DNA of 64,000 nucleotides from Syntrophotalea acetylenivorans. Lineage in GTDB: Bacteria; Desulfobacterota; Desulfuromonadia; Desulfuromonadales; Syntrophotaleaceae. Under the pieces are notes generated by a model that was not told the DNA's origin, did not search any database, and saw only the letters and a list, made by a program, of their open reading frames with translations. The DNA lies in the NCBI RefSeq assembly GCF_001887775.1, contig NZ_CP015519.1, forward strand, positions 2,912,001-2,976,000, written 5' to 3'. Position numbers and translations under genes: made by a program. This document shows positions 1-64,000 of the stretch, piece by piece (the first letter of the stretch is position 1; each line of letters opens with the position of its first letter).

Positions 1-741
1 GATTGTCATCAGAGCCAAGGCTGCACTGGTGGCCAGAGTGAGGGCCGCGCCCAGGTAAAGCCAAGGTGAATGAGCCAGTTCCGGGGCCAGTAGCAGCTCC
101 AGAATTTGAAAGAGAGGCCAGGTCAGGGCTGCACCGAAAATCAGTATCTGGCGGTTGTGTTGCCGGTCGAGTCCGGCCAGCATCAGTGCCAGCAAGATGA
201 ACTGGGCAAAACGAACGGTACCGTGCCAGGAGAGCAGTAATGCTGGCCGCGTGGTGAGAAAGGGCCAGCTCTCGGGGGTCAGCAGTAGGCTTTCAGTGTT
301 GAGGAGAAAGTAGCAGATCGAAAGGAGCAGTAAGTCGCCGATTATCGCTGCCGCGAGAGACAGGCGCCCGGCAGGCTGGGTCCCTTTCAGGTGCTGCCGG
401 GCTGCAAGAATGAGTGCCAGGCCGATAATGAACAAGAGCGTTACCCCACCCCAAAAGGGGTTGGTAAAAAGAGCGGTGCGATAGGCTATTTTTAATAGCA
501 ACAGATTGCAGGCCATGATCAGGGCAATCAGCAGGCCGGCGCGTCTGCCGGTTAGTACTTTGGGGCCGGGCGCGAAATTGGGCTGGGTGGGTGGCGGAGC
601 GTTGGACGGAATGAGGGCTTTGCCGGGCAGGGTGAGCAAAACCTCGCCTGCCAGATAACCCAGGGACAGGCAGAGCAGGGTCTGACAACCCCCCTGCATC
701 GCTTTGATGAGCAACAGCTGTTCCTGAATGACCGGCAACAT
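1..741 (-). CDS. Polytopic membrane protein, 3' end cut by window edge
   Basis: A reading frame stays open from an ATG at 741 down to the first base of the window (247 codons, no stop). The product is very hydrophobic, with about seven predicted membrane spans, for example residues 60-75, 85-103 and 120-140, and few charged residues. A GGGGAC stretch 5-10 bases upstream could serve as a ribosome binding site. I recognise no catalytic motif, so the function is unknown. The next gene, for a DUF1573 protein, lies upstream on the same strand but is separated by a 165-bp dispersed repeat, so co-transcription is uncertain. Confidence 0.6.
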   Translation of the reverse strand, partial: MLPVIQEQLLLIKAMQGGCQTLLCLSLGYLAGEVLLTLPGKALIPSNAPPPTQPNFAPGPKVLTGRRAGLLIALIMACNLLLLKIAYRTALFTNPFWGGVTLLFIIGLALILAARQHLKGTQPAGRLSLAAAIIGDLLLLSICYFLLNTESLLLTPESWPFLTTRPALLLSWHGTVRFAQFILLALMLAGLDRQHNRQILIFGAALTWPLFQILELLLAPELAHSPWLYLGAALTLATSAALALMTI

Positions 742-790
742 TCGGGTCCCCTGATGTGTGGAATAAAAAATGGATTGCAGTTGTTCGTTT

Positions 791-955
791 AGAAGGGTAT
801 CGGACTTACCATGAATCGACAGCAGAATCGTATGGTCGGCCCATGTTTCCGATACCTTCAGCAAAATAGCCCTGCTATTCGCTCTTAAATCCTCGAAAGT
901 CTGGCCTTGAACAGCCAATCTTTCGTTTCGGCCCGTTACGTCCGAGATCCTCCTG
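791..955. repeat. Dispersed repeat family 1, copy A
   Basis: About 165 bp that matches, in inverted orientation, the segment at 30788-30953. Shared blocks include the 14-mer CCTGCTATTCGCTC and TTTCGTTTCGGCCCGT. The two ends are imperfect inverted repeats of each other (consensus close to AGGAGNCTGTCGGACTT). No coding potential is seen. It fills most of the 295-base gap between two leftward genes. Terminal inverted repeats plus dispersal suggest a MITE-like or REP-like element; a structured RNA is an alternative. Confidence 0.8.
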
Positions 956-1036
956 GCGCAGGCGGTTTACCAGGCCATTAAATCATAAATCCCCTGTTTT
1001 GCAATACTTATGCTCTTTACAATCCTTTGAAAAGCT

Positions 1037-1723
1037 TTACTGCATATTGCCGGATAGAACTGCAGTCACGGGGATTCGTACCTTGGGCGTGCGGGGGCTG
1101 CTGGTGCGTAGAGTCACATACCCTGCAAACCGGCTCTTGTCCGTATCGGGAGCCAGACGAATAGTAATCTGCACGCTTTCTCCCGGGGCAACTTGCGGGG
1201 AGGTAAGGTCCGCCTGTAATTCCTTGCTGGTGGTTTTAAGATCGGAAAGGAATAGCTGCGTGGTGCCATCGTTGCGCAGGTTAATGACTGCAGTGAAAGG
1301 GGCTTTGTCCTTCCTGCCCTTGAATTGCAAGCGCCGAGGTGTCACCACAACCTCTTTTCGCACCTCACCATGCAATCGAAATTTGGTTTGTGGTTGATCG
1401 GGATCGTTGGAGTAGACATAGACGGTCTTGGTGACTCTCCCTTGGAACCCCTTGGAATTAAAGGTGGTCTTTAATTCCCCCCATTCGCCGGGCGCCAGGT
1501 TCTTTGCGGATAATAATGCTGCCGTACAGCCGCAGGAACTGCGAACCTTGCTGATGACCAGCGGAGCATCTCCAGTATTTTGAAACCGGAAAGTGTGGTC
1601 GGTTTTGCTGCCTTCTGCAACCCGCCCAAAGTTGAACGACGGTGCTTCTGCCTGTAAGCGAGGAGAGGCGAGAGCTATTGCCGGCACGGCCAGGATTATC
1701 AATAAGAGCAGGAGGTGTCTCAT
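1037..1723 (-). CDS. Secreted DUF1573-domain protein
   Basis: About 228 residues. An N-terminal signal peptide (hydrophobic run, residues 4-17, ending ALAS) is followed by a DUF1573 domain with the typical SSCGCT cysteine motif and FRFQNTGDAPL strand pattern, then a second Ig-like beta domain with NLRNDGTTQL. DUF1573 proteins are exported, Ig-like (ASPM/SPD-2/Hydin-type) proteins of undefined function. I chose the ATG at 1723; a GTG four codons upstream (1735) is possible. Transcription diverges from hpt. Confidence 0.8.
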   Translation of the reverse strand: MRHLLLLLIILAVPAIALASPRLQAEAPSFNFGRVAEGSKTDHTFRFQNTGDAPLVISKVRSSCGCTAALLSAKNLAPGEWGELKTTFNSKGFQGRVTKTVYVYSNDPDQPQTKFRLHGEVRKEVVVTPRRLQFKGRKDKAPFTAVINLRNDGTTQLFLSDLKTTSKELQADLTSPQVAPGESVQITIRLAPDTDKSRFAGYVTLRTSSPRTPKVRIPVTAVLSGNMQ

Positions 1724-1829
1724 AGCGATGATCACTTTATTGTTAGATGGATAAGTTGGATATACTATGTTTAACTATATAGCACAGAATATAATGTTAC
1801 TGCCAGAGTCTCGGTTTCCGGTGAATCAA

Positions 1830-1859
1830 TTGACACCCCATTTGCCGATCTGTTATAGA
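1830..1859 (+). promoter_or_regulatory. Probable sigma-70 promoter of hpt
   Basis: A perfect -35 hexamer TTGACA (1830-1835) is followed after 18 bases by TATAGA (1854-1859). The predicted start lies about 30 bases before the hpt ATG. Confidence 0.55.
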
Positions 1860-1896
1860 ATGACACTGCTTTGGACTTACATATAAACGGGGGCTT

Positions 1897-2433
1897 ATGC
1901 CGACACAGGGATTGGAAAAATCATACAGCCGGGAGCATATCGCTCGCCAGGTGCAGCGCCTCGGTGAAGAGATCAGTCGTGACTACGCAGGAGAGGAGCT
2001 ATTGGTCGTTTGCGTCTTGAAAGGGGCCTTTCTGTTTTTCGCCGATCTGGTACGAGCGATCTCTCTGCCGGTGAATGTCGATTTTGTGCGAGTGGCCAGT
2101 TACGGTCCTCATACCCAGACGACGGGACTCGTGGAGTTTCGTAAAGACCTGGAAATGTCTGTAACCGGTCGCCACGTTCTAATCATAGATGATATCTTGG
2201 ATAGTGGCTTTACCTTGGAAGCTCTCTACCAGAAGCTCGCCGGTCGCAAACCGGAAAGCCTCAAGACCTGCGTGTTGCTTGATAAACGACAGGCACGGCA
2301 AACGGCCTTTGAGGCCGATTATGTGGGTATTAGTTTTGATAGCGGGTTTGTCGTCGGCTATGGTCTCGATTATCAGGAATCCTTTCGAAGCCTTGCCGAT
2401 ATCTATTTGTTCGATCCGGCTCAGTCGGTATAG
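1897..2433 (+). CDS. hpt: Hypoxanthine phosphoribosyltransferase
   Basis: 178 residues, normal for the family. It catalyses PRPP-dependent conversion of hypoxanthine (and usually guanine) to IMP/GMP in purine salvage in the cytoplasm. The PRPP-binding signature VLIIDDILDSGFT lies at about residues 90-102, preceded by the conserved LLVVCVLKGAFLFFADL region and followed by the DYVGISF...VVGYGLDY substrate-binding strand. The ATG follows a GGGGGC ribosome site. A zinc-ribbon/DUF3426 gene starts 12 bases downstream, probably in the same transcript. Confidence 0.93.
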   Translation: MPTQGLEKSYSREHIARQVQRLGEEISRDYAGEELLVVCVLKGAFLFFADLVRAISLPVNVDFVRVASYGPHTQTTGLVEFRKDLEMSVTGRHVLIIDDILDSGFTLEALYQKLAGRKPESLKTCVLLDKRQARQTAFEADYVGISFDSGFVVGYGLDYQESFRSLADIYLFDPAQSV

Positions 2434-2445
2434 GGGGAAGCTTTT

Positions 2446-3616
2446 ATGGTAATACAATGCCCCATTGCCAGGCTCGATTCAAGTTGCCGCAAAGCAAAAT
2501 GAAGCCGGGCGGCACCAAAGTACGATGTACCAAGTGTAAGATTGTATTTATGGTCACCCCGCCTCAGGACGACGTCTCGCCAGAGGACACAAAATCTGGA
2601 AACACTACAGAGGATACTCGAGAAGAGAGCGATTCGGGGTTTGCTGAGGGATTCGGCAAGGATTTCGATAATGCCGATTTTTTTTCCGATGGTGATGAAG
2701 GGGATGATTTTCTCCTTGGCGAGGCGGCCTTTGATGACGATGGCAGTGACCCCTTTGCCCTGGATGAAGAGGAGGCCGGGGAACAAGCTGATTTAAACTG
2801 GACGGAAGACTCGGTTCCATCCTTTCTAAATTCCGACCCGGAGCCAGCAGAGGATTTGCCTGTAGCTGATGAAGTTTTTGGCGGAGAAGGTGAGGTCTCT
2901 GGGGCCTCAGGACAGGGGGGCCGGAGGAGCCGCCGGAGGTCGCCCTGACCCTTGCGGAGGACGACCCCCCGGAGGTTGGCGAATCGGTTTTGGGGCTGCC
3001 CGAAGAAGAGGTCTTTTTCGACGAAACTTCGTCCCGCACATCCTTGCCGGCACCACGACCACCGGCAGAGCGCCGTAAAAAATCCCGCAGGGGGTGGATG
3101 TGGTTGCTGTTGCTGGTGGCGTTAATGGCCGGCGGTGGTTATTTTTACTATGCTCGCCAGCAGCTGACGTCTTACTGGCAGGAACTGTTGGTCGAATGGC
3201 AACTGATTCCAGAGCCTCCCGCCGAGGGCAAGGGGCTTAAGCCGGTAGAGCTGACCGGTTATTTTATAAACAGCCAGAGGGAAGGTCAGTTGTTTGTTAT
3301 TCAGGGGCAGGTTCTGAATGAAGGTATTGAGCCGCGGGCGGCTATCGTCGTGAAGGGTAGCATCTATGATGCGGCCGGAGCACGTTTGGCTCAGCAGAGT
3401 GCTTTCTGTGGCAATCCCATGGGCAAGGAACAGCTTCGTGTCTGGCCGATAATGCGTATCTCCGAGCGGATGCAGAACCAGTTTGGGGAAATGCTGACCA
3501 ATCTCAACCTGGAACCGCAGCGGGCTATTCCGTTTACCCTGGTGTTCAAAAATTTACCGGGTGAGGTTGCGGAATTCGAGGTGATTGTCGAGACCAGCGA
3601 ACCGGTAATCAAGTAG
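2446..3616 (+). pseudogene. MJ0042 zinc-ribbon / DUF3426 membrane protein, two frameshifts
   Basis: Three frame segments together give one recognisable protein of about 390 residues: an N-terminal MJ0042-type zinc ribbon (CxxC...CTKC), a long acidic linker, a membrane span (about WLLLLVALMAGGGYFYY) and a C-terminal DUF3426 domain with the expected FVIQGQVLNEG pattern. Reading breaks twice, each at a run one base short: C4 at 2460-2463 (five C restores MVIQCPHC) and G6 at 2915-2920 (seven G restores the linker). Length 1171+2 is a multiple of three. This is likely a sequencing artefact rather than a dead gene. Function of this family is unknown; it is common in Desulfuromonadales near hpt. Confidence 0.8.
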
Positions 3617-3669
3617 TTTCCGTTCGGCAACGGCTCTTTCCCGCCGTGGCGGCGTCAATCTTCGAACTT

Positions 3670-3705
3670 GCTTGTGCGGCGTACCGGTGTACGCCTCCGC
3701 GCAAG
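3670..3705. repeat. Long imperfect intergenic hairpin
   Basis: The arms GCTTGTGCGGCGTAC and GTACGCCTCCGCGCAAGC pair around a four-base loop. It lies between two convergent genes, ahead of a clearer terminator. It has no T-run, so it looks like a repeat element or mRNA-end structure rather than a terminator. Confidence 0.5.
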
Positions 3706-3770
3706 CTCTTGATTTTCTTGCCACGACGAAAAATCCCTCGTTTTCGATTCGGAAACCTGCGCAGGAAATG

Positions 3771-3800
3771 AAAAAGCCGCCTTAAGGGGCGGCTTTTTTT
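3771..3800. terminator. Bidirectional rho-independent terminator
   Basis: GCCGCC and GGCGGC form a stem flanked by A5 on the left and T7 on the right. It sits between the convergent DUF3426 gene and tatA and can serve both. Confidence 0.8.
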
Positions 3801-3832
3801 CATTGTCTTTGGCTAGCTATTTGGATTACCGG

Positions 3833-4024
3833 TCATGCTTTGGGTTCGTCGTCTTTTTTGTCTTTCGGGGTGACGTCAATTTCGTCTTTCCCCTGGAGAC
3901 TTCTGCGAAAATTGGTGATGCCTTTGCCTAAGGCAGACCCAATTTCAGGCAGTTTCCGGCCGCCAAAAATTAATACGACAACGGCCAGGATCAGAATTAA
4001 TTCAAAGGTTCCGGGAATCCCCAT
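3833..4024 (-). CDS. tatA: Twin-arginine translocase subunit TatA/TatE
   Basis: 63 residues. One N-terminal membrane helix (about residues 6-20) is followed by the TatA hinge FGGRKLPEIG and an amphipathic helix with ALGKGITNFRRSL, then a charged tail. TatA oligomers form the channel for export of folded proteins. AGAGGAATGC precedes the ATG. No tatB or tatC is in the window, so this is a stand-alone copy, as often seen in deltaproteobacteria. Confidence 0.92.
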   Translation of the reverse strand: MGIPGTFELILILAVVVLIFGGRKLPEIGSALGKGITNFRRSLQGKDEIDVTPKDKKDDEPKA

Positions 4025-4058
4025 GCATTCCTCTTTAATGCATTCGCAAAACGTATAG

Positions 4059-4185
4059 GATGGCTAAGCAAAAACTCTGTTCTACAAGGCTTGGTGTTTT
4101 TTCAGAGATAAAGGCATACATTTAGTATGTCTAGGTCCTGAAAAAATGTCCTAACGCCGTAGGGTGGACTTTTTGCGACGCTATC
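4059..4185. repeat. Dispersed repeat family 2, copy A
   Basis: About 127 bp that aligns, inverted, with 21129-21254. Its ends are GATGGCTAAGCAAAAA on one side and (on the other strand) GATAGCGTCGCAAAAAGTCC, so the element is an imperfect palindrome with similar inverted ends and an inner CTGAAAAA/TTTTTCAG pair. It lies between tatA and the ferredoxin terminator. No ORF. Confidence 0.8.
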
Positions 4186-4190
4186 TCTTT

Positions 4191-4226
4191 AAAAGAAAAG
4201 AGGAGCGCCTTTAGGGGCGCTCCTCT
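4191..4226 (-). terminator. Terminator of the ferredoxin cluster
   Basis: A ten-base stem GAGGAGCGCC / GGCGCTCCTC with a short loop, followed on the minus strand by a T-rich CTTTTCTTTT tract. It lies just beyond the last ferredoxin gene. Confidence 0.75.
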
Positions 4227-4237
4227 TCGCTATTTTG

Positions 4238-4408
4238 TCAGGGAGCTTTGATGCAGTCTACGGGACAGCAATCAACGCAAGCGCCACAATCGGTGCAAGC
4301 TTCGGCGTCGATGACGCGAACATCGCCCTGCTCAGCAATAGCGCCCAGAGGACAGGAGTCGTCGCAGGCACCACAGTTGATACATTCGTCAGTGATGGTG
4401 TAAGCCAT
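4238..4408 (-). CDS. Small 2[4Fe-4S] ferredoxin, copy 1
   Basis: 56 residues, starting MAYTITDECINCGACDDSCP. Two cluster-binding motifs are visible: CINCGACDDSCP near the N-terminus and CTDCGACVDCCP near the C-terminus, each CxxCxxCxxxCP, the second with an extra cysteine. Such proteins carry low-potential electrons between oxidoreductases in the cytoplasm. This copy differs from copies 2 and 3 at several residues (GACDDSC for GMCDDEC; VDCIKAP for VDAIKAP). It is the last of three tandem genes and is followed by a terminator. Confidence 0.93.
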   Translation of the reverse strand: MAYTITDECINCGACDDSCPLGAIAEQGDVRVIDAEACTDCGACVDCCPVDCIKAP

Positions 4409-4503
4409 GGAATTTACCTCTTTTTCGTTAGGATGTGATTCGCCTTGCTAATAATAACAAGTAAATAGGAAGAGCCTGGAGGCTTTCCCTTTACAGTTTG
4501 CTA

Positions 4504-4674
4504 TTAGGGAGCTTTGATGGCGTCCACGGGGCAGCAGTCAACGCAAGCGCCGCAATCGGTGCAAGCATCGGCGTCGATGACGCGAACATCACCCTGCTCG
4601 GCGATAGCGCCCAGGGGGCACTCGTCGTCGCACATGCCACAGTTGATACATTCTTCGGTGATGGTGTAGGCCAT
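4504..4674 (-). CDS. Small 2[4Fe-4S] ferredoxin, copy 2
   Basis: 56 residues, motifs CINCGMCDDECP and CTDCGACVDCCP. The protein is identical to copy 3 apart from the initiation codon (ATG here), and the DNA differs at only a few, mostly third-position, bases. This points to a recent duplication or gene conversion. A GGAGATAAACCCC stretch upstream supplies the ribosome site. Confidence 0.93.
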   Translation of the reverse strand: MAYTITEECINCGMCDDECPLGAIAEQGDVRVIDADACTDCGACVDCCPVDAIKAP

Positions 4675-4744
4675 GGGGTTTATCTCCTTTTGTTAAAACA
4701 GGATCGGTGCTGTTTATTGGTGGAGTATATTAGCAAAAATGCTA

Positions 4745-4915
4745 TTAGGGAGCCTTGATGGCGTCCACGGGGCAGCAGTCAACGCAAGCGCCGCAATCGG
4801 TGCAAGCATCGGCGTCGATGACGCGAACATCACCCTGTTCTGCGATAGCGCCCAGGGGGCACTCGTCGTCGCACATGCCACAATTGATACATTCTTCAGT
4901 AATAGTATAGGCCAA
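4745..4915 (-). CDS. Small 2[4Fe-4S] ferredoxin, copy 3 (TTG start)
   Basis: 56 residues, same sequence as copy 2. The reading frame begins with TTG where copies 1 and 2 have ATG. A very strong AAAGGAGGTG site 6-7 bases upstream supports this start. It is promoter-proximal in the three-gene array, so the weaker start codon may tune its yield. Role: two-cluster electron carrier, probably serving pyruvate- or acetyl-CoA-linked metabolism, as inferred from the family and from neighbouring ackA/pta. Confidence 0.9.
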   Translation of the reverse strand: MAYTITEECINCGMCDDECPLGAIAEQGDVRVIDADACTDCGACVDCCPVDAIKAP

Positions 4916-5187
4916 GGAATTCACCTCCTTTGCTTTTAGATTATGAGCAATGGCTTCAATGCCATTGCGATTCTTTATACAACAGCTAGAGTTTCCTTGT
5001 CCACCCTAAAGCACTGTCCTTGCGGGAGCGGCTATAAAACCCCTTGCATTTACCCCGGCCGTGCTTTAGTATTTCGAAGTTTGTACCGGATACGGAAGCC
5101 GCTTGTTTTATAAAAAAGCGTTTTATTGTTCAAGAGTTAGGCGTCATTTTGTTGGTCTGCCTAACAAAAAAGCTAAGGAGAAAGTTC

Positions 5188-6450
5188 ATGGATATTCTTG
5201 CTCTAAATTGTGGCAGCTCATCGGTAAAATACCAGCTTTATAACTGGGACAAAAAGGAAGTTATCGCCAAGGGTGTTGTTGAGCGGGTCGGCATCGGCAA
5301 TTCGTTCATCGGCCACGAAGTTCCCGGCCGGGACGATTACAAGAAGGAGCAGGATTGCTCCGACCACACCGTTGCCATCGAGCTGATTATCAATACCCTG
5401 CTCGATAAGGAAGTCGGTGTAGTAGATAACATGGATCAGATTTCCGCCGTCGGCCATCGCGTGGTTCACGCGGGTGAAAAATTTGCCAGTTCGGTCCTGA
5501 TCGACGATGCGGTGCTCGAGGCAGTCAAGGAATGCTCTCACCTTGCTCCCCTGCACAATCCGCCCAACATCATGGGCATCGAAGCGGCTCAAAAGGTGTT
5601 GCCCAACGTTCCTCATGTAGGCATCTTCGACACCGCTTTCCATCAGACCATGCCCGAAGAAGCCTACATGTACCCGCTGCCCTACGAGTGGTACGAAAAG
5701 CACGGCGTTCGCCGTTACGGTTTCCACGGCACCTCCCATCTCTATGTGTCCAAGCGGGCCGCTGTGCTGCTCGGCAAGGATTCCAAGGATTGCAACATCA
5801 TCACCCTGCACATCGGTAACGGTGCCTCCCACGCGGCGATTCGCGGCGGTGTTTGCGTCGATACCAGCATGGGCATGACCCCTCTGGAAGGGGCGGTTAT
5901 GGGTACCCGCTGCGGCGATATCGACCCTGCCATCCCGACCTTCATGATGGAGGCAGAGGGCTACACCGCCAAGGAGATGGACAGTATTCTGAACAAGAAG
6001 TCCGGTTTGCTCGGCATTACCGGTCAGTATACCGACCGTCGCGACATCGGTAATGGCATCGAGGCTGGCGACAAGCGCTGCAAGCTGGCCAATGATATCG
6101 AGTGTTATCGCATTAAGAAATACATCGGTGCCTACATGGCAGTTCTGGGCAAGGTCGATGCCATCGTCTTCACCGCCGGTGTCGGCGAGATGGGTTCCGA
6201 AATCCGTCAGCAGGCTCTCGAAGGTCTCGAGCCCCTTGGCGTCAAGGTCAATAAGGAGCTGAACCTCAAGACCCGTACCAAAAAAGCCGAAGTGGAAATC
6301 TCCACCCCCGATTCTCCGGTCAAGGTGTTTGTTATTCCCACCGACGAGGAGTTGGTTTTCACCGAAGACGTGGTCGGCATTCTGGAAAAAACTTATTGCG
6401 ATCACATGGACTTTGACTATACCTTCAAGTCCAAAGATTACGAGCGCTAG
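5188..6450 (+). CDS. ackA: Acetate kinase
   Basis: 420 residues, slightly longer than the usual 400. It catalyses reversible transfer between ATP and acetate giving acetyl phosphate. The N-terminal phosphate loop LNCGSSSVKYQ, the AVGHRVVHAGEKF region, the RRYGFHGTSHLYVS signature and HIGNGAS (ATP site) are all present. The start is the ATG at 5188, preceded by AAGGAGAAAGTTC; an upstream in-frame extension to 5044 lacks support. It works with pta, encoded convergently beyond an IS element, to interconvert acetate and acetyl-CoA. Confidence 0.97.
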   Translation: MDILALNCGSSSVKYQLYNWDKKEVIAKGVVERVGIGNSFIGHEVPGRDDYKKEQDCSDHTVAIELIINTLLDKEVGVVDNMDQISAVGHRVVHAGEKFASSVLIDDAVLEAVKECSHLAPLHNPPNIMGIEAAQKVLPNVPHVGIFDTAFHQTMPEEAYMYPLPYEWYEKHGVRRYGFHGTSHLYVSKRAAVLLGKDSKDCNIITLHIGNGASHAAIRGGVCVDTSMGMTPLEGAVMGTRCGDIDPAIPTFMMEAEGYTAKEMDSILNKKSGLLGITGQYTDRRDIGNGIEAGDKRCKLANDIECYRIKKYIGAYMAVLGKVDAIVFTAGVGEMGSEIRQQALEGLEPLGVKVNKELNLKTRTKKAEVEISTPDSPVKVFVIPTDEELVFTEDVVGILEKTYCDHMDFDYTFKSKDYER

Positions 6451-6475
6451 TCAGTAAATTCAAATCGTTGCATAG

Positions 6476-6515
6476 AAAAAGGCCGGCTTGGGAAATTCCC
6501 TGCCGGCCTTTTTTG
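6476..6515 (+). terminator. ackA terminator
   Basis: AAAAAGGCCGGC pairs with GCCGGCCTTTTTT around a short partly paired loop. It lies 25 bases after the ackA stop and directly before the IS element. Confidence 0.85.
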
Positions 6516-6562
6516 TTCATTTGTCCCGTCCTGAAATAAGTTTACAGCTAGGAGGCTTATTT

Positions 6563-6964
6563 ATGGACACAGCAGAAAGTAAGCGGAAGAGACGTACTCA
6601 ACGTGATTACACCATGGGCTTTAAATTGCAGGTGGTTGCTGCCGTAGAAAAAGGCGACATGACCTACAAGCAGGCTCAGAAGATTTATGGCATCCAGGGC
6701 CGCTCGACAGTGTTAAAATGGTTGCGAAAACACGGAAGGCTGGATTGGACCCAACCTGTGAGGATGACCATGCCCAAATCTCCCAAAGCCAAAGAAAGTC
6801 CCGCACAGAAAATCAAGCGACTCGAGCGCGAACTTGAGGATGAACGTCTTCGCAATCTGTTGTTGAATGAAGTGGTGGATATCCTGGATGCAGAGCACGG
6901 AACGGGACTGCGAAAAAAGTATATTGCCAAGGAGCGAGACGCCTTCAAAAACAAAAAGGGCTGA
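6563..6964 (+). CDS. IS3-family transposase OrfA (helix-turn-helix)
   Basis: 133 residues. A helix-turn-helix region (about residues 15-55, with FKLQVVAAVEKGDMTYKQAQ and STVLKWLRKHG) precedes a leucine/arginine-rich coiled coil (KIKRLERELEDERLRNLLL) used for multimerisation. A strong AGGAGG site precedes the ATG. The gene ends in a slip-prone CAAAAAGGG (6952-6960), suggesting -1 frameshifting into orfB to make the full transposase. Confidence 0.9.
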   Translation: MDTAESKRKRRTQRDYTMGFKLQVVAAVEKGDMTYKQAQKIYGIQGRSTVLKWLRKHGRLDWTQPVRMTMPKSPKAKESPAQKIKRLERELEDERLRNLLLNEVVDILDAEHGTGLRKKYIAKERDAFKNKKG

Positions 6965-7050
6965 GTCTAAGCCGCGCTTGTAAGCTCCTTGGCATCACCC
7001 GGCAAGCCGTTTATCAAAGAGAAAAACGCAGTGAGCAGCGCAGCATAGAG

Positions 7051-7797
7051 TTGGCACCCGTCAAGTCAATGGTGATGGAGGTCAGACGGTTTATGCCGCG
7101 GCTTGGTACGCGCAAACTGTATTTTTTGTTGAAACCCATGTTTGTTGAGCAGGGAATAAAGTTGGGGCGTGACGCTTTTTTTGACTATTTGAGAGCGCAT
7201 CAACTGCTGGTGACACCGATCAAGCGCTACACAAAAACGACGCACAGCAAACATTGGATGAAGAAATACCCGAATCGTTTAGGCAGTCAAGAGATCAGCT
7301 GTGCCGAACAAGCCTTTGTGAGCGATATTACCTACGTTGAAACGGATGAAGGTGTTCACTATCTATCATTGGTCACAGATGCCTATAGCCGCAAAATCAT
7401 GGGTTATGAAGTCAGTGACAATATGCGTGCTGACAGGGTCGTAAAAGCTTTACGTCGGGCAGCTAAGCAACGACAGACAAGCCGAGCGTTAATACACCAT
7501 TCAGACCGAGGTCTACAATATTGTTCAGCGATCTACCAGCAAGAGCTAAAGCGTCATGGTATGACGCCGTCAATGACAGATGGCTATGATTGTTATCAGA
7601 ACGCTTTGGCCGAGAGGGTAAATGGTATTTTGAAGCAGGAGTTTCTGATCACCAAGTGCCGGACTTTGAGTGAGTTGAAGGGTTTGGTGCGGGAATCCGT
7701 CGATACCTACAATCGTCTGAGGCCACACCTCAGCTTAGACATGAAAACACCAGAAGAAGTACATAAGAAAGCCACCTCCGCAAGGGAGGTGGCTTGA
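7051..7797 (+). CDS. IS3-family transposase OrfB (DDE integrase core)
   Basis: The frame is open back to the slip site near 6958, so the fused product would carry about 31 residues before the first in-frame start (TTG at 7051). The rve integrase core shows the catalytic triad: FVSDITYVET (D), HHSDRGLQY (D) and NALAERVNG (E). The C-terminal LRPHLSLDMKTPEE is typical of the family. It acts with OrfA to cut and join IS ends. Confidence 0.9.
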   Translation: MAPVKSMVMEVRRFMPRLGTRKLYFLLKPMFVEQGIKLGRDAFFDYLRAHQLLVTPIKRYTKTTHSKHWMKKYPNRLGSQEISCAEQAFVSDITYVETDEGVHYLSLVTDAYSRKIMGYEVSDNMRADRVVKALRRAAKQRQTSRALIHHSDRGLQYCSAIYQQELKRHGMTPSMTDGYDCYQNALAERVNGILKQEFLITKCRTLSELKGLVRESVDTYNRLRPHLSLDMKTPEEVHKKATSAREVA

Positions 7798-7850
7798 AAA
7801 AACCGTCAATCTATTTTAGGACGTGACAGTTGCTTGCTTCCAGGTTTTGA

Positions 7851-8852
7851 TCAGCCCTGAGCCTGAACAGCGGTAATAGCGGTGACGTTGATAATGTCGT
7901 CTACCGAGCAGCCGCGGGACAGATCGTTAACCGGCATGGCCAAGCCCTGAATGACGGGGCCGACAGCTTCGGCACCGGCCAGACGTTGTACAAGTTTGTA
8001 GCCGATGTTGCCGGCACCCAGATCAGGGAAGACCAGGGTGTTGGCTTTGCCTGCTACCGTAGAGCCAGGGGCTTTGCTGGCGCCGACCTTGGGTACCAGG
8101 GCGGCATCGGCCTGCAGTTCACCGTCGATCTGCAGCTCGGGAGCCATTTCCTTGGCGATGGCCAGGGCTTCGATGACCTTGTCGGCCTTTTCGTGCTTGG
8201 CGCTGCCCTTGGTGGAAAAGGAGAGCATGGCCACCCGCGCATCGACACCGAGGAAGCTTTTGCAGCTTTTGGCGGTCGATACGGCGATTTCGGCCAGGGC
8301 CCGTGCGTCCGGGTCGGGGTTGACGGCGCAGTCGGCAAACAACATGTAGCCGTTTTCACCGTATTCGGGGGTGTTGGTAACCATGATAAAGCAGGACGAA
8401 ACGGTTTTCATACCCGGTGCGGGGCCGATGACCTGAAACGCTGCGCGCAACACGTTGCCGGTGGTGTTGTAGGCACCGGCGACACAGCCTCCAGCATCGC
8501 CTTTGCGTACCATCATGGCACCGAAAAACAGGTTATCGTCGGCGGTCAGCAACTTCAGGGCGTCTTCACGGGACAGGCCCTTCTTTTTACGGATCTCGAC
8601 CAATTCGTCCGCGTAGGCGTCGAGTTGATCCGCGCTTTTGGGGTCGAGCAGGGTGACGCCCTCAAGGGAAACACCAAGCTCGGCAGCTTTTGCCTGCATG
8701 GCAGCGGGCTCGCCCAGCAGTACTACATTGGCGAGGTTGTCTTTTACGATCGGGCCGGCAGCCTGAATCATGCGGTCATCGTAACCTTCGGGCAGCACGA
8801 CTGTCTGCACGCTCTGACGGGCTTTTGCCTTGATCTGATCTACTAAATGCAT
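7851..8852 (-). CDS. pta: Phosphate acetyltransferase (short form)
   Basis: 333 residues, consisting of only the catalytic PTA/PTB domain without the N-terminal DRTGG/P-loop extension of enterobacterial Pta. It interconverts acetyl-CoA and acetyl phosphate. Signature segments include [42 protein letters not shown] and [24 protein letters not shown] site precedes the ATG and a good sigma-70 promoter lies upstream. Partner of ackA. Confidence 0.96.
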
Positions 8853-8901
8853 TGCTTCCTCCTTGGTGGCAGCAGGGAAAGGGTAAAGGTTAGCGGTCCC
8901 T

Positions 8902-8930
8902 TTTATACTTTATGGGATACTGAGGGTCAA
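8902..8930 (-). promoter_or_regulatory. Probable sigma-70 promoter of pta
   Basis: On the minus strand, TTGACC (8930-8925) and TATAAA (8907-8902) are separated by exactly 17 bases, about 50 bases before the pta start. Confidence 0.65.
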
Positions 8931-9054
8931 CTTATTTTGTCCCCTCCGATTCACTGTTAATTAAGGTCAGACGAATGATTGCTGGCATCCTGTAATGAGC
9001 TTGCTGTATAATGTCTTCATTACCAAAGACCACCGCTGGAGTCAGCTACCCTCG

Positions 9055-9882
9055 ATGAACATTCATGGCCGGCATGATGCCATTCTCGCAGGATTTATTC
9101 TCTGTTCACTATTGTTGCATTTTCTGCTGCTGCACTTTCTTCCCGCCCGTCGTTTAAACGACTTGCGGCAGAAAGAGCCGGTCGTTGTCGAGGTGCGTCC
9201 GCCGCAGAACCGTGACCGGGAACTCGATCTGCCCCCTCAGCCGGATCAACCGGAGCCCCGTAAAAAACCGGCCAAACGGCTCGGTCCAGCTGATCTTACG
9301 GTGCCGAAGGAAGTGGCCCCCAAGGGTGATGCTCCCGAGGATCGATTGCCAGTTCCCAAGCCGCCCGCCCAGGCAAAGCCGCCTCAACCGTCATCGACTG
9401 CCAAGGCGTCGAAGGCAGCCTCCTTGCCTGATCCCGCCGCCATCGACCTTAACCTGTCACAGAATACCCGGACCCGTTATCAAGAGGAATGGCGACGTAA
9501 ATATCGTCAGGATGTTGAAGCGGGAGATGCTGTCTGGCTCGACACCGAAAAAGATATTTTACTGTCTTTTTTTGATCGCTTCCGGCGCAATATCTACAAT
9601 GTGTGGAATTATCCGCCGCCTGCGGCAAAGCGTGGAGAACAGGGGATTTGCCTGCTGGAAATCATCATCAATCGCGACGGCAGCGTTGAAGCCGTCAAAC
9701 CTTTGGAAAGTTCCGGGTTCCCGACTCTCGATCGGGAAGCCGTGGCCGCGGTCTATCGCGGTGCACCTTATGGGCAGTTGCCCGGTGCCTACACGGATGA
9801 TACGCTGAAAATCATGGCCTTTTTCCAATATCGTTTGTCTCTCAGCGGTCAGCGTGGCGGAGATATCTTCGGTGCCCGGTAA
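9055..9882 (+). CDS. TonB-family energy-transducer-like protein
   Basis: About 275 residues: an N-terminal membrane anchor (LAGFILCSLLLHFLLLHFL), a Pro/Lys-rich periplasmic linker (DLPPQPDQPEPRKKPAKR and similar), and a C-terminal TonB-like fold (LLEIIINRDGSVEAVKPLESSG, then LDREAVAAV). TonB proteins couple inner-membrane proton-motive force to outer-membrane receptors. I preferred the ATG at 9055 over one at 8995 because a perfect TATAAT at 9007-9012 falls inside the longer frame and the anchor then lies at the N-terminus. No exbB/exbD is adjacent, so a different role, such as polarity or motility scaffolding, is possible. Confidence 0.75.
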   Translation: MNIHGRHDAILAGFILCSLLLHFLLLHFLPARRLNDLRQKEPVVVEVRPPQNRDRELDLPPQPDQPEPRKKPAKRLGPADLTVPKEVAPKGDAPEDRLPVPKPPAQAKPPQPSSTAKASKAASLPDPAAIDLNLSQNTRTRYQEEWRRKYRQDVEAGDAVWLDTEKDILLSFFDRFRRNIYNVWNYPPPAAKRGEQGICLLEIIINRDGSVEAVKPLESSGFPTLDREAVAAVYRGAPYGQLPGAYTDDTLKIMAFFQYRLSLSGQRGGDIFGAR

Positions 9883-9891
9883 GTGGTGCGA

Positions 9892-10275
9892 TTAAAAACC
9901 GTCGATAAAGTCCTGGTAATCGTCGCTTTCAAGCAGATCTTCCAGTTCTGCCGATACCTCAATTTTCATGCGCAGCAACCAGCCATCTTCATAGGGCGAA
10001 TGATGCAGCCATTCCGGCGAGTCCTCCAGGGCGTCGTTGATCTCCAGAACTTCCCCGGTCAGCGGGGCATAAAAGTCAAACAATGTGTTTATCGACTCGG
10101 CTGTTGCCATGGGACTGCCGAGTTCCAACAGGTCGCCTGTTTGGGGAAGCTCGACGGAGGTTAATTCTTCCAGGTCCTCTTGCAGGTATTCTGATACGCC
10201 GATGGTCGCGGTATCTCCTTCCACCAGCAGCCAGAGATGTTCCTCCGTATAAAGCAATTCCTCGGGTATTTCCAT
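9892..10275 (-). CDS. GcvH-like lipoyl-domain protein lacking the lipoyl lysine
   Basis: 127 residues with the fold and order of glycine cleavage H protein: YTEEHLWL near the N-terminus, GDTATIGVSEYLQEDLEEL, GSPMATAES, FYAPLTGEVLEIND and SPYEDGWLLRM. In true GcvH the ES[VI]K lysine is lipoylated; here residue 63 is asparagine (ESINTLFDF), so it probably cannot carry lipoate. No gcvT or gcvP is nearby. It may be a structural or regulatory relative rather than a glycine-cleavage component. AGGAG precedes the ATG. Confidence 0.8.
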   Translation of the reverse strand: MEIPEELLYTEEHLWLLVEGDTATIGVSEYLQEDLEELTSVELPQTGDLLELGSPMATAESINTLFDFYAPLTGEVLEINDALEDSPEWLHHSPYEDGWLLRMKIEVSAELEDLLESDDYQDFIDGF

Positions 10276-10406
10276 TTATCTCCTCCAAACCTGATCTTAG
10301 GTAGAACTTTGACCGGCCTTGAATAACGCAAGGAATCTTGTTCTCTGCCGGCTTGAAAAAAACTATACGAGAAGGTTCGGGTCCTGTAAAGCGGGAAAAA
10401 CGGACT

Positions 10407-11453
10407 TCAGGGGAGGGGATTGTGCGCGGTCTGTTCTAAAAATTGCAGCCGGGCGATACGTTCATTTTCCGGCAGTTTACTGATTTCTCTCGCCGCCTGG
10501 TAAAACTGCGCAAAATTATTGCCCTGTTGGACAAATAAGGCCAGAAAACTTGCGACCGTTTGGTGATAGGTATTAACGGAGGCCAGTTTTGCGTTGTTGA
10601 GTTGGTCTGATACCCACTCATCGTAACCACCGTCGCCGCCTGCTTCTCTTTTCCATTGATCGTAATCGGCGATAAATGATGCGAGTAGTTCGGCTTTGCC
10701 CTGCCGCATGCAATCAGGGCACAGAGGTTGGCGATAGAGGTCCGCCAATTGTTGGCGAAGGTTGACCAGCAATTGAATAAAGTCAACTTCCCCTTGAATT
10801 CGCTGGTGGTAAGCGGCTATGGCCCCAGGAGAAGCGTTATGATCCAGCCATTGATTAACCCCCAGTTGCTCAACGGCCGTGGCGAAGCCTTCGCTGAACT
10901 CCGGGTCATTGGGAAGAAAAAGCTGCTGGTGGGCCAGCTCGTGAAAGATAATGCCTGCCCAATCGACAGGCGATCCATTCAGAAAGGTTCTCAGTACCGG
11001 ATCGTCGAACCAGCCAAGGGTCGAATAGGCGGCCACCCCATAAAGATAAGTGTCATAGCCCTGTTTTTTGAGTTCTGCGGCAAAGGTTTCCGCGCGTTGG
11101 CGGTCAAAAAAGCCTTGATAGGGAAGACATCCTGCAACGGGGAAACACCAGTGAAGCGGTTGCAGATCGAACTCTTTGGCGGCGACCACGTTCCAGGTCG
11201 CGAAAGGACGGTTTAAATCGCTATAGCTTCGATAGCTGCCGTTGACGGGAAGTTTCAGTTCGGTGCTGGCAAAATCGCGAATGCGGGAAATCTCTTGCAG
11301 TTGTGTGACGAGTTCTTCGGGGGTTGCAGGATCAGAGAGGAGCTTTGCGATGGGCGTTCTGCCTGCCAGCAGTGCCAGATGACCTTGAGTGCAATGGGCA
11401 TAGTAGCCCAGTCGACTGCATCCGGCCATGATCACCAGACCGGTGATTAACAA
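10407..11453 (-). CDS. Putative aminopeptidase lipoprotein (PF10023-like)
   Basis: About 348 residues. A short hydrophobic segment ending IMAGC forms a lipobox, so the protein is probably lipid-anchored. The zinc-peptidase helix HELAHQ, with a downstream EGFATAVE, gives a gluzincin-type HExxH...E site. Residues around GYDTYLYGVAAYSTLGWFDDPVL match the family. The start is uncertain: the TTG at 11453 lacks a good site, whereas a CTG at 11483 (ten codons upstream) is preceded by AGGAGCACAAG and would give a complete lipoprotein signal peptide. Confidence 0.78.
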   Translation of the reverse strand: MLITGLVIMAGCSRLGYYAHCTQGHLALLAGRTPIAKLLSDPATPEELVTQLQEISRIRDFASTELKLPVNGSYRSYSDLNRPFATWNVVAAKEFDLQPLHWCFPVAGCLPYQGFFDRQRAETFAAELKKQGYDTYLYGVAAYSTLGWFDDPVLRTFLNGSPVDWAGIIFHELAHQQLFLPNDPEFSEGFATAVEQLGVNQWLDHNASPGAIAAYHQRIQGEVDFIQLLVNLRQQLADLYRQPLCPDCMRQGKAELLASFIADYDQWKREAGGDGGYDEWVSDQLNNAKLASVNTYHQTVASFLALFVQQGNNFAQFYQAAREISKLPENERIARLQFLEQTAHNPLP

Positions 11454-11532
11454 AAAAGTGCCGATCGGTCTTTTAGGGCTCAGCTTGTGCTCCTGAAATA
11501 AGAGGGTAGATCAGGATCTTTCGGGCGAAAGC

Positions 11533-11558
11533 AAAAATCCCCGGCTGCAACCGGGGAT
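11533..11558 (-). terminator. Terminator after the FmdB gene
   Basis: ATCCCCGG / CCGGGGAT stem with a six-base loop. On the minus strand it ends in TTTTTG, 13 bases after the FmdB stop codon. Confidence 0.8.
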
Positions 11559-11570
11559 TCTCGATGATTG

Positions 11571-11825
11571 TTATTCGTTGGCCGCTTTTGGACAGCCGCC
11601 GCAACCCTTGCCAGCTGCTGCAGAGGAGCAAGAAGGTTTGGCTGCAGGTTTTGAATAACCCTGCTGATACCACCCGCTGCCCTTGAGGGCAAAGGCGGTT
11701 TGGGAAATCAGTTTATTGACCGCACCGCCACAGGATTTGCATTCGGTCAACGGATCGTCGGAAAATTTCTGTCTGGCCTCAAAAACCAGACCACATTCTT
11801 CACATTGATACTCATACATCGGCAT
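11571..11825 (-). CDS. FmdB-family zinc-ribbon protein
   Basis: 84 residues starting MPMYEYQCEECG. Cys8/Cys11 and Cys29/Cys32 form the single zinc ribbon of the FmdB regulatory-protein family. The low-complexity tail is rich in Ala, Ser, Cys and Gly (KGCGGCP). The family is often annotated as a transcriptional regulator, without firm evidence. AGGTAGCCCC precedes the start. Confidence 0.9.
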   Translation of the reverse strand: MPMYEYQCEECGLVFEARQKFSDDPLTECKSCGGAVNKLISQTAFALKGSGWYQQGYSKPAAKPSCSSAAAGKGCGGCPKAANE

Positions 11826-12075
11826 GGGGCTACCTCCAAGTTTTTTATCGTCGGTAATCTAATCACTTACCCCCTGTTTGTCAAGACCCGCCACCGTATA
11901 TTCGTGGTCAATTAAAAATAGCTGCAGTTTTTTGTTGTCAAATATTAACTGAAACATGGTATAAGCATTGTTTAATTATGTTGCCTGATGATTTGGATAT
12001 CATCAGTAAGCGAGTTTGAATCGAGCTTCCTATCTACCGACAGACTTTTTCTTAATCAGCTTGTCAGGGAGAGAG

Positions 12076-13944
12076 ATGAGCTTTTCAGGTACGACTACTC
12101 GAGGGATTTTACGCCTCTGGCTGATCCTGGCGTGCTGTTGTCTGCTCGGTGGTTTTTTTGCCGGCAGTGAGGCTGTTGCGGGAGAGGTGTCATTGCTGCG
12201 TCTCGGAGGGGGCGTAGAACGTTACGAAGTCGGTCCCCACCTGGAAATACTGGAAGATGCCGCGGGGCAGTGGGGCATCGACGATATCACCAAGCCCGCT
12301 TTCAATGAAGTCTTCACTCCAATCCACTCTTTCTCCATTAACCGCGGCGTCAGCGCCTCCACCTATTGGGTCAGGTTTTCCCTCAGTCAGCAGAAGGGTG
12401 AGGACTCTGCCCGGTCCCGTAAGATTCCTTGGCTACTCGATATAGGCTGGCCCTTCTTCGAACAGGTCAATGGCTATATGGTGTCCGGTGCAACGTCTCA
12501 TTCCCCGCCAACAATCGCGCCGGTTCCTTTTTACGATGTTTTTCGTCCTATCGGCGGTCCCCACTCTAAAGACCAAGGGCTGTTGGCCCGTCTGCCAAAA
12601 CTCGTCAGTGCCGAACAGACTATTTATTTGCGATTAAGACCCAATGGAGTATTTTTCCTCCATCCGGTGCTTTGTACGGTTAAAAGCTATCTGGAAACAT
12701 CAACGCTGCGGATGCTCTGTTTCGGGATTTATCTGGGGCTGTTGTTGGCATTATTACTCTATAATCTTTTTCTGTATTTCTGTCTGCGCGATCGCAGTTA
12801 CCTCTGGTATGTAGCTTCCATTGCGGCGATCGGCATCTATTTTCTGGGGATCAACCGACTGACCTTTGAATTCCTTATTGATTATCCGCCGACCACCATT
12901 TTGCGCATCAATTTAGTGACTCTGTCCGCCAGCTTGATCGCTTTGGTGTTGTTTGCCCGGTCCTTTTTGCAAACACGAGAACGAGTGCCACGGATTGATC
13001 GTGCCATGCAGGGGCTGTTGATATTATTGCTGGCTGCTCTGTTGCAAGTTCCATTTATGCCCCTGTCTTATCTCAATCGCTGTTACCTTGTAGTCGGTGG
13101 TCTTGTTCCCTTTGGCCTTGTCATCTCCTCCGCGGTCTGTTGGAGACGTGGCTATCGTCCGGCTCGTTTTCTGGTTTTGTCCTGGGGGATTTACGGGGCC
13201 TGCGGTTTGGTCTACGCCCTGACTTTTATGGGCTTGCTGCCCTTTAACCAAGTTACTTTCCACAGCTTCCAGGCCGGTTCCGTCCTGGAAGCGATTCTGT
13301 TGTCTTTTGCCTTGGCCGATCGCATTAATTTGTTGCGTCAGGAACGGGAACAGTTGAGCCACAGTGAACGGCGCCACAAGGAATTGGCGGTAACCGATGG
13401 GCTGACTGGACTCTACAACCGGCGCTATTTTGAAACACAGATCGATCTCGAGATCGAAGGCTCAGATCGGCTCGGTCAAAAATTGACTCTGATGATGTTG
13501 GATGTGGATAACTTTAAGGTGTTCAATGATCGCTTCGGCCATCAGGCAGGCGACCACGTGTTGGCCACTTTGGGCGGGATTATGTTCTCTTGTGTGCGGG
13601 ACAGAGATGTGGCCTGCCGCTATGGCGGCGAGGAATTCACCATTATTTTACCGGGCGGGCAGAATTCCACAGCCGTGGAAATCTATGAAAGGATTAACGG
13701 TGAACTGGAGGCCCATCGTTTCGGAACTGAAGGACAGAGCGCCGGCCGGATCACTATGAGCATCGGTGTGGCGGAACATCTGCCCGGCGAATCGGCAGAG
13801 AGTTTGTTGCGCCGGGCTGATCGGGCTTTGTACGAAGCTAAAGCGCGGGGCAGAAATCAGATCGTCATTGCCAGCCGGGAACCGGAAGCTGCATTTTTCT
13901 CCTGTTTCGATTCCTCTTCATCAAGCAACCAGCCCTACCTCTAG
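12076..13944 (+). CDS. 7TM-DISM sensor diguanylate cyclase
   Basis: About 622 residues. Signal/anchor helix, a periplasmic 7TMR-DISMED2-like domain (about 35-190), a seven-helix 7TM-DISM module (about 215-400), a short coiled coil (LLRQEREQLSHSERRHKEL) and a GGDEF domain. The active-site motif is GGEEF. RDRD lies exactly five residues before it, a normal RxxD inhibitory I-site, so the enzyme should make c-di-GMP and be product-inhibited. DGLTGLYNRRYF and MMLDVDNFKVFND are well conserved. The ATG at 12076 follows GGGAGAG. The extracellular ligand is unknown. Confidence 0.92.
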   Translation: MSFSGTTTRGILRLWLILACCCLLGGFFAGSEAVAGEVSLLRLGGGVERYEVGPHLEILEDAAGQWGIDDITKPAFNEVFTPIHSFSINRGVSASTYWVRFSLSQQKGEDSARSRKIPWLLDIGWPFFEQVNGYMVSGATSHSPPTIAPVPFYDVFRPIGGPHSKDQGLLARLPKLVSAEQTIYLRLRPNGVFFLHPVLCTVKSYLETSTLRMLCFGIYLGLLLALLLYNLFLYFCLRDRSYLWYVASIAAIGIYFLGINRLTFEFLIDYPPTTILRINLVTLSASLIALVLFARSFLQTRERVPRIDRAMQGLLILLLAALLQVPFMPLSYLNRCYLVVGGLVPFGLVISSAVCWRRGYRPARFLVLSWGIYGACGLVYALTFMGLLPFNQVTFHSFQAGSVLEAILLSFALADRINLLRQEREQLSHSERRHKELAVTDGLTGLYNRRYFETQIDLEIEGSDRLGQKLTLMMLDVDNFKVFNDRFGHQAGDHVLATLGGIMFSCVRDRDVACRYGGEEFTIILPGGQNSTAVEIYERINGELEAHRFGTEGQSAGRITMSIGVAEHLPGESAESLLRRADRALYEAKARGRNQIVIASREPEAAFFSCFDSSSSSNQPYL

Positions 13945-14020
13945 CTGTTCCCCCGGTTAATTCTCAGGTTTTCAGGTCCTGTTGTTCTTTGTCTGGCCTT
14001 GGTTGAGGTGGTTTCAGAGA

Positions 14021-14803
14021 CTACCGCTGCCGAAGTGCCATATGCAGGGCCACCTGGATCGCCCCTTGTATCGCCTGTTCTTTCTTCTCAATTTCTACCT
14101 TCTCGCTGCGACTGCGATCTGCCAATACTGCACAGATGCAGGCGGCCGCAAAGCCATAAACCCCGGACATTTTGAATAAAGTTCCAGCTTCCATTTCATA
14201 GTTGAGGATGTTGAGTTGGCGGTATTCCTCGGTGATACCTTGGAGGCGTCGCAACAGGCGCGGGTTCGCTGACGATTGGGAACGCTCCTGTCCTTCGTAG
14301 AAGGTGTCGACAGAGGCGGTGATTCCGAGATGCCAAGGGATATCAAGGGTGCGAGCCGCTTCGACCAGGGCGACGGTGAGAAAGGGATCGGCTGCAGCCG
14401 GATATTCAAGGGGGGCGATGTCCTCGGCAGCCCCCTGACGGCAGAGGGCCGCTTGGCTGATTACCACACTGCCGGTCGTTATGTTGTCGGCGATGGCGCC
14501 GCAGGTGCCAACTCGAACCATCTGGCGAATGCCGACCTGATAGAGTTCATTGACCACGATGCTCAGTGAAGGACCACCCATGCCGCTGGTGGCAATCAGC
14601 AGAGGGCGGTCATTGGCCAGACGAACCAGGTAGCTGTTGAGGCCACGCTGAAGGGACAGGGTTTTAAGGAGTGTCACGCCCGGCGTCTCCTCGGCAATCT
14701 GACGACTGCGTTCAGGGTCGCCGCAGAGCAGGGCCATGCGTGGAGGCGATTCCCCTAAATCCTGCCGATTGAAACCGATATGGTAGAGAGCGAAGGGCTT
14801 CAT
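14021..14803 (-). CDS. udp: Uridine phosphorylase-type nucleoside phosphorylase
   Basis: 260 residues of the PNP/UDP family. It cleaves uridine with phosphate to uracil and ribose 1-phosphate. Visible motifs are LLCGDPERS (phosphate site), ATSGMGGPSLSIVVNEL, VRVGTCGAI and the C-terminal NILNYEMEAGTLFKM, where the Glu-Met-Glu group binds ribose. The ATG at 14803 overlaps the cdd stop codon (ATGA), so translation is coupled. Together the two genes convert cytidine to uridine to uracil. Exact base preference cannot be read from sequence. Confidence 0.88.
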   Translation of the reverse strand: MKPFALYHIGFNRQDLGESPPRMALLCGDPERSRQIAEETPGVTLLKTLSLQRGLNSYLVRLANDRPLLIATSGMGGPSLSIVVNELYQVGIRQMVRVGTCGAIADNITTGSVVISQAALCRQGAAEDIAPLEYPAAADPFLTVALVEAARTLDIPWHLGITASVDTFYEGQERSQSSANPRLLRRLQGITEEYRQLNILNYEMEAGTLFKMSGVYGFAAACICAVLADRSRSEKVEIEKKEQAIQGAIQVALHMALRQR

Positions 14804-15222
14804 GGTGTTTGATCCTGTCGTCGGTTCATCGAAAAGGCCATCGGCAACAAGGCAGCAAGAGAGCTCTCCAGGCGCTGGTCTCCCTGACACAAGGAAATAA
14901 TCACAGCATCGGCGGCGAACTCCCTGAGCACTTGTCGACAGGCGCCACAGGGAGGGGTCGGAGTGGCCGTCGGGGTATAAATGGCCAAGGCGACGATCCG
15001 TTGATGCCCCTGGGATGCGGCGTTGAACAGGGCGACCCGTTCGGCGCAGCAGGACAAACCCTGCGAGGCGTTTTCCACGTTGCAGCCGGTTACGATCTGG
15101 CCGCTGCCGGTCAGCACGGCCGCCCCGACCGGAAAATTGCTATACGGGGCATAGGCATATCGACAGGCTTGGCGGGCTGCTTCTTCAAGGGCAGTTTTTT
15201 GAGTCGGGTTCAGGTTTTCCAT
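14800..15222 (-). CDS. cdd: Cytidine deaminase
   Basis: 140 residues, the short homotetrameric class. Zinc and catalytic motifs CAERVAL (Cys-Ala-Glu) and PCGACRQVL (PCxxC), plus substrate-binding GCNVENAS, are intact. It deaminates cytidine and deoxycytidine to uridine and deoxyuridine. Overlaps udp by four bases. The oxidoreductase gene upstream on the same strand ends 20 bases before. Confidence 0.95.
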   Translation of the reverse strand: MENLNPTQKTALEEAARQACRYAYAPYSNFPVGAAVLTGSGQIVTGCNVENASQGLSCCAERVALFNAASQGHQRIVALAIYTPTATPTPPCGACRQVLREFAADAVIISLCQGDQRLESSLAALLPMAFSMNRRQDQTP

Positions 15223-15242
15223 TGCGGTGATGCCGCCTTCCT

Positions 15243-16769
15243 TTAACGCCGCTGCCAGCGCAACCAGAGACCAAGCAGCTTTTGCAATCTGGGGGTTAAG
15301 CGGCTGCGGTTATAGGCATCGGCGAGCTTCTTCATTATTTCGGCTTGGGTCGGATAGGGGTGCAGGGTGCGGCCGATGGCTGCCAGGCCGATGCCGTTGG
15401 TGACGGCAAGGGCCATCTCGCCAATCATTTCTCCGGCATGCTGGGCCACGATGGTCGCGCCCAGGATTTTGTCACTGCCCTTTTTTAGGTGGACGCGAGC
15501 AAAGCCTTCCGTCTCTCCATCAATCTGTGCCCGGTCGGTGTCTCCGAGCGGCACGGTCAGGGTGTTAACTTGATAACCCCGGTCGCGCGCTTCCTTTTCA
15601 TACATTCCGACATGAGCGATTTCGGGCGATGTGTAGGTTGCCCAGGGAATGACCAGTCGCGAATTGCGTTGTCGTCCCATGAACAGCGCGTTGGCAATGA
15701 TGATGCGCGCCTGAGCGTCGGCCGTATGGGTAAACTTGTACAGAGAGCAGACATCCCCGGCAGCAAAAATGCGGGGGTTGCTGGTTTGCAGTCGATCGTT
15801 GACCTTGACTCCCGCTTTGGGGTGAAAGTCGACATCGGCTGTTTCCAACCCGAGGTCTTCGATGTTGGGTGCTCGGCCGATGCCAACCAGAATCTGGTCG
15901 ACGGCGAGTTGACTGGAGTGGCCGTTGTCTTCGTAGGTGATGATGCGTTCAGTCCCTTGCCTCTCGACCTGCTGGGTGCGGACGTTGAAACGAAGTTGAA
16001 TACCTTCGGCGGCAAAAGTCTCTTGCACAATTGCGGCGGCGTCCTGATCCTCCCGGGGCAGCAGACGGGGGCCGTATTCCAGTATAGTCACTTCGCTGCC
16101 AAGGCGAGCAAAAGCCTGGGCCAGTTCGCAGCCGATGGGACCAGCACCGAACACCGCCAACCGTGGCGGTAACTCGCTGAGAGCAAAGACCGTTTCGTTG
16201 GTTAGAAAACCGGCTTCCTCCAATCCCGGAATGGGGGGCGCTGCAGCTCGAGCGCCGGTGCAGATGGCCGCCTTTTTAAAAGTCAGGATTTGCTCTCCGA
16301 CCAGCAATCGGTCCGGTCCGGCGAAGCGGCCCTGGCCGAGAAAAACATCGACGCCAAGTTCTTCGCTGAATCTCCGTGCCGAATCGTGATCACTGAGCCC
16401 GGTCCGGACCTTTTGCAGGCGGGCCATGACTTCTGAAAAATCGGCCTGCAAGCCTGTTGTGCCAAGGACACCGAGTGGATTGGATTGGCGAGCGTTATGC
16501 AAGGCTCGGCCGGAACGGATCAGGCATTTAGAAGGTACGCAACCTAGGTTAAGACAGTCCCCACCTAACAGGGATCTTTCCACCAGGGCGACCTTGGCGC
16601 CAAGGCCGGCGGCTCCGGCTGCCGTAACCAGCCCGGCAGGACCTCCACCGATGACAACCAGGTTATAGCAGGGGGCCGCCTGCGGGTTTATCCAGTCGCG
16701 AGGATGAACATTATCGATCAGGGCCTGGTTGCTTTCGGTGGAGGGCAATATTAGGGGGTGGTGGTCCAT
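15243..16769 (-). CDS. Mercuric reductase-like FAD/NAD(P) disulfide oxidoreductase
   Basis: 508 residues. FAD-binding VVIGGGPAGLVTAAGAAGLG, redox-active disulfide GGDCLNLGCVPSKCL, NAD-binding VFGAGPIGCELAQAFARLG, ADP-ribose region IFAAGDVCSLYKFTH and the C-terminal LHPYPTQAEIMKKLAD (dimer-domain histidine) are all present. There is no N-terminal heavy-metal domain and no C-terminal Cys pair as in MerA, and no mer genes are nearby, so mercury reduction is unlikely. The ATG at 16769 has an AGGAG site; the longer frame to 16820 does not. Confidence 0.85.
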   Translation of the reverse strand: MDHHPLILPSTESNQALIDNVHPRDWINPQAAPCYNLVVIGGGPAGLVTAAGAAGLGAKVALVERSLLGGDCLNLGCVPSKCLIRSGRALHNARQSNPLGVLGTTGLQADFSEVMARLQKVRTGLSDHDSARRFSEELGVDVFLGQGRFAGPDRLLVGEQILTFKKAAICTGARAAAPPIPGLEEAGFLTNETVFALSELPPRLAVFGAGPIGCELAQAFARLGSEVTILEYGPRLLPREDQDAAAIVQETFAAEGIQLRFNVRTQQVERQGTERIITYEDNGHSSQLAVDQILVGIGRAPNIEDLGLETADVDFHPKAGVKVNDRLQTSNPRIFAAGDVCSLYKFTHTADAQARIIIANALFMGRQRNSRLVIPWATYTSPEIAHVGMYEKEARDRGYQVNTLTVPLGDTDRAQIDGETEGFARVHLKKGSDKILGATIVAQHAGEMIGEMALAVTNGIGLAAIGRTLHPYPTQAEIMKKLADAYNRSRLTPRLQKLLGLWLRWQRR

Positions 16770-16839
16770 TTGGTCGCTCCTGATGATACATGGCAGAGAA
16801 TAGCATTGATGGCGGTACAAATAGCCCGTTTTACATCGT

Positions 16840-16878
16840 TACGACGCTTTTTAGGACGATATTCTTGCTTGGCCATCC
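16840..16878. repeat. Degenerate fragment of repeat family 2
   Basis: On the minus strand it reads GGATGGCCAAGCAAGAATA followed by CCTAAAAAGCGTCGTAACG, resembling the two ends of family 2 brought close together with the core missing. It lies in the 273-base gap between two leftward genes, where nothing else is seen. Confidence 0.4.
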
Positions 16879-17042
16879 TGTAAATTATGCAATTGTATCA
16901 GCATTAAAAGGACAAATTTTCGTAGAACCAGGTGCAAGCAAGTATAGCATGGAAAACCAGGGTAGCTTTGAACGGTTTTCTTATGGCTATCCGGAAAGAA
17001 AACCACTGATGTTGAGCCTCTACGGCCCATGGTAAACGTCCA

Positions 17043-17546
17043 TCAGCGTTTTTTGCGCCGGAACAGATCGGTTTTCAGGCTAGACACCCGGTCGAGAAAG
17101 AGCAGGCCGTCGAGGTGGTCCATTTCGTGCTGAATGGCCACCGCTTCAAAACCGGTAGCGCGAATGACCTGAAGATCACCCTGACGATCGAGAAATTGCA
17201 CCAGAATATCCTCCGCCCGGGTCACATTGCCGGTGTAGTCGGGAACACTCATGCATCCTTCACGCATGATCTTCTGTCCTGATTGCTCGAGGATTTCCGG
17301 GTTAATCATCACCAGTTGGCCGTGATTGTTCTCCCGGCCGAGTTTGCTGTTGGAAACATCGACGACAACGACCCGTCGTGAGACACCGATTTGGGGGGCC
17401 GCTACTCCGACGGAGTGGCCCGATTCAATCATGGTGTCCAGCAGGTCCTGAACCAGGGTGTCGCACGCTTGGTCCAGTTCGGCGACCGGCTTACAAACCA
17501 TTTTCAGTATCGGGTCGGGATAACAGAGGATTTCGCGAACAGCCAT
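17043..17546 (-). CDS. def: Peptide deformylase
   Basis: 167 residues, normal length. All three metalloenzyme motifs are present: GVAAPQIGV, EGCMSVPD and QHEMDHLDG. It removes formyl groups from nascent N-terminal methionine at the ribosome. The ACT-domain gene ends three bases before its start, so the two form an operon with the ACT gene first. Confidence 0.96.
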   Translation of the reverse strand: MAVREILCYPDPILKMVCKPVAELDQACDTLVQDLLDTMIESGHSVGVAAPQIGVSRRVVVVDVSNSKLGRENNHGQLVMINPEILEQSGQKIMREGCMSVPDYTGNVTRAEDILVQFLDRQGDLQVIRATGFEAVAIQHEMDHLDGLLFLDRVSSLKTDLFRRKKR

Positions 17547-17549
17547 GGG

Positions 17550-18089
17550 TTACAGCTCCACCGGCGTGATATCACGCACTGTGATATCGACCTGCAGCTT
17601 TCCTTTTAACTCGGCCATTACTTCATCAATTTGTTCAATGGGGATGTCGGGTGGCAAAATGGCTTCGATCAACATGACGTAGACCGGGTTTTCCGGCGAG
17701 CCGACCAGCTTGGTGTTGAGGTCGGTGATGTTGATTTGCCGGTCGCCCAGTTCCTTGACTACCGGATAGACGATTCCCGGTTTGTCGGAACCGTAGACCG
17801 AAATCAGGCAGAGCTCGCCCTGTAGATAGGGTGCCGCTTCACCGCCGGGTTTCAGGGTGCGGATAAAGACAGACAGGCCATCCTTCTCGATGGGGTCAAA
17901 GGCGGTGCCGAAGCTCTCTTTGCTGACGAATCGGGGGTGGGATATAATCAGAATCATGGCGAATTGGCCGCCAAGAATGGTGCAGCTCGAATCGGCAATA
18001 TTGCAGCCCAGGTCAAAAAGAACTTTCGTCACGCGGGCAACAATCCCTGGATGGTCGCGGCCGATGATTGTCAGAGCAAAATGGTTCAT
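17550..18089 (-). CDS. Tandem ACT-domain protein (GcvR-like)
   Basis: 179 residues comprising two ACT domains: FALTIIGRDHPGIVARVTKVLFDLGCNI near the N-terminus and ELCLISVYGSDKPGIVYPVVKELGDRQINI in the second half. This matches the glycine cleavage system transcriptional repressor (GcvR) family, which lacks a DNA-binding domain and senses amino acids. I chose the ATG at 18089 with CAGGAGC upstream. The 79-codon extension to 18326 would run antisense through the divergent RF-like gene's start. Confidence 0.88.
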   Translation of the reverse strand: MNHFALTIIGRDHPGIVARVTKVLFDLGCNIADSSCTILGGQFAMILIISHPRFVSKESFGTAFDPIEKDGLSVFIRTLKPGGEAAPYLQGELCLISVYGSDKPGIVYPVVKELGDRQINITDLNTKLVGSPENPVYVMLIEAILPPDIPIEQIDEVMAELKGKLQVDITVRDITPVEL

Positions 18090-18198
18090 AGCGGGCTCCT
18101 GCTTAGGTGGGTATGATAGGTTTAGCCTTTGCCTTGGTGATGTATTTCTTCTAACATGACTCGTATAAAAATACCATCTTTCTGCAGGAGATCGAACA

Positions 18199-18516
18199 GT
18201 GTTGAACCGTAAGGATTTGGACATCACTTTTTTCAGAGCATCCGGGCCTGGCGGCCAAAAAAAGAACAAGACCGAATCGGCGGTGCGGATTAAGCATCTA
18301 CCCACCGGAATGATGGTTGTCGCCACGGAGGAGCGTTCCCAGCAACGTAATTTGGAACGAGCTCTTCAACGACTTGAGGAGAAATTACAGGCAAAGCGGC
18401 GCCGGCCGGCAAAGCGGATCGCCACTCGACCGGGTCGCGCTGCCCGTGAACGGCGGTTGCAGCAGAAGCGCCAGCGTTCGGAAGTCAAAAGAGGCCGCAA
18501 GAACTGGCAGGAATAG
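18199..18516 (+). CDS. Small release-factor-like (GGQ) peptidyl-tRNA hydrolase-type protein
   Basis: 105 residues with only the class-I release factor catalytic domain. The [16 protein letters not shown] segment carries the GGQ tripeptide that triggers peptidyl-tRNA hydrolysis. There is no codon-recognition domain, and the C-terminal half is strongly basic ([15 protein letters not shown]), as in ribosome-rescue factors of the ArfB/C12orf65 type. A GTG start follows CAGGAGATCGAACA. Rescue of stalled ribosomes is inferred, not shown. Confidence 0.85.
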
Positions 18517-18545
18517 CTTGTGCTTATCCGAAAACTTCGGATTTC

Positions 18546-19370
18546 CTAACGCACAACGATCGAAGCGCCGCGATCAAAGGGGTTGGTTCGCAGAGTAAGG
18601 GAAAAGAGGAAAGGGTAGTTCTTTTGTAGATGCTGGACGTAGAGCAGCCATTGAAACACCAGTTGAGAGTAGGCGCGGCGTATGTCGCCGCATAAATGAT
18701 CGTTGTCGCTTTCCGGGAGAACCTCAATACCCTTGCGGTGCTGCAACTCTTCCTTGAGATGCATGACGGCGATGAGCAGGTCGGTGAAGGACTCGTGCTC
18801 AAGCATGTAGGGGCTCTCTATCAAGCGTACCAGTAATTGAGATTGCTCACCGATAAATGCGCGCAGCTTATCGATATCGATCTTTTCGACCTCGACTTTA
18901 TACAGATGTCGGTCGAGTTTTTTCAGGGCCGTCTGGTAGCTTCGGGCGTTCCAGTTATCATCCAGATTCAGAACCTGTTCCAACTCTTCGCGGTGGCAAT
19001 CGGCTGCAACGAAGAAGCGCATCAGTTCGGTTCCCGCCTCACTGAAAAAGAGCCCGATGACCATCTGCAGCTTTTGCAGGCGAATCTGATTATCCCGCCG
19101 TTCGATAAAGATTTCGGTGGCGTTGGCCAGCAAACTGACGAAGGTGCCGACGCCGGCAAAGATCAAAAAAATGGCCAGCCCTTTGCCGGTCGCGGTGGCA
19201 GGAGAAATATCTCCGTAGCCGACGGTGGCGATAGTCACCATGGTAAAATAGGCGGCATCGATCAGGGACAGTTTTTCAATCAGGCTGAAGCCAAAGGTGC
19301 CGATCAGCATTACCAGAATGAAAATGGCCAGATAAATAAACAGGCGGGTTTTGTTTGTGCGGGACATCAT
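18546..19370 (-). CDS. Two-helix potassium channel with cytoplasmic domain
   Basis: 274 residues. Two membrane helices (about 10-30 and 65-85) flank a pore helix with the K+ selectivity filter TVGYGD. No RCK/TrkA-N domain is apparent. The C-terminal 180 residues are helical and charged, predicted to be cytoplasmic, and match no domain I know. Likely mediates K+ flux across the inner membrane; gating is unknown. Confidence 0.87.
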   Translation of the reverse strand: MMSRTNKTRLFIYLAIFILVMLIGTFGFSLIEKLSLIDAAYFTMVTIATVGYGDISPATATGKGLAIFLIFAGVGTFVSLLANATEIFIERRDNQIRLQKLQMVIGLFFSEAGTELMRFFVAADCHREELEQVLNLDDNWNARSYQTALKKLDRHLYKVEVEKIDIDKLRAFIGEQSQLLVRLIESPYMLEHESFTDLLIAVMHLKEELQHRKGIEVLPESDNDHLCGDIRRAYSQLVFQWLLYVQHLQKNYPFLFSLTLRTNPFDRGASIVVR

Positions 19371-19409
19371 GATGAGTATATATGTGCCGTGGTTGCAGGT
19401 TCGGGGAAA

Positions 19410-20183
19410 TTATGGGGTAACGGTAGCGGATTCCTTTATCGGCCTTTGTAATGAACGCCAATGATTTATTGGCCCGACCCACACTGCCAGGCAAAGAAGC
19501 GCGGCCAGCCATTCAGGCAGCATGCCGAGTGCCGCCAGCAACAGGGTAGCCACCGACAAGGCAAAGGTCCAGAGAAAAATCAGGCCTGGCAAAGGGCCCG
19601 TGGGTTGCAGGGACAGATCCGGAAAGAGGCCGGCCTTTTGCAGGTCGGCCTGATGGCGCAGAGCAAAGAGCCAGAAGTGGGGTAGCTGCCAAAGTAACAG
19701 CAGTCCGCTGAGCACGAGCAGGCGAAAGTCGCTGAGTTGGCCACCGCCGGCCAGCCAGCCCAGTATAGGGGCCATGCTGCCGCAACAGGCGCCAGGCAAC
19801 AAGGCCAGGGCCGTATGGCGCTTTAAGGGGGTGTAGAGACCGTTGTAGCAAAAGAGTGCGACAACACCGGCTAGAGCGCTGCTCTTGTCGCAAGCGGCCA
19901 GCAGTGTCAGGCCAAGGCTGCCGGCAACAGTCGCAGCGATGAGTACCGTGCGGGCCTGCAGACGGCCGGCCGCTAATGGCCGGTTGCGGGTGCGAATCAT
20001 GCGAGCGTCGCTGTGTCTTTCCTGGACCTGGTTGAGCATCGTGCCGGCCATGGCCAGAAGTAAAGTGCCAAGGCTCAATGGCAAGACAGTTGCCCCCGAG
20101 GCTCCGGGGCAGAGCAGCCACCCGCCCAGGGCCGCCGCGGCTACCGCGGCGCAGAGACGAATCCTCAGCAGGCCGGCGATCAT
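19410..20183 (-). CDS. ctaB: Protoheme IX farnesyltransferase (heme O synthase)
   Basis: 257 residues, UbiA-type integral membrane prenyltransferase with about eight helices. The prenyl-diphosphate motif is NQVQERHSDARMIRTRNRPL, and a second conserved region FCYNGLYTPLKRHT follows. It farnesylates heme b to heme o for the oxidase encoded just upstream. Its ATG overlaps the coxB stop (ATGA). Somewhat shorter than the usual 290 residues, mainly at the N-terminus. Confidence 0.9.
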   Translation of the reverse strand: MIAGLLRIRLCAAVAAAALGGWLLCPGASGATVLPLSLGTLLLAMAGTMLNQVQERHSDARMIRTRNRPLAAGRLQARTVLIAATVAGSLGLTLLAACDKSSALAGVVALFCYNGLYTPLKRHTALALLPGACCGSMAPILGWLAGGGQLSDFRLLVLSGLLLLWQLPHFWLFALRHQADLQKAGLFPDLSLQPTGPLPGLIFLWTFALSVATLLLAALGMLPEWLAALLCLAVWVGPINHWRSLQRPIKESATVTP

Positions 20184-21124
20184 GGCTTTTCCGGTGCAAT
20201 CGACAATACCTCGCTGCACAGGTAGTCGACCATGGACTGCAATTCATCCTCCGGAATTTGCTCCTGGTAAGAAGGCATCACCGGGGGATAACCGACGACC
20301 AGGTCGGCCTGAGCATCGAGGATGGAGCGCTGTATGTAATCGCGGTCGGCAATCAGTTTTTGCTCCTGCCCTTTACTAGTCACCTGTACCTGCCGACCGA
20401 ACAGCCCCTGAAAAGTTGGTCCGACCCGTTGGCTTCCATCTAACGAATGGCAACCGCTGCAGCCGTGACGGGTCAGCAGGGCGGGACCTTCGTCCGGTGC
20501 CACTTTTGCCCCCTGTTTTAACCAGGCGTCGAACTGTTCTTGCGGCAGGACCTCGACGGTGGTGATCATGGAGGAATGGCTGACGCCGCAATATTCAGCG
20601 CAATACAGATCAAAAGAACCGACTTCCGGTGCCCGGAACCAGACGTAAGTGTTTAGCCCGGGCACCGCGTCTTTTTTGACGCGGAAGGCCGGGATGTACA
20701 GACTGTGCAGCACATCTTTCGAGATGATCTCCACCCGTACCGCCTGTCCCAGCGGCACGTAAAGGCGGTCGCTGCTGCGGCCGTTTTGGTAATTGAAACT
20801 CCATGACCACTTGCGGCCCTCAGCCTGTACTTTGAGGGCGTCGGGTGGCACATCGCTCAGCTTCAGATATCCTTCCCAGCTGTACCAGAACATGCTCAGT
20901 ACGATCAGGGTCGGGATCAGGGTCCAGACCAGTTCCAGCCAGAGTTTGGAGCTGGGGCTTGGCTGCGGTTGCGGATGACGGCGACGGTGGTAGCGGATCA
21001 CAAACACCACCATGGTCGCGGTTATGCCAAGCAACAGCAGCCCTGAAATACCGAAAATATAGAGAAATACGGCATCGACGGCTTCAATGGTTGTTAAAGG
21101 CAGATCGGTCACAATTACTCTCAA
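20180..21124 (-). CDS. coxB: Cytochrome c oxidase subunit II with fused cytochrome c domain
   Basis: 314 residues. Two N-terminal membrane helices, a cupredoxin CuA domain with the full ligand set (CAEYCGVSHSSM), and a C-terminal class-I cytochrome c domain with CSGCHSL heme site and a distal Met (PPVMPSY). This is the caa3-type arrangement. The apparent start is TTG at 21124, with no visible ribosome site, because a family-2 repeat ends four bases upstream; translation may depend on that repeat or on an undetected start. Confidence 0.93.
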   Translation of the reverse strand: MRVIVTDLPLTTIEAVDAVFLYIFGISGLLLLGITATMVVFVIRYHRRRHPQPQPSPSSKLWLELVWTLIPTLIVLSMFWYSWEGYLKLSDVPPDALKVQAEGRKWSWSFNYQNGRSSDRLYVPLGQAVRVEIISKDVLHSLYIPAFRVKKDAVPGLNTYVWFRAPEVGSFDLYCAEYCGVSHSSMITTVEVLPQEQFDAWLKQGAKVAPDEGPALLTRHGCSGCHSLDGSQRVGPTFQGLFGRQVQVTSKGQEQKLIADRDYIQRSILDAQADLVVGYPPVMPSYQEQIPEDELQSMVDYLCSEVLSIAPEKP

Positions 21125-21128
21125 CGGT

Positions 21129-21254
21129 AATGGCGTCGTAAAAAGTCCGCTCTACTGCGTTGCAGCAATTTTTCAGCGTTTAGACATGCTTGTGTATGCC
21201 TTCTCCCCTGAAAAATCACTACGCCTTGTGGATCGAAATTTTTGCTTAGCCATC
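21129..21254. repeat. Dispersed repeat family 2, copy B
   Basis: About 126 bp, homologous in inverted orientation to 4059-4185. It lies inside the oxidase operon between coxD and coxB and reaches to four bases before the coxB start codon. Its ends ATGGCGTCGTAAAAAGTCC and (opposite strand) GATGGCTAAGCAAAAA form imperfect inverted repeats; an inner TTTTTCAG/CTGAAAAA pair makes the whole element foldable. Confidence 0.8.
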
Positions 21255-21275
21255 TCATAGTTTATTGCAAAAGAA

Positions 21276-21560
21276 TTAACGGTAGAGGACATCAAAAAAA
21301 GTCAGGCCGATAAAAGTGGCCAGGGTCAATAAAGCGACAAACAGGCAGAGCACCAGCATTCGGGGTTCGCTCTTGAGATGCATAAAATAGAATACGACCA
21401 GGCTCGCTTTCAAGGAGGCGATGCCAAGGGCGGCCCAGACATTGATGGCACCGAGATCATAACGGGCAACTCCGACAGTTATTCCGGTCAGGATTAACAG
21501 GAGAAACCAGACAGTGGTCAGACAACGAAAACTCAGGGGTTGATGGGCAGTTTGATTCAT
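21276..21560 (-). CDS. Cytochrome c oxidase subunit IV (CtaF/CoxD type)
   Basis: 94 residues with three membrane helices and the signature SLKASLVVFYFMHLKSEPR near residues 48-66, diagnostic for the small prokaryotic subunit IV family. It assists assembly or stability of the oxidase. Lies ten bases downstream of coxC in the same operon. Confidence 0.88.
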   Translation of the reverse strand: MNQTAHQPLSFRCLTTVWFLLLILTGITVGVARYDLGAINVWAALGIASLKASLVVFYFMHLKSEPRMLVLCLFVALLTLATFIGLTFFDVLYR

Positions 21561-21570
21561 GTGTCCCTCG

Positions 21571-22167
21571 TTACAGCAGCAGATAGTATAGGGGGAAGAT
21601 GAATATCCAAATCAGGTCGACCAGATGCCAGTAGAGGGCGCCGTTTTCCAGCATTACCGAATTTTCCGCGGTGACTTGGCCCCTGTGGGTCAGACCAAGA
21701 GTCCAAAGTAACAGGGCCGCACCGACCAGAACATGCAGGCCGTGCAGGCCGGTGGTCACGAAATAGAGACCGAAAAAAATCTGTTGGCCCACCGGCAGGG
21801 ACTCAAGTTCGGTGCCGCCGGGGAAGATGCCGTGGGCGAATTTGGCTTGCCATTCGACCCCTTTGATGGTCAAAAAAAGTAGTGACGCAAATATTGTAGC
21901 GCAGAGCAGTATCTGGCAGAGCTGCCGTCGTCCCTGTTGCAAGGCACTCAAAGCCAGCGCTACGGTCAGGCTGCTGGTAATCAATAATAGCGTATTGCCG
22001 GTGCCGAGCAGGGCGTCCAGCTGCTGACCGCCGGCGGCAAAATCGGCGGGATAGCGGGCCAGATAAACGGCGTAGAGTAGAAATAAACCACCGAACAACA
22101 GCAGCTCTGAAAACAGGAACAGCCACATACCGATCCGGGCGCCGAGGGCATCAGGTTGCATGGTCAT
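21571..22167 (-). CDS. coxC: Cytochrome c oxidase subunit III
   Basis: 198 residues, five predicted helices, the short bacterial form. Conserved segments are GMWLFLFSELLLFGGLFL (helix I), GVEWQAKF and the FGLYFVTTGLHGLHVLVG signature, ending in LYWHLVDLIWIFIFPLYYLL. The start overlaps the coxA stop by four bases. Confidence 0.94.
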   Translation of the reverse strand: MTMQPDALGARIGMWLFLFSELLLFGGLFLLYAVYLARYPADFAAGGQQLDALLGTGNTLLLITSSLTVALALSALQQGRRQLCQILLCATIFASLLFLTIKGVEWQAKFAHGIFPGGTELESLPVGQQIFFGLYFVTTGLHGLHVLVGAALLLWTLGLTHRGQVTAENSVMLENGALYWHLVDLIWIFIFPLYYLLL

Positions 22168-23777
22168 GGTTTACCTGCCTGTTCCAGGTCGTAGGGCCCG
22201 TGGGTTACCTGCGGCGGATGAGAAAAGTTTTCCTCGGGGGGCGGCGACGTCGGGACCCATTCGAGGGTGGCTGCTTGCCAAGGGTTATTGCCGGCGAATG
22301 CACCGCGCCGCATGCCGCGGTAGAGATTGATGAACATCAGCAACAGGCCGATGGCCAGCACCCAGGATCCGATGGTGGAAACCATATTAAGACCTTGAAA
22401 ATGCGGCAGGTAATCGTAGTAGCGGCGGGGCATGCCGCGCAGACCGACCAACATCATCGGAAAATAAAGCAGGTTGAAACCGACGAAGATGATGGCCCAG
22501 GCGACGGTGGCGATCTTCATGTTGTACAAGCGACCGAAAATTTTCGGTAGCCAGTAATGCAGAGCGGCAAAGAAGGCGAAGCCGGTGCCGCCGAACATCA
22601 CGTAGTGAAAGTGACCGACAACGAAGTGGGTGTCGTGGACATGCATGTCGGTGGATGCCGAGCCAAGGATCAGGCCGGTCAGGCCACCGATGGAAAAGAG
22701 GAAGACGAAAGCCAGGGCAAACAGCATCGGCGGCTCAAGGGAGATGGAGCCACGGTAGAGAGTGGCTACCCAGTTGAAGACTTTAACCGCCGATGGAATC
22801 GCCACCAGAAAGGTCAGCAGGGAGAAAATCAGGATGGCGGTGTCGCTCATGCCGCTGACGAACATATGATGCCCCCAAACCAGCGATCCGGCGGCGGCGA
22901 TGGCCACGCTTGAAGCGGCGATGGCTTTGTAGCCGAAGGTCGGCTTGCGGGAAAAGACCGGAATGATCTCCGATATCACCCCCATGGCCGGTAGGACCAT
23001 GATGTAGACCGCCGGGTGGGAGTAAATCCAGAACAGATGCTGGTAAAGGATCGGGTCGCCGCCCCGGGCCGGATCGAAGAGACCGAAACCGATGATTCGC
23101 TCGACCATCACCAGGACTACGGTGATGCCGAGAACCGGCGTGGCGAGTATCTGTACCCAGGCGGTAGCGTAGAGGGACCAGATGAACAAGGGCAGGCGCC
23201 CCCAGTGCATTCCCGGTGATCGCAAGCGATGGATCGTGGTGACAAAATTGACCCCGGTTAGAATTGAGGAAAAGCCGATGATGAACACCGCCAGCAGGGC
23301 CAGCGAGACGTTGGTCGGAGTCTCGGAGCTGAAGGGTACGTAAAATGTCCAGCCGGTATCCGGAGGGCCGCCGCCGCTGAATAAGGAGGTCAAAGCCATG
23401 AAGGCGCCAAGGATGTAGAGCCACCAGGAAAGCAGGTTTAGGCGTGGGAAAGCTACGTCTTGAGCGCCGATCTGCAAAGGCAGCATGATGTTGCCAAAGG
23501 CGCCGGGAATGCCGGGAATGATGAATAGAAAGATCATCACCACGCCGTGCAGGGTAAACAGGGCGTTGTACGTCTGAGCCGTGGCGATGGTCGGGCCGGG
23601 AGCGATGAGTTCCAGGCGGATCAGCAGACCCAGCAAAACGCCGGAAAGGAAAAAAGCACCGACTGAATAGAGATAGAGAAGGCCGATGCGTTTGTGGTCG
23701 ACGGAGAAGATCCAGTCGAAGAGCAGCGGCTGTCGGTTGGAAGCCTGAAGAAAACCGCGGTCATTTTGCTTGGCCAT
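22164..23777 (-). CDS. coxA: Cytochrome c oxidase subunit I (A2-type heme-copper oxidase)
   Basis: 537 residues, twelve helices expected. Heme/CuB histidines are in LHGVVMIFLF, WIYSHPAVYIMVLP, WGHHMFVSG and HDTHFVVGHFHYVMFG. The proton-channel region has YSHPAV rather than the GHPEV motif of A1 oxidases, which marks the A2 subfamily that lacks the helix-VI glutamate and uses Tyr-Ser instead. With subunit II carrying cytochrome c, this is a caa3-like proton-pumping oxidase. Operon order is sco, coxA, coxC, coxD, repeat, coxB, ctaB. Confidence 0.96.
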   Translation of the reverse strand: MAKQNDRGFLQASNRQPLLFDWIFSVDHKRIGLLYLYSVGAFFLSGVLLGLLIRLELIAPGPTIATAQTYNALFTLHGVVMIFLFIIPGIPGAFGNIMLPLQIGAQDVAFPRLNLLSWWLYILGAFMALTSLFSGGGPPDTGWTFYVPFSSETPTNVSLALLAVFIIGFSSILTGVNFVTTIHRLRSPGMHWGRLPLFIWSLYATAWVQILATPVLGITVVLVMVERIIGFGLFDPARGGDPILYQHLFWIYSHPAVYIMVLPAMGVISEIIPVFSRKPTFGYKAIAASSVAIAAAGSLVWGHHMFVSGMSDTAILIFSLLTFLVAIPSAVKVFNWVATLYRGSISLEPPMLFALAFVFLFSIGGLTGLILGSASTDMHVHDTHFVVGHFHYVMFGGTGFAFFAALHYWLPKIFGRLYNMKIATVAWAIIFVGFNLLYFPMMLVGLRGMPRRYYDYLPHFQGLNMVSTIGSWVLAIGLLLMFINLYRGMRRGAFAGNNPWQAATLEWVPTSPPPEENFSHPPQVTHGPYDLEQAGKP

Positions 23778-23846
23778 AAGAGGAAGCTTTCCGTACTAGG
23801 TTGAAAGACTGCGTAGAGAATCGGTCATGGGCTTGCGGCAGCTGGG

Positions 23847-24770
23847 TTAGCGTTTACGACCAGAGATAAATAAAAACAGGAGAAAGCCACCGGCCGTTAT
23901 CAAAATCACCGTGGCGGCAATACGCAGCAGGTTAAACACATAATGCTTTTGCTGCGAATCGTAGTTGAAACAGAAACGCACCACCTTGCGAATGGTACTG
24001 CCGAGGCGTCCCTCGCGAGCCTCGGTAAGGGCCAGAGTCAGGTCCATAGGCAGCATGCGGGTGCCGTGCAGATAGCGAACGATACGGCCTTCGCCGGTAA
24101 CGACGAAGATTACCACCGGATGCAGAAAATCGTTGCCCTGGCGCAAGAAGCTGTAGCCAGCCGCTTTGGTCAGGGCTTTGCTGGCGGCGGCCTCACCGGT
24201 GAGGAAACGCCAGCCTTGCTCCGGGAAGGGTTGGCCCATGGCAGTCATATAGGTTTTGCGCGACGCCCGGGCTGCCATTGGAGTATCCTTTTCATCGAAA
24301 CTGATCGACAATACCCGGTAGTCCTGGTCGGGTTGCAACTTGATCGCTGGCAGGTTCCGGGCCAGGTCGGCTTGCAGAAAAGCGCAGACGTTGGGGCAGC
24401 TGTAATAGATGGGAGCGATGATTGTTGGGCCGGTAATAAGGTCGCGTAAAATTACCGTCTGCCCGTTTTCGTCCTGAAAGGTCAAATCGAGAGGGATAAA
24501 CGCGCCAAGCCTCTCCTCAATGCCCACCTGATTGTCCGTCATCGCTTGTGCTGAATGATCATGCTGGTGTTGCGGGACCTGTTGCTCGGCCGGCGGATCA
24601 TGATGCTGCATGGAGGCCCTGTCGTTCATGTCTGCTTCGGCGGATGGATGTTCTGCTCCAGCCGGGATTGCCGGCAGGATGAGCAGTACTGCCAGGAGTA
24701 TTAACGTCAGCAGGGAAAGGGTGCTTTGAGAAGAGGAGATTTGCCGTGCAAAGGAGATGATGCAATTCAT
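23847..24770 (-). CDS. SCO1/SenC-family copper chaperone with C-terminal anchor
   Basis: 307 residues. Signal sequence, a His/Gln-rich segment (HDPPAEQQVPQHQHDH, about residues 55-75), then a thioredoxin-like SCO domain with CPNVC (Cu ligands) and the partner histidine in DFLHPVVIF. A C-terminal membrane helix (IAATVILITAGGFLLFLFI) ends the protein. SCO proteins insert copper into the CuA site of subunit II. First gene of the oxidase operon. The extra His-rich stretch may hold copper. Confidence 0.9.
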   Translation of the reverse strand: MNCIISFARQISSSQSTLSLLTLILLAVLLILPAIPAGAEHPSAEADMNDRASMQHHDPPAEQQVPQHQHDHSAQAMTDNQVGIEERLGAFIPLDLTFQDENGQTVILRDLITGPTIIAPIYYSCPNVCAFLQADLARNLPAIKLQPDQDYRVLSISFDEKDTPMAARASRKTYMTAMGQPFPEQGWRFLTGEAAASKALTKAAGYSFLRQGNDFLHPVVIFVVTGEGRIVRYLHGTRMLPMDLTLALTEAREGRLGSTIRKVVRFCFNYDSQQKHYVFNLLRIAATVILITAGGFLLFLFISGRKR

Positions 24771-24981
24771 CGGAGCCTCGATCGGTTAGACGGAAGGGCG
24801 CTAAACGGCTGAATCGACTCATGAGATTATACGCAAAACAATTCATTATGCAAAGCTTCCTTAGCGATGTGCTCTCTTTGTTGCCGGGACTTCGTGGTTC
24901 TGCTAGCATGCAGGTAGATTCGTGGCAAGGAGTCTGTTGCCATCAGTGCCTAACTGTACGACACTGCTAAAGGAAAAAAGT

Positions 24982-25173
24982 ATGTCGCAAATTGAAGAAC
25001 GCCTGACTGAACTTGAAATCCGGTTTACCCATCAGGCCCGCCTCATCGAGGAGCTGAACGAGGTGGTCACCGATTGCAACCAGAGCATTGCCCGGCTGGA
25101 AGCAGAAAATGGCCGCCTGCGTGAGATGTTGAAGTCCTTTGCTCCCGAACTGTCGGAATCGCCTGATGAGTAA
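24982..25173 (+). CDS. SlyX-like coiled-coil protein
   Basis: 63 residues, starting MSQIEERLTELEIRFTHQ. Heptad leucines and charged residues predict one coiled coil throughout; pattern and length match SlyX. Function of SlyX is not known. AAAGGAAAAAAGT precedes the ATG. The stop overlaps the rhodanese start by eight bases, so it heads a four-gene operon. Confidence 0.85.
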   Translation: MSQIEERLTELEIRFTHQARLIEELNEVVTDCNQSIARLEAENGRLREMLKSFAPELSESPDE

Positions 25174-25678
25174 GCAACTCAAAGTAAAAACGCTATGGCG
25201 CGATCTGCGGCGAGCGTTTCTCATTGCTCTGCTGGCCGCTGTGGTCGGTTTGGCGGTCAACAGCCAGTTGCTTTGGCGGGTTTTTTCCGGTCAGACTCTG
25301 AACACGGTACCGTCTGCCGTCGATGAATCGGTTGAAACGATTCTGCCTCTGCCGGTGGAACTGGCCGAGGTGCGGGAACTGCAAGCTTCGACGACCCTGT
25401 TCATCGATGCGCGTAGCCGGGAGGCTTTCGCCGAAGGTCATCTGCCCGGTGCCAGGTCTTTGCCTTGGGGGGAAGAGGTGGCCGGAGTGGGAGTTTTGCA
25501 GGCCGAGGTGCCCCTGGAAACGCCGCTCATCGTCTATTGCAGTGGCTATGACTGTACGGACTCTTTTGAACTGGCCGAGAGATTAATCGCCGCAGGCTAC
25601 CATCAGGTACGGGTCTTTGAAGGCGGTTTCCCCGAATGGCGGGACGCCGGCCTGCCGGTCGAGGGGGCGCAACCATGA
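25166..25678 (+). CDS. Membrane-anchored rhodanese-domain protein
   Basis: 170 residues: an N-terminal membrane helix (AFLIALLAAVVGLAVNSQLLW) then a single rhodanese domain with TLFIDARSREAFAEGHLPGA and the active-site loop YCSGYDCTDS carrying the catalytic cysteine. Rhodanese domains move sulfane sulfur through a cysteine persulfide; here on the outer face of the membrane, by the predicted topology. Translationally coupled to slyX and to the MauE-like gene. Confidence 0.88.
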   Translation: MSKQLKVKTLWRDLRRAFLIALLAAVVGLAVNSQLLWRVFSGQTLNTVPSAVDESVETILPLPVELAEVRELQASTTLFIDARSREAFAEGHLPGARSLPWGEEVAGVGVLQAEVPLETPLIVYCSGYDCTDSFELAERLIAAGYHQVRVFEGGFPEWRDAGLPVEGAQP

Positions 25679-26103
25679 AAAACTGGCGCACTATACTCTA
25701 TCACGGCAGTCGTTTGGTGCTGGGCGCTCTTTTCTGTTATGCCGGAGTGGTCAAGGCGCTGGACGTCGTGGCTTTTGCCGGTAGTGTGGCGAACTATCAG
25801 CTGCTGCCTTATCAGCTCAATTTTCTGGTCGCCGCCCTGTTGCCTTATGTCGAGCTGGCAGCCGGCCTGCTGCTGTTGCTCGGACGACAGGTGCGCCCGG
25901 CCGTGGTGCTGATTGCCGGGATGAACGGGGTGTTTATTGTCGCGCTGCTTTCCGTTATTCTGCGCGGCCTCGATATTGACTGCGGTTGTTTTCGGCCCGG
26001 TGGCGAAGGGCACACCAGTGCTCAAATGGCTCTGCTTCGGGACGTCGGTATCATGTTGTTAGCCCTTGTGACCTGGTTGGGAGTCGGTCGCCGCAATGAC
26101 TGA
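25675..26103 (+). CDS. MauE/DoxX-family membrane protein
   Basis: 142 residues, four membrane helices, with FCYAGVVKALDV near the first helix and the MauE-like IDCGCF motif between helices three and four. MauE-type proteins help make disulfides in periplasmic proteins; DoxX relatives act with thiosulfate metabolism. Adjacent to a membrane rhodanese, a shared thiol or sulfur-transfer role is plausible. ATGA overlap with the upstream stop. Confidence 0.82.
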   Translation: MKNWRTILYHGSRLVLGALFCYAGVVKALDVVAFAGSVANYQLLPYQLNFLVAALLPYVELAAGLLLLLGRQVRPAVVLIAGMNGVFIVALLSVILRGLDIDCGCFRPGGEGHTSAQMALLRDVGIMLLALVTWLGVGRRND

Positions 26104-27685
26104 ATCCCTGTCCGTGTTGTTGTTGCAGCCGCCAGCAATCAAGCCGGCCGGCCCGCCCCTTGGTTTGGCTGTGCTCCTCGGATATTTACATCGTCAGGGT
26201 GTAGAATCTCAAGCTCTTGATGCCAATCTGGGCGCCTACCGTTATCTGTTGCAGCCTGAACGATTGGCTGCGATGGTTCAGCCGACGGCAACAACCTCTC
26301 TGCGTCGGGCGATAAAAAATACCGAACGGTCCTGGACTCTACTTACCTCCCCGGCGGCTAGCCGCTCTTTTGCTCGATACCAAACTGCCGTTCACCATCT
26401 GAATACGGCTTTGGGTGTTTATCGTGGCATGAATGGCGACGAGCGCCTGACCCTTGGTGACTATCGCCACGGGGGGCGCTCGGAATTCTCTTTGAACGAT
26501 CTGCAACAGTTTGCCGATGCCGAAGCTTCAACCCTGTTTGGTTCCTATTTTGCGGAGGAACTGTTGCCGAAGGTTGTTGCCTGCAAACCAAGCCTCGTCG
26601 CTCTGTCTATTAATTATCGACACCAACTGCTTCCCGCTTTCGAGTTGGCCGGGATGCTCCGCCGAGCCTTGCCCGGCGTGAAACTGGTTGCGGGCGGTGG
26701 CATGCTGACTTCCTGGCGGGCAGAACTGGAAAAGTCAGGCGACGTCTTGCTTCCCTTCGATCACCTGGTGTTCGGCCCCGGCGAAGAGGCGTTGTTGCGT
26801 TTGGCCAGAGAAGGGGTCGATGATTTTTTTCTCGAAGGCAGCACCTGTCTCTCCTTTACTCCGAATTTTAGTGGTCTGGTCCCCGGCGATTATGCGAGCC
26901 CCGAACCGGTTTTGCCGGTAACCGCTTCGCGGGGCTGCTACTGGAAGGGGTGCCTCTTTTGTCCTGAAGCTGTTGCGCCGACGCATACTTATCGCAGTTG
27001 TGCGCCAGCCGAGGTGCCTGACCTGTTGCTGACACTGGCCCGGCAATGGCAAGTGCGGCATTTTCATTTCACCGACAACGCCCTGCCGATGCCGGTGTTG
27101 AATGCGTTAGCGGCCCGTCGAGACGATTTGGCCGGAATGTCCTGGTACGGCTTTGTTCGTTTTGAAGAAGCCTTGACCGATATCCAACTGGTCGATCAAC
27201 TGGCCACTGCTGGGTGCCGAATGTTGCAGCTTGGCCTGGAAAGCGGATCCCAGACGGTTCTCGATAAGCTCGGCAAGGGCACTGCCGTCACGACGGCTGC
27301 GGCAGTTTTAAGCGCGCTGCATCGGGCCGGAATTGGGACTTATGTTTACGTCATGTTTGGCATTCCTGACGAAACGGAAGAGGATCGACGTGCGACCCTG
27401 CGCTTTTTAGAAACACATGCCAATGCCATCGGTTATCTGAATCTGGCCATCATGAATCTGCCTCATCAGTCGGAACTGGCGGCCGGGCGAGACGCGAGCG
27501 TTCAAGCAGAGGGGGAGCGAGGGCTTTATCTAACCGGCGCCGCAGAGCAGCAACGGCGCACCGATGCCCGTCGCTTCATCCAGCAGGAGTTGCTTGCTTC
27601 GCCCGCTATACGGGCCATCGTCAACCGCACTCCGCCGCTGTTTACCTCCGACCATGCGTTTTTCTTCGATCCGCAGGCCATGTAA
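26096..27685 (+). CDS. B12-binding-type radical SAM protein
   Basis: 529 residues. The N-terminal part (VLLLQPPAIKPAGPPLGLAVLLGYLH) matches a cobalamin-binding-like domain of the MiaB-related radical SAM class. The iron-sulfur cysteines are C281, C286 and C289 (SRGCYWKGCLFC), a CxxxxCxxC spacing used by some members of this class instead of CxxxCxxC. The (beta/alpha) barrel continues through LGLESGSQTVLDKLGKG. The substrate is unknown. Overlaps the MauE-like gene by eight bases, completing a four-gene operon. Confidence 0.88.
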   Translation: MTESLSVLLLQPPAIKPAGPPLGLAVLLGYLHRQGVESQALDANLGAYRYLLQPERLAAMVQPTATTSLRRAIKNTERSWTLLTSPAASRSFARYQTAVHHLNTALGVYRGMNGDERLTLGDYRHGGRSEFSLNDLQQFADAEASTLFGSYFAEELLPKVVACKPSLVALSINYRHQLLPAFELAGMLRRALPGVKLVAGGGMLTSWRAELEKSGDVLLPFDHLVFGPGEEALLRLAREGVDDFFLEGSTCLSFTPNFSGLVPGDYASPEPVLPVTASRGCYWKGCLFCPEAVAPTHTYRSCAPAEVPDLLLTLARQWQVRHFHFTDNALPMPVLNALAARRDDLAGMSWYGFVRFEEALTDIQLVDQLATAGCRMLQLGLESGSQTVLDKLGKGTAVTTAAAVLSALHRAGIGTYVYVMFGIPDETEEDRRATLRFLETHANAIGYLNLAIMNLPHQSELAAGRDASVQAEGERGLYLTGAAEQQRRTDARRFIQQELLASPAIRAIVNRTPPLFTSDHAFFFDPQAM

Positions 27686-27725
27686 TGAACAAAATTCAAC
27701 AAAATGGATAACCAAGGGCAATCGG

Positions 27726-27784
27726 TCCACGGAAAACACTGAAAGCACGGAATGGTTGGAGTCTTTTTCCGTGTCTTCCGTGGA
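27726..27784. repeat. Inverted repeat of the TCCACGGAAAACACGGA type
   Basis: Left arm TCCACGGAAAACACTGAAAG and right arm TTTTTCCGTGTCTTCCGTGGA fold into a long hairpin. This class of 'cacgga/acacgga' intergenic repeat resembles the one at 52750-52829 and is frequent in environmental genomes. It occupies the 184-base gap before the KamA gene. Confidence 0.6.
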
Positions 27785-27869
27785 CAAAGAACAGATGTTC
27801 TACGTCATGGACTCGAAGCGGAGGCTGTGGTAAACCTCGACACTCTTTTTCCCTGGAGTAGCTCTGTTT

Positions 27870-28907
27870 ATGGAAGTCTGGCAACATACCCTGCGGCAGG
27901 CCCTGGTCGATCCCGCCGAACTGGCGGAGCGATTCGATGTCGCTGTGGCGCCCCTGCAGGAAGTGGCGCAACGCTACCCCATGCGCATCAGCCGCTACTA
28001 TTTCGACCTGATCGAGGCCCCCGGCGATGCCGTCTGGCGTCAGTGCGTACCCGATCTGCGTGAACTGACCGACCCGACCCTTTCGCCCGATCCTCTGGAC
28101 GAGGGACGGCTATCACCTGTACCGGCGGTGGTGCATCGCTATCCCGATCGGGTGCTGTTGCTGGCAGGCAGCGATTGCGCCACCTACTGCCGCTTCTGCA
28201 CTCGCAAGCGTAAGCTCGGTTGTTCATCTATGAAGGTCAGTGAGGCGGAGCTTCATGCAGGTATCGACTATGTTGCCGATCACTCGGAAGTGCGGGATGT
28301 GCTTTTGTCCGGGGGGGACCCTCTGCTTCTTGAAGATGACCAGTTGGAAGCAATTCTACTCCGCTTGAGTGCGATTCCCCATGTGGAGATGGTGCGTATC
28401 GGTAGCCGATTGCCCGTGACCCTGCCGGAACGCATAACCGACAATCTGTGCAAACTGCTACGCCGTTTCCCGCCCCTTTACCTGAATACTCACTTCAATC
28501 ATCCCCGGGAATTGACTCCTCAGGCGGCCGCTGCCTGCAACAAACTGGTCGATGCCGGTGTCGTTCTCGGCAATCAGACCGTGTTGTTGCGCGGGGTCAA
28601 CGACTCGGCGGTTACTCTGGCCAGGTTGTGGCGTGGTCTGTTGCGCCTGCGGGTTCGTCCCTATTATCTGCATCATATGGATCTGGTTCGCGGCACCGGT
28701 CATTTCCGTACCCGGATCGAGACCGGTCTAGGAATTCTGCAAGAGCTGCGTGGGCCTTTGTCCGGCATGGCCCTGCCTCATTATGTGATCGATAGCCCGG
28801 GCGGCAGGGGTAAGATTCCGCTGCTGCCTGAATCTATACTTCGGCTTGGCGAACAGGCGTTGCTGCGGGCCCCTGGTGGCGAGACGATTGAGTTTCCTAA
28901 TCACTAA
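27870..28907 (+). CDS. KamA-family radical SAM aminomutase
   Basis: 345 residues. CxxxCxxC cluster site C103, C107, C110 (CATYCRFCTRKR), SAM-binding LLSGGDPLLL, and the PLP-binding region near the C-terminus (YVIDSPGGRGKIPLLPE) as in lysine 2,3-aminomutase. The window also holds efp and epmA; in gammaproteobacteria EpmB (also KamA family, about 342 residues) makes the beta-lysine that EpmA attaches to EF-P. The motifs here (CTRKR, DSPGGRGKIP) are closer to free-lysine aminomutases than to EpmB (CFRRH), so either role is possible. Confidence 0.85.
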   Translation: MEVWQHTLRQALVDPAELAERFDVAVAPLQEVAQRYPMRISRYYFDLIEAPGDAVWRQCVPDLRELTDPTLSPDPLDEGRLSPVPAVVHRYPDRVLLLAGSDCATYCRFCTRKRKLGCSSMKVSEAELHAGIDYVADHSEVRDVLLSGGDPLLLEDDQLEAILLRLSAIPHVEMVRIGSRLPVTLPERITDNLCKLLRRFPPLYLNTHFNHPRELTPQAAAACNKLVDAGVVLGNQTVLLRGVNDSAVTLARLWRGLLRLRVRPYYLHHMDLVRGTGHFRTRIETGLGILQELRGPLSGMALPHYVIDSPGGRGKIPLLPESILRLGEQALLRAPGGETIEFPNH

Positions 28908-28979
28908 TCCCCCCTTCACTAACGAACGCTCTTCGACCAACTGTCAGCCATTGTCAGACCAGATATGGGTTGGAAAGCT

Positions 28980-29168
28980 TCAGTTTTTCGCGCCGCCGTG
29001 TTCAAGATGCTGAAGAGGAAAGGGGAGGTCAGTGGCGATCTGATAACTAAGATCCTGCGCTGGCGGCACACCTCGGGCGTTAGCACTCATAACGGTTAAC
29101 TTTTTGGCGTCGGCGTCGTCGACCTCGATAAAGTAACGTCCTATTACCTGCTTACCCCTGCCCCTCAA
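28980..29168 (-). CDS. Small hypothetical protein, possibly truncated
   Basis: The frame reads convincingly protein-like (VIGRYFIEVDDADAKKLTVM, then PPAQDLSYQIATDLPFPLQHLEHGG) but lacks a good start. The TTG at 29168 has no ribosome site and the frame stays open upstream to about 29233 without an ATG. This could be a gene remnant or a small protein with an unusual start. Nothing like it is recognised. Confidence 0.35.
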   Translation of the reverse strand: MRGRGKQVIGRYFIEVDDADAKKLTVMSANARGVPPAQDLSYQIATDLPFPLQHLEHGGAKN

Positions 29169-29299
29169 AAAAGTGCACTGGGCCAGCGATTCCTTGACCA
29201 GTCTGACAATGGAGTGGTAATTTCCATCGACAATTCACCCTGAAAACAGTTTCAAATCAACGAGCAACACTTACGCTAGTCATCTTGAGGCGATTCATT

Positions 29300-29611
29300 A
29301 TGCGAGTTTTAATTGCTGTCGTGTTTTTTTTGATCCCAGCCTTCTGCGTTGCAGCCTCATCAAATATAACGGTATACGCCCCCGGCCAATACGTCTATAA
29401 AACCACGATGCATGATTCAAGGCGTTCATACGATCCGTGGTTTGATGTGCAGATAGTCTGCAATCACGGCAAGAAAAATTACATAGTCTCCAATCAAAGA
29501 ACGAAAGAACAATTTTATCTTGACGCGAATCAGGCCGTTTATTTTTTTACCAGTCCCGGGCTTGAATCGATACGTGATTATAAATGCATCAAAGATTACG
29601 GGAGTAACTAG
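29300..29611 (+). CDS. Small secreted hypothetical protein
   Basis: 103 residues from the ATG at 29300, with GAGG nine bases upstream. A clear signal peptide (MRVLIAVVFFLIPAFCVAAS) precedes a mature part of about 80 residues with two cysteines (IVCNHG and YKCIKDYG) that could form a disulfide. The base composition is clearly richer in A+T than neighbouring genes, hinting at acquisition by transfer. A terminator follows. Function unknown. Confidence 0.6.
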   Translation: MRVLIAVVFFLIPAFCVAASSNITVYAPGQYVYKTTMHDSRRSYDPWFDVQIVCNHGKKNYIVSNQRTKEQFYLDANQAVYFFTSPGLESIRDYKCIKDYGSN

Positions 29612-29687
29612 TTGAGAGAGCACTTGAAAAAGCCACCCTTGAGCGAAGGTTTTAGTCAACGTCGATCGCCGGTTTAATTGAAAAGAA

Positions 29688-29719
29688 AGGGCCCGCACAA
29701 TCAGTGCGAGCCTTTTTTT
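29688..29719 (+). terminator. Rho-independent terminator
   Basis: GGCCCGCAC and GTGCGAGCC pair (one mismatch) around AATCA, followed by T7. It lies 77 bases after the small secreted protein gene. Confidence 0.75.
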
Positions 29720-29807
29720 GAGCGGCAGAAATAGGCCCAATCCTATTTGTCGGGGAAAATAGGTAATTGCGAAAAACGGTCTTGTTCGCGAGAACCGAAG
29801 CCAAGAA

Positions 29808-30704
29808 CTAGAAGTTGACCTTGCCCCCCGATCGCTCCACCGCCAGCTGCCAGAAGGCCTGCACGGCCGGGCGTTGCAGGTTGCGTTTGCTGGAACAGAG
29901 ACCGACCACATAGGGGTCGAGGGCTGGGCCGTTTTCAAGAATACGTACTTCTTCACGAAAGGGACTGCGGGCCAGAACCAGTTCCGGGACAATGCCGATG
30001 CCACAGCCGAGTCGTACCATGGCGATGAGCGCTTCGTTGCCGGAGACTTCGGATGTAATATTGGGAGTGATGCGCCGCTCTTTCAGCCATTGATCGAGGC
30101 GCCGCCGCGACAGGCCGCGCTGTGGTACGACCAGCGGTACTCGGGACAGGTCGATGATACCGTTCTTTAGCGGCAATTCGGTGGTGCTCTGCAGAGGTTC
30201 GATAAACAGCAGCGGCGTGTTGATAATGGGCAAGAACTGCAATTGGGCTCGATAACGATCGGGCAGGGCGGCTACCGCCAGATCGATGTCGCCGCTCTGC
30301 ACCAGAGCCACAGCCTGCTCAGCCACCCCGGTGCGCAGTTCCAGCTGTACCTCCCGATGGGCACTGCGAAAGGCCTCCAGCAGATGTGGCAACAGGCTGT
30401 AGACCGCGGTTACCGAGGCATAGATAGAGAGGCTGCCGGAGAGACCGCCCTCTCTTTGCAGACTGCTGCGCATGGCGTGCCATTCCTGCACCGTTCTTCG
30501 GGCGTAGGTTCGGAATTCTTCGCCGGCTGCCGAAAGGGCCACTTGCCGTTTGTCGCGAATGAATAAGGGCTGGCCCAGTTCTTCTTCAAGGCGTTGGATG
30601 GTTCGGGTCAATGCCGACGGACTTAGATTGCAGGCCTGACTGGTGCGACCGAAATGACGCAGCTCCGCCAGAGTCAGAAAAATCTCCAGATGACGAATGT
30701 CCAT
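29808..30704 (-). CDS. ilvY: LysR-family activator IlvY
   Basis: 298 residues. N-terminal winged helix-turn-helix (LEIFLTLAELRHFGRTSQACNLSPSALTRTIQRLEEELGQPLF) and a LysR substrate-binding domain. Sequence pattern and divergent placement to ilvC match E. coli IlvY, which binds acetolactate or acetohydroxybutyrate and activates ilvC. The end VPLVVPQRGLSRRRLDQWLK is also IlvY-like. A TGC-rich operator lies 13-29 bases before its own start, so autoregulation is likely. Confidence 0.88.
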   Translation of the reverse strand: MDIRHLEIFLTLAELRHFGRTSQACNLSPSALTRTIQRLEEELGQPLFIRDKRQVALSAAGEEFRTYARRTVQEWHAMRSSLQREGGLSGSLSIYASVTAVYSLLPHLLEAFRSAHREVQLELRTGVAEQAVALVQSGDIDLAVAALPDRYRAQLQFLPIINTPLLFIEPLQSTTELPLKNGIIDLSRVPLVVPQRGLSRRRLDQWLKERRITPNITSEVSGNEALIAMVRLGCGIGIVPELVLARSPFREEVRILENGPALDPYVVGLCSSKRNLQRPAVQAFWQLAVERSGGKVNF

Positions 30705-30716
30705 GAAATACTCCGT

Positions 30717-30733
30717 ATTGCGTTTTTTGCAAT
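30717..30733. promoter_or_regulatory. Probable IlvY operator
   Basis: ATTGC and GCAAT are separated by seven bases (TGCGTTTTTTGCA contains the LysR-type T-N11-A). A second related half-site, TTTACGCAATA, lies about 25 bases further toward ilvC, consistent with paired operators. Confidence 0.55.
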
Positions 30734-30754
30734 ATAGTATTCATAATAAATCAA

Positions 30755-30783
30755 TTTACGCAATAGTGGTTTTCGCGTATGGT
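30755..30783 (+). promoter_or_regulatory. Candidate ilvC promoter
   Basis: Weak -35 TTTACG (30755-30760), 17-base spacer and -10 TATGGT (30778-30783), as expected for an activator-dependent promoter. The predicted start at about 30790 coincides with the left edge of the family-1 repeat, so the repeat would become the ilvC leader. Confidence 0.4.
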
Positions 30784-30787
30784 GCTC

Positions 30788-30953
30788 TAGGAGTCTGTTG
30801 GACTTGACGGGCCGAAACGAAAAATTGGCTGTGAGAGGCCAGATTTTTGAGAATTTGAGAGCGAATAGCAGGGCTATTTGACGAAAATTGTCGAAAATAT
30901 GGGCCGATCAGGCGATTTTGCAGTCGGCTCATGGTAAGCCCGACAGCCTCCTG
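30788..30953. repeat. Dispersed repeat family 1, copy B (in ilvC leader)
   Basis: 166 bp, inverted relative to 791-955 with about four fifths identity by eye. Terminal inverted repeats: AGGAGTCTGTTGGACTT at the left and (opposite strand) AGGAGGCTGTCGGGCTT at the right. It lies between the ilvY/ilvC control region and the ilvC ribosome site. Confidence 0.82.
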
Positions 30954-30994
30954 ACCTATAAAATTTCCAATTCACCCACATAAGGAGAACAATC

Positions 30995-32467
30995 ATGGGA
31001 CAGAATTATTTTAATTCTCTGCCGCTGCGTCGCCAGCTTCAGGAACTCGGGACTTGCCGCTTTATGGACGCGTCGGAATTTGCCAACGGCTGTGAATATG
31101 CCAAAGGCAAGAAGATCGTCATCGTCGGTTGTGGCGCACAGGGCCTCAACCAGGGCCTCAACATGCGCGACAGCGGCCTCGACGTTGCCTACACCCTGCG
31201 TAAAGGTGCTATCGAAGAGAAGCGCCAGTCCTATCTCAACGCCACCGAAAACGGCTTTGCCGTCGGCACCTACGAAGAGATGCTGCCCACCGCCGACATC
31301 GTTATGAACCTCGCTCCCGACAAGCAGCACACCGACGTGGTTAACACCGTGGTGCCGTTGATGAAAGAAGGCGCGACCTTCTCCTATGCTCATGGCTTTA
31401 ATATTGTTGAAGAAGGTACTGTGATCCGCGCAGACCTGACGGTCATCATGGTCGCGCCCAAGTGCCCCGGTTCCGAGGTGCGTGAAGAGTACAAGCGCGG
31501 CTTTGGCGTTCCGACTCTGATCGCCGTACACGGCGAAAACGATCCCAACGGCGACGGCCTGGAGATCGCCAAGGCCCTCTGTTCCGCTCAGGGTGGCGAC
31601 CGCGCCGGGGTTCTTGAATCGTCCTTCGTCGCCGAAGTCAAATCCGACCTGATGGGCGAGCAAACCATCCTCTGCGGCATGCTGCAGGCCGGTGCGCTGC
31701 TCTGCTTCGACAAGATGACCCAGAACGGCATCGATGCCCCTTATGCCGTCAAGCTGATTCAGTTTGGTTGGGAGACTATCACTGAGGCACTCAAGCACGG
31801 TGGTATCACCAACATGATGGATCGTCTCTCCAATCCCGCCAAGCTGGTTGCTTTCGAATTGGCGGCTGAGCTCAAGCAGATTATGCGTCCCCTGTTCGAA
31901 AAGCATATGGACGACATCATCTCCGGCGAGTTTTCTCGCACCATGATGGAAGACTGGGCCAACGATGACATCAACTTGCTTACCTGGCGCGAGGCGACGG
32001 GCAAGACTGCTTTTGAGCAGACCGAAGGTGCGGGCGAGATTTCCGAGCAGGAGTATTTCGACAAGGCCATTCTGATGGTAGCCATGGTCAAAGCCGGCGT
32101 CGAATTGGCTTTCGAATCCATGGTTTCTTCCGGAATCGAGCCCGAGTCAGCTTACTACGAGTCCCTGCACGAAACCCCGCTGATCGCTAATACCATTGCT
32201 CGTAAGAAACTCTATGAGATGAACCGGGTGATCTCCGATACCGCCGAGTACGGTTGCTACCTTTTCGCCCACGCCTGCGTTCCTTTGCTGGAAGATTTCA
32301 TGAGCAAGGTCGGTACCGATGTCATCGGCAAGGGCCTCGATGTGACCGACAACAGTGTCGACAACAGCACCCTAGTCGCAGTCAACGCCGAGATTCGCTA
32401 CCACCTCATCGAAGAGGTCGGCCAGGAACTGCGTGCGGCCATGCAGGGCATGAAAGCTATCGTCTAA
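30995..32467 (+). CDS. ilvC: Ketol-acid reductoisomerase, class II
   Basis: 490 residues, the long class with two C-terminal knotted domains. It converts acetolactate and acetohydroxybutyrate to dihydroxy acids in valine and isoleucine synthesis, using NADPH. The nucleotide site is [14 protein letters not shown]; metal and substrate residues lie in [13 protein letters not shown]. Geobacter-type relatives usually have the short (about 338-residue) class I enzyme, so the long form together with ilvY resembles the gammaproteobacterial ilvYC unit. AAGGAGAACAATC precedes the ATG. Confidence 0.97.
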
Positions 32468-32492
32468 ACGACGAATAATTTATATCGCCAAC

Positions 32493-32537
32493 AAAAAGGG
32501 GGGCAGACTGCATCAGGCAGTCTGCCCCCCTTTTTTT
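32493..32537 (+). terminator. ilvC terminator
   Basis: A very strong stem, AAAAAGGGGGGCAGACTGC with GCAGTCTGCCCCCCTTTTTTT around ATCAG, 25 bases after the stop codon. Confidence 0.92.
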
Positions 32538-32548
32538 AGTTTGAAGAT

Positions 32549-32590
32549 GATGGCGTCGCAAAAACGGTGTTGAATGGCTAAGCGAAATAA
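32549..32590. repeat. Fragment of repeat family 2
   Basis: GATGGCGTCGCAAAAA (one end of family 2) is followed within ten bases by ATGGCTAAGCGAAA (the other end) in the same orientation, with the core missing. The remaining sequence to 32790 shows nothing further except a ribosome site for the next gene. Confidence 0.5.
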
Positions 32591-32790
32591 AAGAGAAGTC
32601 ACGCGCTCATTTTATCCACTCCGCATTTTGCTCGTGTCGCTACTGTTTTTTTGTATGGATCGGGGCCGTTGATTGACAACGATAATTAATCAAATATACT
32701 TAGGCATCGCTAATTGTTTGGAGAGGTTAAATCGACAAGGATTTCGAAAAGTTTAGCAAGGTCAAATCACCTGTAAATACGGAGGCCGTA

Positions 32791-33027
32791 ATGATTTATT
32801 ACTGTCCACTTGCGTTTTCTAGAGACTGCAACAAGGAGAAATGTTCCTTCCACGGTACGTCTAGTTGTATCGACGGTCAGTTGCGGGTCAGTGTCAGCAA
32901 CCGAACAAGTGGCCGGGGCGTTCCCTGTCCCCGTGCCCATGGTCCCAATTGCAATGAAAAAGATTGTTCCCTGTGGGGGTCGCCGAGTTGCAATGGGGGA
33001 GAAGTTAACATCTATATACAACTCTGA
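32791..33027 (+). CDS. Cys-rich protein with two identical-spacing cysteine modules
   Basis: 78 residues, ATG preceded by CGGAGGCCGTA. Two modules share the pattern C-x7-C-x4-C-x7-C: Cys5, 13, 18, 26 and Cys46, 54, 59, 67. Local similarity includes CN(K/E)EKxC and GxxSCxxG, so the protein arose by internal duplication. No signal peptide is present, which favours cytoplasmic metal or iron-sulfur binding over disulfides. I recognise no known family. It stands alone between the ilvC terminator and epmA (opposite strand). Confidence 0.7.
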   Translation: MIYYCPLAFSRDCNKEKCSFHGTSSCIDGQLRVSVSNRTSGRGVPCPRAHGPNCNEKDCSLWGSPSCNGGEVNIYIQL

Positions 33028-33155
33028 TCTGGTTGGCGGGTGCATGGACCATCGATTCCAAACCGGATTGTAATAGAATTGATGTCGAGATTAGGGCATG
33101 GCAAGGTCTGAGATGATCATGCTGTTGTAAAGACTCGCTGCATCAATCTTGGTTT

Positions 33156-34067
33156 TTACAGTAATTCGGGGGTGAAGGTTACCACTTCATCGATGGTGGT
33201 GGCGTCAGTGAGCAGCATCACCAGGCGATCGAGACCGAGGGCGATGCCGGCTGCTTCGGGCATGGCGGCTAGCTCGGTAAGGAATTTATCCGGGACAGGA
33301 TAGGGGGGCTTGCCGGCTGCTCGGCGCTCGGCTTCATCAGCGTCGAACCGTCGGCGTTGTTCTGTGGGATCGGTCAATTCGGAAAAGGCGTTAGCTAACT
33401 CAATGCCTGCCACATAGAGTTCAAAACGTTCGGCTACTTGAGGGCGCTCGGGATGGCAACGGGCAAGAGCTGCAAGTTCAGAGGGGTATTCGATAAGAAA
33501 TGTCGGCCGATCTCGGCCCAGGAGCGGTTCGACCTCCAGGGTTAGCAATTCGTCAAAGCGATTCGTCTCCAGGGCCGTGGCCAGTCCTAAGCTGGCATAG
33601 CGATCAAAAGCTTCTGCTACGGTGAGCCGTTCAAAGGGGCCACTCAGGTCAATGGTCTCACCTTGATAGACAATATTATCCTGCGGTGCCAACGCTCGAA
33701 GCAGTATCTCGCATTCGTCCATCAAGCGGCGGTAGTCGCAGTCGATGGCATACCATTCGAGCATGGTGAATTCGGGCAGGTGGCGCTTGCCCCGTTCTCC
33801 ATCCCGCCAGCAGTGGCAGATCTGAAACAGTTTCTCATAGCCCGCTGCCAGCAGCCGTTTCATGCACAGCTCAGGGCTGGTATGCAAGAACCAGTCAGCA
33901 CTGGTCATTGCATCGATATGGGCTTCAGGGGCGTTGCCCGGTAATCGCTGAGGGGTCTCGACTTCCAGATATTCCCGGGCATTAAAAAAGGCCCGGATCA
34001 TCTGTACGATCCGGGCCCTTTGTTCCAGCCGCGGACGCTTTCTGGTCAGCGCCCAATTGCCATCCAT
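33156..34067 (-). CDS. epmA: EF-P lysine lysyltransferase-like protein (GenX/PoxA)
   Basis: 303 residues, a class II lysyl-tRNA synthetase catalytic core without the anticodon-binding domain. Motif 2 is FQICHCWRDGERGKRHLPEFTMLEWY and motif 3 is GIALGLDRLVMLL. In E. coli EpmA attaches (R)-beta-lysine to a lysine of EF-P. The efp gene lies six bases upstream on the same strand, which strongly supports the same role here. Confidence 0.93.
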   Translation of the reverse strand: MDGNWALTRKRPRLEQRARIVQMIRAFFNAREYLEVETPQRLPGNAPEAHIDAMTSADWFLHTSPELCMKRLLAAGYEKLFQICHCWRDGERGKRHLPEFTMLEWYAIDCDYRRLMDECEILLRALAPQDNIVYQGETIDLSGPFERLTVAEAFDRYASLGLATALETNRFDELLTLEVEPLLGRDRPTFLIEYPSELAALARCHPERPQVAERFELYVAGIELANAFSELTDPTEQRRRFDADEAERRAAGKPPYPVPDKFLTELAAMPEAAGIALGLDRLVMLLTDATTIDEVVTFTPELL

Positions 34068-34073
34068 GATCGA

Positions 34074-34637
34074 CTATTCCTTGACCCGGGTAACGTACTC
34101 GCCGGTGCGGGTGTCGATCTGAATCAGGGTGCCTTCCTCAACGAAGGACGGCACTTGCAAGGTATAGCCGCTCTCTACGGTGGCCGGCTTGTTGTTGCCG
34201 GCGGCGGTGTCGCCCTTGACCCAGGGTTCGGATTGGGTGACCCGCAGATTGACGAAGTTGGGCAGAGTGATGCCGATGCCGCGCTCGCCGAACATCAGGA
34301 TCTTGACCTCCATGTTGTCGACCAGGAAGTATTTTTGGTCGCCGAGGGCTTCTTCCGGCAGGGTGGTCTGCTCGTAGGTTTTCTGGTCCATGAAGACATA
34401 TCCGGACTCATCCTGATAGAGGTACTGCATGTCGGATTCATGCAGAGCCGCAGGCTCAAAGCTTTCGCCAGAGCGGTAGGTGCGGTCGAACAGAGCACCG
34501 GTAATCATGTTACGCAGTTTGCATTTATATAGGGCTTGGCCTTTGCCAGGTTTAGAAAAATCGAACTGGGCGATGACGTGCGGTTCGCCGTCGATCATCA
34601 GCTTGGTACCTTTACGCAGGTCGGACGTGCTCAGCAT
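34074..34637 (-). CDS. efp: Elongation factor P
   Basis: 187 residues, three beta domains. The tip loop is FSKPGKGQAL with the modifiable lysine at residue 32 (E. coli K34), so it should be a substrate for the epmA product. The C-terminal signature IDTRTGEYVTRVK is intact. It relieves ribosome stalling at polyproline stretches. I chose the ATG at 34637; an upstream frame to 34730 has no site. It forms an operon with epmA. A second, Arg-tip paralogue is encoded at 43627. Confidence 0.95.
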   Translation of the reverse strand: MLSTSDLRKGTKLMIDGEPHVIAQFDFSKPGKGQALYKCKLRNMITGALFDRTYRSGESFEPAALHESDMQYLYQDESGYVFMDQKTYEQTTLPEEALGDQKYFLVDNMEVKILMFGERGIGITLPNFVNLRVTQSEPWVKGDTAAGNNKPATVESGYTLQVPSFVEEGTLIQIDTRTGEYVTRVKE

Positions 34638-34827
34638 GGTAATTGCTCCTCTATCTGTAATTGCCCCGGGGCTCAAAAGTGTCGAGAGTTTTAACATCAC
34701 ATTTAACCATAGGAATAACGTTCTTGTCATGAAAAAAGTCCCTTTTCTACGGCTTGCTCATAACGGCAGGTCATGCTATCAATGAAGCGGGATGAAACGG
34801 GGCCGTTTATTAGCATAGGAGCAATCG

Positions 34828-35655
34828 ATGATCGAATTTGTGGTGGATAATAAGAAGTGCACCCGTTGCGGTGAGTGTGTTAAGGATTGCCCTGTCGGTA
34901 TTATTACCCTTGAAGAAAGCGGCCCGGAACTCATTGCCGACAAAGTTAAACTGTGCCTTAAATGCCAGCATTGCCTGGCTATCTGCCCGACGGCGGCGAT
35001 CAGCGTATTGGGCAGAAATCCTGCTGACAGTCAGCCTCTGGCAGGGCACCTGCCATCAGCTGAAGAGGTTGAGACACTCATTCGTGGTCGCCGTTCCGTG
35101 CGGCGTTTTGCTCCCGAACCGGTTGACAGCGAGACCATCGGTCGGCTGCTGAGGACTGCCGCCCATGCCCCCACCGGCCGGAATAACCTCGGTGTGCAGT
35201 TCACGGTGGTCGAAGACCAGGCCACCATGAAACAGTTGCGCGAAGAGACTCTGGCCGGAATCCGCCAGGCGGCGGAGGCCGAACGCCTGCCCAAGGGGCT
35301 GGAGTTTTTTGCCGGGATCGTCAAGGCCTGGGATCGCGGTACCGATATTATCTTTCGTGACGCACCTCATTTGTTGATCGTATCGGCACCGAAGGCGGGT
35401 CCGACCCCTGCGGCTGATGGTTATATTGCTCTCTGTACTTTCGAGTTGATGGCCAGCAGTCTGGGGCTCGGCACTATGTGGAACGGCTTTGCCACCTGGG
35501 CCCTGGTCGATATTGCGCCTCAAGTGGGTGCCAAGCTCGGTATCCCCGAGTCCCATGAACTGGTCTATACCATGTTGTTCGGTGAACCGGCGGTGCAGTA
35601 CCATCGCACCGTGCAGCGGGACCAGGACGCCAATATCCATCAGTTGGTTTGGTAG
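34828..35655 (+). CDS. Ferredoxin-nitroreductase fusion
   Basis: 275 residues. Residues 1-60 hold two 4Fe-4S motifs (CTRCGECVKDCP and CLKCQHCLAICP); the rest is an FMN-dependent nitroreductase-fold domain with RRSVRRF (FMN phosphate site), APTGRNN and GLGTMWNG. Fusion suggests ferredoxin- or cluster-mediated electron delivery to flavin rather than NAD(P)H. The substrate is unknown. AGGAGCAATCG precedes the ATG. A small membrane protein gene follows. Confidence 0.88.
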   Translation: MIEFVVDNKKCTRCGECVKDCPVGIITLEESGPELIADKVKLCLKCQHCLAICPTAAISVLGRNPADSQPLAGHLPSAEEVETLIRGRRSVRRFAPEPVDSETIGRLLRTAAHAPTGRNNLGVQFTVVEDQATMKQLREETLAGIRQAAEAERLPKGLEFFAGIVKAWDRGTDIIFRDAPHLLIVSAPKAGPTPAADGYIALCTFELMASSLGLGTMWNGFATWALVDIAPQVGAKLGIPESHELVYTMLFGEPAVQYHRTVQRDQDANIHQLVW

Positions 35656-35718
35656 AGGGCGGTTGCTTGCATCGACGGGGTCGCCGCTCACCATATCGGT
35701 TATACGAAGGAAACAACC

Positions 35719-36072
35719 ATGTCTGCATGCCGTCGCAAAGGCCCTGATCTGTGGAGCCGCTCGCTGCGTTATCTCGCCCTGACCGGCTGGCTCTTGTTGG
35801 TCTGCGCCTTTTTTGTCCTGGACTACGCCAAGCCGAAGGTTGAGACGTTCTTTGAACGGGTCTACGATATTCGTCTGCACCAGCAATGGGATATGGATCT
35901 GGCCCAGTACATCTTATGGCTGATGGTTCTGGGTCTGGTTCTCAGCATTGTCGGACTGGTTATTAATGCGAAACGGAATCGGCGTCGTACCGATCAATGG
36001 CGCCTTTCACTGATTTTTCTCGGGATCATTTCCTTAGCTGGGATGGTTCTCTATTTTGTGAATTTTAGCTGA
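35719..36072 (+). CDS. Small membrane protein of unknown function
   Basis: 117 residues with three predicted membrane helices (about 20-38, 60-82 and 95-115) and a basic segment NAKRNRRRTDQW between the second and third. AAGGAAACAACC precedes the ATG. Possibly in the same transcript as the nitroreductase fusion 63 bases upstream. No family is recognised. Confidence 0.65.
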   Translation: MSACRRKGPDLWSRSLRYLALTGWLLLVCAFFVLDYAKPKVETFFERVYDIRLHQQWDMDLAQYILWLMVLGLVLSIVGLVINAKRNRRRTDQWRLSLIFLGIISLAGMVLYFVNFS

Positions 36073-36134
36073 AGCGGGAACTTGCTTTCTTCTTTAAAGG
36101 TAGTCCCCGGCAACTTTTAACACCTCCCCAGAGC

Positions 36135-37268
36135 TTAATCCCTGGACCCTTTCTTCTGTACAATTTCAAACAGGGTGATTTCCGGAGGCGAGAGGATACG
36201 CATGGGAGGCCCCCAGCTGCCGGTGCCGCGGCTGGTGTAGAGCCAACCGCCTTCCGGTAGATCGTAGAGCCCGTTTTGTCGGGGATATTCAAGGGCCGTC
36301 AACAGATTGAAAGGGAATATCTGGCCGCGATGGGCGTGTCCAGAAAGCTGCAGGTCGAAGAGACCGGCAGCTTTTTTGTCTATGAGGGGCCGGTGTTTGA
36401 GCAGTACGGTGAAATAGCCTTGGCGGTGTCGTTCTAACAGGTGCGCCTCTTGGTTGTTCTGTCCTCCCGTTGGATCGTCCACCCCGACCAGAGTGATAGT
36501 CTGGTTCACAGTGACCCCCTTATTACGCAACATGGTAAAGTCACTGCGTTTTAAAAAGTTAAGCGATTGGTCGAGGCCGGCGTAATATTCGTGGTTGCCG
36601 GTAACCGCGTATTTTCCCAGGGGCGGGTTGATCTGTTGCCAGAGTTTGCTCAAGGGGGCGAGATGATCCATTTGCGCATCGACGATGTCACCGGTGGCAA
36701 TCAACAAATCCGGTTGCAACTGTTGCAGCTCGGTCAGCACCGGAGCCAGGGTTTCTCCGCGGTGAAGCAACCCGAGATGCAGATCCGATATCTGGGCAAT
36801 GCGTAGTCGCTCACGGCCGAGGGGCAGTTTTTCCGAGTAAAGCCGTATCTCTTCGATGCGCAGGTCGTTCGCTTCGTAAACTCCATACAGTCCCGAAACA
36901 AGTGTAATCAACAACATCAGCGCGGAACCGGCTGGCCTGTGTAGAGTCAGCAGGGGCAGATCGGGTAACAGCTGTTTTGTCAGCAGGGCCAGCAGATGCC
37001 AGCCCGCCATGGCGGCAAACAGGCAGAAGGCGATAAACAGCAGTCCCATCCAACAATAGCCGACCCACGCCAGGCCCCGTGCCGTTGCAACATACCCGCT
37101 GTGATCCAGAAGCCGGACTGCCACCGGGGAAACGATCATCAATCCCATCCAACCCCAGACCAGGCTCGGAAGGGCAGGGTGGCTGACCAGCAGGGGATGC
37201 ATGCCCCAGAAAACCAGGGCGTGCATCAGGCCGTAGATTGTCAGAAAGACCAACACAAACAGGAGCAT
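36135..37268 (-). CDS. Membrane metallophosphoesterase (YkuE/YaeI-like)
   Basis: 377 residues. Four to five N-terminal membrane helices (residues 1-145) precede a calcineurin-type phosphoesterase domain with metal motifs AQISDLHLGLLH, ATGDIVDAQ, VTGNHEYY, LKHRPL and LSGHAHRGQ. Members act on lipid or nucleotide phosphates at the membrane; the substrate is not deducible. I chose the ATG at 37268, six bases from AAAGG; two upstream methionines (37274, 37298) are less well placed. Confidence 0.87.
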   Translation of the reverse strand: MLLFVLVFLTIYGLMHALVFWGMHPLLVSHPALPSLVWGWMGLMIVSPVAVRLLDHSGYVATARGLAWVGYCWMGLLFIAFCLFAAMAGWHLLALLTKQLLPDLPLLTLHRPAGSALMLLITLVSGLYGVYEANDLRIEEIRLYSEKLPLGRERLRIAQISDLHLGLLHRGETLAPVLTELQQLQPDLLIATGDIVDAQMDHLAPLSKLWQQINPPLGKYAVTGNHEYYAGLDQSLNFLKRSDFTMLRNKGVTVNQTITLVGVDDPTGGQNNQEAHLLERHRQGYFTVLLKHRPLIDKKAAGLFDLQLSGHAHRGQIFPFNLLTALEYPRQNGLYDLPEGGWLYTSRGTGSWGPPMRILSPPEITLFEIVQKKGSRD

Positions 37269-37307
37269 GGACATCCTTTCTTTGACTGCATGAAGCAATG
37301 CCGCCTG

Positions 37308-37865
37308 TCAGGCTTTGATGCAATAGCCGTTGCGGCTGCTCATGGCGGTGGCCGGTTTACGCTGCTTATTGCGCAGGGGGTAGTTTGGTGCGGCATAGCC
37401 GATGGTAACCAGCAGGCCGATTCGGCGCCGGAGGGGGATGTTCAGCAATCGTTTAATTTTTCCCTCGTCAAACCAACCTAGCATGCAGCTGCCGAGTCCG
37501 AGTTCTGCGGCCTGGAGGCAGAGCTGCGCAGCTGCGATACCGATGTCGATCAGGGGAAGTTGCCGCCTTTTGATCAGCGTCCCAAGCCGAACCGTCATCG
37601 GGGGCGGTTCTATAACCAACACTGCTATCAATGGTGCCTGTACGGCAAACTGGTTAAAGGAAAGAACTTTGCCGAAAGAGGCCTTGGCCACCTCTGTACG
37701 CAGAGTCGGTTCGTCAACCAGCAGCAGGGACCAGGGCTGAGCGTTGCAGGCTGAAGGGGCCAGGCGCACCGCCTCGATAAGCCGATCCTGCTTTTCGGAT
37801 TCTACCGGACGGTCGCTGTAACGGCGAACGCTCTGGCGACGGCTGATAAGCTGGGTAAAGTCCAT
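37308..37865 (-). CDS. Nitroreductase-family protein
   Basis: 185 residues. FMN-binding motifs SRRQSVRRYSDRPV at the N-terminus, APSACNAQPWSLL, and GLGSCMLGWFD toward the C-terminus. Typically a flavin oxidoreductase using NAD(P)H on quinones or nitro compounds. Lies 39 bases upstream of the phosphoesterase gene on the same strand, likely co-transcribed. Confidence 0.87.
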   Translation of the reverse strand: MDFTQLISRRQSVRRYSDRPVESEKQDRLIEAVRLAPSACNAQPWSLLLVDEPTLRTEVAKASFGKVLSFNQFAVQAPLIAVLVIEPPPMTVRLGTLIKRRQLPLIDIGIAAAQLCLQAAELGLGSCMLGWFDEGKIKRLLNIPLRRRIGLLVTIGYAAPNYPLRNKQRKPATAMSSRNGYCIKA

Positions 37866-38236
37866 GACATTCCCTGTGCGGTTTTGATGAATTTTTCTTG
37901 GAGAGTTATCCTTACCTTAGCTTATGCCGGCCATAGCGCAACTGGTGAAGGAAACCACAAGGGTAAACATGGTAAAATAGTTGAAAGATTTCTTTTTGTG
38001 CAGTCTTCGTGGTCGGCTGGCTTGGGGGAGGTTCATGGGGCGTCTCTACAACTGCCCGGCACCTATCTGCCCCTCAAGCACGATTTCAATCGGTGAGTTT
38101 TCGTGTGGCAGCTTCCTGTACAAATGCACAGTTGAAAAATAGGCATTTGGTCGTCCATTTTTACGGAAAGTCACGTGGCGGAACCATTATCAAAGCGCTA
38201 TAGTTTAATCACGAAACACAAATACCTCCATCTTTT

Positions 38237-38290
38237 GGCGCGTTGCCTCGGTCTCCTGGACAACGCGCCTATTTTTTTGCGTAGCCATCT
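38237..38290. terminator. Strong hairpin beside a family-2-type end
   Basis: Perfect nine-base stem GGCGCGTTG / CAACGCGCC (38237-38245, 38261-38269) followed on the plus strand by TATTTTTTTG, a good terminator shape. On the minus strand it directly follows a GATGGCTACGCAAAAAAA sequence, a variant of the family-2 end, 20 bases after the CvfB-like gene's stop. The rest of the 445-base gap (37866-38310) holds nothing I can support. Confidence 0.55.
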
Positions 38291-38310
38291 TATGAGTTCT
38301 CGCAGGAGCA

Positions 38311-39141
38311 TCAACCTTTTCTGCGAATCCCATTGTCGGCCAATTCGATCTGCCGATTCTTGTACAGACCTCCGACAGCCTTTTTGAACAACTTTTTACT
38401 CATGCCCAGAAGCTGCTTGATCTCCAGTGGCGAGCTTTTGTCATGCAAAGGCAGAAAACCGTCCTTGTCCAGAGCTTCGAGAATGGTCTGCTGGGCTTCC
38501 TTCACTTCCTCAATACCTCCACGGCGTAAAGAAACATCGATCTTCTGATCTTCGCGAAGGCGTTTGATATAACCCTTAAATTGTTCGCCGCGCCGTTGGC
38601 CTGGCATCAATTCGTTTTTGTAAAGAAGACCACCGTAGCGATGGTTGATGATCACTTTGGCGCCGAGATCAGTATATTCCCATAGCAGCAGGTCCACTTC
38701 CTGGCCTTCGCACAGATCGATCTTTTCTTTTTCTTTTTCCAGACAGTGGTCGATACGCGCAGTGGCGACGGTCCGTCCCTGATCATCGAGATAGACTCTG
38801 ACGATGTAGTTTCGGCCGACTCGCATCCGCTCCGGTTGCTCGCTATAGGGAACCAACAGGTCCTTTTCCAATCCCCAGTCCAGAAAAGCTCCGTGGCGGG
38901 TCACGGCGCTGACCTTGAGCAGAGCGAATTCACCGACTTGAGCCTTGGGTCGTTTTAGAGTCGCAGCGAGATCACCGCTAGTGTTTTGATAGAGAAAGAC
39001 CTCTAACCGGTCGCCGTCTTTCATCGAAGTATTCACCTCGGTGGCAGGCAGCAAAACACGATGGGGACCAGCCTTTAGCCAGGCTCCGTCTTCGTCGATG
39101 TGATGAATCTGCAAAGTGTTGACGCGACCGATGTTAACCAT
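38311..39141 (-). CDS. CvfB-like S1 RNA-binding protein
   Basis: 276 residues. Tandem S1-like beta-barrel modules (residues about 1-65, 66-135 and 140-205, with GEFALLKVSAVTRHGAFLDWGLEKDLLVP as the best match) followed by a C-terminal winged helix (IKQLLGMSKKLFKKAVGGLYKNRQI). This is the CvfB/YitL architecture, implicated in RNA binding and virulence regulation in staphylococci. The ATG at 39141 follows TGGAGC. Confidence 0.87.
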   Translation of the reverse strand: MVNIGRVNTLQIHHIDEDGAWLKAGPHRVLLPATEVNTSMKDGDRLEVFLYQNTSGDLAATLKRPKAQVGEFALLKVSAVTRHGAFLDWGLEKDLLVPYSEQPERMRVGRNYIVRVYLDDQGRTVATARIDHCLEKEKEKIDLCEGQEVDLLLWEYTDLGAKVIINHRYGGLLYKNELMPGQRRGEQFKGYIKRLREDQKIDVSLRRGGIEEVKEAQQTILEALDKDGFLPLHDKSSPLEIKQLLGMSKKLFKKAVGGLYKNRQIELADNGIRRKG

Positions 39142-39427
39142 GATGAGCTCCAATGGGTATGGGCGGAAGGAAATGGAAACGCGATGAAAAGCCAGGTGTC
39201 TTTTTCAACTAAAGGCTACGGGACCGGACTTATTAGCACAACCGCGGAATCCCTGCAAAGAAAATAGGACCTTTGCGTCAGAAATTGGGAGTGATTCAAA
39301 TTATTGCAGATGCAGCCATTGCCGTCAAAGAGTCCAAATGGCGAGGGGATGTTTCACTGCAGGCAATGTGAGTACGTCAGTGTCCCATGGTGGCGGGTTG
39401 TCTATTGGGCCATATAATATTGTAGTG

Positions 39428-39462
39428 AAAAAGCTCCGACAGGAATCTGCCGGAGCTTTTTT
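39428..39462. terminator. Bidirectional terminator downstream of lemA
   Basis: AAAAAGCTCCG...CGGAGCTTTTTT stem with a partly paired CAG/CTG extension. It serves the leftward lemA cluster. The rest of the 366-base gap (39142-39507) shows no gene. Confidence 0.78.
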
Positions 39463-39507
39463 ATGACGGTCCTTGCACAGGGAGCAGTATCAATCAGAGT
39501 CAGCTTT

Positions 39508-40077
39508 TTACATGTGCTGAAAGCTCACCTCGACATCTTCGCGGTGGGCGGCATCGATTTGCCACAGGGTGCGGGCGGCAAAGTTGAACAGCCGGGCGAT
39601 GATGACGTCGGGGAATTGCTCGATGCGGATGTTGTAGATGGTCACCGCGTCGTTGTAGTACTCGCGGCGGTCAGCGATCATGTCCTCCAGTTCGGAGATT
39701 CGCTGACTCAAGCTCTGAAAGGCGGTGTCGGCTTTCAGATCGGGATAGCGCTCCACCACCATGAAAAGTGAACGCAGGGTGTCGGTGAGCATGTTCTGGG
39801 CTTGCAGGCTATCTTTGCCGCCACGGGCATTTTGCACCATGGAACGGGCTTTGATCACCGCTTCCAGGGTCTTTTGTTCGTGCTGCATGTAGCCTTCGCA
39901 GACCTTGATCAGCTTGGGCAGTTCATCGAAGCGCTGCTTGAGCAGCACATCGATGTTGCTCCAGGCTTTGTCGATATTGTTTTTCAGGCTTACCAGGCCG
40001 TTATAGATGGTGACTACATAGATAGTCAGTACTGCCAGTATCAGCAGCAGCACAGCGAGTACGATCAAGCCGATCAT
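39508..40077 (-). CDS. lemA: LemA-family protein
   Basis: 189 residues. One N-terminal membrane helix (LIVLAVLLLILAVLTIYVV), then the helical LemA domain with IYNGLVSLKNNIDKAWSNIDVLLKQR and FNFAARTLWQ. Family function is unclear; LemA proteins expose helical bundles, probably outside the membrane. GGAGGAACCC precedes the ATG at 40077. It is the third gene of a leftward cluster after the DUF3422 gene and a GIDE/EF-hand fusion gene. Confidence 0.9.
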   Translation of the reverse strand: MIGLIVLAVLLLILAVLTIYVVTIYNGLVSLKNNIDKAWSNIDVLLKQRFDELPKLIKVCEGYMQHEQKTLEAVIKARSMVQNARGGKDSLQAQNMLTDTLRSLFMVVERYPDLKADTAFQSLSQRISELEDMIADRREYYNDAVTIYNIRIEQFPDVIIARLFNFAARTLWQIDAAHREDVEVSFQHM

Positions 40078-40125
40078 GGGTTCCTCCATAAAAGATAGAT
40101 TGCTATAAGTTTATGCACGTGTATC

Positions 40126-42075
40126 TCAGGTAGGTCGCAGATACTCTACCAGCATCACTACCGTCCAGACAACCGTCAAAACTGCGCCACCGAAAAGGGG
40201 TAAGGTATAGAGGCTGTAACTACGGACAAGATGGGCCTCTGACGCTGTTTCAGCAATGATAAAAGGCAACGAGCGTTGCTGCGGTCGAGTGATAATTACC
40301 CGGTCCTGTTGCGGCAAGCTGCGGCCTTTTTCCTGCAGGCTCTGATGCAATAACTGCTCTTCGACCAGACGGCGGGCTTCACTCCATTCCTGCTCGCAGA
40401 TTTGGCCATCTCCGTTACGATCGTAACGCTTCAGCGCGGCTGGATCTTTTTTCAGTTCCCGCAGGGATTCGATAACCCGCTGCCGCAAGGGAGGGCGCCG
40501 TTGAGTATTTTCCTTCGCCTGACCGAGAATATAGAGGCGGGTTCCTTCGGCGATGGTTTCTTCAATCCACTTCTCGTCACGGTCGATATGGCTTGGCTTG
40601 TCCATCAGCAGGCTCTGCTGGCCGCCGAAACCCTGCTGGCGGGAACGGGGGCGCACCGTGGCCCGCTGCGGGTCGATGATTACCCGCCCGGTGTCGTCCT
40701 CCAGGTAGAAGGGCACGTGGTCGCTTTCCTTGCAGCTGGTCAATTTCCAGCGGTTATTGCGATCTTTGCGGTATTTGCGTAGGCGATAGTAGGCGCAGGG
40801 CAGTTGGCTCATGGGTGACACCAGAGCATATTTGCGGCGTGTCTGGCCGTGTATCTCGACCAGTCCCATGGCCAGCGACCGAGTTTTGCTGGTGGGGGTG
40901 TTTTCCACCCGTCGTTTGAGTCTTAAAAAATGGAAACCACCCCATAGAAATGCGGCGGAAAGGGCCGCAGGAAGCAGGCCGGGGCGAATGCCGTAATGTA
41001 GCACGGCCTGGGCAAAAGCGTTGTTATCGAGAGCGAGGAAGATGGCTGTGCCTGCCGCCGTACCACAGATCGACAGCAACTGCGGCTTTGACAGCCCGCC
41101 CTTTCGTGGACGCGGGGGCGGTGCCGGAAGCGGAGCGGCGGTGGCGGCCGGAGGGGCCGGCTCTGCCAAGGGGGGCATTTCTTCGCGGATTTCATCAAGC
41201 AGTTCACCGACGTAGGCCACATTGCCCAGACCCGGTACGACGGTTGGGTTTTCCATAGAGTTTGGAATAGGCCGGATTGAACCGGCGACGGCCAGGCCGG
41301 TCACCAACCAGCCGTAACGGCTCAGGCTGGCCAGGTTCTGTTGCTCCCACGGACCGCCATCGGTGGCTTTTTCTACTCGACAGCCGGGGAGGTTTGCCAG
41401 GCCGAAATCGAGAGCCAGGGTGCAGGTAGAGGCATACTCCTGCACCCGCTCGAGAATACGCTGCAGGTTGATGGTGGCGCTCAGGCTCATGCTTTCGCCC
41501 AACCCCTTGGGGTCGAAACGGCCCGGCAGAACCCGTACGGCACTCGAAACGCTGCCGTCCTTCAACAGGTAGAGATCAAGTACCGGTTTGGCCCTGAGAA
41601 TAGCTTGCTGTAGATCTTCGTCGCTGATTGGCTGGGCCTTGTCGATGCCGTTGTAGACCTTTTGCGCCATGAGATGCTTGAGATGTTTGCCGACAATGCT
41701 GCCTGACAGGTCGGCCAGCACCGCTACCACCGCCATGCCCCGTTCAAGAACGATTTCATCGCCAGCGGTAAAAAACGTCAGCATATCGGGTTCGATATTC
41801 AGGCTGCGAAGGCGGGTTGGCACCAAGCGGGGGAGGGCGTTCGGCAGCACCCAGCAACGCCAGCCCCGGCGGGTGAGGATGTTGGCGCTTTCTGCCAGTT
41901 CTGCCTGGCTGCCTTCGGCCAGCAGGTTCGGTCCGCGACCGATAAGGCGCTGGCGGGCCAGGTAGAGGTCGATGCCAGGTTGACCGTCCAGTTCGGTCAA
42001 CAGACTGTCTAATTCGTTGCTGCCAGTAGCGACGCTGTCGACCACCAGCAGGTGAGGAAGGGAAGTTTCAGCCAT
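40126..42075 (-). CDS. GIDE-like membrane protein with EF-hand motif and novel N-terminus
   Basis: About 649 residues. Residues 1-290 form a soluble region I do not recognise. Then comes a Pro/Ala linker (EPAPPAATAAPLPAPPPRPRK), one or two membrane helices (about 345-390), a GIDE-type domain (GLVEIHGQTRRKYALVSPMSQLPCAYYR ... HVPFYLEDDTGRVII, about 405-475), one canonical EF-hand loop DRNGDGQICEQEW (about 565) and a C-terminal helix. GIDE domains commonly neighbour LemA. The calcium-type loop suggests divalent-cation sensing. A GTG at 42084 is an alternative start. Confidence 0.75.
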   Translation of the reverse strand: MAETSLPHLLVVDSVATGSNELDSLLTELDGQPGIDLYLARQRLIGRGPNLLAEGSQAELAESANILTRRGWRCWVLPNALPRLVPTRLRSLNIEPDMLTFFTAGDEIVLERGMAVVAVLADLSGSIVGKHLKHLMAQKVYNGIDKAQPISDEDLQQAILRAKPVLDLYLLKDGSVSSAVRVLPGRFDPKGLGESMSLSATINLQRILERVQEYASTCTLALDFGLANLPGCRVEKATDGGPWEQQNLASLSRYGWLVTGLAVAGSIRPIPNSMENPTVVPGLGNVAYVGELLDEIREEMPPLAEPAPPAATAAPLPAPPPRPRKGGLSKPQLLSICGTAAGTAIFLALDNNAFAQAVLHYGIRPGLLPAALSAAFLWGGFHFLRLKRRVENTPTSKTRSLAMGLVEIHGQTRRKYALVSPMSQLPCAYYRLRKYRKDRNNRWKLTSCKESDHVPFYLEDDTGRVIIDPQRATVRPRSRQQGFGGQQSLLMDKPSHIDRDEKWIEETIAEGTRLYILGQAKENTQRRPPLRQRVIESLRELKKDPAALKRYDRNGDGQICEQEWSEARRLVEEQLLHQSLQEKGRSLPQQDRVIITRPQQRSLPFIIAETASEAHLVRSYSLYTLPLFGGAVLTVVWTVVMLVEYLRPT

Positions 42076-42128
42076 GGGAAACACAATCTCCGGTGCGTTT
42101 AGGGCGGCTATCTGCTAAGGGTTGACCC

Positions 42129-43432
42129 TCAGGGTTCGCAAAGAGGTTTTTTTATCAGACGATCCTTGATGTGTTTTACCCCCCACCAGACCGTCACCAA
42201 TACCAGTGGCACCAGGCAGGCCAGGACCACCTTCTTTTTCAGATTAAGCGTAGCAAGAGGCAGCCCGCTCAAAATATAGCTGATCAGGCCGATCATATAG
42301 TAGCTGATGGCCGCCACGGAAAGTCCTTCGACCGTTTCCTGCAGCCGGAATTGCAAGTCGCTGCGACGGTTCATAGCCGCCAGCAGATCTTTGTTCTGCT
42401 CCTGCAGGGTCAGGTTGACCCTGGTTCGTAGAAGATCTCCGGACCGTTCGATACGTTTGGAGAGGTCTTCCAGCCAGTTCTGTATCGACTCGCAGGTGCG
42501 CAGGCCCGGGTTGAAGCGGCGGGACATGAATTCGGCCATGGTCATATGGCCTTCTACTTTGTCTTCTCGAATGTTCTGCAGGCGGCTCAGGACCAGGTCC
42601 CGGTAGGCCCAGCTTGCGGAAAACAGGGTGTTGGTTTCGGCTCGCCAACTTTCCAGTCGCGTTGATAAGCGGGATAGCTCTTCCAGTAGTTTGCGCTCTC
42701 CGTCGCCCGTATCTGCGGCAGGGATGCGAGCCAGCACTTCGGCCAGTTTTCGGTCCATTTCATGCAGTTCCGGTGCCAGTTTCTTGGCGATGGGCATGGC
42801 CAGCTGGGCGAAGAGCCGGTAGGTTTCCATCTCGTACAGGCGTTGCACCAAACGCCCCATACGACATTCGTCCATCCCGCGGTTCTGAACCAGGATACGG
42901 CCGAAACCGTCGCCGTGCACCCGAAAGGCCGAACAGATCTGGGCCTTACCGGCTTTGGGTTGACTGAGGATCAGTTGTTGCCCTTCAAAGGCTTCCGCCA
43001 AGGCGGGCGGGCTGATATCTGTCTCTTCATCCACCACTTCCAAGTGAAAGGCTGCCACCGCCTGGCCCGGCAGGGAAGTCAGCCAGTCTCCGGGTACCTG
43101 ATCGAGAACCCGTTGCTTGAACAGGGCTCCGCGGCCTTTGCGTGCCAGCGTCAGGGCATAGAACTCCATGTGCCGGTCCCAGCGGAAGGTAAAGGGGCCG
43201 CAGTCCTGCCAGAAGGAAACCATGGCGGCATCGGGGGGGCTACGGCAAAACGCTGGCAGAGTTGACAGACCAGGTCAAAGGCCCGTTCCAACTCCTGAGG
43301 GGTTGCCTTAAAGGCCAAGTGGCTTATTTGTTGCGGGGTGGCCACGGCACGAAACGGCCGCGCATGCAGTTCATCGTAAAGCTGTTCGCGCAGAGGATGA
43401 CTGGAAAAGGGCAGGCAGTAAAAATCGGCCAT
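42129..43432 (-). pseudogene. DUF3422 membrane protein, one frameshift
   Basis: Two frame segments make one DUF3422 protein of 434 residues. The N-terminal part has HPLREQLYDELHARPF and ISHLAFK; the second segment starts MVSFWQDCGPFTFRWDRHMEFYALT, both characteristic. A coiled-coil region and two C-terminal helices (SVAAISYYMIGLISYILSGL; VVLACLVPLVLVTVWWGV) follow. Reading breaks at a C7 run (G7 on the plus strand, 43233-43239); one more base restores the frame and the family sequence. Probably a sequencing artefact. An AGGAG site precedes the ATG at 43432. Function unknown. Confidence 0.82.
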
Positions 43433-43626
43433 GGACGGCTCCTGTCTTGAAGTGTGCAGATTATGGCACGGTCCGCTGATATGAGCAACATTCACGAAAA
43501 ATGGTTGAAAAGTTGTTGCCGAGACGGCGATGCTAAACGATTTAATGCGGTGTGAGATTGTTTTTTTAGCTACTTTTGTGTTAGATTTCCCCGGTTTGGC
43601 AATTTAAGAAACTATAGGAGAACAAT

Positions 43627-44190
43627 ATGCCCACTACCGCCGATCTGAAACGCGGTCTGGTGATCCAGATCGACCAGGCGCCCTGCCTGGTGCTCGACGT
43701 TACCTCTCAGTCTCCTTCCGCCCGGGGCGGCAGCACCCTTTTTAAGACCAAGTATCGTAATTTGCTTACAGGCCAGGTACTGGAAAAGGCTTTTAAGGGC
43801 GGAGAACGCATCGATGAAGCGGACTTCGAGCGGCGCAAGGGGCAATTCCTCTATCCCGATGCCGAGGGCGGGGTTTTCATGGACCTGGAAAACTACGAGC
43901 AGTACGAGTTGGCTGGCGAGCTCTTTGATGGTGCAAAGGATTACCTTCTCGAAGGAATGGAGGTACAACTCGGTGTTTTTGAGGCTCAGGTCGTGAGTAT
44001 CGATCTGCCGCTGACAGTGGAATTGGTTGTCACCGAAACCGCACCGGCCATTAAAAAAGCTACGGCTACCGCACAAACCAAGGAAGCACTTTTGGAGACG
44101 GGGCTGCGACTGCAGGTTCCCGGTTACCTCGAAGCCGGTGAGAAAATCAAGGTCGATACCCGTGAAGGGCGTTTTATTTCCCGGGCTTGA
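43627..44190 (+). CDS. efpL: EF-P-like protein, EfpL/YeiP type
   Basis: 187 residues with the three EF-P domains. The tip loop reads SARGGSTLF with arginine in place of the lysine of canonical EF-P, and the loop is longer, as in YeiP/EfpL. It cannot be beta-lysylated by EpmA. EfpL proteins also help ribosomes through proline-containing stalls. TAGGAGAACAAT precedes the ATG. It may share an operon with the small gene 53 bases downstream. Confidence 0.9.
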   Translation: MPTTADLKRGLVIQIDQAPCLVLDVTSQSPSARGGSTLFKTKYRNLLTGQVLEKAFKGGERIDEADFERRKGQFLYPDAEGGVFMDLENYEQYELAGELFDGAKDYLLEGMEVQLGVFEAQVVSIDLPLTVELVVTETAPAIKKATATAQTKEALLETGLRLQVPGYLEAGEKIKVDTREGRFISRA

Positions 44191-44243
44191 ACCGTAGCTA
44201 CCGCTGATTTATAGATTCATAGAAAACAGATAAGGAGGGACAC

Positions 44244-44543
44244 ATGCCGTCCGGTACTGGAAAAATTATTAGGGAAATTCGAGATTTCATTGCTAAACAC
44301 GGTGATGACTACGGTAACTGGTACATTGGCATTACCACCGATCCCATCAGCCGACTGCTCGACGATCACAAGGTCGATATCAATGTCGACCTGTGGTTGT
44401 GCAGCGAGGCTTTCTCCAATGAAGAGGCGCGTAAGGTTGAAGAGCGGCTCATCTCTGAGTGTGGTGTGAAGGGTGATTGTCAGGACGGCGAGACCGGGCA
44501 GTTCATATATGCTTATCGCATGAGTGATAATACCCAGCCCTAG
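44244..44543 (+). CDS. Small conserved-looking hypothetical protein
   Basis: 99 residues, AAGGAGGGACAC before the ATG, so expression is likely. The segment GNWYIGITTDPISRLLDDH resembles the first strands of GIY-YIG nucleases, but the family's later Arg/Glu residues are not obvious, so it is best left unassigned. Followed by a terminator. Confidence 0.68.
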   Translation: MPSGTGKIIREIRDFIAKHGDDYGNWYIGITTDPISRLLDDHKVDINVDLWLCSEAFSNEEARKVEERLISECGVKGDCQDGETGQFIYAYRMSDNTQP

Positions 44544-44603
44544 GTCGAGTATTTCCGATTAAAGGAGTTGACGCCTTGTAGTAGGTGTCGTGGCCACTCA
44601 AAT

Positions 44604-44645
44604 AAAATGGCTCCGCCAATCATTTGGCTGGGCCATTTGTTTTTG
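44604..44645 (+). terminator. Rho-independent terminator
   Basis: AAATGGC...GCCAA and TTGGC...GCCATTT pair in two blocks, followed by TGTTTTTG. It lies 60 bases after the previous stop codon. Confidence 0.7.
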
Positions 44646-44706
44646 AGGCGGAGGTGACTTTTGTTGCCTGTAATTCCTTTCATTCTTGCATGTTTTCGAA
44701 AGAACT

Positions 44707-45186
44707 ATGAATAAACAAGCCTTGCTTTCCCAGATCATTGTTCGCCTGGAGTCCGACTACGCCTTGCTGCTGCAGGCCGCAAAAACATCTCATGCGGCTG
44801 CGACCCATGAAGAGAATATTCCCGATAATAAATACGCCACTCTTGGCCTTGAAGCATCCTACCTGGCACAAGGCCAAGCCAATCGTGCCCAGGACATCCT
44901 TGGTGCCCTGAAGGCCTTCCGGCAAATGGTTTTGCAGGAGTTTTCACTGGATTCCAAAATTCGTCTGACAGCGCTGGTGGAATTAGAGGACGATGAGGGG
45001 CGCAACCGGTTGGTTTTTCTCGGCCCTGCTGCGGGAGGCTTGCGTTTAGATTTCGAACAGGAAGAGATCATGGTGATCACCCCGGAGTCCCCCTTGGGAC
45101 GGGGGCTGCTTGGAAAACAGGCTGGTGATCAGATCATCGTTAAAACCGGTGCCTTGCGAGAATACGAGATTGTTTCGGTCTGTTGA
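44707..45186 (+). CDS. GreA/GreB-family-like protein
   Basis: 159 residues. The C-terminal half (VVELEDDEGRNRLVFLGPAAGG-like strands, ITPESPLGRGLLGKQAGDQIIVKTG) matches the FKBP-like domain of GreA/GreB/Rnk proteins. The N-terminal half is helical (residues 1-75) but lacks a clear acidic tip, so transcript-cleavage activity is doubtful. RNA polymerase binding is inferred from family. Confidence 0.78.
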   Translation: MNKQALLSQIIVRLESDYALLLQAAKTSHAAATHEENIPDNKYATLGLEASYLAQGQANRAQDILGALKAFRQMVLQEFSLDSKIRLTALVELEDDEGRNRLVFLGPAAGGLRLDFEQEEIMVITPESPLGRGLLGKQAGDQIIVKTGALREYEIVSVC

Positions 45187-45245
45187 GCCAAGCGATGTTC
45201 AATTGTTGCTTCCATGCGGCCAGGCTTATGTTGACAGCCTTAAAC

Positions 45246-46166
45246 CTAGATCCAGCATTTGTCTGCTAGCTCCCCATCCCCCATTGACGGCGGCTTGCGC
45301 CAGATATAGCGAATCACTTCCAGGGCGGCTTTCACCCGGGGAGCCTCACGATTGTTTGCCAGCCATCCCAGGCACAGCGGAATCTCTCCCCAGCCTTTAT
45401 TCCAGATCTTTACCTGGCCACTCTCTACCAGCGGTCGAGCCTCATCCTCACGCATGATCGCCACCCCTTGTCCCGCCAACACCAGTTCCCGCACGATCTG
45501 TTCATCAATCGCGGTCACCGCCTTGTTCGGCAGGGTGCGATAATCCCCGAGGCTTTGTTGCAGGACAGCAAAGAAGGGTAGGTTTTCGACCCATATCCAG
45601 GGCAGGGCAGAAACTTCTGACCAGCTCATGATTGGGTCGTCGGATAACAGTTGGGTCGGGATGACGACGCAGGTTCGTACTTGGCTGATCACCGTCTGTT
45701 CAATATCCGGTTCACGATTGTCGCCGTAGAAGAAGCCAAGGTCGATCTGGCCGTGACGAAGACGCTGGGTCGTATCTATGGATTGACAGAGATGAAAGAT
45801 GACGTTGGTGTTGCCATGGAGCTGGCTGTAGCGTTGGTTGATGGCGCTGACCCGCAGGAAGTTCGGGTCTGTGTTGAGGCCTATGGTGACCGAAACCGTA
45901 TTGCCTCGGGCCAGGACGTTGGCTTGTTGCTGCAGTTTATCGGCAGCTTCTAACACATCTTGGGCCCGGGCAAGCAGTTGCCGTCCCTGCTCGGTCAAGA
46001 GCATTCCCCGGGAAGTTCGCTTGAACAGACGAAGCCCCAGCTCCTCTTCGAGTAGTTTGATCTGGGTGGAGAGGGCCGATTGACTGATATGCAAGACTGC
46101 GGCAGCACGGGTCAGGTTCTGTTCACAGGCCACGGTCAGAAAGGATTTTAGTTGATAGTGCTCCAT
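45246..46166 (-). CDS. LysR-family transcriptional regulator
   Basis: 306 residues. N-terminal winged helix-turn-helix (QNLTRAAAVLHISQSALSTQIKLLEEELGLRLF) and a substrate-binding domain. GGAGGAGG precedes the ATG. It is divergent from the symporter pair with a LysR-type palindrome in between, so it probably controls uptake of the symporter's substrate. Confidence 0.9.
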   Translation of the reverse strand: MEHYQLKSFLTVACEQNLTRAAAVLHISQSALSTQIKLLEEELGLRLFKRTSRGMLLTEQGRQLLARAQDVLEAADKLQQQANVLARGNTVSVTIGLNTDPNFLRVSAINQRYSQLHGNTNVIFHLCQSIDTTQRLRHGQIDLGFFYGDNREPDIEQTVISQVRTCVVIPTQLLSDDPIMSWSEVSALPWIWVENLPFFAVLQQSLGDYRTLPNKAVTAIDEQIVRELVLAGQGVAIMREDEARPLVESGQVKIWNKGWGEIPLCLGWLANNREAPRVKAALEVIRYIWRKPPSMGDGELADKCWI

Positions 46167-46176
46167 ACCTCCTCCG

Positions 46177-46197
46177 GCGTTCGATAAAATCGAACGC
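46177..46197. promoter_or_regulatory. LysR-type operator palindrome
   Basis: Perfect arms GCGTTCGA and TCGAACGC with a five-base AT centre, 11 bases before the LysR gene start. It overlaps the likely ribosome/leader region of that gene, consistent with autorepression and divergent activation. Confidence 0.6.
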
Positions 46198-46314
46198 TAA
46201 GCACAGAAAGTTCAATTGGACTCCAAGCGTAGAGCATTGTAAAAACAGCGTCCAGCACTTTTTCTTGCAGATTTGCCTACAACAAAGCGTTCTTAATAGA
46301 CAAAGGAGGCACAG

Positions 46315-46491
46315 ATGTTCGGATTGGAAGGTTTCGGAGTCATCATGGGGTTTGTTCTGACCCTGCTCAGTACTCTGATTTGCATAATCTATGGCGCCAA
46401 AAACTGGAACCATGGCCATCTTGATGAAAATGAGGTGGACAGGAAGCAGGCCTGGCTCGAAGAAGAACAAGAACTTGAGGAGCAGTTGTAG
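46315..46491 (+). CDS. Symporter small accessory protein
   Basis: 58 residues: one membrane helix (IMGFVLTLLSTLICIIYGAK) and an acidic, charged tail (VDRKQAWLEEEQELEEQL). AAAGGAGGCACAG precedes the ATG. It lies 16 bases upstream of a sodium:solute symporter gene. Short single-helix proteins in this position are known as accessory subunits of SSS-family carriers. Confidence 0.85.
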   Translation: MFGLEGFGVIMGFVLTLLSTLICIIYGAKNWNHGHLDENEVDRKQAWLEEEQELEEQL

Positions 46492-46507
46492 CAAGAGGAG
46501 ATAAACC

Positions 46508-48123
46508 GTGAGCATTCCATTGTTAACGACTGTGGTTCTGATCTACCTGGCCATTGTCGCCTACCTGACCCTTAAGGCTTACCGGCATACCAACAGTGCC
46601 GCCGACTATATGCTCGCCGGCCGGGAAATCCATCCCTTTGTTATGGCGATGTCCTATGGTGCGACCTTTGTTAGCACCTCAGCGATTATCGGCTTCGGCG
46701 GGGCTGCTGCGATCTTTGGTATGAGCGTGTTGTGGTTAACCTTCCTCGCTATTCTGGTCGGTATCTTTATCGCTTTCGTTTTCTTCGGTCGGCGCACCCG
46801 CCTGATGGGATTGAACCTAAACGCCCACACCTTCCCCGAACTGTTAGGCCGCCGTTTCAATTCGCTGGGCTTGCAAGGCTTGACCGCTCTGCTGATTTTT
46901 GCAGCGATGCCCCTCTATGCCAGCGTTGTGCTGATGGGAGGCGGTAAGTTCATCGCTCAGGTATTGGCCGTGGACTACAATGTCGCCCTGTTTTTTCTCA
47001 CCGTGATCATTGCGATATACGTGATCATGGGAGGGCTCAAGGCCGTCATGTACACCGATGCTTTTCAGGGCAGCATCATGTTCAGCGGTCTGTTAATTCT
47101 GCTGGGAGTAACCTATTACAAGCTCGGCGGAATAACCCAGGCCCACCAGCGTCTCAGCAACATGAAAGAAATAGCCGTCAACATGTTTGGCGCCAAAGGA
47201 CACATGGGGTGGACGGCGTTTCCGCAGCTTGGTTCGGAATACTGGCTGATAGTGGTAACCACCATCATTCTTGGCGTCGGCATCGGGGTACTGGCCCAGC
47301 CGCAGCTGATCGTGCGCTTTATGACGGTGAAGAGTAGCCGTGAGTTGAACCGGGCCGTATTGATCGGGGGGTGTTTATCCTGGTGGCGGTTGGCGTACCG
47401 TTCGTTGTCGGGCCGTTAACCAACGTCTTTTTCTACTATGAGCATGCTGAAACTGCGGGACAAGTTGCCTTGCTTGCTGCTAATAAGAACGTGGCCCAGA
47501 TCCTTCCAATGTATATCAGCAAGGCCATGCCCCAGTGGTTTACAGCGCTGTTTATGGTCACTCTGCTTTCAGCGGCGATGAGCACCCTGAGTTCACAGTT
47601 TCATGCTATGGGAACCTCCCTTGGTCGCGACATCTACGCCAAGGCCCTTGGGCGCAGCGGCAACTCTGTACTCCTTACCCGGGTCGGAATCCTGTTTGCC
47701 ATCCTGCTCAGTTATTTCCTCGCATGGGGTCTGCCCCACTTCTTTGAAAACGGCACCGCAATCATCGCCCGTGGCACGGCGATCTTCTTTGGAATTTGCG
47801 CAGCGGCATTTCTGCCCATCTATTTCGGGGCTATTTATTTTAAGCGTATGACCAAACTGGCTGCCTACGCCGGATTCTTCAGTGGAACGTTGGTCAGTTT
47901 TTTCTGGTTGTTCTTCATCCATTTAAAAGAATCCAAGCCGTTGTTGTTGTGCAAAACACTCTTTGGCGTCGACTCCCTTGCTATGGGCACCAAGTGGGCA
48001 CTGGTAGACCCGTTGGTGATTGCACTGCCTGCTGCGATTTTAACCACCCTGTTGTTTAATTGCTTTGGGAGACAATTGGACGAACAGCACGTGCGGAAAT
48101 GTTTCCACGCCGTTGAAAAGTGA
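46508..48123 (+). pseudogene. Sodium:solute symporter (SSS family), one frameshift
   Basis: Two frame segments make one 538-residue carrier with about 13 helices. Family features include ADYMLAGREIHPFVMAMSYGATFVSTSAIIG and IMGGLKAVMYTDAFQG in the first part. Reading breaks at a G6 run, 47366-47371; seven G joins VLIGG to VFILVAVGVPFVV and restores the family sequence. Probably a base-call artefact. GTG start after AGAGGAGATAAACC. Substrate unknown; monocarboxylates or amino acids are usual. Regulated, by inference, by the divergent LysR protein. Confidence 0.87.
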
Positions 48124-48265
48124 AGTACCTCAACTGCTAAGATGTTCTATTTGAGGTCCGAGTTTGTCAATGCTCCAGAGACTAGAAGCCCCCGGTGTCC
48201 CCCTGTGTCAGCATAGTTGTCGCCTCTAACTGAACTCAACAAGATTGGGGGCAGTCAGGAGGCGC

Positions 48266-48781
48266 ATGTATTCCAAAGCATTCAGAGCCCTGATGATTCA
48301 GAAGATGACCGACCCTGAGGGGCCGAGTCCGGTATCCTTGGCTGATGAAATTGGCGTATCACGTAGCTCCCTCTACCGATGGGTGAGTGAAGCTGATACG
48401 CTTGATATTGCTGTCAATACAGAGCCGCCATCCTTTACTGAATCCATGCAGAGGCTGTCCAATATGAAACGACCACAAGACTGGAGTGCCGAAGAGAAGC
48501 TGGCGGCCGTTCTGGAAGCGGCATCGCTTTCCGAAGAAGAGTTGGGCGCTTTTTTACGCAGCCGGGGATTACATGACGCCCAACTGCAGCAGTGGCGTGA
48601 CCAGATGCTTATTGGTCTTGAGCCAAAGCCAGCAAAGCGCGCCGAGACCAAGCGCATCCGCGATTTGGAGAAGGAACTCAGGCGCAAGGACAAGGCGCTG
48701 GCTGAAACCGCGGCTTTGCTGGTTCTCAAAAAAAAAGCCCAAGAGATTTGGGGGGACGAGGACGACGACACCGACCGTTAG
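48266..48781 (+). CDS. IS-B transposase OrfA
   Basis: 171 residues. Helix-turn-helix (SLADEIGVSRSSLYRWV) near the N-terminus, a second DNA-binding-like segment (DWSAEEKLAAVLEAASL ... LRSRGLHDAQLQQW) and a C-terminal coiled coil (RIRDLEKELRRKDKALAETAALLVLKKK). CAGGAGGCGC precedes the ATG. An A9 run at 48728-48736, followed by G, is a strong -1 slippage site leading into orfB. Confidence 0.88.
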   Translation: MYSKAFRALMIQKMTDPEGPSPVSLADEIGVSRSSLYRWVSEADTLDIAVNTEPPSFTESMQRLSNMKRPQDWSAEEKLAAVLEAASLSEEELGAFLRSRGLHDAQLQQWRDQMLIGLEPKPAKRAETKRIRDLEKELRRKDKALAETAALLVLKKKAQEIWGDEDDDTDR

Positions 48782-49824
48782 AGCGCCAGAAGGCCTTGGA
48801 GCTGGTCGATGAGGCCATGTGCCGGGGCGCCAGATTGAAACCGGCCGCCCAGATGCTGGGACTGACTGCCCGCACCATTCAGCGCTGGGCCCGCCAGGAG
48901 AATGACGAGGATCGGCGTCATGGCCCAGTAACCGCACCGGCCAACAAGCTGACGCCCGTTGAGCGGCAGGAGGTCCTGTCGGTTGCCAATTCACCAACAT
49001 ATCGGGAACTATCACCCAAGCAGATCGTCCCCCGCCTGGCCGATGAAGGTCGATATGTGGCGTCGGAATCGACCTTTTACCGGATTCTGCGGCAGGAGAA
49101 TCAACTGGCCCACCGGGAACGCTGTCGGCCGGCCACGCATCGCCGTCCACGGGAGAAAGTGGCCACAGGGCCATGCCAGGTGTGGTCTTGGGATATTACC
49201 TATTTGAGGTCCACGATCACCGGCCAGTTCTTTTATCTCTACATGATCCTGGATGTCTGGAGTCGTAAAATCATGGCTGCTACTGTCTTCTCCAAAGAAT
49301 GCAGCCAGAACAGTGCGTTGCTGTGCGTGGAAGCCTTTCACCGCCACAAGGTTGATCCCAAGGGCTTGGTGCTGCATTCCGACAACGGTAGCCCGATGAA
49401 AGGCTCGACTATGCTGGCCACGTTACAGCGCCTGGGCGTCGTTCCCTCCTTCAATCGACCAGGCGTGAGCAATGACAACCCGTTCTCGGAGTCACTGTTT
49501 CGTACTTTGAAGTATCGGCCGGAGTATCCGTCTCGCCCTTTTGCTTCTGAGTTTGAGGCTCAACGGTGGGTCGATGCATTCGTCCACTGGTACAACACAG
49601 CGCATCAGCATAGTGAGATCCGCTTTATATCGCCGGATGATCGGCATTATGGGCGTGAAGTCGCGAAGCTAAAAAAACGGAAAGAGGTTTACGAGCAGGC
49701 ACGACAGAAGAATCCCAACCGTTGGACCAGGAAAACACGGAACTGGGAACCCGTCGGCATAGTTCGACTGAACCCAGAACGAAAAAGGTCCCCCGAAGAG
49801 GACCTAAGTAGCGAAGCAGCATAA
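48748..49824 (+). CDS. IS-B transposase OrfB (DDE integrase core)
   Basis: Overlaps orfA in the -1 frame and is probably made as an OrfAB fusion. Helix-turn-helix near residues 30-50 (KPAAQMLGLTARTIQRW), then the rve core with WSWDITYL (D), LHSDNGSP (D) and NPFSESLFRTLKY (E). The C-terminus is basic. The TTG at 48748 is only the first start codon in frame, not a supported start. Confidence 0.88.
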   Translation: MGGRGRRHRPLERQKALELVDEAMCRGARLKPAAQMLGLTARTIQRWARQENDEDRRHGPVTAPANKLTPVERQEVLSVANSPTYRELSPKQIVPRLADEGRYVASESTFYRILRQENQLAHRERCRPATHRRPREKVATGPCQVWSWDITYLRSTITGQFFYLYMILDVWSRKIMAATVFSKECSQNSALLCVEAFHRHKVDPKGLVLHSDNGSPMKGSTMLATLQRLGVVPSFNRPGVSNDNPFSESLFRTLKYRPEYPSRPFASEFEAQRWVDAFVHWYNTAHQHSEIRFISPDDRHYGREVAKLKKRKEVYEQARQKNPNRWTRKTRNWEPVGIVRLNPERKRSPEEDLSSEAA

Positions 49825-49997
49825 CGAGACTGAGGCGACAACTATATTGACACCCGCCGGAACATCAAACAGCCCAATCTGTTTTTCATAGGTTGGGCTG
49901 TCCTGTATTTTGTCCAAAATTGATTGTCAGATTATCTAAGATTTATGAGGCATTAGAAAGGGGCCGAGAGGTTTGAGTATCGTAAATACTAAATATA

Positions 49998-50051
49998 TGT
50001 CCCTGTTCTGAAATAAGTTTACACCTGGGAGAATTATTTCAGGACGGGACA
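49998..50051. mobile_element. 54-bp mini-element with ends like IS-A
   Basis: Starts TGTCCCTGTTCTGAAATAAG and ends, on the other strand, TGTCCCGTCCTGAAATAAT; the IS-A left end at 6522 is TGTCCCGTCCTGAAATAAG. Both ends point inward with only about 15 bases between. It is either a deletion derivative of an IS-A copy or a minimal MITE. Confidence 0.72.
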
Positions 50052-50061
50052 GTAAAATAAG

Positions 50062-50094
50062 AAAAGGCTCCTCGGACATTGAGGAGCCTTTTTG
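50062..50094. terminator. Bidirectional terminator
   Basis: AAAAGGCTCCTC and GAGGAGCCTTTTT with a seven-base loop. It follows the leftward ABM-domain gene. Confidence 0.82.
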
Positions 50095-50116
50095 TCGTAT
50101 ATGGGAAATTGGTGGC

Positions 50117-50437
50117 TCAGGCCTGTTTCTGCCAAACCGAATCGGCGGGGAACAGGTGGCTGCCGGTGGAGATATCGAGGGGAGCGGCCAGCCAGTCCTT
50201 GGTAGTATCGAGCCAGGTTTGGAAGTGCGGGGTTTCTTTATGCACGTCGAAAGCCTGCTCGCTGGTATAGACCTCATAGAGGTGTAATTTGTTCGGATCG
50301 GTGTGGTCTTCGACGATATTGAACAACAGGCAGTCTGGTTCGTTGTTTACCGAGCCGCGACCATCGGCCAGCATGGCTTCGATAAATTCTTCGCGATGTT
50401 CCGGTTTGATCTGTACCTTGACGATGACGGCAAACAT
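50117..50437 (-). CDS. ABM-domain (antibiotic biosynthesis monooxygenase-like) protein
   Basis: 106 residues, a ferredoxin-like dimeric alpha/beta barrel. Signature positions: FAVIVKVQIKPEHREEFIEAM, EPDCLLFNIVEDHTDPNKLHLYEVY and HKETPHFQTW. Relatives include YgiN-type quinol monooxygenases and heme-degrading IsdG types; the residues here fit the general ABM class only. AGGAGGAGCGT precedes the ATG. Confidence 0.85.
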   Translation of the reverse strand: MFAVIVKVQIKPEHREEFIEAMLADGRGSVNNEPDCLLFNIVEDHTDPNKLHLYEVYTSEQAFDVHKETPHFQTWLDTTKDWLAAPLDISTGSHLFPADSVWQKQA

Positions 50438-50567
50438 ACGCTCCTCCTGTGGTGAATAGAAAAATGATCAGTGGTTTTTGGCCGTTCCGGCCAAGATCTG
50501 TTAATGAAAATCATTAAAACAGGGGTGGTAGGGATGTCAAGGTATTTATCGGTTTCTGGGTGGGAAT

Positions 50568-51146
50568 TTAGGGCGCCAGCGTCTCGACATAACCGCAGGC
50601 GTCGTGCAGAAAATATCTGAAGTCGGTCTCGAGTTGTGGGTAGTGACGCTTTATCTCGATCAGGCCACTGTTGAGGTTGTTGCTGCGGCTCAGACGTCCC
50701 GCCAGACGTTGCAAGACCTTGTCTACGGTCTTCAGCTGGCGAGCGGCTACCAGCCAGTCAGCAGCCACCATGCGCGGCGCAGCCTGTTGCAGGTCGGGCG
50801 GCAGCAGGGCGTGATTTTCCGTAAGCAAATGGTAGATGTTAGCGGCGAATCGTTCCAGGGGGGAGTCTGAGAAGTCTGACCAGTGCACAGCCAGAAAATG
50901 ATCGTAGGCCACATCGACCAAGATGCCCCGGCAATGGCGCAGGGTTGGGTCCAGGCGCCGCTTGCTGCGTTGGAAATGGGGGTTGGTCTCCGCAAAGCGG
51001 TCAACCTTGCGGTGTAGTTGCAGGCCCCAGCGAATCTCCGTTGGGTAATGGTCGTCAAGACGGCCCTTGACGTAGTCACCCATCAAGGCACCGAGGAGGC
51101 AACCGTCAGTGGGATCGGACAGATACAGGTGGACCAGATGGTTCAA
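50568..51146 (-). CDS. acpH: Acyl carrier protein phosphodiesterase
   Basis: 192 residues, close to the E. coli length of 193. Starts LNHLVHLYLSDPTDGCLLGALMGDYVKG, the AcpH signature, and continues LHRKVDRFAETNPHF and ILVDVAYDHFLAVHW with the HD-like metal residues. It removes the phosphopantetheine group from holo-ACP. I chose the TTG at 51146 since it aligns with the family start; a longer frame to 51248 would overlap the M23 peptidase gene. Confidence 0.85.
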   Translation of the reverse strand: MNHLVHLYLSDPTDGCLLGALMGDYVKGRLDDHYPTEIRWGLQLHRKVDRFAETNPHFQRSKRRLDPTLRHCRGILVDVAYDHFLAVHWSDFSDSPLERFAANIYHLLTENHALLPPDLQQAAPRMVAADWLVAARQLKTVDKVLQRLAGRLSRSNNLNSGLIEIKRHYPQLETDFRYFLHDACGYVETLAP

Positions 51147-51159
51147 TAAAAGAGGCCTG

Positions 51160-52500
51160 TCAGTTGCTGGCGGTTTCGTTATGTTCCGATTGCTTGGCGG
51201 CAGCAATTTGGGTTGCCGCGGGAATCCCCTCGCCAAGTTGAGCCACAAGAGGGGCGATAGCGGTCTTGAATGCGGCCATGTTGGCTTTGGAAACCGGCGC
51301 GGTGGGGGTGGATTTAAGCCGGGCCGGATTAATCGGGCGACCGTTTTTGTACATACGGAAGCAGAGGTGAGGGCCTGTTGCCAGGCCGGTCATGCCGACA
51401 TAACCGATGGTTTGACCTTGGGCAACTCGTTTCCCCATGCGCATTTTTCTGGCAAAGCCGTTCATGTGTAGATAAAGGCTTTGCATGCCGTTGCTGTGGC
51501 GCAATTTGATAAAGTTGCCGTTGTGTTTGGTACGGCCGATTCTACTGATGACACCATCGCCGATAGCCTTGATGGGAGTACCGGTTGGAGCCGCGTAATC
51601 GATAGCTGGATGGGACTTCCAGGTTTTGGTGATGGGATGGAAACGGCGCAAGGAAAAGCCGGAAGAAATACGGCTGAAGGACAGCGGGGCTTTCAGGAAG
51701 GCTTTGCGCAGGCTCTTGCCCTGCTCGTCGTAATAAGCTGCGCGCTGATTGCCGTCCTTAAACAGGTAGGCCTGAAAGGTTTCTCCCCGGTTCGCAAAGG
51801 TCGCTGCCAGAATGCGACCGTAGCCTGCCTGCTTACCTTCGCGGAAACGCTTTTCGACCAGGACCTGGAAACTGTCGCCGTTTTGAATATCGCGAATAAA
51901 GTCAATATCCCAGGCAAAGATGTCGGCCAGGTTGATGGCCAGGGTTTCACTTTCGCCGCTTTTAAGCACTGCGTTAAACAGACTGCTGGTTATGGTGCCA
52001 TTGATGAGTTGTTGTTCAACGGTATAAGGAATAGCGGTTCGGGAGATGTCGAACCCCTCCTCGTTTTGCAAAATAATCAGTTGCTCTTCGTTGTCGATGT
52101 CGTATTCAAAGCGTTCAAAAGCACCGTCCCGCAAAGCCAGACGATAGTCCTGCCCTGCGCAGAGCTTGGACAGGGGGAACACTTCTTTGCACTGCTTATT
52201 GAGGTTGTGAATCTGCTGCGGAGTAAAAATATGGCCGAGCAGGGAGGTAATGGTTTCGCCGGGTTGAATGGCGCCGCGAACCAGTTCCCGCTTTACTTCT
52301 GGTACTGCTGAAATCTCCGGTATTGTATTGCCTCCGTCTTGGGCAATTAAGTCGGCCTGCTGGCGGTTGGATAATAACAACAGGCTTCCGAGTCCCAGCA
52401 ACACCAGGAGCGGAAGCAGAAAGCGACGATTGATAAAGCGACTATTGGAGCGAGTCCGTTGCACCATAGAGGTGCGCGGTGGATTGAAATCGTTATTCAT
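51160..52500 (-). CDS. M23-family peptidoglycan endopeptidase, membrane-anchored
   Basis: 446 residues. N-terminal anchor (FLLPLLVLLGLGSLLLLS), an OapA/LysM-like region (GETITSLLGHIFTPQQIHNLNK), and a LytM/M23 domain with HPAIDYAAPTGTP (zinc ligands His, Asp), YLHMNGF and GPHLCFRMYKNGR. The last motif is HLC rather than HxH, so a Cys occupies the third zinc-ligand place; this variant occurs in some M23 enzymes. It should cleave peptidoglycan cross-bridges, like MepM. Co-transcribed with acpH. Confidence 0.88.
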   Translation of the reverse strand: MNNDFNPPRTSMVQRTRSNSRFINRRFLLPLLVLLGLGSLLLLSNRQQADLIAQDGGNTIPEISAVPEVKRELVRGAIQPGETITSLLGHIFTPQQIHNLNKQCKEVFPLSKLCAGQDYRLALRDGAFERFEYDIDNEEQLIILQNEEGFDISRTAIPYTVEQQLINGTITSSLFNAVLKSGESETLAINLADIFAWDIDFIRDIQNGDSFQVLVEKRFREGKQAGYGRILAATFANRGETFQAYLFKDGNQRAAYYDEQGKSLRKAFLKAPLSFSRISSGFSLRRFHPITKTWKSHPAIDYAAPTGTPIKAIGDGVISRIGRTKHNGNFIKLRHSNGMQSLYLHMNGFARKMRMGKRVAQGQTIGYVGMTGLATGPHLCFRMYKNGRPINPARLKSTPTAPVSKANMAAFKTAIAPLVAQLGEGIPAATQIAAAKQSEHNETASN

Positions 52501-52749
52501 GGTAACCGTTCCTGAATTAATGCTATGGATAGCAGAAGCCCGAAAGCTTGCTTGTTATTTTATCGACCTTAACCTTGCAGATGCTAGCAATTTTTCCCAT
52601 CCTTTGTCCAGTGTCTGACTTTAGCGACATAAGTCTTTTTTGATATTACGCTTTATCCTTTCCATCAGGACCGCGCATTGCCAAACCCCGGTAAATAATC
52701 TATCTTGGTTACATTCGGCAACGATGCTTTATCCAGTCAGAATCATATC

Positions 52750-52829
52750 ACCACGAAGCACACGAAGATCACGAAAAAAACCGTAAAGAGTTTTGGCTTT
52801 CTCTGTGTTCTTCGCGGCCTTCGCGGTGG
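52750..52829. repeat. Inverted repeat of the CCACGAAG type
   Basis: CCACGAAGCACACGAAGATC at the left and TTCTTCGCGGCCTTCGCGG near the right end fold into an imperfect hairpin. Similar 'accacgaag' repeats occur between genes in many environmental bacteria. The rest of 52501-52884 shows no gene. An ORF running through the repeat in frame with the M20 peptidase is not a real N-terminus. Confidence 0.6.
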
Positions 52830-52884
52830 CAAATTTTTGACTTTACGAAATTTATTCAATCTTTTTATAGACAGGAATACAGAA

Positions 52885-54021
52885 ATGGTTAATCAACAAC
52901 GTATCGCCGCGGAATTCAGCCGTCTGGCCGGTATATCCAGCCCGGCTTTTGGCGAAGGAGAAATTTCGCGGTATCTGATCAAGCGTCTGCAGGAACTCGG
53001 TGCAACGGTGGTAATGGACGATGCCGGTGAGAAGATCGGTAGCGAGAGCGGCAACTTGGTCGCGACCTTTCCTGCTAACGGAAAAGATAGCGAACCGCTA
53101 TTGGTTTCAGTCCATATGGATACTGTCGGACCCGCCGAAGGGGTGCAGCCGGTGCTGAATGATGGGGTCTTTACCAGCGCCGGGGAAACAATCCTTGGCG
53201 CTGATGACAAGGCCGGCATCACTGAAATAATCGAGGCGCTGGAGGTGGTGCGGGAACAGAACATCCCCCATGGCCCCGTGGAGCTGGTCGTCGCCGTATG
53301 CGAGGAAGTGGGACTTCTCGGGGTTAAGCACCTCGATTGCAGCCTGGTAAAATCCCGCCGCGGTGTAGCCCTTGATACCTCCGGGACCGATTGGCTGATT
53401 AATACCGCACCGGGAGCCAACAAGATGCGTTTCGAAATCGTCGGTCGCGAATCCCATGCCGGTATCGCCCCGGAACAGGGCATTTCTGCCATTGCCGTGG
53501 CAGCAAAAGGTGTAGCCGCCATGCGCCTGGGTCGCATCGATCACGAGACAACTGCCAATATCGGTACTTTTAACGGCGGCGAGGCGACCAATATTATTCC
53601 CCGCAAGGTTGTGCTGGAAGGGGAGGCGCGCAGCCACGACGAAACCAAGTTGGCCGCGCAGACCGAACATATGATCGCCTGTCTGGAAGACGCAGCCCGG
53701 GAAGCTTCTTGTGTTATCGACGGCGAGCAGGTTGATGTGACTGTCAGTCGGGAGGTAACAGCCGATTATCCGCGCATGGCGGTGGCCACCGATGCGTCCA
53801 TCGTGCAGTTGGCGCAGCAAGCTGCTGCCGGACTTGACCGCACTCTGGAGGTAAGGGACGGCGGGGGCGGCAGCGATGCCAATATTCTTAACAGCTACGG
53901 CATCGAGACCGTAATCCTTGGTACCGGCATGTGCAAGGTTCATTCTGTAGACGAATCGGTCAGCGTGGCGGACATGGCCCGGGTGGCGGAGCTGCTGGTG
54001 GAGATTATTCGGTTGGCTTAG
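52885..54021 (+). CDS. M20-family peptidase (PepT-like)
   Basis: 378 residues. Metal ligands: SVHMDTV (His), GADDKAG (bridging Asp), CEEVG (catalytic Glu plus ligand), ALDTSG (Asp) and CKVHSVDE (His). An inserted dimerisation domain (GRESHAGIAPEQGISAI) lies in the middle. Such enzymes release the N-terminal residue of tripeptides or cleave related amides. I chose the ATG at 52885 with AGGAATACAGAA upstream. Confidence 0.9.
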   Translation: MVNQQRIAAEFSRLAGISSPAFGEGEISRYLIKRLQELGATVVMDDAGEKIGSESGNLVATFPANGKDSEPLLVSVHMDTVGPAEGVQPVLNDGVFTSAGETILGADDKAGITEIIEALEVVREQNIPHGPVELVVAVCEEVGLLGVKHLDCSLVKSRRGVALDTSGTDWLINTAPGANKMRFEIVGRESHAGIAPEQGISAIAVAAKGVAAMRLGRIDHETTANIGTFNGGEATNIIPRKVVLEGEARSHDETKLAAQTEHMIACLEDAAREASCVIDGEQVDVTVSREVTADYPRMAVATDASIVQLAQQAAAGLDRTLEVRDGGGGSDANILNSYGIETVILGTGMCKVHSVDESVSVADMARVAELLVEIIRLA

Positions 54022-54373
54022 AGCTTGGTTTGGGATGGAGATTAAACCATAAAATAAACTTCACCGGACTTCTGTCGCCAAGAGGTGTTGCCGCTTATAT
54101 CCATTGTTAGTATCTGAACATAGGCGGCTCTCCGACGGAAGCTCTCTGAACCTGAATCTGCTTGCAGGCTCGTTTCAGTGATGCGCAATGGTGCTACTCA
54201 GCATCTGCGCTATTGGGTTTTAAAACCCAGCAAAACATAGACCTCAAGTTCGCAAAACTTATGAACCAATGGAGTTAGCAGCGGCCTATCGTAAAAGAGG
54301 GCGCTGCAATGAAACCGCCGTCGCCATGGCATTTTTTAGTAGAAGTTATATTTTCCCTGACTAACAACCTGCT

Positions 54374-54454
54374 GCTCCACGCAGTGGAGCCATTTTTTGC
54401 CTACTTTTTGTTGGCTCGGACAAAAAGTAGGGCGTCTGGCGGGACGCGACCCGC
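54374..54454. repeat. Cluster of three intergenic hairpins
   Basis: GCTCCAC/GTGGAGC (54374-54390), CCTACTTTTTGT/ACAAAAAGTAGG (54400-54431) and GGCGGG/CCCGCC (54437-54454). None has a convincing T-run in the right place. They occupy part of the 484-base gap between the M20 peptidase and aminotransferase genes; the rest of the gap (54022-54373) shows nothing supportable. Confidence 0.55.
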
Positions 54455-54505
54455 CGGTTTCAGTTTTGAGTTGCTTCCCGCGACAATGCAGGATTCCTGA
54501 ATATA

Positions 54506-55684
54506 ATGAAATTCCCCATCTCCCCCCACATGCAGCAGATACCCTTCCCACCCATATCCGAGGTGCAGCGCTGGCTGGCGGACGGTCTCTATACCGGAGA
54601 AGAACCACTCATCGACCTCTGCCAGGCGGTTCCCGACTACGGCCCGCCACCGGAGTTGACCGAATATCTGGCCACCCTGCTGAACGATCCCCAAACCGCT
54701 CGCTACAGCCTCGATGAAGGTTTGCTGGAGGTGCGCGAAGAGCTGTGTCGTCATTACCGGTCCCGGTACGGCGCCGTCATTGATCCCCGCCAGCTCTGTT
54801 TAACCATCGGCGCTAGTCAGGCCTTCTGGCTGGCTATGGTCGCTCTCTGCCAAGCCGGTGATGAGGTGCTGGTCGCCACACCTTATTATTTCGATCATGT
54901 CATGGGTTTGCAGGCCCTTGGCATTCGACCGGTGCTGCTGCCCTTTGATGAACAGAGTGGCGGGGTGCCTGATCGGACAGCCATTTCTGCACGCATCGGA
55001 CCCCGTACCAAAGCTCTTTTGCTGGTGACACCCGGTAACCCAGCGGGTACCATTATTCCATCTGCTGAATTGGCCGAACTGTCGGCACTGGTGCGCCAGC
55101 ACAACATCGCCCTGATACTGGACGAAACTTACCATGCCTTCATTCCCGGCATGCAAAGGCCTCATGATTTGTTTAGCAATCCGGATTGGGGCGATCATTT
55201 CATTCATCTCACATCCTTCGGTAAGACCTTTGCCCTGACCGGTTATCGGGCCGGCATGCTGGCCGCTTCAGCCGCATTTATAGAACAGGCCCTTAAGGTG
55301 CAGGATTCCATGGCTGTCTGTGCACCGCGCATTACTCAACAGGCCATCGCCTTCGGTGCCCTTCACCTCGGAGATTGGGTGGAGGGCAACTGTCGCATGA
55401 TGCAGGGCCGTCACGATCTATTCTGTAATGAACTGAGTCACTCGGCCAACCCCTTTACCCGCATCGCCAGCGGTGCTTTTTTTGCCTGGTTGCGTCATCC
55501 CTTTACCGACCGCAGTGGCCGTCAGGTTTCCAGGCATCTGTTGCAGAAGGCTGGTTTGTTGACTCTGGGGGGTGAGGTTTTCGGCCCAGGTTTGGAGGGC
55601 TATCTGCGGATCGCTTTTGGCAATTTGAGCGAAGAACAGATACCCGAAGCGGTAAGGCGCCTGCGGGAGTTGCCCTTTGACTGA
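54506..55684 (+). CDS. Class I/II PLP-dependent aminotransferase
   Basis: 392 residues. The lysine that binds PLP is in [15 protein letters not shown]; the cofactor-binding Asn, Asp and Tyr lie in [19 protein letters not shown] and ATPYYFDHV; the C-terminal Arg is in [10 protein letters not shown]. The fold and the YYFDH segment fit the aspartate aminotransferase-like class. The substrate is not clear. It ends within 20 bases of hrpB, so the two may be co-transcribed. Confidence 0.88.
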
Positions 55685-55700
55685 TTGTTCTTCAGCGAGA

Positions 55701-58240
55701 ATGCCCCTTCCTATCGACGAGTTGCTGCCCGATTTACGCCGCGCCCTGAAGGAGAACGATTGTGCGGTGTTACAGGCTGAACCGGGGGCGGGTAAGACCA
55801 CCCGGGTACCTCTCGCTCTGCTCGACGAGCCGTGGCTGTCCGAACGCCGCATTCTGATGCTTGAGCCCCGTCGGCTGGCGGCCAGTAACGCGGCCCGCTA
55901 TATGGCGGGTTGCCTCGGAGAACAGGTGGGTGGCACCGTCGGCTACACCATTCGTTTCGAGCGCCGGGTGTCGCGCCAAACCCGTATCGAGGTGGTGACC
56001 GAAGGGGTCCTTTCCCGCCGGCTGCAAAGCGACCCCTATCTGGAGGGGTCGGGCTGGTGATTTTCGATGAATTTCACGAGCGGAATCTTCATTCGGACCT
56101 GGCTCTGGCTTTGTGCCGCGATGTACAGCTCGGCCTGCGCGACGACCTCAAGCTGCTGGTCATGTCAGCGACTCTCGATGGCGAGCCCATCGCTCGTTTG
56201 CTTGGTGATGCGCCGCTTTTGAGCAGCAGCGGCCGTAGCTTTCCCGTTGCAATTCGCTATCTGGATAAGCCTCCAGTGGGCCGCCCGGCTGAATATGCTG
56301 CTGCAGCAGTGATTCGGGCCTGGCCGGCGACGGAAGGCGATCTGCTGGTGTTTCTCCCCGGGGTGGGCGATATTCAGCGTTGCCGGGAGCTGCTGGCCGG
56401 CCATCCGGTCATGAGCGAAGCCTTGCTCTGTCCCCTCTACGCCGATTTGTCTTTTGTCGACCAGGAACGGGCTTTGACTCCTGCCGCCCAACGCAAAGTG
56501 GTGCTGGCCACAAATATTGCAGAGACCAGTTTGACCATCGAAGGGGTGCGAGTGGTGATCGACAGCGGCTACATGCGTCAGCCCCGCTTCGATGCCGGCT
56601 CTGGTCTTCAGCATTTGCAGACGGTACGCATTTCTGCTGCTAATGCCGTACAGCGAGCCGGACGAGCCGGGCGCCTCGGTCCCGGGGAGTGCTGGCGCTT
56701 ATGGACCGAAGGCGAACAGGGCGGATTGCTGCCTTTTGCGCCGCCGGAAATTCGCTCCGCCGACCTGGCCCCTCTGGCTTTGGAGCTGGCTCGTTGGGGA
56801 ATAACAAATGTCGAACAGTTGGCCTGGCTCGATCCGCCGCCAGCAACCGCCATGGCACAGGGGCAGGCGTTGTTGAGACTGCTCGGTGCCCTCGATGAAA
56901 CGGAGCGTATCACTCCCTATGGTGAAGGGATGGCGGCTTTACCGGCCCATCCCCGTCTTGCCGCCTTGCTGCTCACTGCCAAAGCGAGGGAACAATTGCC
57001 CCTGGCTTGTGACTTGGTGGCCCTGCTGTCGGAACGGGATCCCTTGCGCCATCCGCGGCGGGCGTCTCACCGCAGCAAGTGTGATCTTCTGGAGCGGTTG
57101 GAAGTCGTTTCTGCTTGGCGCGCCCGGCGTAAGGTGAACAACCACTTCGATGCCGGTGCTTGTCGGGCCATCGATCGTACAGCCCGTTACTGGCGAAAAC
57201 ACTTTGGTTTGACGGATGAACCGACAACGGTTGCACCGACAGTGGAAGAACTCGGTCCGTTGGTTGCGGCGGCCTATCCTGACCGTATCGGCCGTCTGCG
57301 TGAGAGCGGCGATAGCCGCTATCTGCTTAGTGGTGGTCAGGGCGGAAAACTGTCGCCCCGCTGTGGGGTCGGTGAGGTCGAATTTCTAGTTGCGGTGAAT
57401 ATGAGCGGTGGCCGGAAGGGGGACGGCCAGATTCACTCGGCTTGTACCATTCAGGGTGAGGTTTTGGAGGCCCTGTTTTCTGATCGCCTGGCTTGGCGAC
57501 GGCAGGTTTGCTGGGACCGGGAGCGGCAGCGGGTGGTGGCCGGCGAAGTGCGCTTGCTGGGGGCTCTGCCCCTGGCGGAACGGCCAGTGACGGTTAATGC
57601 AGAAGAGATGCTTCCGGCGCTTTTTGAGGGCCTTCGCCTGCTTGGATTGGATATCCTTGGCTGGAGCCGGGCCTCCCGTGCCTTGCAACAGCGGGTACAA
57701 TGTGTTGCTGCAGTCTTTCCCGAGCAGGAGTGGCCCGATTTTTCCGACCAGGCTCTGCTGGCCTCCCTCGAATCCTGGCTGGCTCCTTTTGCTTCCGGGT
57801 TACGAAGCCGCGACGACTTGTCCCGTTTCGACCCTTTGCAAGCGTTGAACGCCTGTCTGAGCTGGCCGCAGAGTCGCCTGCTCGATGAGATGGCTCCGAC
57901 CCATCTGCTGGTGCCGAGCGGTCGCAAGGTGGCCCTCGAATATCAAGCTGAAGGGCCGCCGGTGTTGGCGGTCAAGCTGCAGGAACTTTTCGGTCTGGCC
58001 GATACCCCCGGTATTGCCGCAGGCCGGATACCGGTTTTGATTCACCTGCTCTCGCCAGCAAGAAGGCCATTGGCCGTGACTCAGGATCTGGCCAGCTTCT
58101 GGAATAGCGTCTATCCTGACGTTAAGAAGGAGATGGCCGGCCGCTATCCCAAGCATCCCTGGCCCGATGATCCCTGGCAGGCAGCTGCGACACGTTCGGT
58201 GAAAGGCAAGAAGAGGGGCTATAAACCAGAGAAAAGGTAG
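55701..58240 (+). pseudogene. hrpB: ATP-dependent helicase HrpB, one frameshift
   Basis: Two segments make one 846-residue DExH helicase, typical HrpB length. Motifs: Walker [35 protein letters not shown] (DEFH box), MSATLDGEP, and later motif VI QRAGRAGRLGPGECWRLW, followed by the HrpB C-terminal domain. Reading breaks at a G4 run (56045-56048); five G joins YLEG to [10 protein letters not shown]. Probably a base-call artefact. Biological role of HrpB in most bacteria is unclear. Confidence 0.9.
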
Positions 58241-58367
58241 ACCATCGCTCACGCGGAGCCGCGGGAAGCGCGGAGAAGGGCCTACGGGTGAAGTCGTAAT
58301 ACGTGATGCGTAATGAGGTAATGTCTTTTTCCACCTACGACCTACGATTCACGTTTTACGTTTTACT

Positions 58368-58584
58368 GATTACGGATTACGGATTACGGATTACTGATTA
58401 CTGATTACTGATTACTGATTACTGATTACTGATTACTGATTACTGATTACTGATTACTGATTACTGATTACTGATTACTGATTACTGATTGCTGATTGCT
58501 GATTGCTGATTGCTGATTGCTGATTGCTGATTGCTGATTGCTGATTGCTGATTGCTGATTGCTGATTGCTGATTGCTGATTGCT
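58368..58584. repeat. Heptanucleotide tandem array, 31 units
   Basis: Seven-base units in three successive blocks: 3 GATTACG, 14 GATTACT and 14 GATTGCT, all in register. It lies between hrpB and the mscS terminator. Preceding sequence (58290-58367) holds looser variants such as TACGATTCACGTTTTACG. Expect copy-number variation between strains. Confidence 0.95.
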
Positions 58585-58591
58585 TTTCCGC

Positions 58592-58630
58592 AAAAAAGCC
58601 CTGAGAAAGGCGGGCCTTTCCCAGGGCTTG
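58592..58630 (-). terminator. mscS terminator
   Basis: On the minus strand AAGCCCTGGGAAAGGCC pairs with CTTTCTCAGGGCTT, ending in TTTTTTG, 35 bases after the stop codon. Confidence 0.85.
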
Positions 58631-58664
58631 TCGGTTGCAAATAATGATATTGTTGGAGCTAGGT

Positions 58665-59486
58665 TCAGACCGCCGGTTTGTCTGCCGGTGCCGGAATCAT
58701 ATGAACGTCGCTTTGCGGGTAAGGGATGGAGATGCCTTCTTCGTCAAAGCGTAGTTTGATCGTCTCGAGAGTGTCGAAATAGGTCGGCCAGTAATCGCTG
58801 CCGTTGACCCAGGGGCGGAAGGCGAAGTTGACGCTGCTGTCGGCCAGTTCAAGTACTGCGACCACCGGAGCAGGATCTTTAAGAAATCGTTCGTCTTTGG
58901 AGATGATGTCGAGCAGCACTTCCTTGACCTTGCGGATGTCGTCGTCGTAGCCGACGCCGATTACCAGGTCTAGGCGCCGGGTGCCCTTGGTGCTGTAATT
59001 GACGATATTGCCTCCGAGCAGGGCGCCGTTGGGTACGATAACGGTCTTGTTGTCGCCGGTCTTGAGTTGGGTGCTGAAAATCAGGACCTGCTCGACAACG
59101 CCTGCCGTACCGCCGCCCTCGATGAAATCGCCGGCCTTAAAGGGTTTGAAGATGATCATCATGACCCCGGCGGCAAAGTTGGACAGGGAACTCTGCAAAG
59201 CCAGACCGACGGCCAGGCCGGCGGCACCGATCACCGCGATCAGCGAGGTGGTTTGGAAGCCGACTTGGTTGAGAGCCGCGATGATCACGAAGACCAGGAG
59301 GGCCGAGTAGACCACGTTGCCAGTGAAGCCAATCAAGGTCGGATCGACACTGCGCTTTTTGAGAACCTTGCGCAGTAGCTTGGTCAGTAGCTTACTGAAC
59401 CAGATACCGAGTACCAGAATAACAACGGCACCGAGGATGCGAATGCCGTAGACGGTCAACCAGGCATTGACAGAATCCATGTTCAT
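58665..59486 (-). CDS. mscS: Small-conductance mechanosensitive channel
   Basis: 273 residues, close to E. coli MscS (286). Three membrane helices, the last forming the pore with GAAGLAVGLALQSSLSNFAAGVMMI, then a beta domain (FKAGDFIEGGGTAGVVEQVLIFSTQLKTGDNKTVIVPNG) and an alpha/beta cytoplasmic domain. It opens on membrane tension to release solutes after osmotic downshift. GGAGGAAACATGAAC precedes the ATG. Confidence 0.94.
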   Translation of the reverse strand: MNMDSVNAWLTVYGIRILGAVVILVLGIWFSKLLTKLLRKVLKKRSVDPTLIGFTGNVVYSALLVFVIIAALNQVGFQTTSLIAVIGAAGLAVGLALQSSLSNFAAGVMMIIFKPFKAGDFIEGGGTAGVVEQVLIFSTQLKTGDNKTVIVPNGALLGGNIVNYSTKGTRRLDLVIGVGYDDDIRKVKEVLLDIISKDERFLKDPAPVVAVLELADSSVNFAFRPWVNGSDYWPTYFDTLETIKLRFDEEGISIPYPQSDVHMIPAPADKPAV

Positions 59487-59623
59487 GTTTCCTCCTTGGG
59501 GAATAAGTGGGTTGCCTGCAGAGTTCAGTCTAGCAAGTTTTAATTACTATAATCGAAATTGTCTTATTGGAAGTATTAAACAATAGGTGTTTGCTTAAAC
59601 GCAAGGGGTTATAAAGGGGTTTG

Positions 59624-60814
59624 ATGCGAAAGTCATTAATATGTATATCAGATACACCTCGTCTCTACAGCCCTTCCTTTATTGCTATGGCGCTGGCTAA
59701 TTTTGCAGCTGCGGCCAGCTTCGGGGTGTTTTTCCTGTTTCCCCTGGTGATTAAAGCTTACGGCGGCAGCGAGGCGGATATCGGTCTGATCATGGGCGTT
59801 TTTGCCCTGGCCGCTACCCTGTGCCGGCCTTGGGTGGCCGAACTCATCGACCGGTTGGGGCGAAAACATAGCTACACGATCGGTTCTTCGCTGATGACCC
59901 TGCTGCCCTTTGTCTATCTGGCTCTGGGCAACGACTTGTCCGATATCTATCTGTTGTTGCTGTTGCTGCGTGTGGTCCATGGCATTGGCTTGGCCCTCTG
60001 TTTTACCGCTTGCTTTACCTACGTCGCCGACATTGTGCCTCCGGCTCGTCTCAATGAAGGTATCGGCATGTTCGGCATTTCCGGCCTGGTCGGGTTAGCG
60101 GTGGGTCCCAGTCTGGCGGAACTGGCCCTCGATCGCTGGGGGGAACCGGCTCTTTTCTTTACCGCCAGCGGTCTGGCCGCGGTCGGCCTGGTCTGTCATT
60201 TGCCGCTTGCCGAAACCCTGACTCGCGGCATCGTGGCCAGCAGAGTTTCCTTCTTCGCCGTGTTGCGGCGTCCCAAAATGGTGCTGGTGTCGATACTGGC
60301 GGTGTTGTTCGGTTTCGGCCTGGCCGCTGCCGGTAATTTTGTCGCCCCGCTGGCCGCGGAGCGACGTATTGTCTTCGTCTCCCTCTATTTTCTCTGTTAT
60401 TCGGCGGCGGCGGTTCTGGTGCGACTGGTGGGGGGAAGACTGGCCGACCGTTTCGGAGAGCGTCGCATCGTACCCTATGCGTTAAGTATCACCGGCTGTG
60501 GCTTGTTGGCTTTGGCCCTGGTGCATGGGCAACTTGCTTTGGCCGCTGCGGGGCTGGCTGCCGGTTGCGGTCACGGCTTGCTCTATCCGGCCCTCAATTC
60601 CTGGGCGATTCGCGGCGAGCCGGTGGCCGTTCGCGGTAAGGTGACCGGTATCTATACTGGCGCTCTTGATGCCGGAAATTTCAGTGGTTCGGTGATGCTC
60701 GGTTTGATCGGCGAATGGTTCGGGTTGCCTGTTTTATTTCTGGTCGCCGGGGGGGCTTTGCTGATGGGGTTACTGGTTCTGTGGCGAAGTGGCGATAACG
60801 TCTGTGTCAAATAA
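59624..60814 (+). CDS. Major facilitator superfamily transporter
   Basis: 396 residues, twelve predicted helices. The MFS cytoplasmic loop between helices 2 and 3 reads RPWVAELIDRLGRKHSY. A second copy of the motif is in GGRLADRFGERRIVPY between helices 8 and 9. The substrate is unknown; drug or solute export is typical of this class. ATAAAGGGGTTTG precedes the ATG. It lies divergent from mscS. Confidence 0.88.
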   Translation: MRKSLICISDTPRLYSPSFIAMALANFAAAASFGVFFLFPLVIKAYGGSEADIGLIMGVFALAATLCRPWVAELIDRLGRKHSYTIGSSLMTLLPFVYLALGNDLSDIYLLLLLLRVVHGIGLALCFTACFTYVADIVPPARLNEGIGMFGISGLVGLAVGPSLAELALDRWGEPALFFTASGLAAVGLVCHLPLAETLTRGIVASRVSFFAVLRRPKMVLVSILAVLFGFGLAAAGNFVAPLAAERRIVFVSLYFLCYSAAAVLVRLVGGRLADRFGERRIVPYALSITGCGLLALALVHGQLALAAAGLAAGCGHGLLYPALNSWAIRGEPVAVRGKVTGIYTGALDAGNFSGSVMLGLIGEWFGLPVLFLVAGGALLMGLLVLWRSGDNVCVK

Positions 60815-61198
60815 ATAACTGGTTTTTTCGGGTGCTTGCCGCCAAGTAGCAGCTCTGAGAAGTTGTCAAATCTGGCGGAGTATTTGCTGTAGATGCTGCT
60901 CCAGTTTGAGGTCGCTTAGCAGACCATGGTCACTTTTTCTGCCATGAGGCCTTGCCGGCGCCGGAAGAGTTCTGTGTTGCTTTGGCATAAGAGGGGTGGC
61001 CGGATTATCCTCGGCTGTTTTATGAGGTTTTCTCCGTAATCAAGAGGACTCCAGTAGGAGCCCCTTGGTCTTTGTGGCAGAATCTGCTATGTAAAAGGGG
61101 CTAGATCTTCCAGCACAGGGATTGTAAATCCATTATAGCCTAGTCGCTCCGAGCGGCGGCAACGGCGATCTTTACTTAGCGGAATGATTGCGAATCTT
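60815..61198. other. Intergenic region, no feature supported
   Basis: 384 bases after the MFS gene. No ORF with a start and ribosome site, no tRNA-like T-loop, and no clear terminator was seen. Confidence 0.5.
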
Positions 61199-61480
61199 AT
61201 GAAGACCTATTATCTGGAATTTCGTGCCCGGGAAGAGTTGGACGGGCCTGTCGACAGTCTGACCGAAGAAAAACTGGTTCGCTTTTGGGTCGTTGACCGT
61301 AGCCCAGATGGCGCCTTGCGTCGAGCTCACCATTACCTGGTGCAGAACGGTTGGCAACCAGACGGCCTGGAACGATCGCCGGAGGAAGTGCTGTTGCCGC
61401 AGACGGATATGGACGATCAAGACATGGAGTGCTACGAACAGGCGCAGCGTTACGGTATTTCAATGGCGGTGACTGACTGA
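61199..61480 (+). CDS. Small hypothetical protein
   Basis: 93 residues from the ATG at 61199 (MKTYYLEFRAREELDGPVDS). Acidic, no signal peptide, no membrane helix. A segment DDQDMECYEQAQRYGIS closes the protein. A terminator follows. No family is recognised, but codon pattern and composition match neighbours. Confidence 0.6.
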   Translation: MKTYYLEFRAREELDGPVDSLTEEKLVRFWVVDRSPDGALRRAHHYLVQNGWQPDGLERSPEEVLLPQTDMDDQDMECYEQAQRYGISMAVTD

Positions 61481-61505
61481 GCAAATTCAACTTTTCGAAG
61501 GATTT

Positions 61506-61545
61506 AACTCCCTGTCCCTATGAATCGCAGGGAGTTTTGCTGTTT
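61506..61545 (+). terminator. Rho-independent terminator
   Basis: AACTCCCTG / CAGGGAGTT stem with a 13-base loop followed by TTGCTGTTT, 25 bases after the previous stop. Confidence 0.7.
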
Positions 61546-61683
61546 AAGTCAGACAGTTTGCGGTTGAATCGGGCTGGCATCCGGTTTAGTCTAGGGCCCG
61601 ATAAGAATCTTCCCCGGCGGGTCTGGTCCGAAGACCTCGGCCGATACAGTTTATAGTTTTACAGCGGTAGAAAAGGAGTTTTC

Positions 61684-62541
61684 ATGGCAGCGGAATTGCT
61701 GGAAGGAAAAGTGGTCGCCGAAGCGGTGCTGGAGGATGTTGCCAGCCGTGTTGCGGTGATGAAAGAACGCGGTGTTACCCCCGGCCTAGGGACCATTCTG
61801 GTGGGTGATGACGGTCCCAGTGTCAGTTATGTGAATAAAAAGCGCGAAACCTGCAAATCGGTAGGGATCGCATCGTTCCATATTGAAATCCCTGCCAGTG
61901 CCGGTCAGGCCGATCTGCTGGCGGCGGTCAAGGACTTTAACGAAAGCCCTGATGTCGACGCCTATATCATTCAGTATCCCCTGCCCGGCGGTTTTGATTT
62001 CAACGAAGCTCTTTTGCTGATGGATCCCGATAAGGATGCCGACGGTTTGCATCCTGTCAATCTCGGCCGCCTGGTATTGCAGGAGCCGGGGCCGGTACCC
62101 TGTACCCCGGCGGGCATCCGCGAGATGCTTAAACATTACCAGATTGCCGTGGAAGGCAAGGAGGTGGTGATCATCGGTCGCGGACCGACCCTGGGGCGCC
62201 CTCTGTCCCTGCTCATGACCCTTAAGCAACCCTTTGCCAATGCCGCGGTAACCGTAGTTCATTCGGGTATCGCCGATCTGGGATCCTATACCCGGCGGGC
62301 CGATATCATCATCGCTGCAGCCGGTTGCCCTGGTATCGTTCAGCCGGATATGGTGCGGCCGGGGGCGGTAGTGATCAGTGGCGGCATCAGCTGGGAAGGA
62401 CGTAAGTTGTTGCCCGACGTGGCTGAAGAGGTCGGTGAGGTAGCCGGCTGGATCACCCCGCGTCTCGGCGGAGTCGGCCCGACCACGGTGGCTATGTTGC
62501 TGCGCAATACGATGCTGGCCGCGGAACGGCGCTTAAGTTGA
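61684..62541 (+). CDS. folD: Bifunctional methylenetetrahydrofolate dehydrogenase/cyclohydrolase
   Basis: 285 residues. Catalytic lysine in SYVNKKRETCKSVGI, QYPLPGG substrate motif, DKDADGLHPVNLGRL, PCTPAGIREML, and NADP-binding VVIIGRGPTLGRPLSLLM. C-terminal TPRLGGVGPTTVAMLL is diagnostic. It interconverts methylene-, methenyl- and formyl-tetrahydrofolate. The loop GRGPTLGRP differs from the usual GRSxxVGxP, with Gly and Leu at the Ser and Val positions. AAAAGGAGTTTTC precedes the ATG. Confidence 0.95.
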   Translation: MAAELLEGKVVAEAVLEDVASRVAVMKERGVTPGLGTILVGDDGPSVSYVNKKRETCKSVGIASFHIEIPASAGQADLLAAVKDFNESPDVDAYIIQYPLPGGFDFNEALLLMDPDKDADGLHPVNLGRLVLQEPGPVPCTPAGIREMLKHYQIAVEGKEVVIIGRGPTLGRPLSLLMTLKQPFANAAVTVVHSGIADLGSYTRRADIIIAAAGCPGIVQPDMVRPGAVVISGGISWEGRKLLPDVAEEVGEVAGWITPRLGGVGPTTVAMLLRNTMLAAERRLS

Positions 62542-62591
62542 TGGCGCGATGTTGAACGGTTTCGTAATTGTTTTATGGTAAAATGACCCGT

Positions 62592-62630
62592 AAGCACCCG
62601 CACTCACCAGTAGCGCGGGTGCTTTTACTT
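62592..62630 (+). terminator. folD terminator
   Basis: AAGCACCCGC / GCGGGTGCTT stem followed by TTACTT, 50 bases after the stop codon. Confidence 0.78.
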
Positions 62631-62645
62631 ATCCCTGTTAAGAAG

Positions 62646-62680
62646 CATTCGTAAAAACTTAATGGGATGGCTAAGACATC
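62646..62680. repeat. Fragment of repeat family 2
   Basis: GCATTCGTAAAAACTT followed closely by GGATGGCTAAGACATC, resembling the flanking of the family-2 copy at 4059, where GCATTCGCAAAACG precedes GGATGGCTAAGC. The core is absent. Confidence 0.4.
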
Positions 62681-62795
62681 TTTTAATTCAGTAGAAAAAT
62701 ATTGTCGGCTCTGGCGCCGGGAGATTGATGCGCTATAGTATGCCGCTGTAGTGGCTTGAAAAGTTTGTTTGTCTGGCTTGACTGGTGGAATATTC

Positions 62796-64000
62796 ATGTG
62801 GATTAAAAAATATTTTCTGCTGATTTTGCTGCTTGCTCTGACGGTATTTGGAGTGTTCCGTTCTGATTCCGTTTGGTCCGGTGAGCAGTCTCCCTCTGTC
62901 CTTATCGTACATTCCTATCATCCCGAGCTGGGATGGACAGGAAACATCAATAGTGTGTTACTCGGTGAGCTTAAGAAAGTCCACCCGGATATTGATGTTC
63001 AGATAGAATATCTGGATGCCAAGCGGTATGTCGAATCGTTCTATTACGAACAGACCCTCAGGGACCTCTACCGTTACAAACTCAAGGGCCGACGTTTCAG
63101 CGCCGTTCTGGTTTCGGACAACCGGGCACTCGATTTTGTACTGGGGATTCGCCAGGAGTTGCTGCCGGATGTTCCGGTAGTCTTTTGCGGGATCAATAAT
63201 TTTGATAAAAGCATGCTCCGTGGCCAGCGGGGGATTACCGGCGTTGCAGAGCAACCGGCCTATCTCGAGACCCTGCAGACGGCGCTTCAGCTGCACCCCA
63301 CTGCCAGGAAGGTGGTGGTTGTCGGCAACCAGCGGACAACCACCGGTCGCTTGATTCTACAGCGATTGCAGGAACTGCCCGGACGCGTATCGCCGGGGGT
63401 GGAGTTCTCTTTCTGGAACGACGTGCCGTTGGAAGAGCTGCAAACCCGGCTGAAGGGATTGGGGGCCGATAGCCTGGTGCTGTTGAGCGTCGTGGTCCGG
63501 AATGCCGCCGGCCAGCCCCTGTCCTTTGCCAAAAGCAGCGAGGCGCTGCGAGCCGCCTGCCCGGTTCCCATCTACGGATTTTGGGATTTTTTCCTTGGAC
63601 ACGGCATTGTCGGCGGCAAATTAATCTCTGCCGCAGAACAAGGTCGCCTGGCCGCCGGATTGCTGTTGCGTATTTTGGACGGTATGCCGGTCGATAATCT
63701 GCCGGTGATCACCTCCGGTGCCAATCAATACATGTTCGACCATCGTGAATTGGTCCGTTTTGGCTTAACCGTGCAGGACTTGCCGCCCAGAAGTCAGGTA
63801 ATTAACAGCCCGTCCAGTCGCTATGCCATAGAGAAGAGCTATCTGTGGCTCGGGGGCGTGGCGCTGGTTCTACTCACGATTATTACTCTTTTGCTGGTCT
63901 GGAATATCCATGGTCGGCAACGGGTCAAGAGGGAGTTGGAGCAAGCCCTTGTCGAGGCGGAACAGACCAGGGACAGCGTCGACCTCATTCTAAAGTCGAT
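62796..64000 (+). CDS. Sensor protein with periplasmic-binding-like domain, 3' end cut by window edge
   Basis: An ATG at 62796 opens a frame to the window end (401 codons). It encodes a signal/anchor helix (YFLLILLLALTVFGVF), a periplasmic domain of the ABC-substrate-binding type (VLIVHSYHPELGWTGNINSVLL ... VVFCGINNF), a second membrane helix near residues 345-367, and a start of a coiled linker (RELEQALVEAEQTRDSVDLIL). The output domain is beyond the window; a PAS/histidine kinase or GGDEF module is usual. No terminal domain should be assumed. Confidence 0.8.
   Translation, partial: MWIKKYFLLILLLALTVFGVFRSDSVWSGEQSPSVLIVHSYHPELGWTGNINSVLLGELKKVHPDIDVQIEYLDAKRYVESFYYEQTLRDLYRYKLKGRRFSAVLVSDNRALDFVLGIRQELLPDVPVVFCGINNFDKSMLRGQRGITGVAEQPAYLETLQTALQLHPTARKVVVVGNQRTTTGRLILQRLQELPGRVSPGVEFSFWNDVPLEELQTRLKGLGADSLVLLSVVVRNAAGQPLSFAKSSEALRAACPVPIYGFWDFFLGHGIVGGKLISAAEQGRLAAGLLLRILDGMPVDNLPVITSGANQYMFDHRELVRFGLTVQDLPPRSQVINSPSSRYAIEKSYLWLGGVALVLLTIITLLLVWNIHGRQRVKRELEQALVEAEQTRDSVDLILKS

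Follow-up and report, generated by a model that had tools for sequence, protein, structure and literature searches.

Gene and flanking sequences

The window, that is, the whole 64,000-nt stretch of Syntrophotalea acetylenivorans DNA that was analyzed, contains on its plus strand a 78-codon ORF that begins with ATG (32791-33027). The features assigned to the gene and its surroundings were as follows.

32498..32537, plus strand: terminator-like hairpin and T-run 3′ of ilvC, parting the gene from ilvC (by eye)
32673..32700, plus strand: sigma-70-type promoter-like sequence, TTGACA-N16-TATACT (orthologue comparison)
32700..32714, plus strand: imperfect inverted repeat, TTAGS-N4-SCTAAT, abutting the -10 box
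32781..32785, plus strand: ribosome binding site, GGAGG (by eye)
32791..33027, plus strand: gene for a 78-residue protein with two 4-Cys repeats (ORF list, orthologues, dN/dS)
32797..32895, plus strand: repeat 1, residues 3-35, Cys 5, 13, 18, 26 (repeat alignment, shuffles)
32896..32919, plus strand: linker, residues 36-43, 0/8 columns invariant (orthologue columns)
32920..33018, plus strand: repeat 2, residues 44-76, Cys 46, 54, 59, 67 (repeat alignment, shuffles)

The gene lies downstream of ilvC (30995-32467), which encodes KARI domains. A preliminary description of the locus, made from the nucleotide sequence, had credited the ORF with a gap of its own and a good ribosome binding site, and inspection agreed on both counts: the gene stands apart, 3′ of the terminator-like hairpin, and GGAGG is found 5 nt upstream of the ATG. 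Similar hairpins were present 3′ of ilvC at loci L007, L008, and L069. Downstream of the gene, a minus-strand gene for a tRNA-synt_2 protein (33156-34067), which we take to be EpmA, is followed by the gene for EF-P. An EpmA-like gene and efp were also found downstream at L007 and L070, with an opposite-strand ORF of 119 residues intervening at L007; in genomes G002 and G003, the contig extends for less than 1 kb after the ORF and the next gene falls outside the data.

In the promoter-like sequence, the -35 box and the length of the 16-nt spacer were identical in all five full-length orthologues described below, and the -10 box read TATACT, TATGCT, or TACACT. The corresponding pattern, which was derived from that very site, occurred once in the window with 0.01 expected. 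Since the gene has a promoter-like sequence of its own, its neighborhood is no strong guide to function. The inverted repeat next to the -10 box was best formed at L007 and L008 and is a possible local operator. It was not enriched in a search of five genomes, where it occurred seven times, including three times at the gene under study, as compared with 21 times for the pattern in reverse, used as a control.

Conservation and distribution

Full-length orthologues were found in the window, in three genomes of the same genus (G001, G002, G003), and in one genome of another genus (G009), at 83-87% and 67-68% identity, and ilvC was upstream of the gene in all five. Loci other than the window are referred to here as L004, L005, L007, and L008. 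A protein search gave matches in six of 58 genomes, the window's own included, and a full-length profile returned the same six genomes among 136 of the order and among 277 of the class. In the sixth genome (G007; loci L071 and L081), the match lies directly 3′ of the ilvC hairpin and spans residues 18-61 only; five of the cysteines (C18, C26, C46, C54, and C59) are preserved there at unchanged distances, the residue corresponding to C67 is not a Cys, and an N-terminal part of the protein was not seen in any of the six frames. This apparent remnant suggests loss of the gene in that genome, and hence that the gene can be lost. Other sequence occupied the position 3′ of ilvC in four genomes of genus g3 (L076, L077, L079, L080). 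Absence from G004, of the same genus as the window, says little because the ilvC match there ends at residue 436, at contig base 1. A plasmid search gave no match, a phage search gave 27 records with a best E-value of 3, and the other viral scans were empty.

By the NG86 method, dN/dS was 0.07-0.18 in all ten orthologue pairs, the values for the four pairs that include L005 being rough since dS (1.7-4.1) was near saturation there; YN00, computable for eight of the ten pairs, gave 0.19-0.28. Across the five proteins, 43 of 78 columns were invariant and 35 were variable, and all eight Cys were among the invariant ones (hypergeometric p = 0.006, given 43/78). The gene is lineage-restricted and under purifying selection, and conservation in relatives, which the preliminary description had left to be checked, is borne out by these five full-length orthologues with their low dN/dS and unbroken set of Cys.

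A profile of the single 4-Cys module, a search that had likewise been proposed, gave rows at E ≤ 0.1 in 60 of 395 genomes of the phylum and 26 of 134 genomes of the order. Most of these rows were short and near chance, the best beyond the orthologues and the G007 remnant having E-values of 4.9e-4 and 7.5e-4, and a Cys-pattern script found no further small two-module protein among the loci retrieved for these rows (a subset of those listed, up to 30 per retrieval), long ORFs being covered in part. Two matches were dropped: L009, which runs opposite to other ORFs and does not show the spacing of the cysteines, and L010, which spans just 20 residues.

Tandem repeats and cysteine spacing

Cysteines occur at residues 5, 13, 18, 26, 46, 54, 59, and 67 of the window protein, with gaps of 7-4-7-19-7-4-7. 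This agrees with the original observation of eight Cys in two identically spaced modules, and with four Cys in each module the protein has none to spare. When eight Cys were randomly placed in 78 residues, two equal gap triplets appeared with a frequency of 8.5e-5. Of the two features described as shared, CNxxxC and GxxSCxxG, CNxxxC held in nine and the GxxSC part of the second in eight of the ten modules of the five orthologues; the exceptions were all in L005. The module consensus was CPxAx4-C-N-x3-C-S-x2-G-x2-S-C-x4-[LV]-x-[VI].

Residues 3-35 and 44-76 of the window protein aligned without gaps at 33% identity; all four Cys coincided, and 7 of the 29 positions outside the Cys were identical. 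The BLOSUM score of the repeats was reached by none of 20,000 shuffles in the window protein and in L007, and p ranged from 5e-5 to 3e-4 in the remaining three orthologues; by plain identities the match was weaker (p 0.00025 to 0.023), and the five proteins so tested are related rather than independent. As judged from this alignment, the two halves represent a tandem duplication of a ~33-residue module. Because the halves resemble each other outside the Cys as well, their equal spacing is a legacy of the duplication that selection has maintained. The preliminary description had read the equal spacing itself as a sign of selection on Cys geometry. For a spacing inherited through duplication, that reading is incomplete; selection is shown by the preservation of all eight Cys and of every spacing between them in the five orthologues, given that 35 of the 78 alignment columns varied.

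Comparison with known families

Searches of Pfam, NCBIfam, PHROGs, and PDB gave no match to the protein that reached threshold, and no characterized zinc-finger or ferredoxin family, the kind of placement that the preliminary description had asked to be looked for, claimed it above cut-off. PDB gave no match to the single sequence, and two profiles each gave three chance-level rows (best E 0.28 and 0.86). Zinc ribbons and related zinc fingers are built on pairs of CxxC or CxxxC knuckles, and 2[4Fe-4S] ferredoxins carry the motif CxxCxxCxxxCP; the gaps 7-4-7-19-7-4-7 contain no knuckle pairs and do not match the ferredoxin motif. The one zinc-type Pfam row, TFIIIA_zf-C2H2, was below cut-off (E 0.11-0.21 in three of five orthologues), and none of the five proteins had a Fer4 row in Pfam. 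The best Pfam row of the window protein, also below cut-off, was Sushi_2 (PF09014, the fifth domain of beta-2-glycoprotein I; E 0.01), and Sushi_2-type proteins led the weak PDB profile rows too. This local match lies inside residues 13-33, with E 0.005-0.026 in four of five orthologues; since it is below cut-off, covers ~20 residues, and involves an animal extracellular domain, we took it as chance. Among papers matching the written spacings, none had the full 7-4-7 pattern; judged by their titles and the opening parts of abstracts, most concern peptides from venom, saliva, or plants and conotoxins, and one concerns CDCA7-HELLS.

The closest resemblance was to DUF1540 (PF07561). The double-domain DUF1540 proteins of the order likewise have two tandem 4-Cys units, with eight Cys in ~100 residues, and their C-x4-C-x7-C-x4-[ILV]-x-[VI] spacing is identical to that of both halves of the window protein; the strand part that follows the three Cys was present in all ten modules of the five orthologues. 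In the DUF1540 units collected here, the fourth Cys follows the strand, in C-x-[TD]-[FY], whereas in our protein it precedes the three-Cys core: C46, itself followed by P-R, stands at x19 after C26, C67 is the last Cys of the protein, and the C-x-T-F tail is missing. The gene could be a divergent or rearranged double DUF1540, in which C46 would complete the unit of C13/C18/C26 and C5 that of C54/C59/C67, a reading that is compatible with metal binding and not exclusive of the explanation we prefer below. L004 and L008 scored 21.0 bits (E 3.5e-4) and 17.1 bits (E 0.0059), respectively, against PF07561, and full-length profile-profile alignment placed both halves in register with DUF1540. However, none of the five orthologues reached the cut-off of 22.1 bits, and the per-member Pfam scan gave no PF07561 row for the window, L007, or L005. 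The profile-profile results were weak as well, with a probability of 0.5% (E 0.12) at full length. When the repeats were compared with 24 DUF1540 units, the probability was 6.4% (single-comparison E 0.0057) and the score was 13.7, a value also reached in 60 of 300 permutations of the columns with the Cys columns left in place.

Shuffling with the Cys held fixed gave a mixed picture. One of ten such shuffles of L004 obtained a PF07561 row, at 13.9 bits, and none reached 17.1 or 21.0. Against a DUF1540-unit model, the number of Cys-fixed shuffles scoring as high, out of 2000 per orthologue, was 41 (L007), 70 (L008), 121 (L004), 245 (window), and 1587 (L005); for full shuffles the numbers were 1, 8, 12, 40, and 1384 in the same order. 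On these comparisons, the likeness to DUF1540 would be mostly one of shared Cys geometry, and we file the gene as DUF1540-like in geometry rather than as a DUF1540 member; descent from a double DUF1540 is a somewhat unlikely origin. The preliminary description had known no family with this pattern, which is mostly right, except that in each module three of the four Cys are spaced as in DUF1540, and L004 and L008 fall just short of the cut-off of that family.

Among relatives, DUF1540 was detected in five of the 31 genomes searched (two matches in each of four, one listed in G022), and across the phylum in six of 297; it was not found at E ≤ 0.001 in the six genomes that have the studied gene or its remnant. 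At four DUF1540 loci viewed over ~3 kb (L092, L093, L095, L096), ilvC was not seen beside the gene. The DUF1540 proteins at L092-L114, mostly of two units, are scattered over the phylum. CdeA of Clostridioides difficile, a DUF1540 exosporium protein, is likewise small and Cys-rich; the comparison is one of description and not of sequence, and CdeA, unlike the protein studied here, is a spore protein of a spore-former. One paper reports no assigned function for the DUF1540 family (PMC7677010). Another shows an alignment of DUF1540 proteins beside Firmicute bd oxidases with cydX and ascribes a transmembrane segment to these proteins (PMC5322542). The window protein lacks any hydrophobic segment, its Kyte-Doolittle maximum over 19 residues being 0.23.

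Possible function

We tentatively favor a lineage-restricted protein of duplicated modules that is probably cytoplasmic, carries one four-thiolate metal site per module, and acts as a metal-bound adaptor or buffer. Tandem duplication of the ~33-residue module would have produced the small two-repeat protein, which would be expressed from its own promoter. Each module would fold separately around one Cys4 site, with structural Zn2+ the favored metal, and a free linker would join the two; the role of small metal-bound adaptor or of metal/thiol buffer is a guess. Separate folding is suggested by the distribution of invariant columns (21/33 in repeat 1 and 19/33 in repeat 2, versus 0/8 in the linker). 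We propose two four-thiolate sites because each of the two separate units has four invariant Cys, the linker between them is free, and the protein has no signal peptide, whose absence from the window protein, noted at the outset, was seen again by eye. Metal binding, one site per module, a cytoplasmic location, and use of the promoter are all inferred. The cytoplasm disfavors disulfides. Most zinc sites of this size carry a CxxC or CxxxC knuckle, and its absence from the protein is a point against zinc. AlphaFold gave no usable model of the whole protein (three sequences; mean pLDDT 38.3), and its model of one module (six sequences; mean pLDDT 57.4) was too poor for Cys clusters to be viewed.

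That the product is a disulfide-bonded repeat protein that acts beyond the cytoplasm, having been exported with no classical signal, is unlikely: the even number of Cys, the loops rich in Gly, Ser, Asn, and Pro, the lack of a CxxC knuckle, and the weak, sub-threshold local likeness to extracellular Sushi_2 would suit it, and cytochrome c oxidase genes in the window make oxidizing conditions possible, but neither a signal peptide, a lipobox, nor a neighboring export gene was seen by eye. A role in electron transfer through two small iron-sulfur sites appears rather improbable. Each module does offer four Cys, with CP at the first, yet we know of no ferredoxin, HiPIP, or rubredoxin motif with such spacing, and a ferredoxin/nitroreductase-like gene (by eye), although near in the window and at L007, is not adjacent. 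It is quite improbable that the protein is a circularly shifted DUF1540 pair, in which duplication and loss at the ends would have displaced the boundary between units, leaving the fourth ligand of each site before its three-Cys core instead of after it; such an arrangement would possibly entail exchange of ligands between repeats, C5 serving the second unit and C46 the first. Finally, that the ORF is accidental, lying over an RNA or over the 92-residue antisense ORF present at 32767-33045, is highly improbable, for although its GC3 is 0.506 against 0.605-0.717 in five neighbors, the dN/dS signal and third-position excess sit in its own frame, which alone is stop-free in all five orthologues, the antisense frame has one or two stops in each of the four others, and Rfam gave nothing at gathering score within the window.

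The 78-residue ORF is a real, narrowly distributed small bacterial gene. Its product is a narrow orphan variant of small Cys-rich proteins, part of whose geometry is already known from the uncharacterized DUF1540, and it adds a lineage-restricted member under purifying selection to a poorly explored group of bacterial proteins. Were the DUF1540 link true, these repeats with their moved fourth Cys would help to identify the cysteines that together make up a site in that family; a circular shift, if true, would show rewiring of small Cys4 sites with the three-Cys geometry kept.

Other genes in the window

Domain matches placed a lysine-2,3-aminomutase-like radical SAM protein, the tRNA-synt_2 protein, and EF-P within 7 kb (27870-34730). 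The first two are presumably EpmB-like and EpmA-like, and an EF-P lysylation set is apparently spread around ilvC. An ORF of 108 residues without a Pfam match (29285-29611, plus strand) has a signal-peptide-like start by eye. On the minus strand, COX2, COX3, and COX1 (20180-23777) provide this Desulfuromonadales genome with genes for a terminal oxidase of the aerobic type, so the lineage should not be taken as strictly anaerobic, and an argument for metal sites from an anaerobic lineage is weakened accordingly. A two-ORF transposase, presumably IS3-like (6488-7797, plus strand; rve domains in the second ORF, no Pfam match in the first), lies between convergent genes for acetate kinase (5044-6450, plus strand) and phosphate acetyltransferase (7851-8852, minus strand) and may have split an ack-pta unit.
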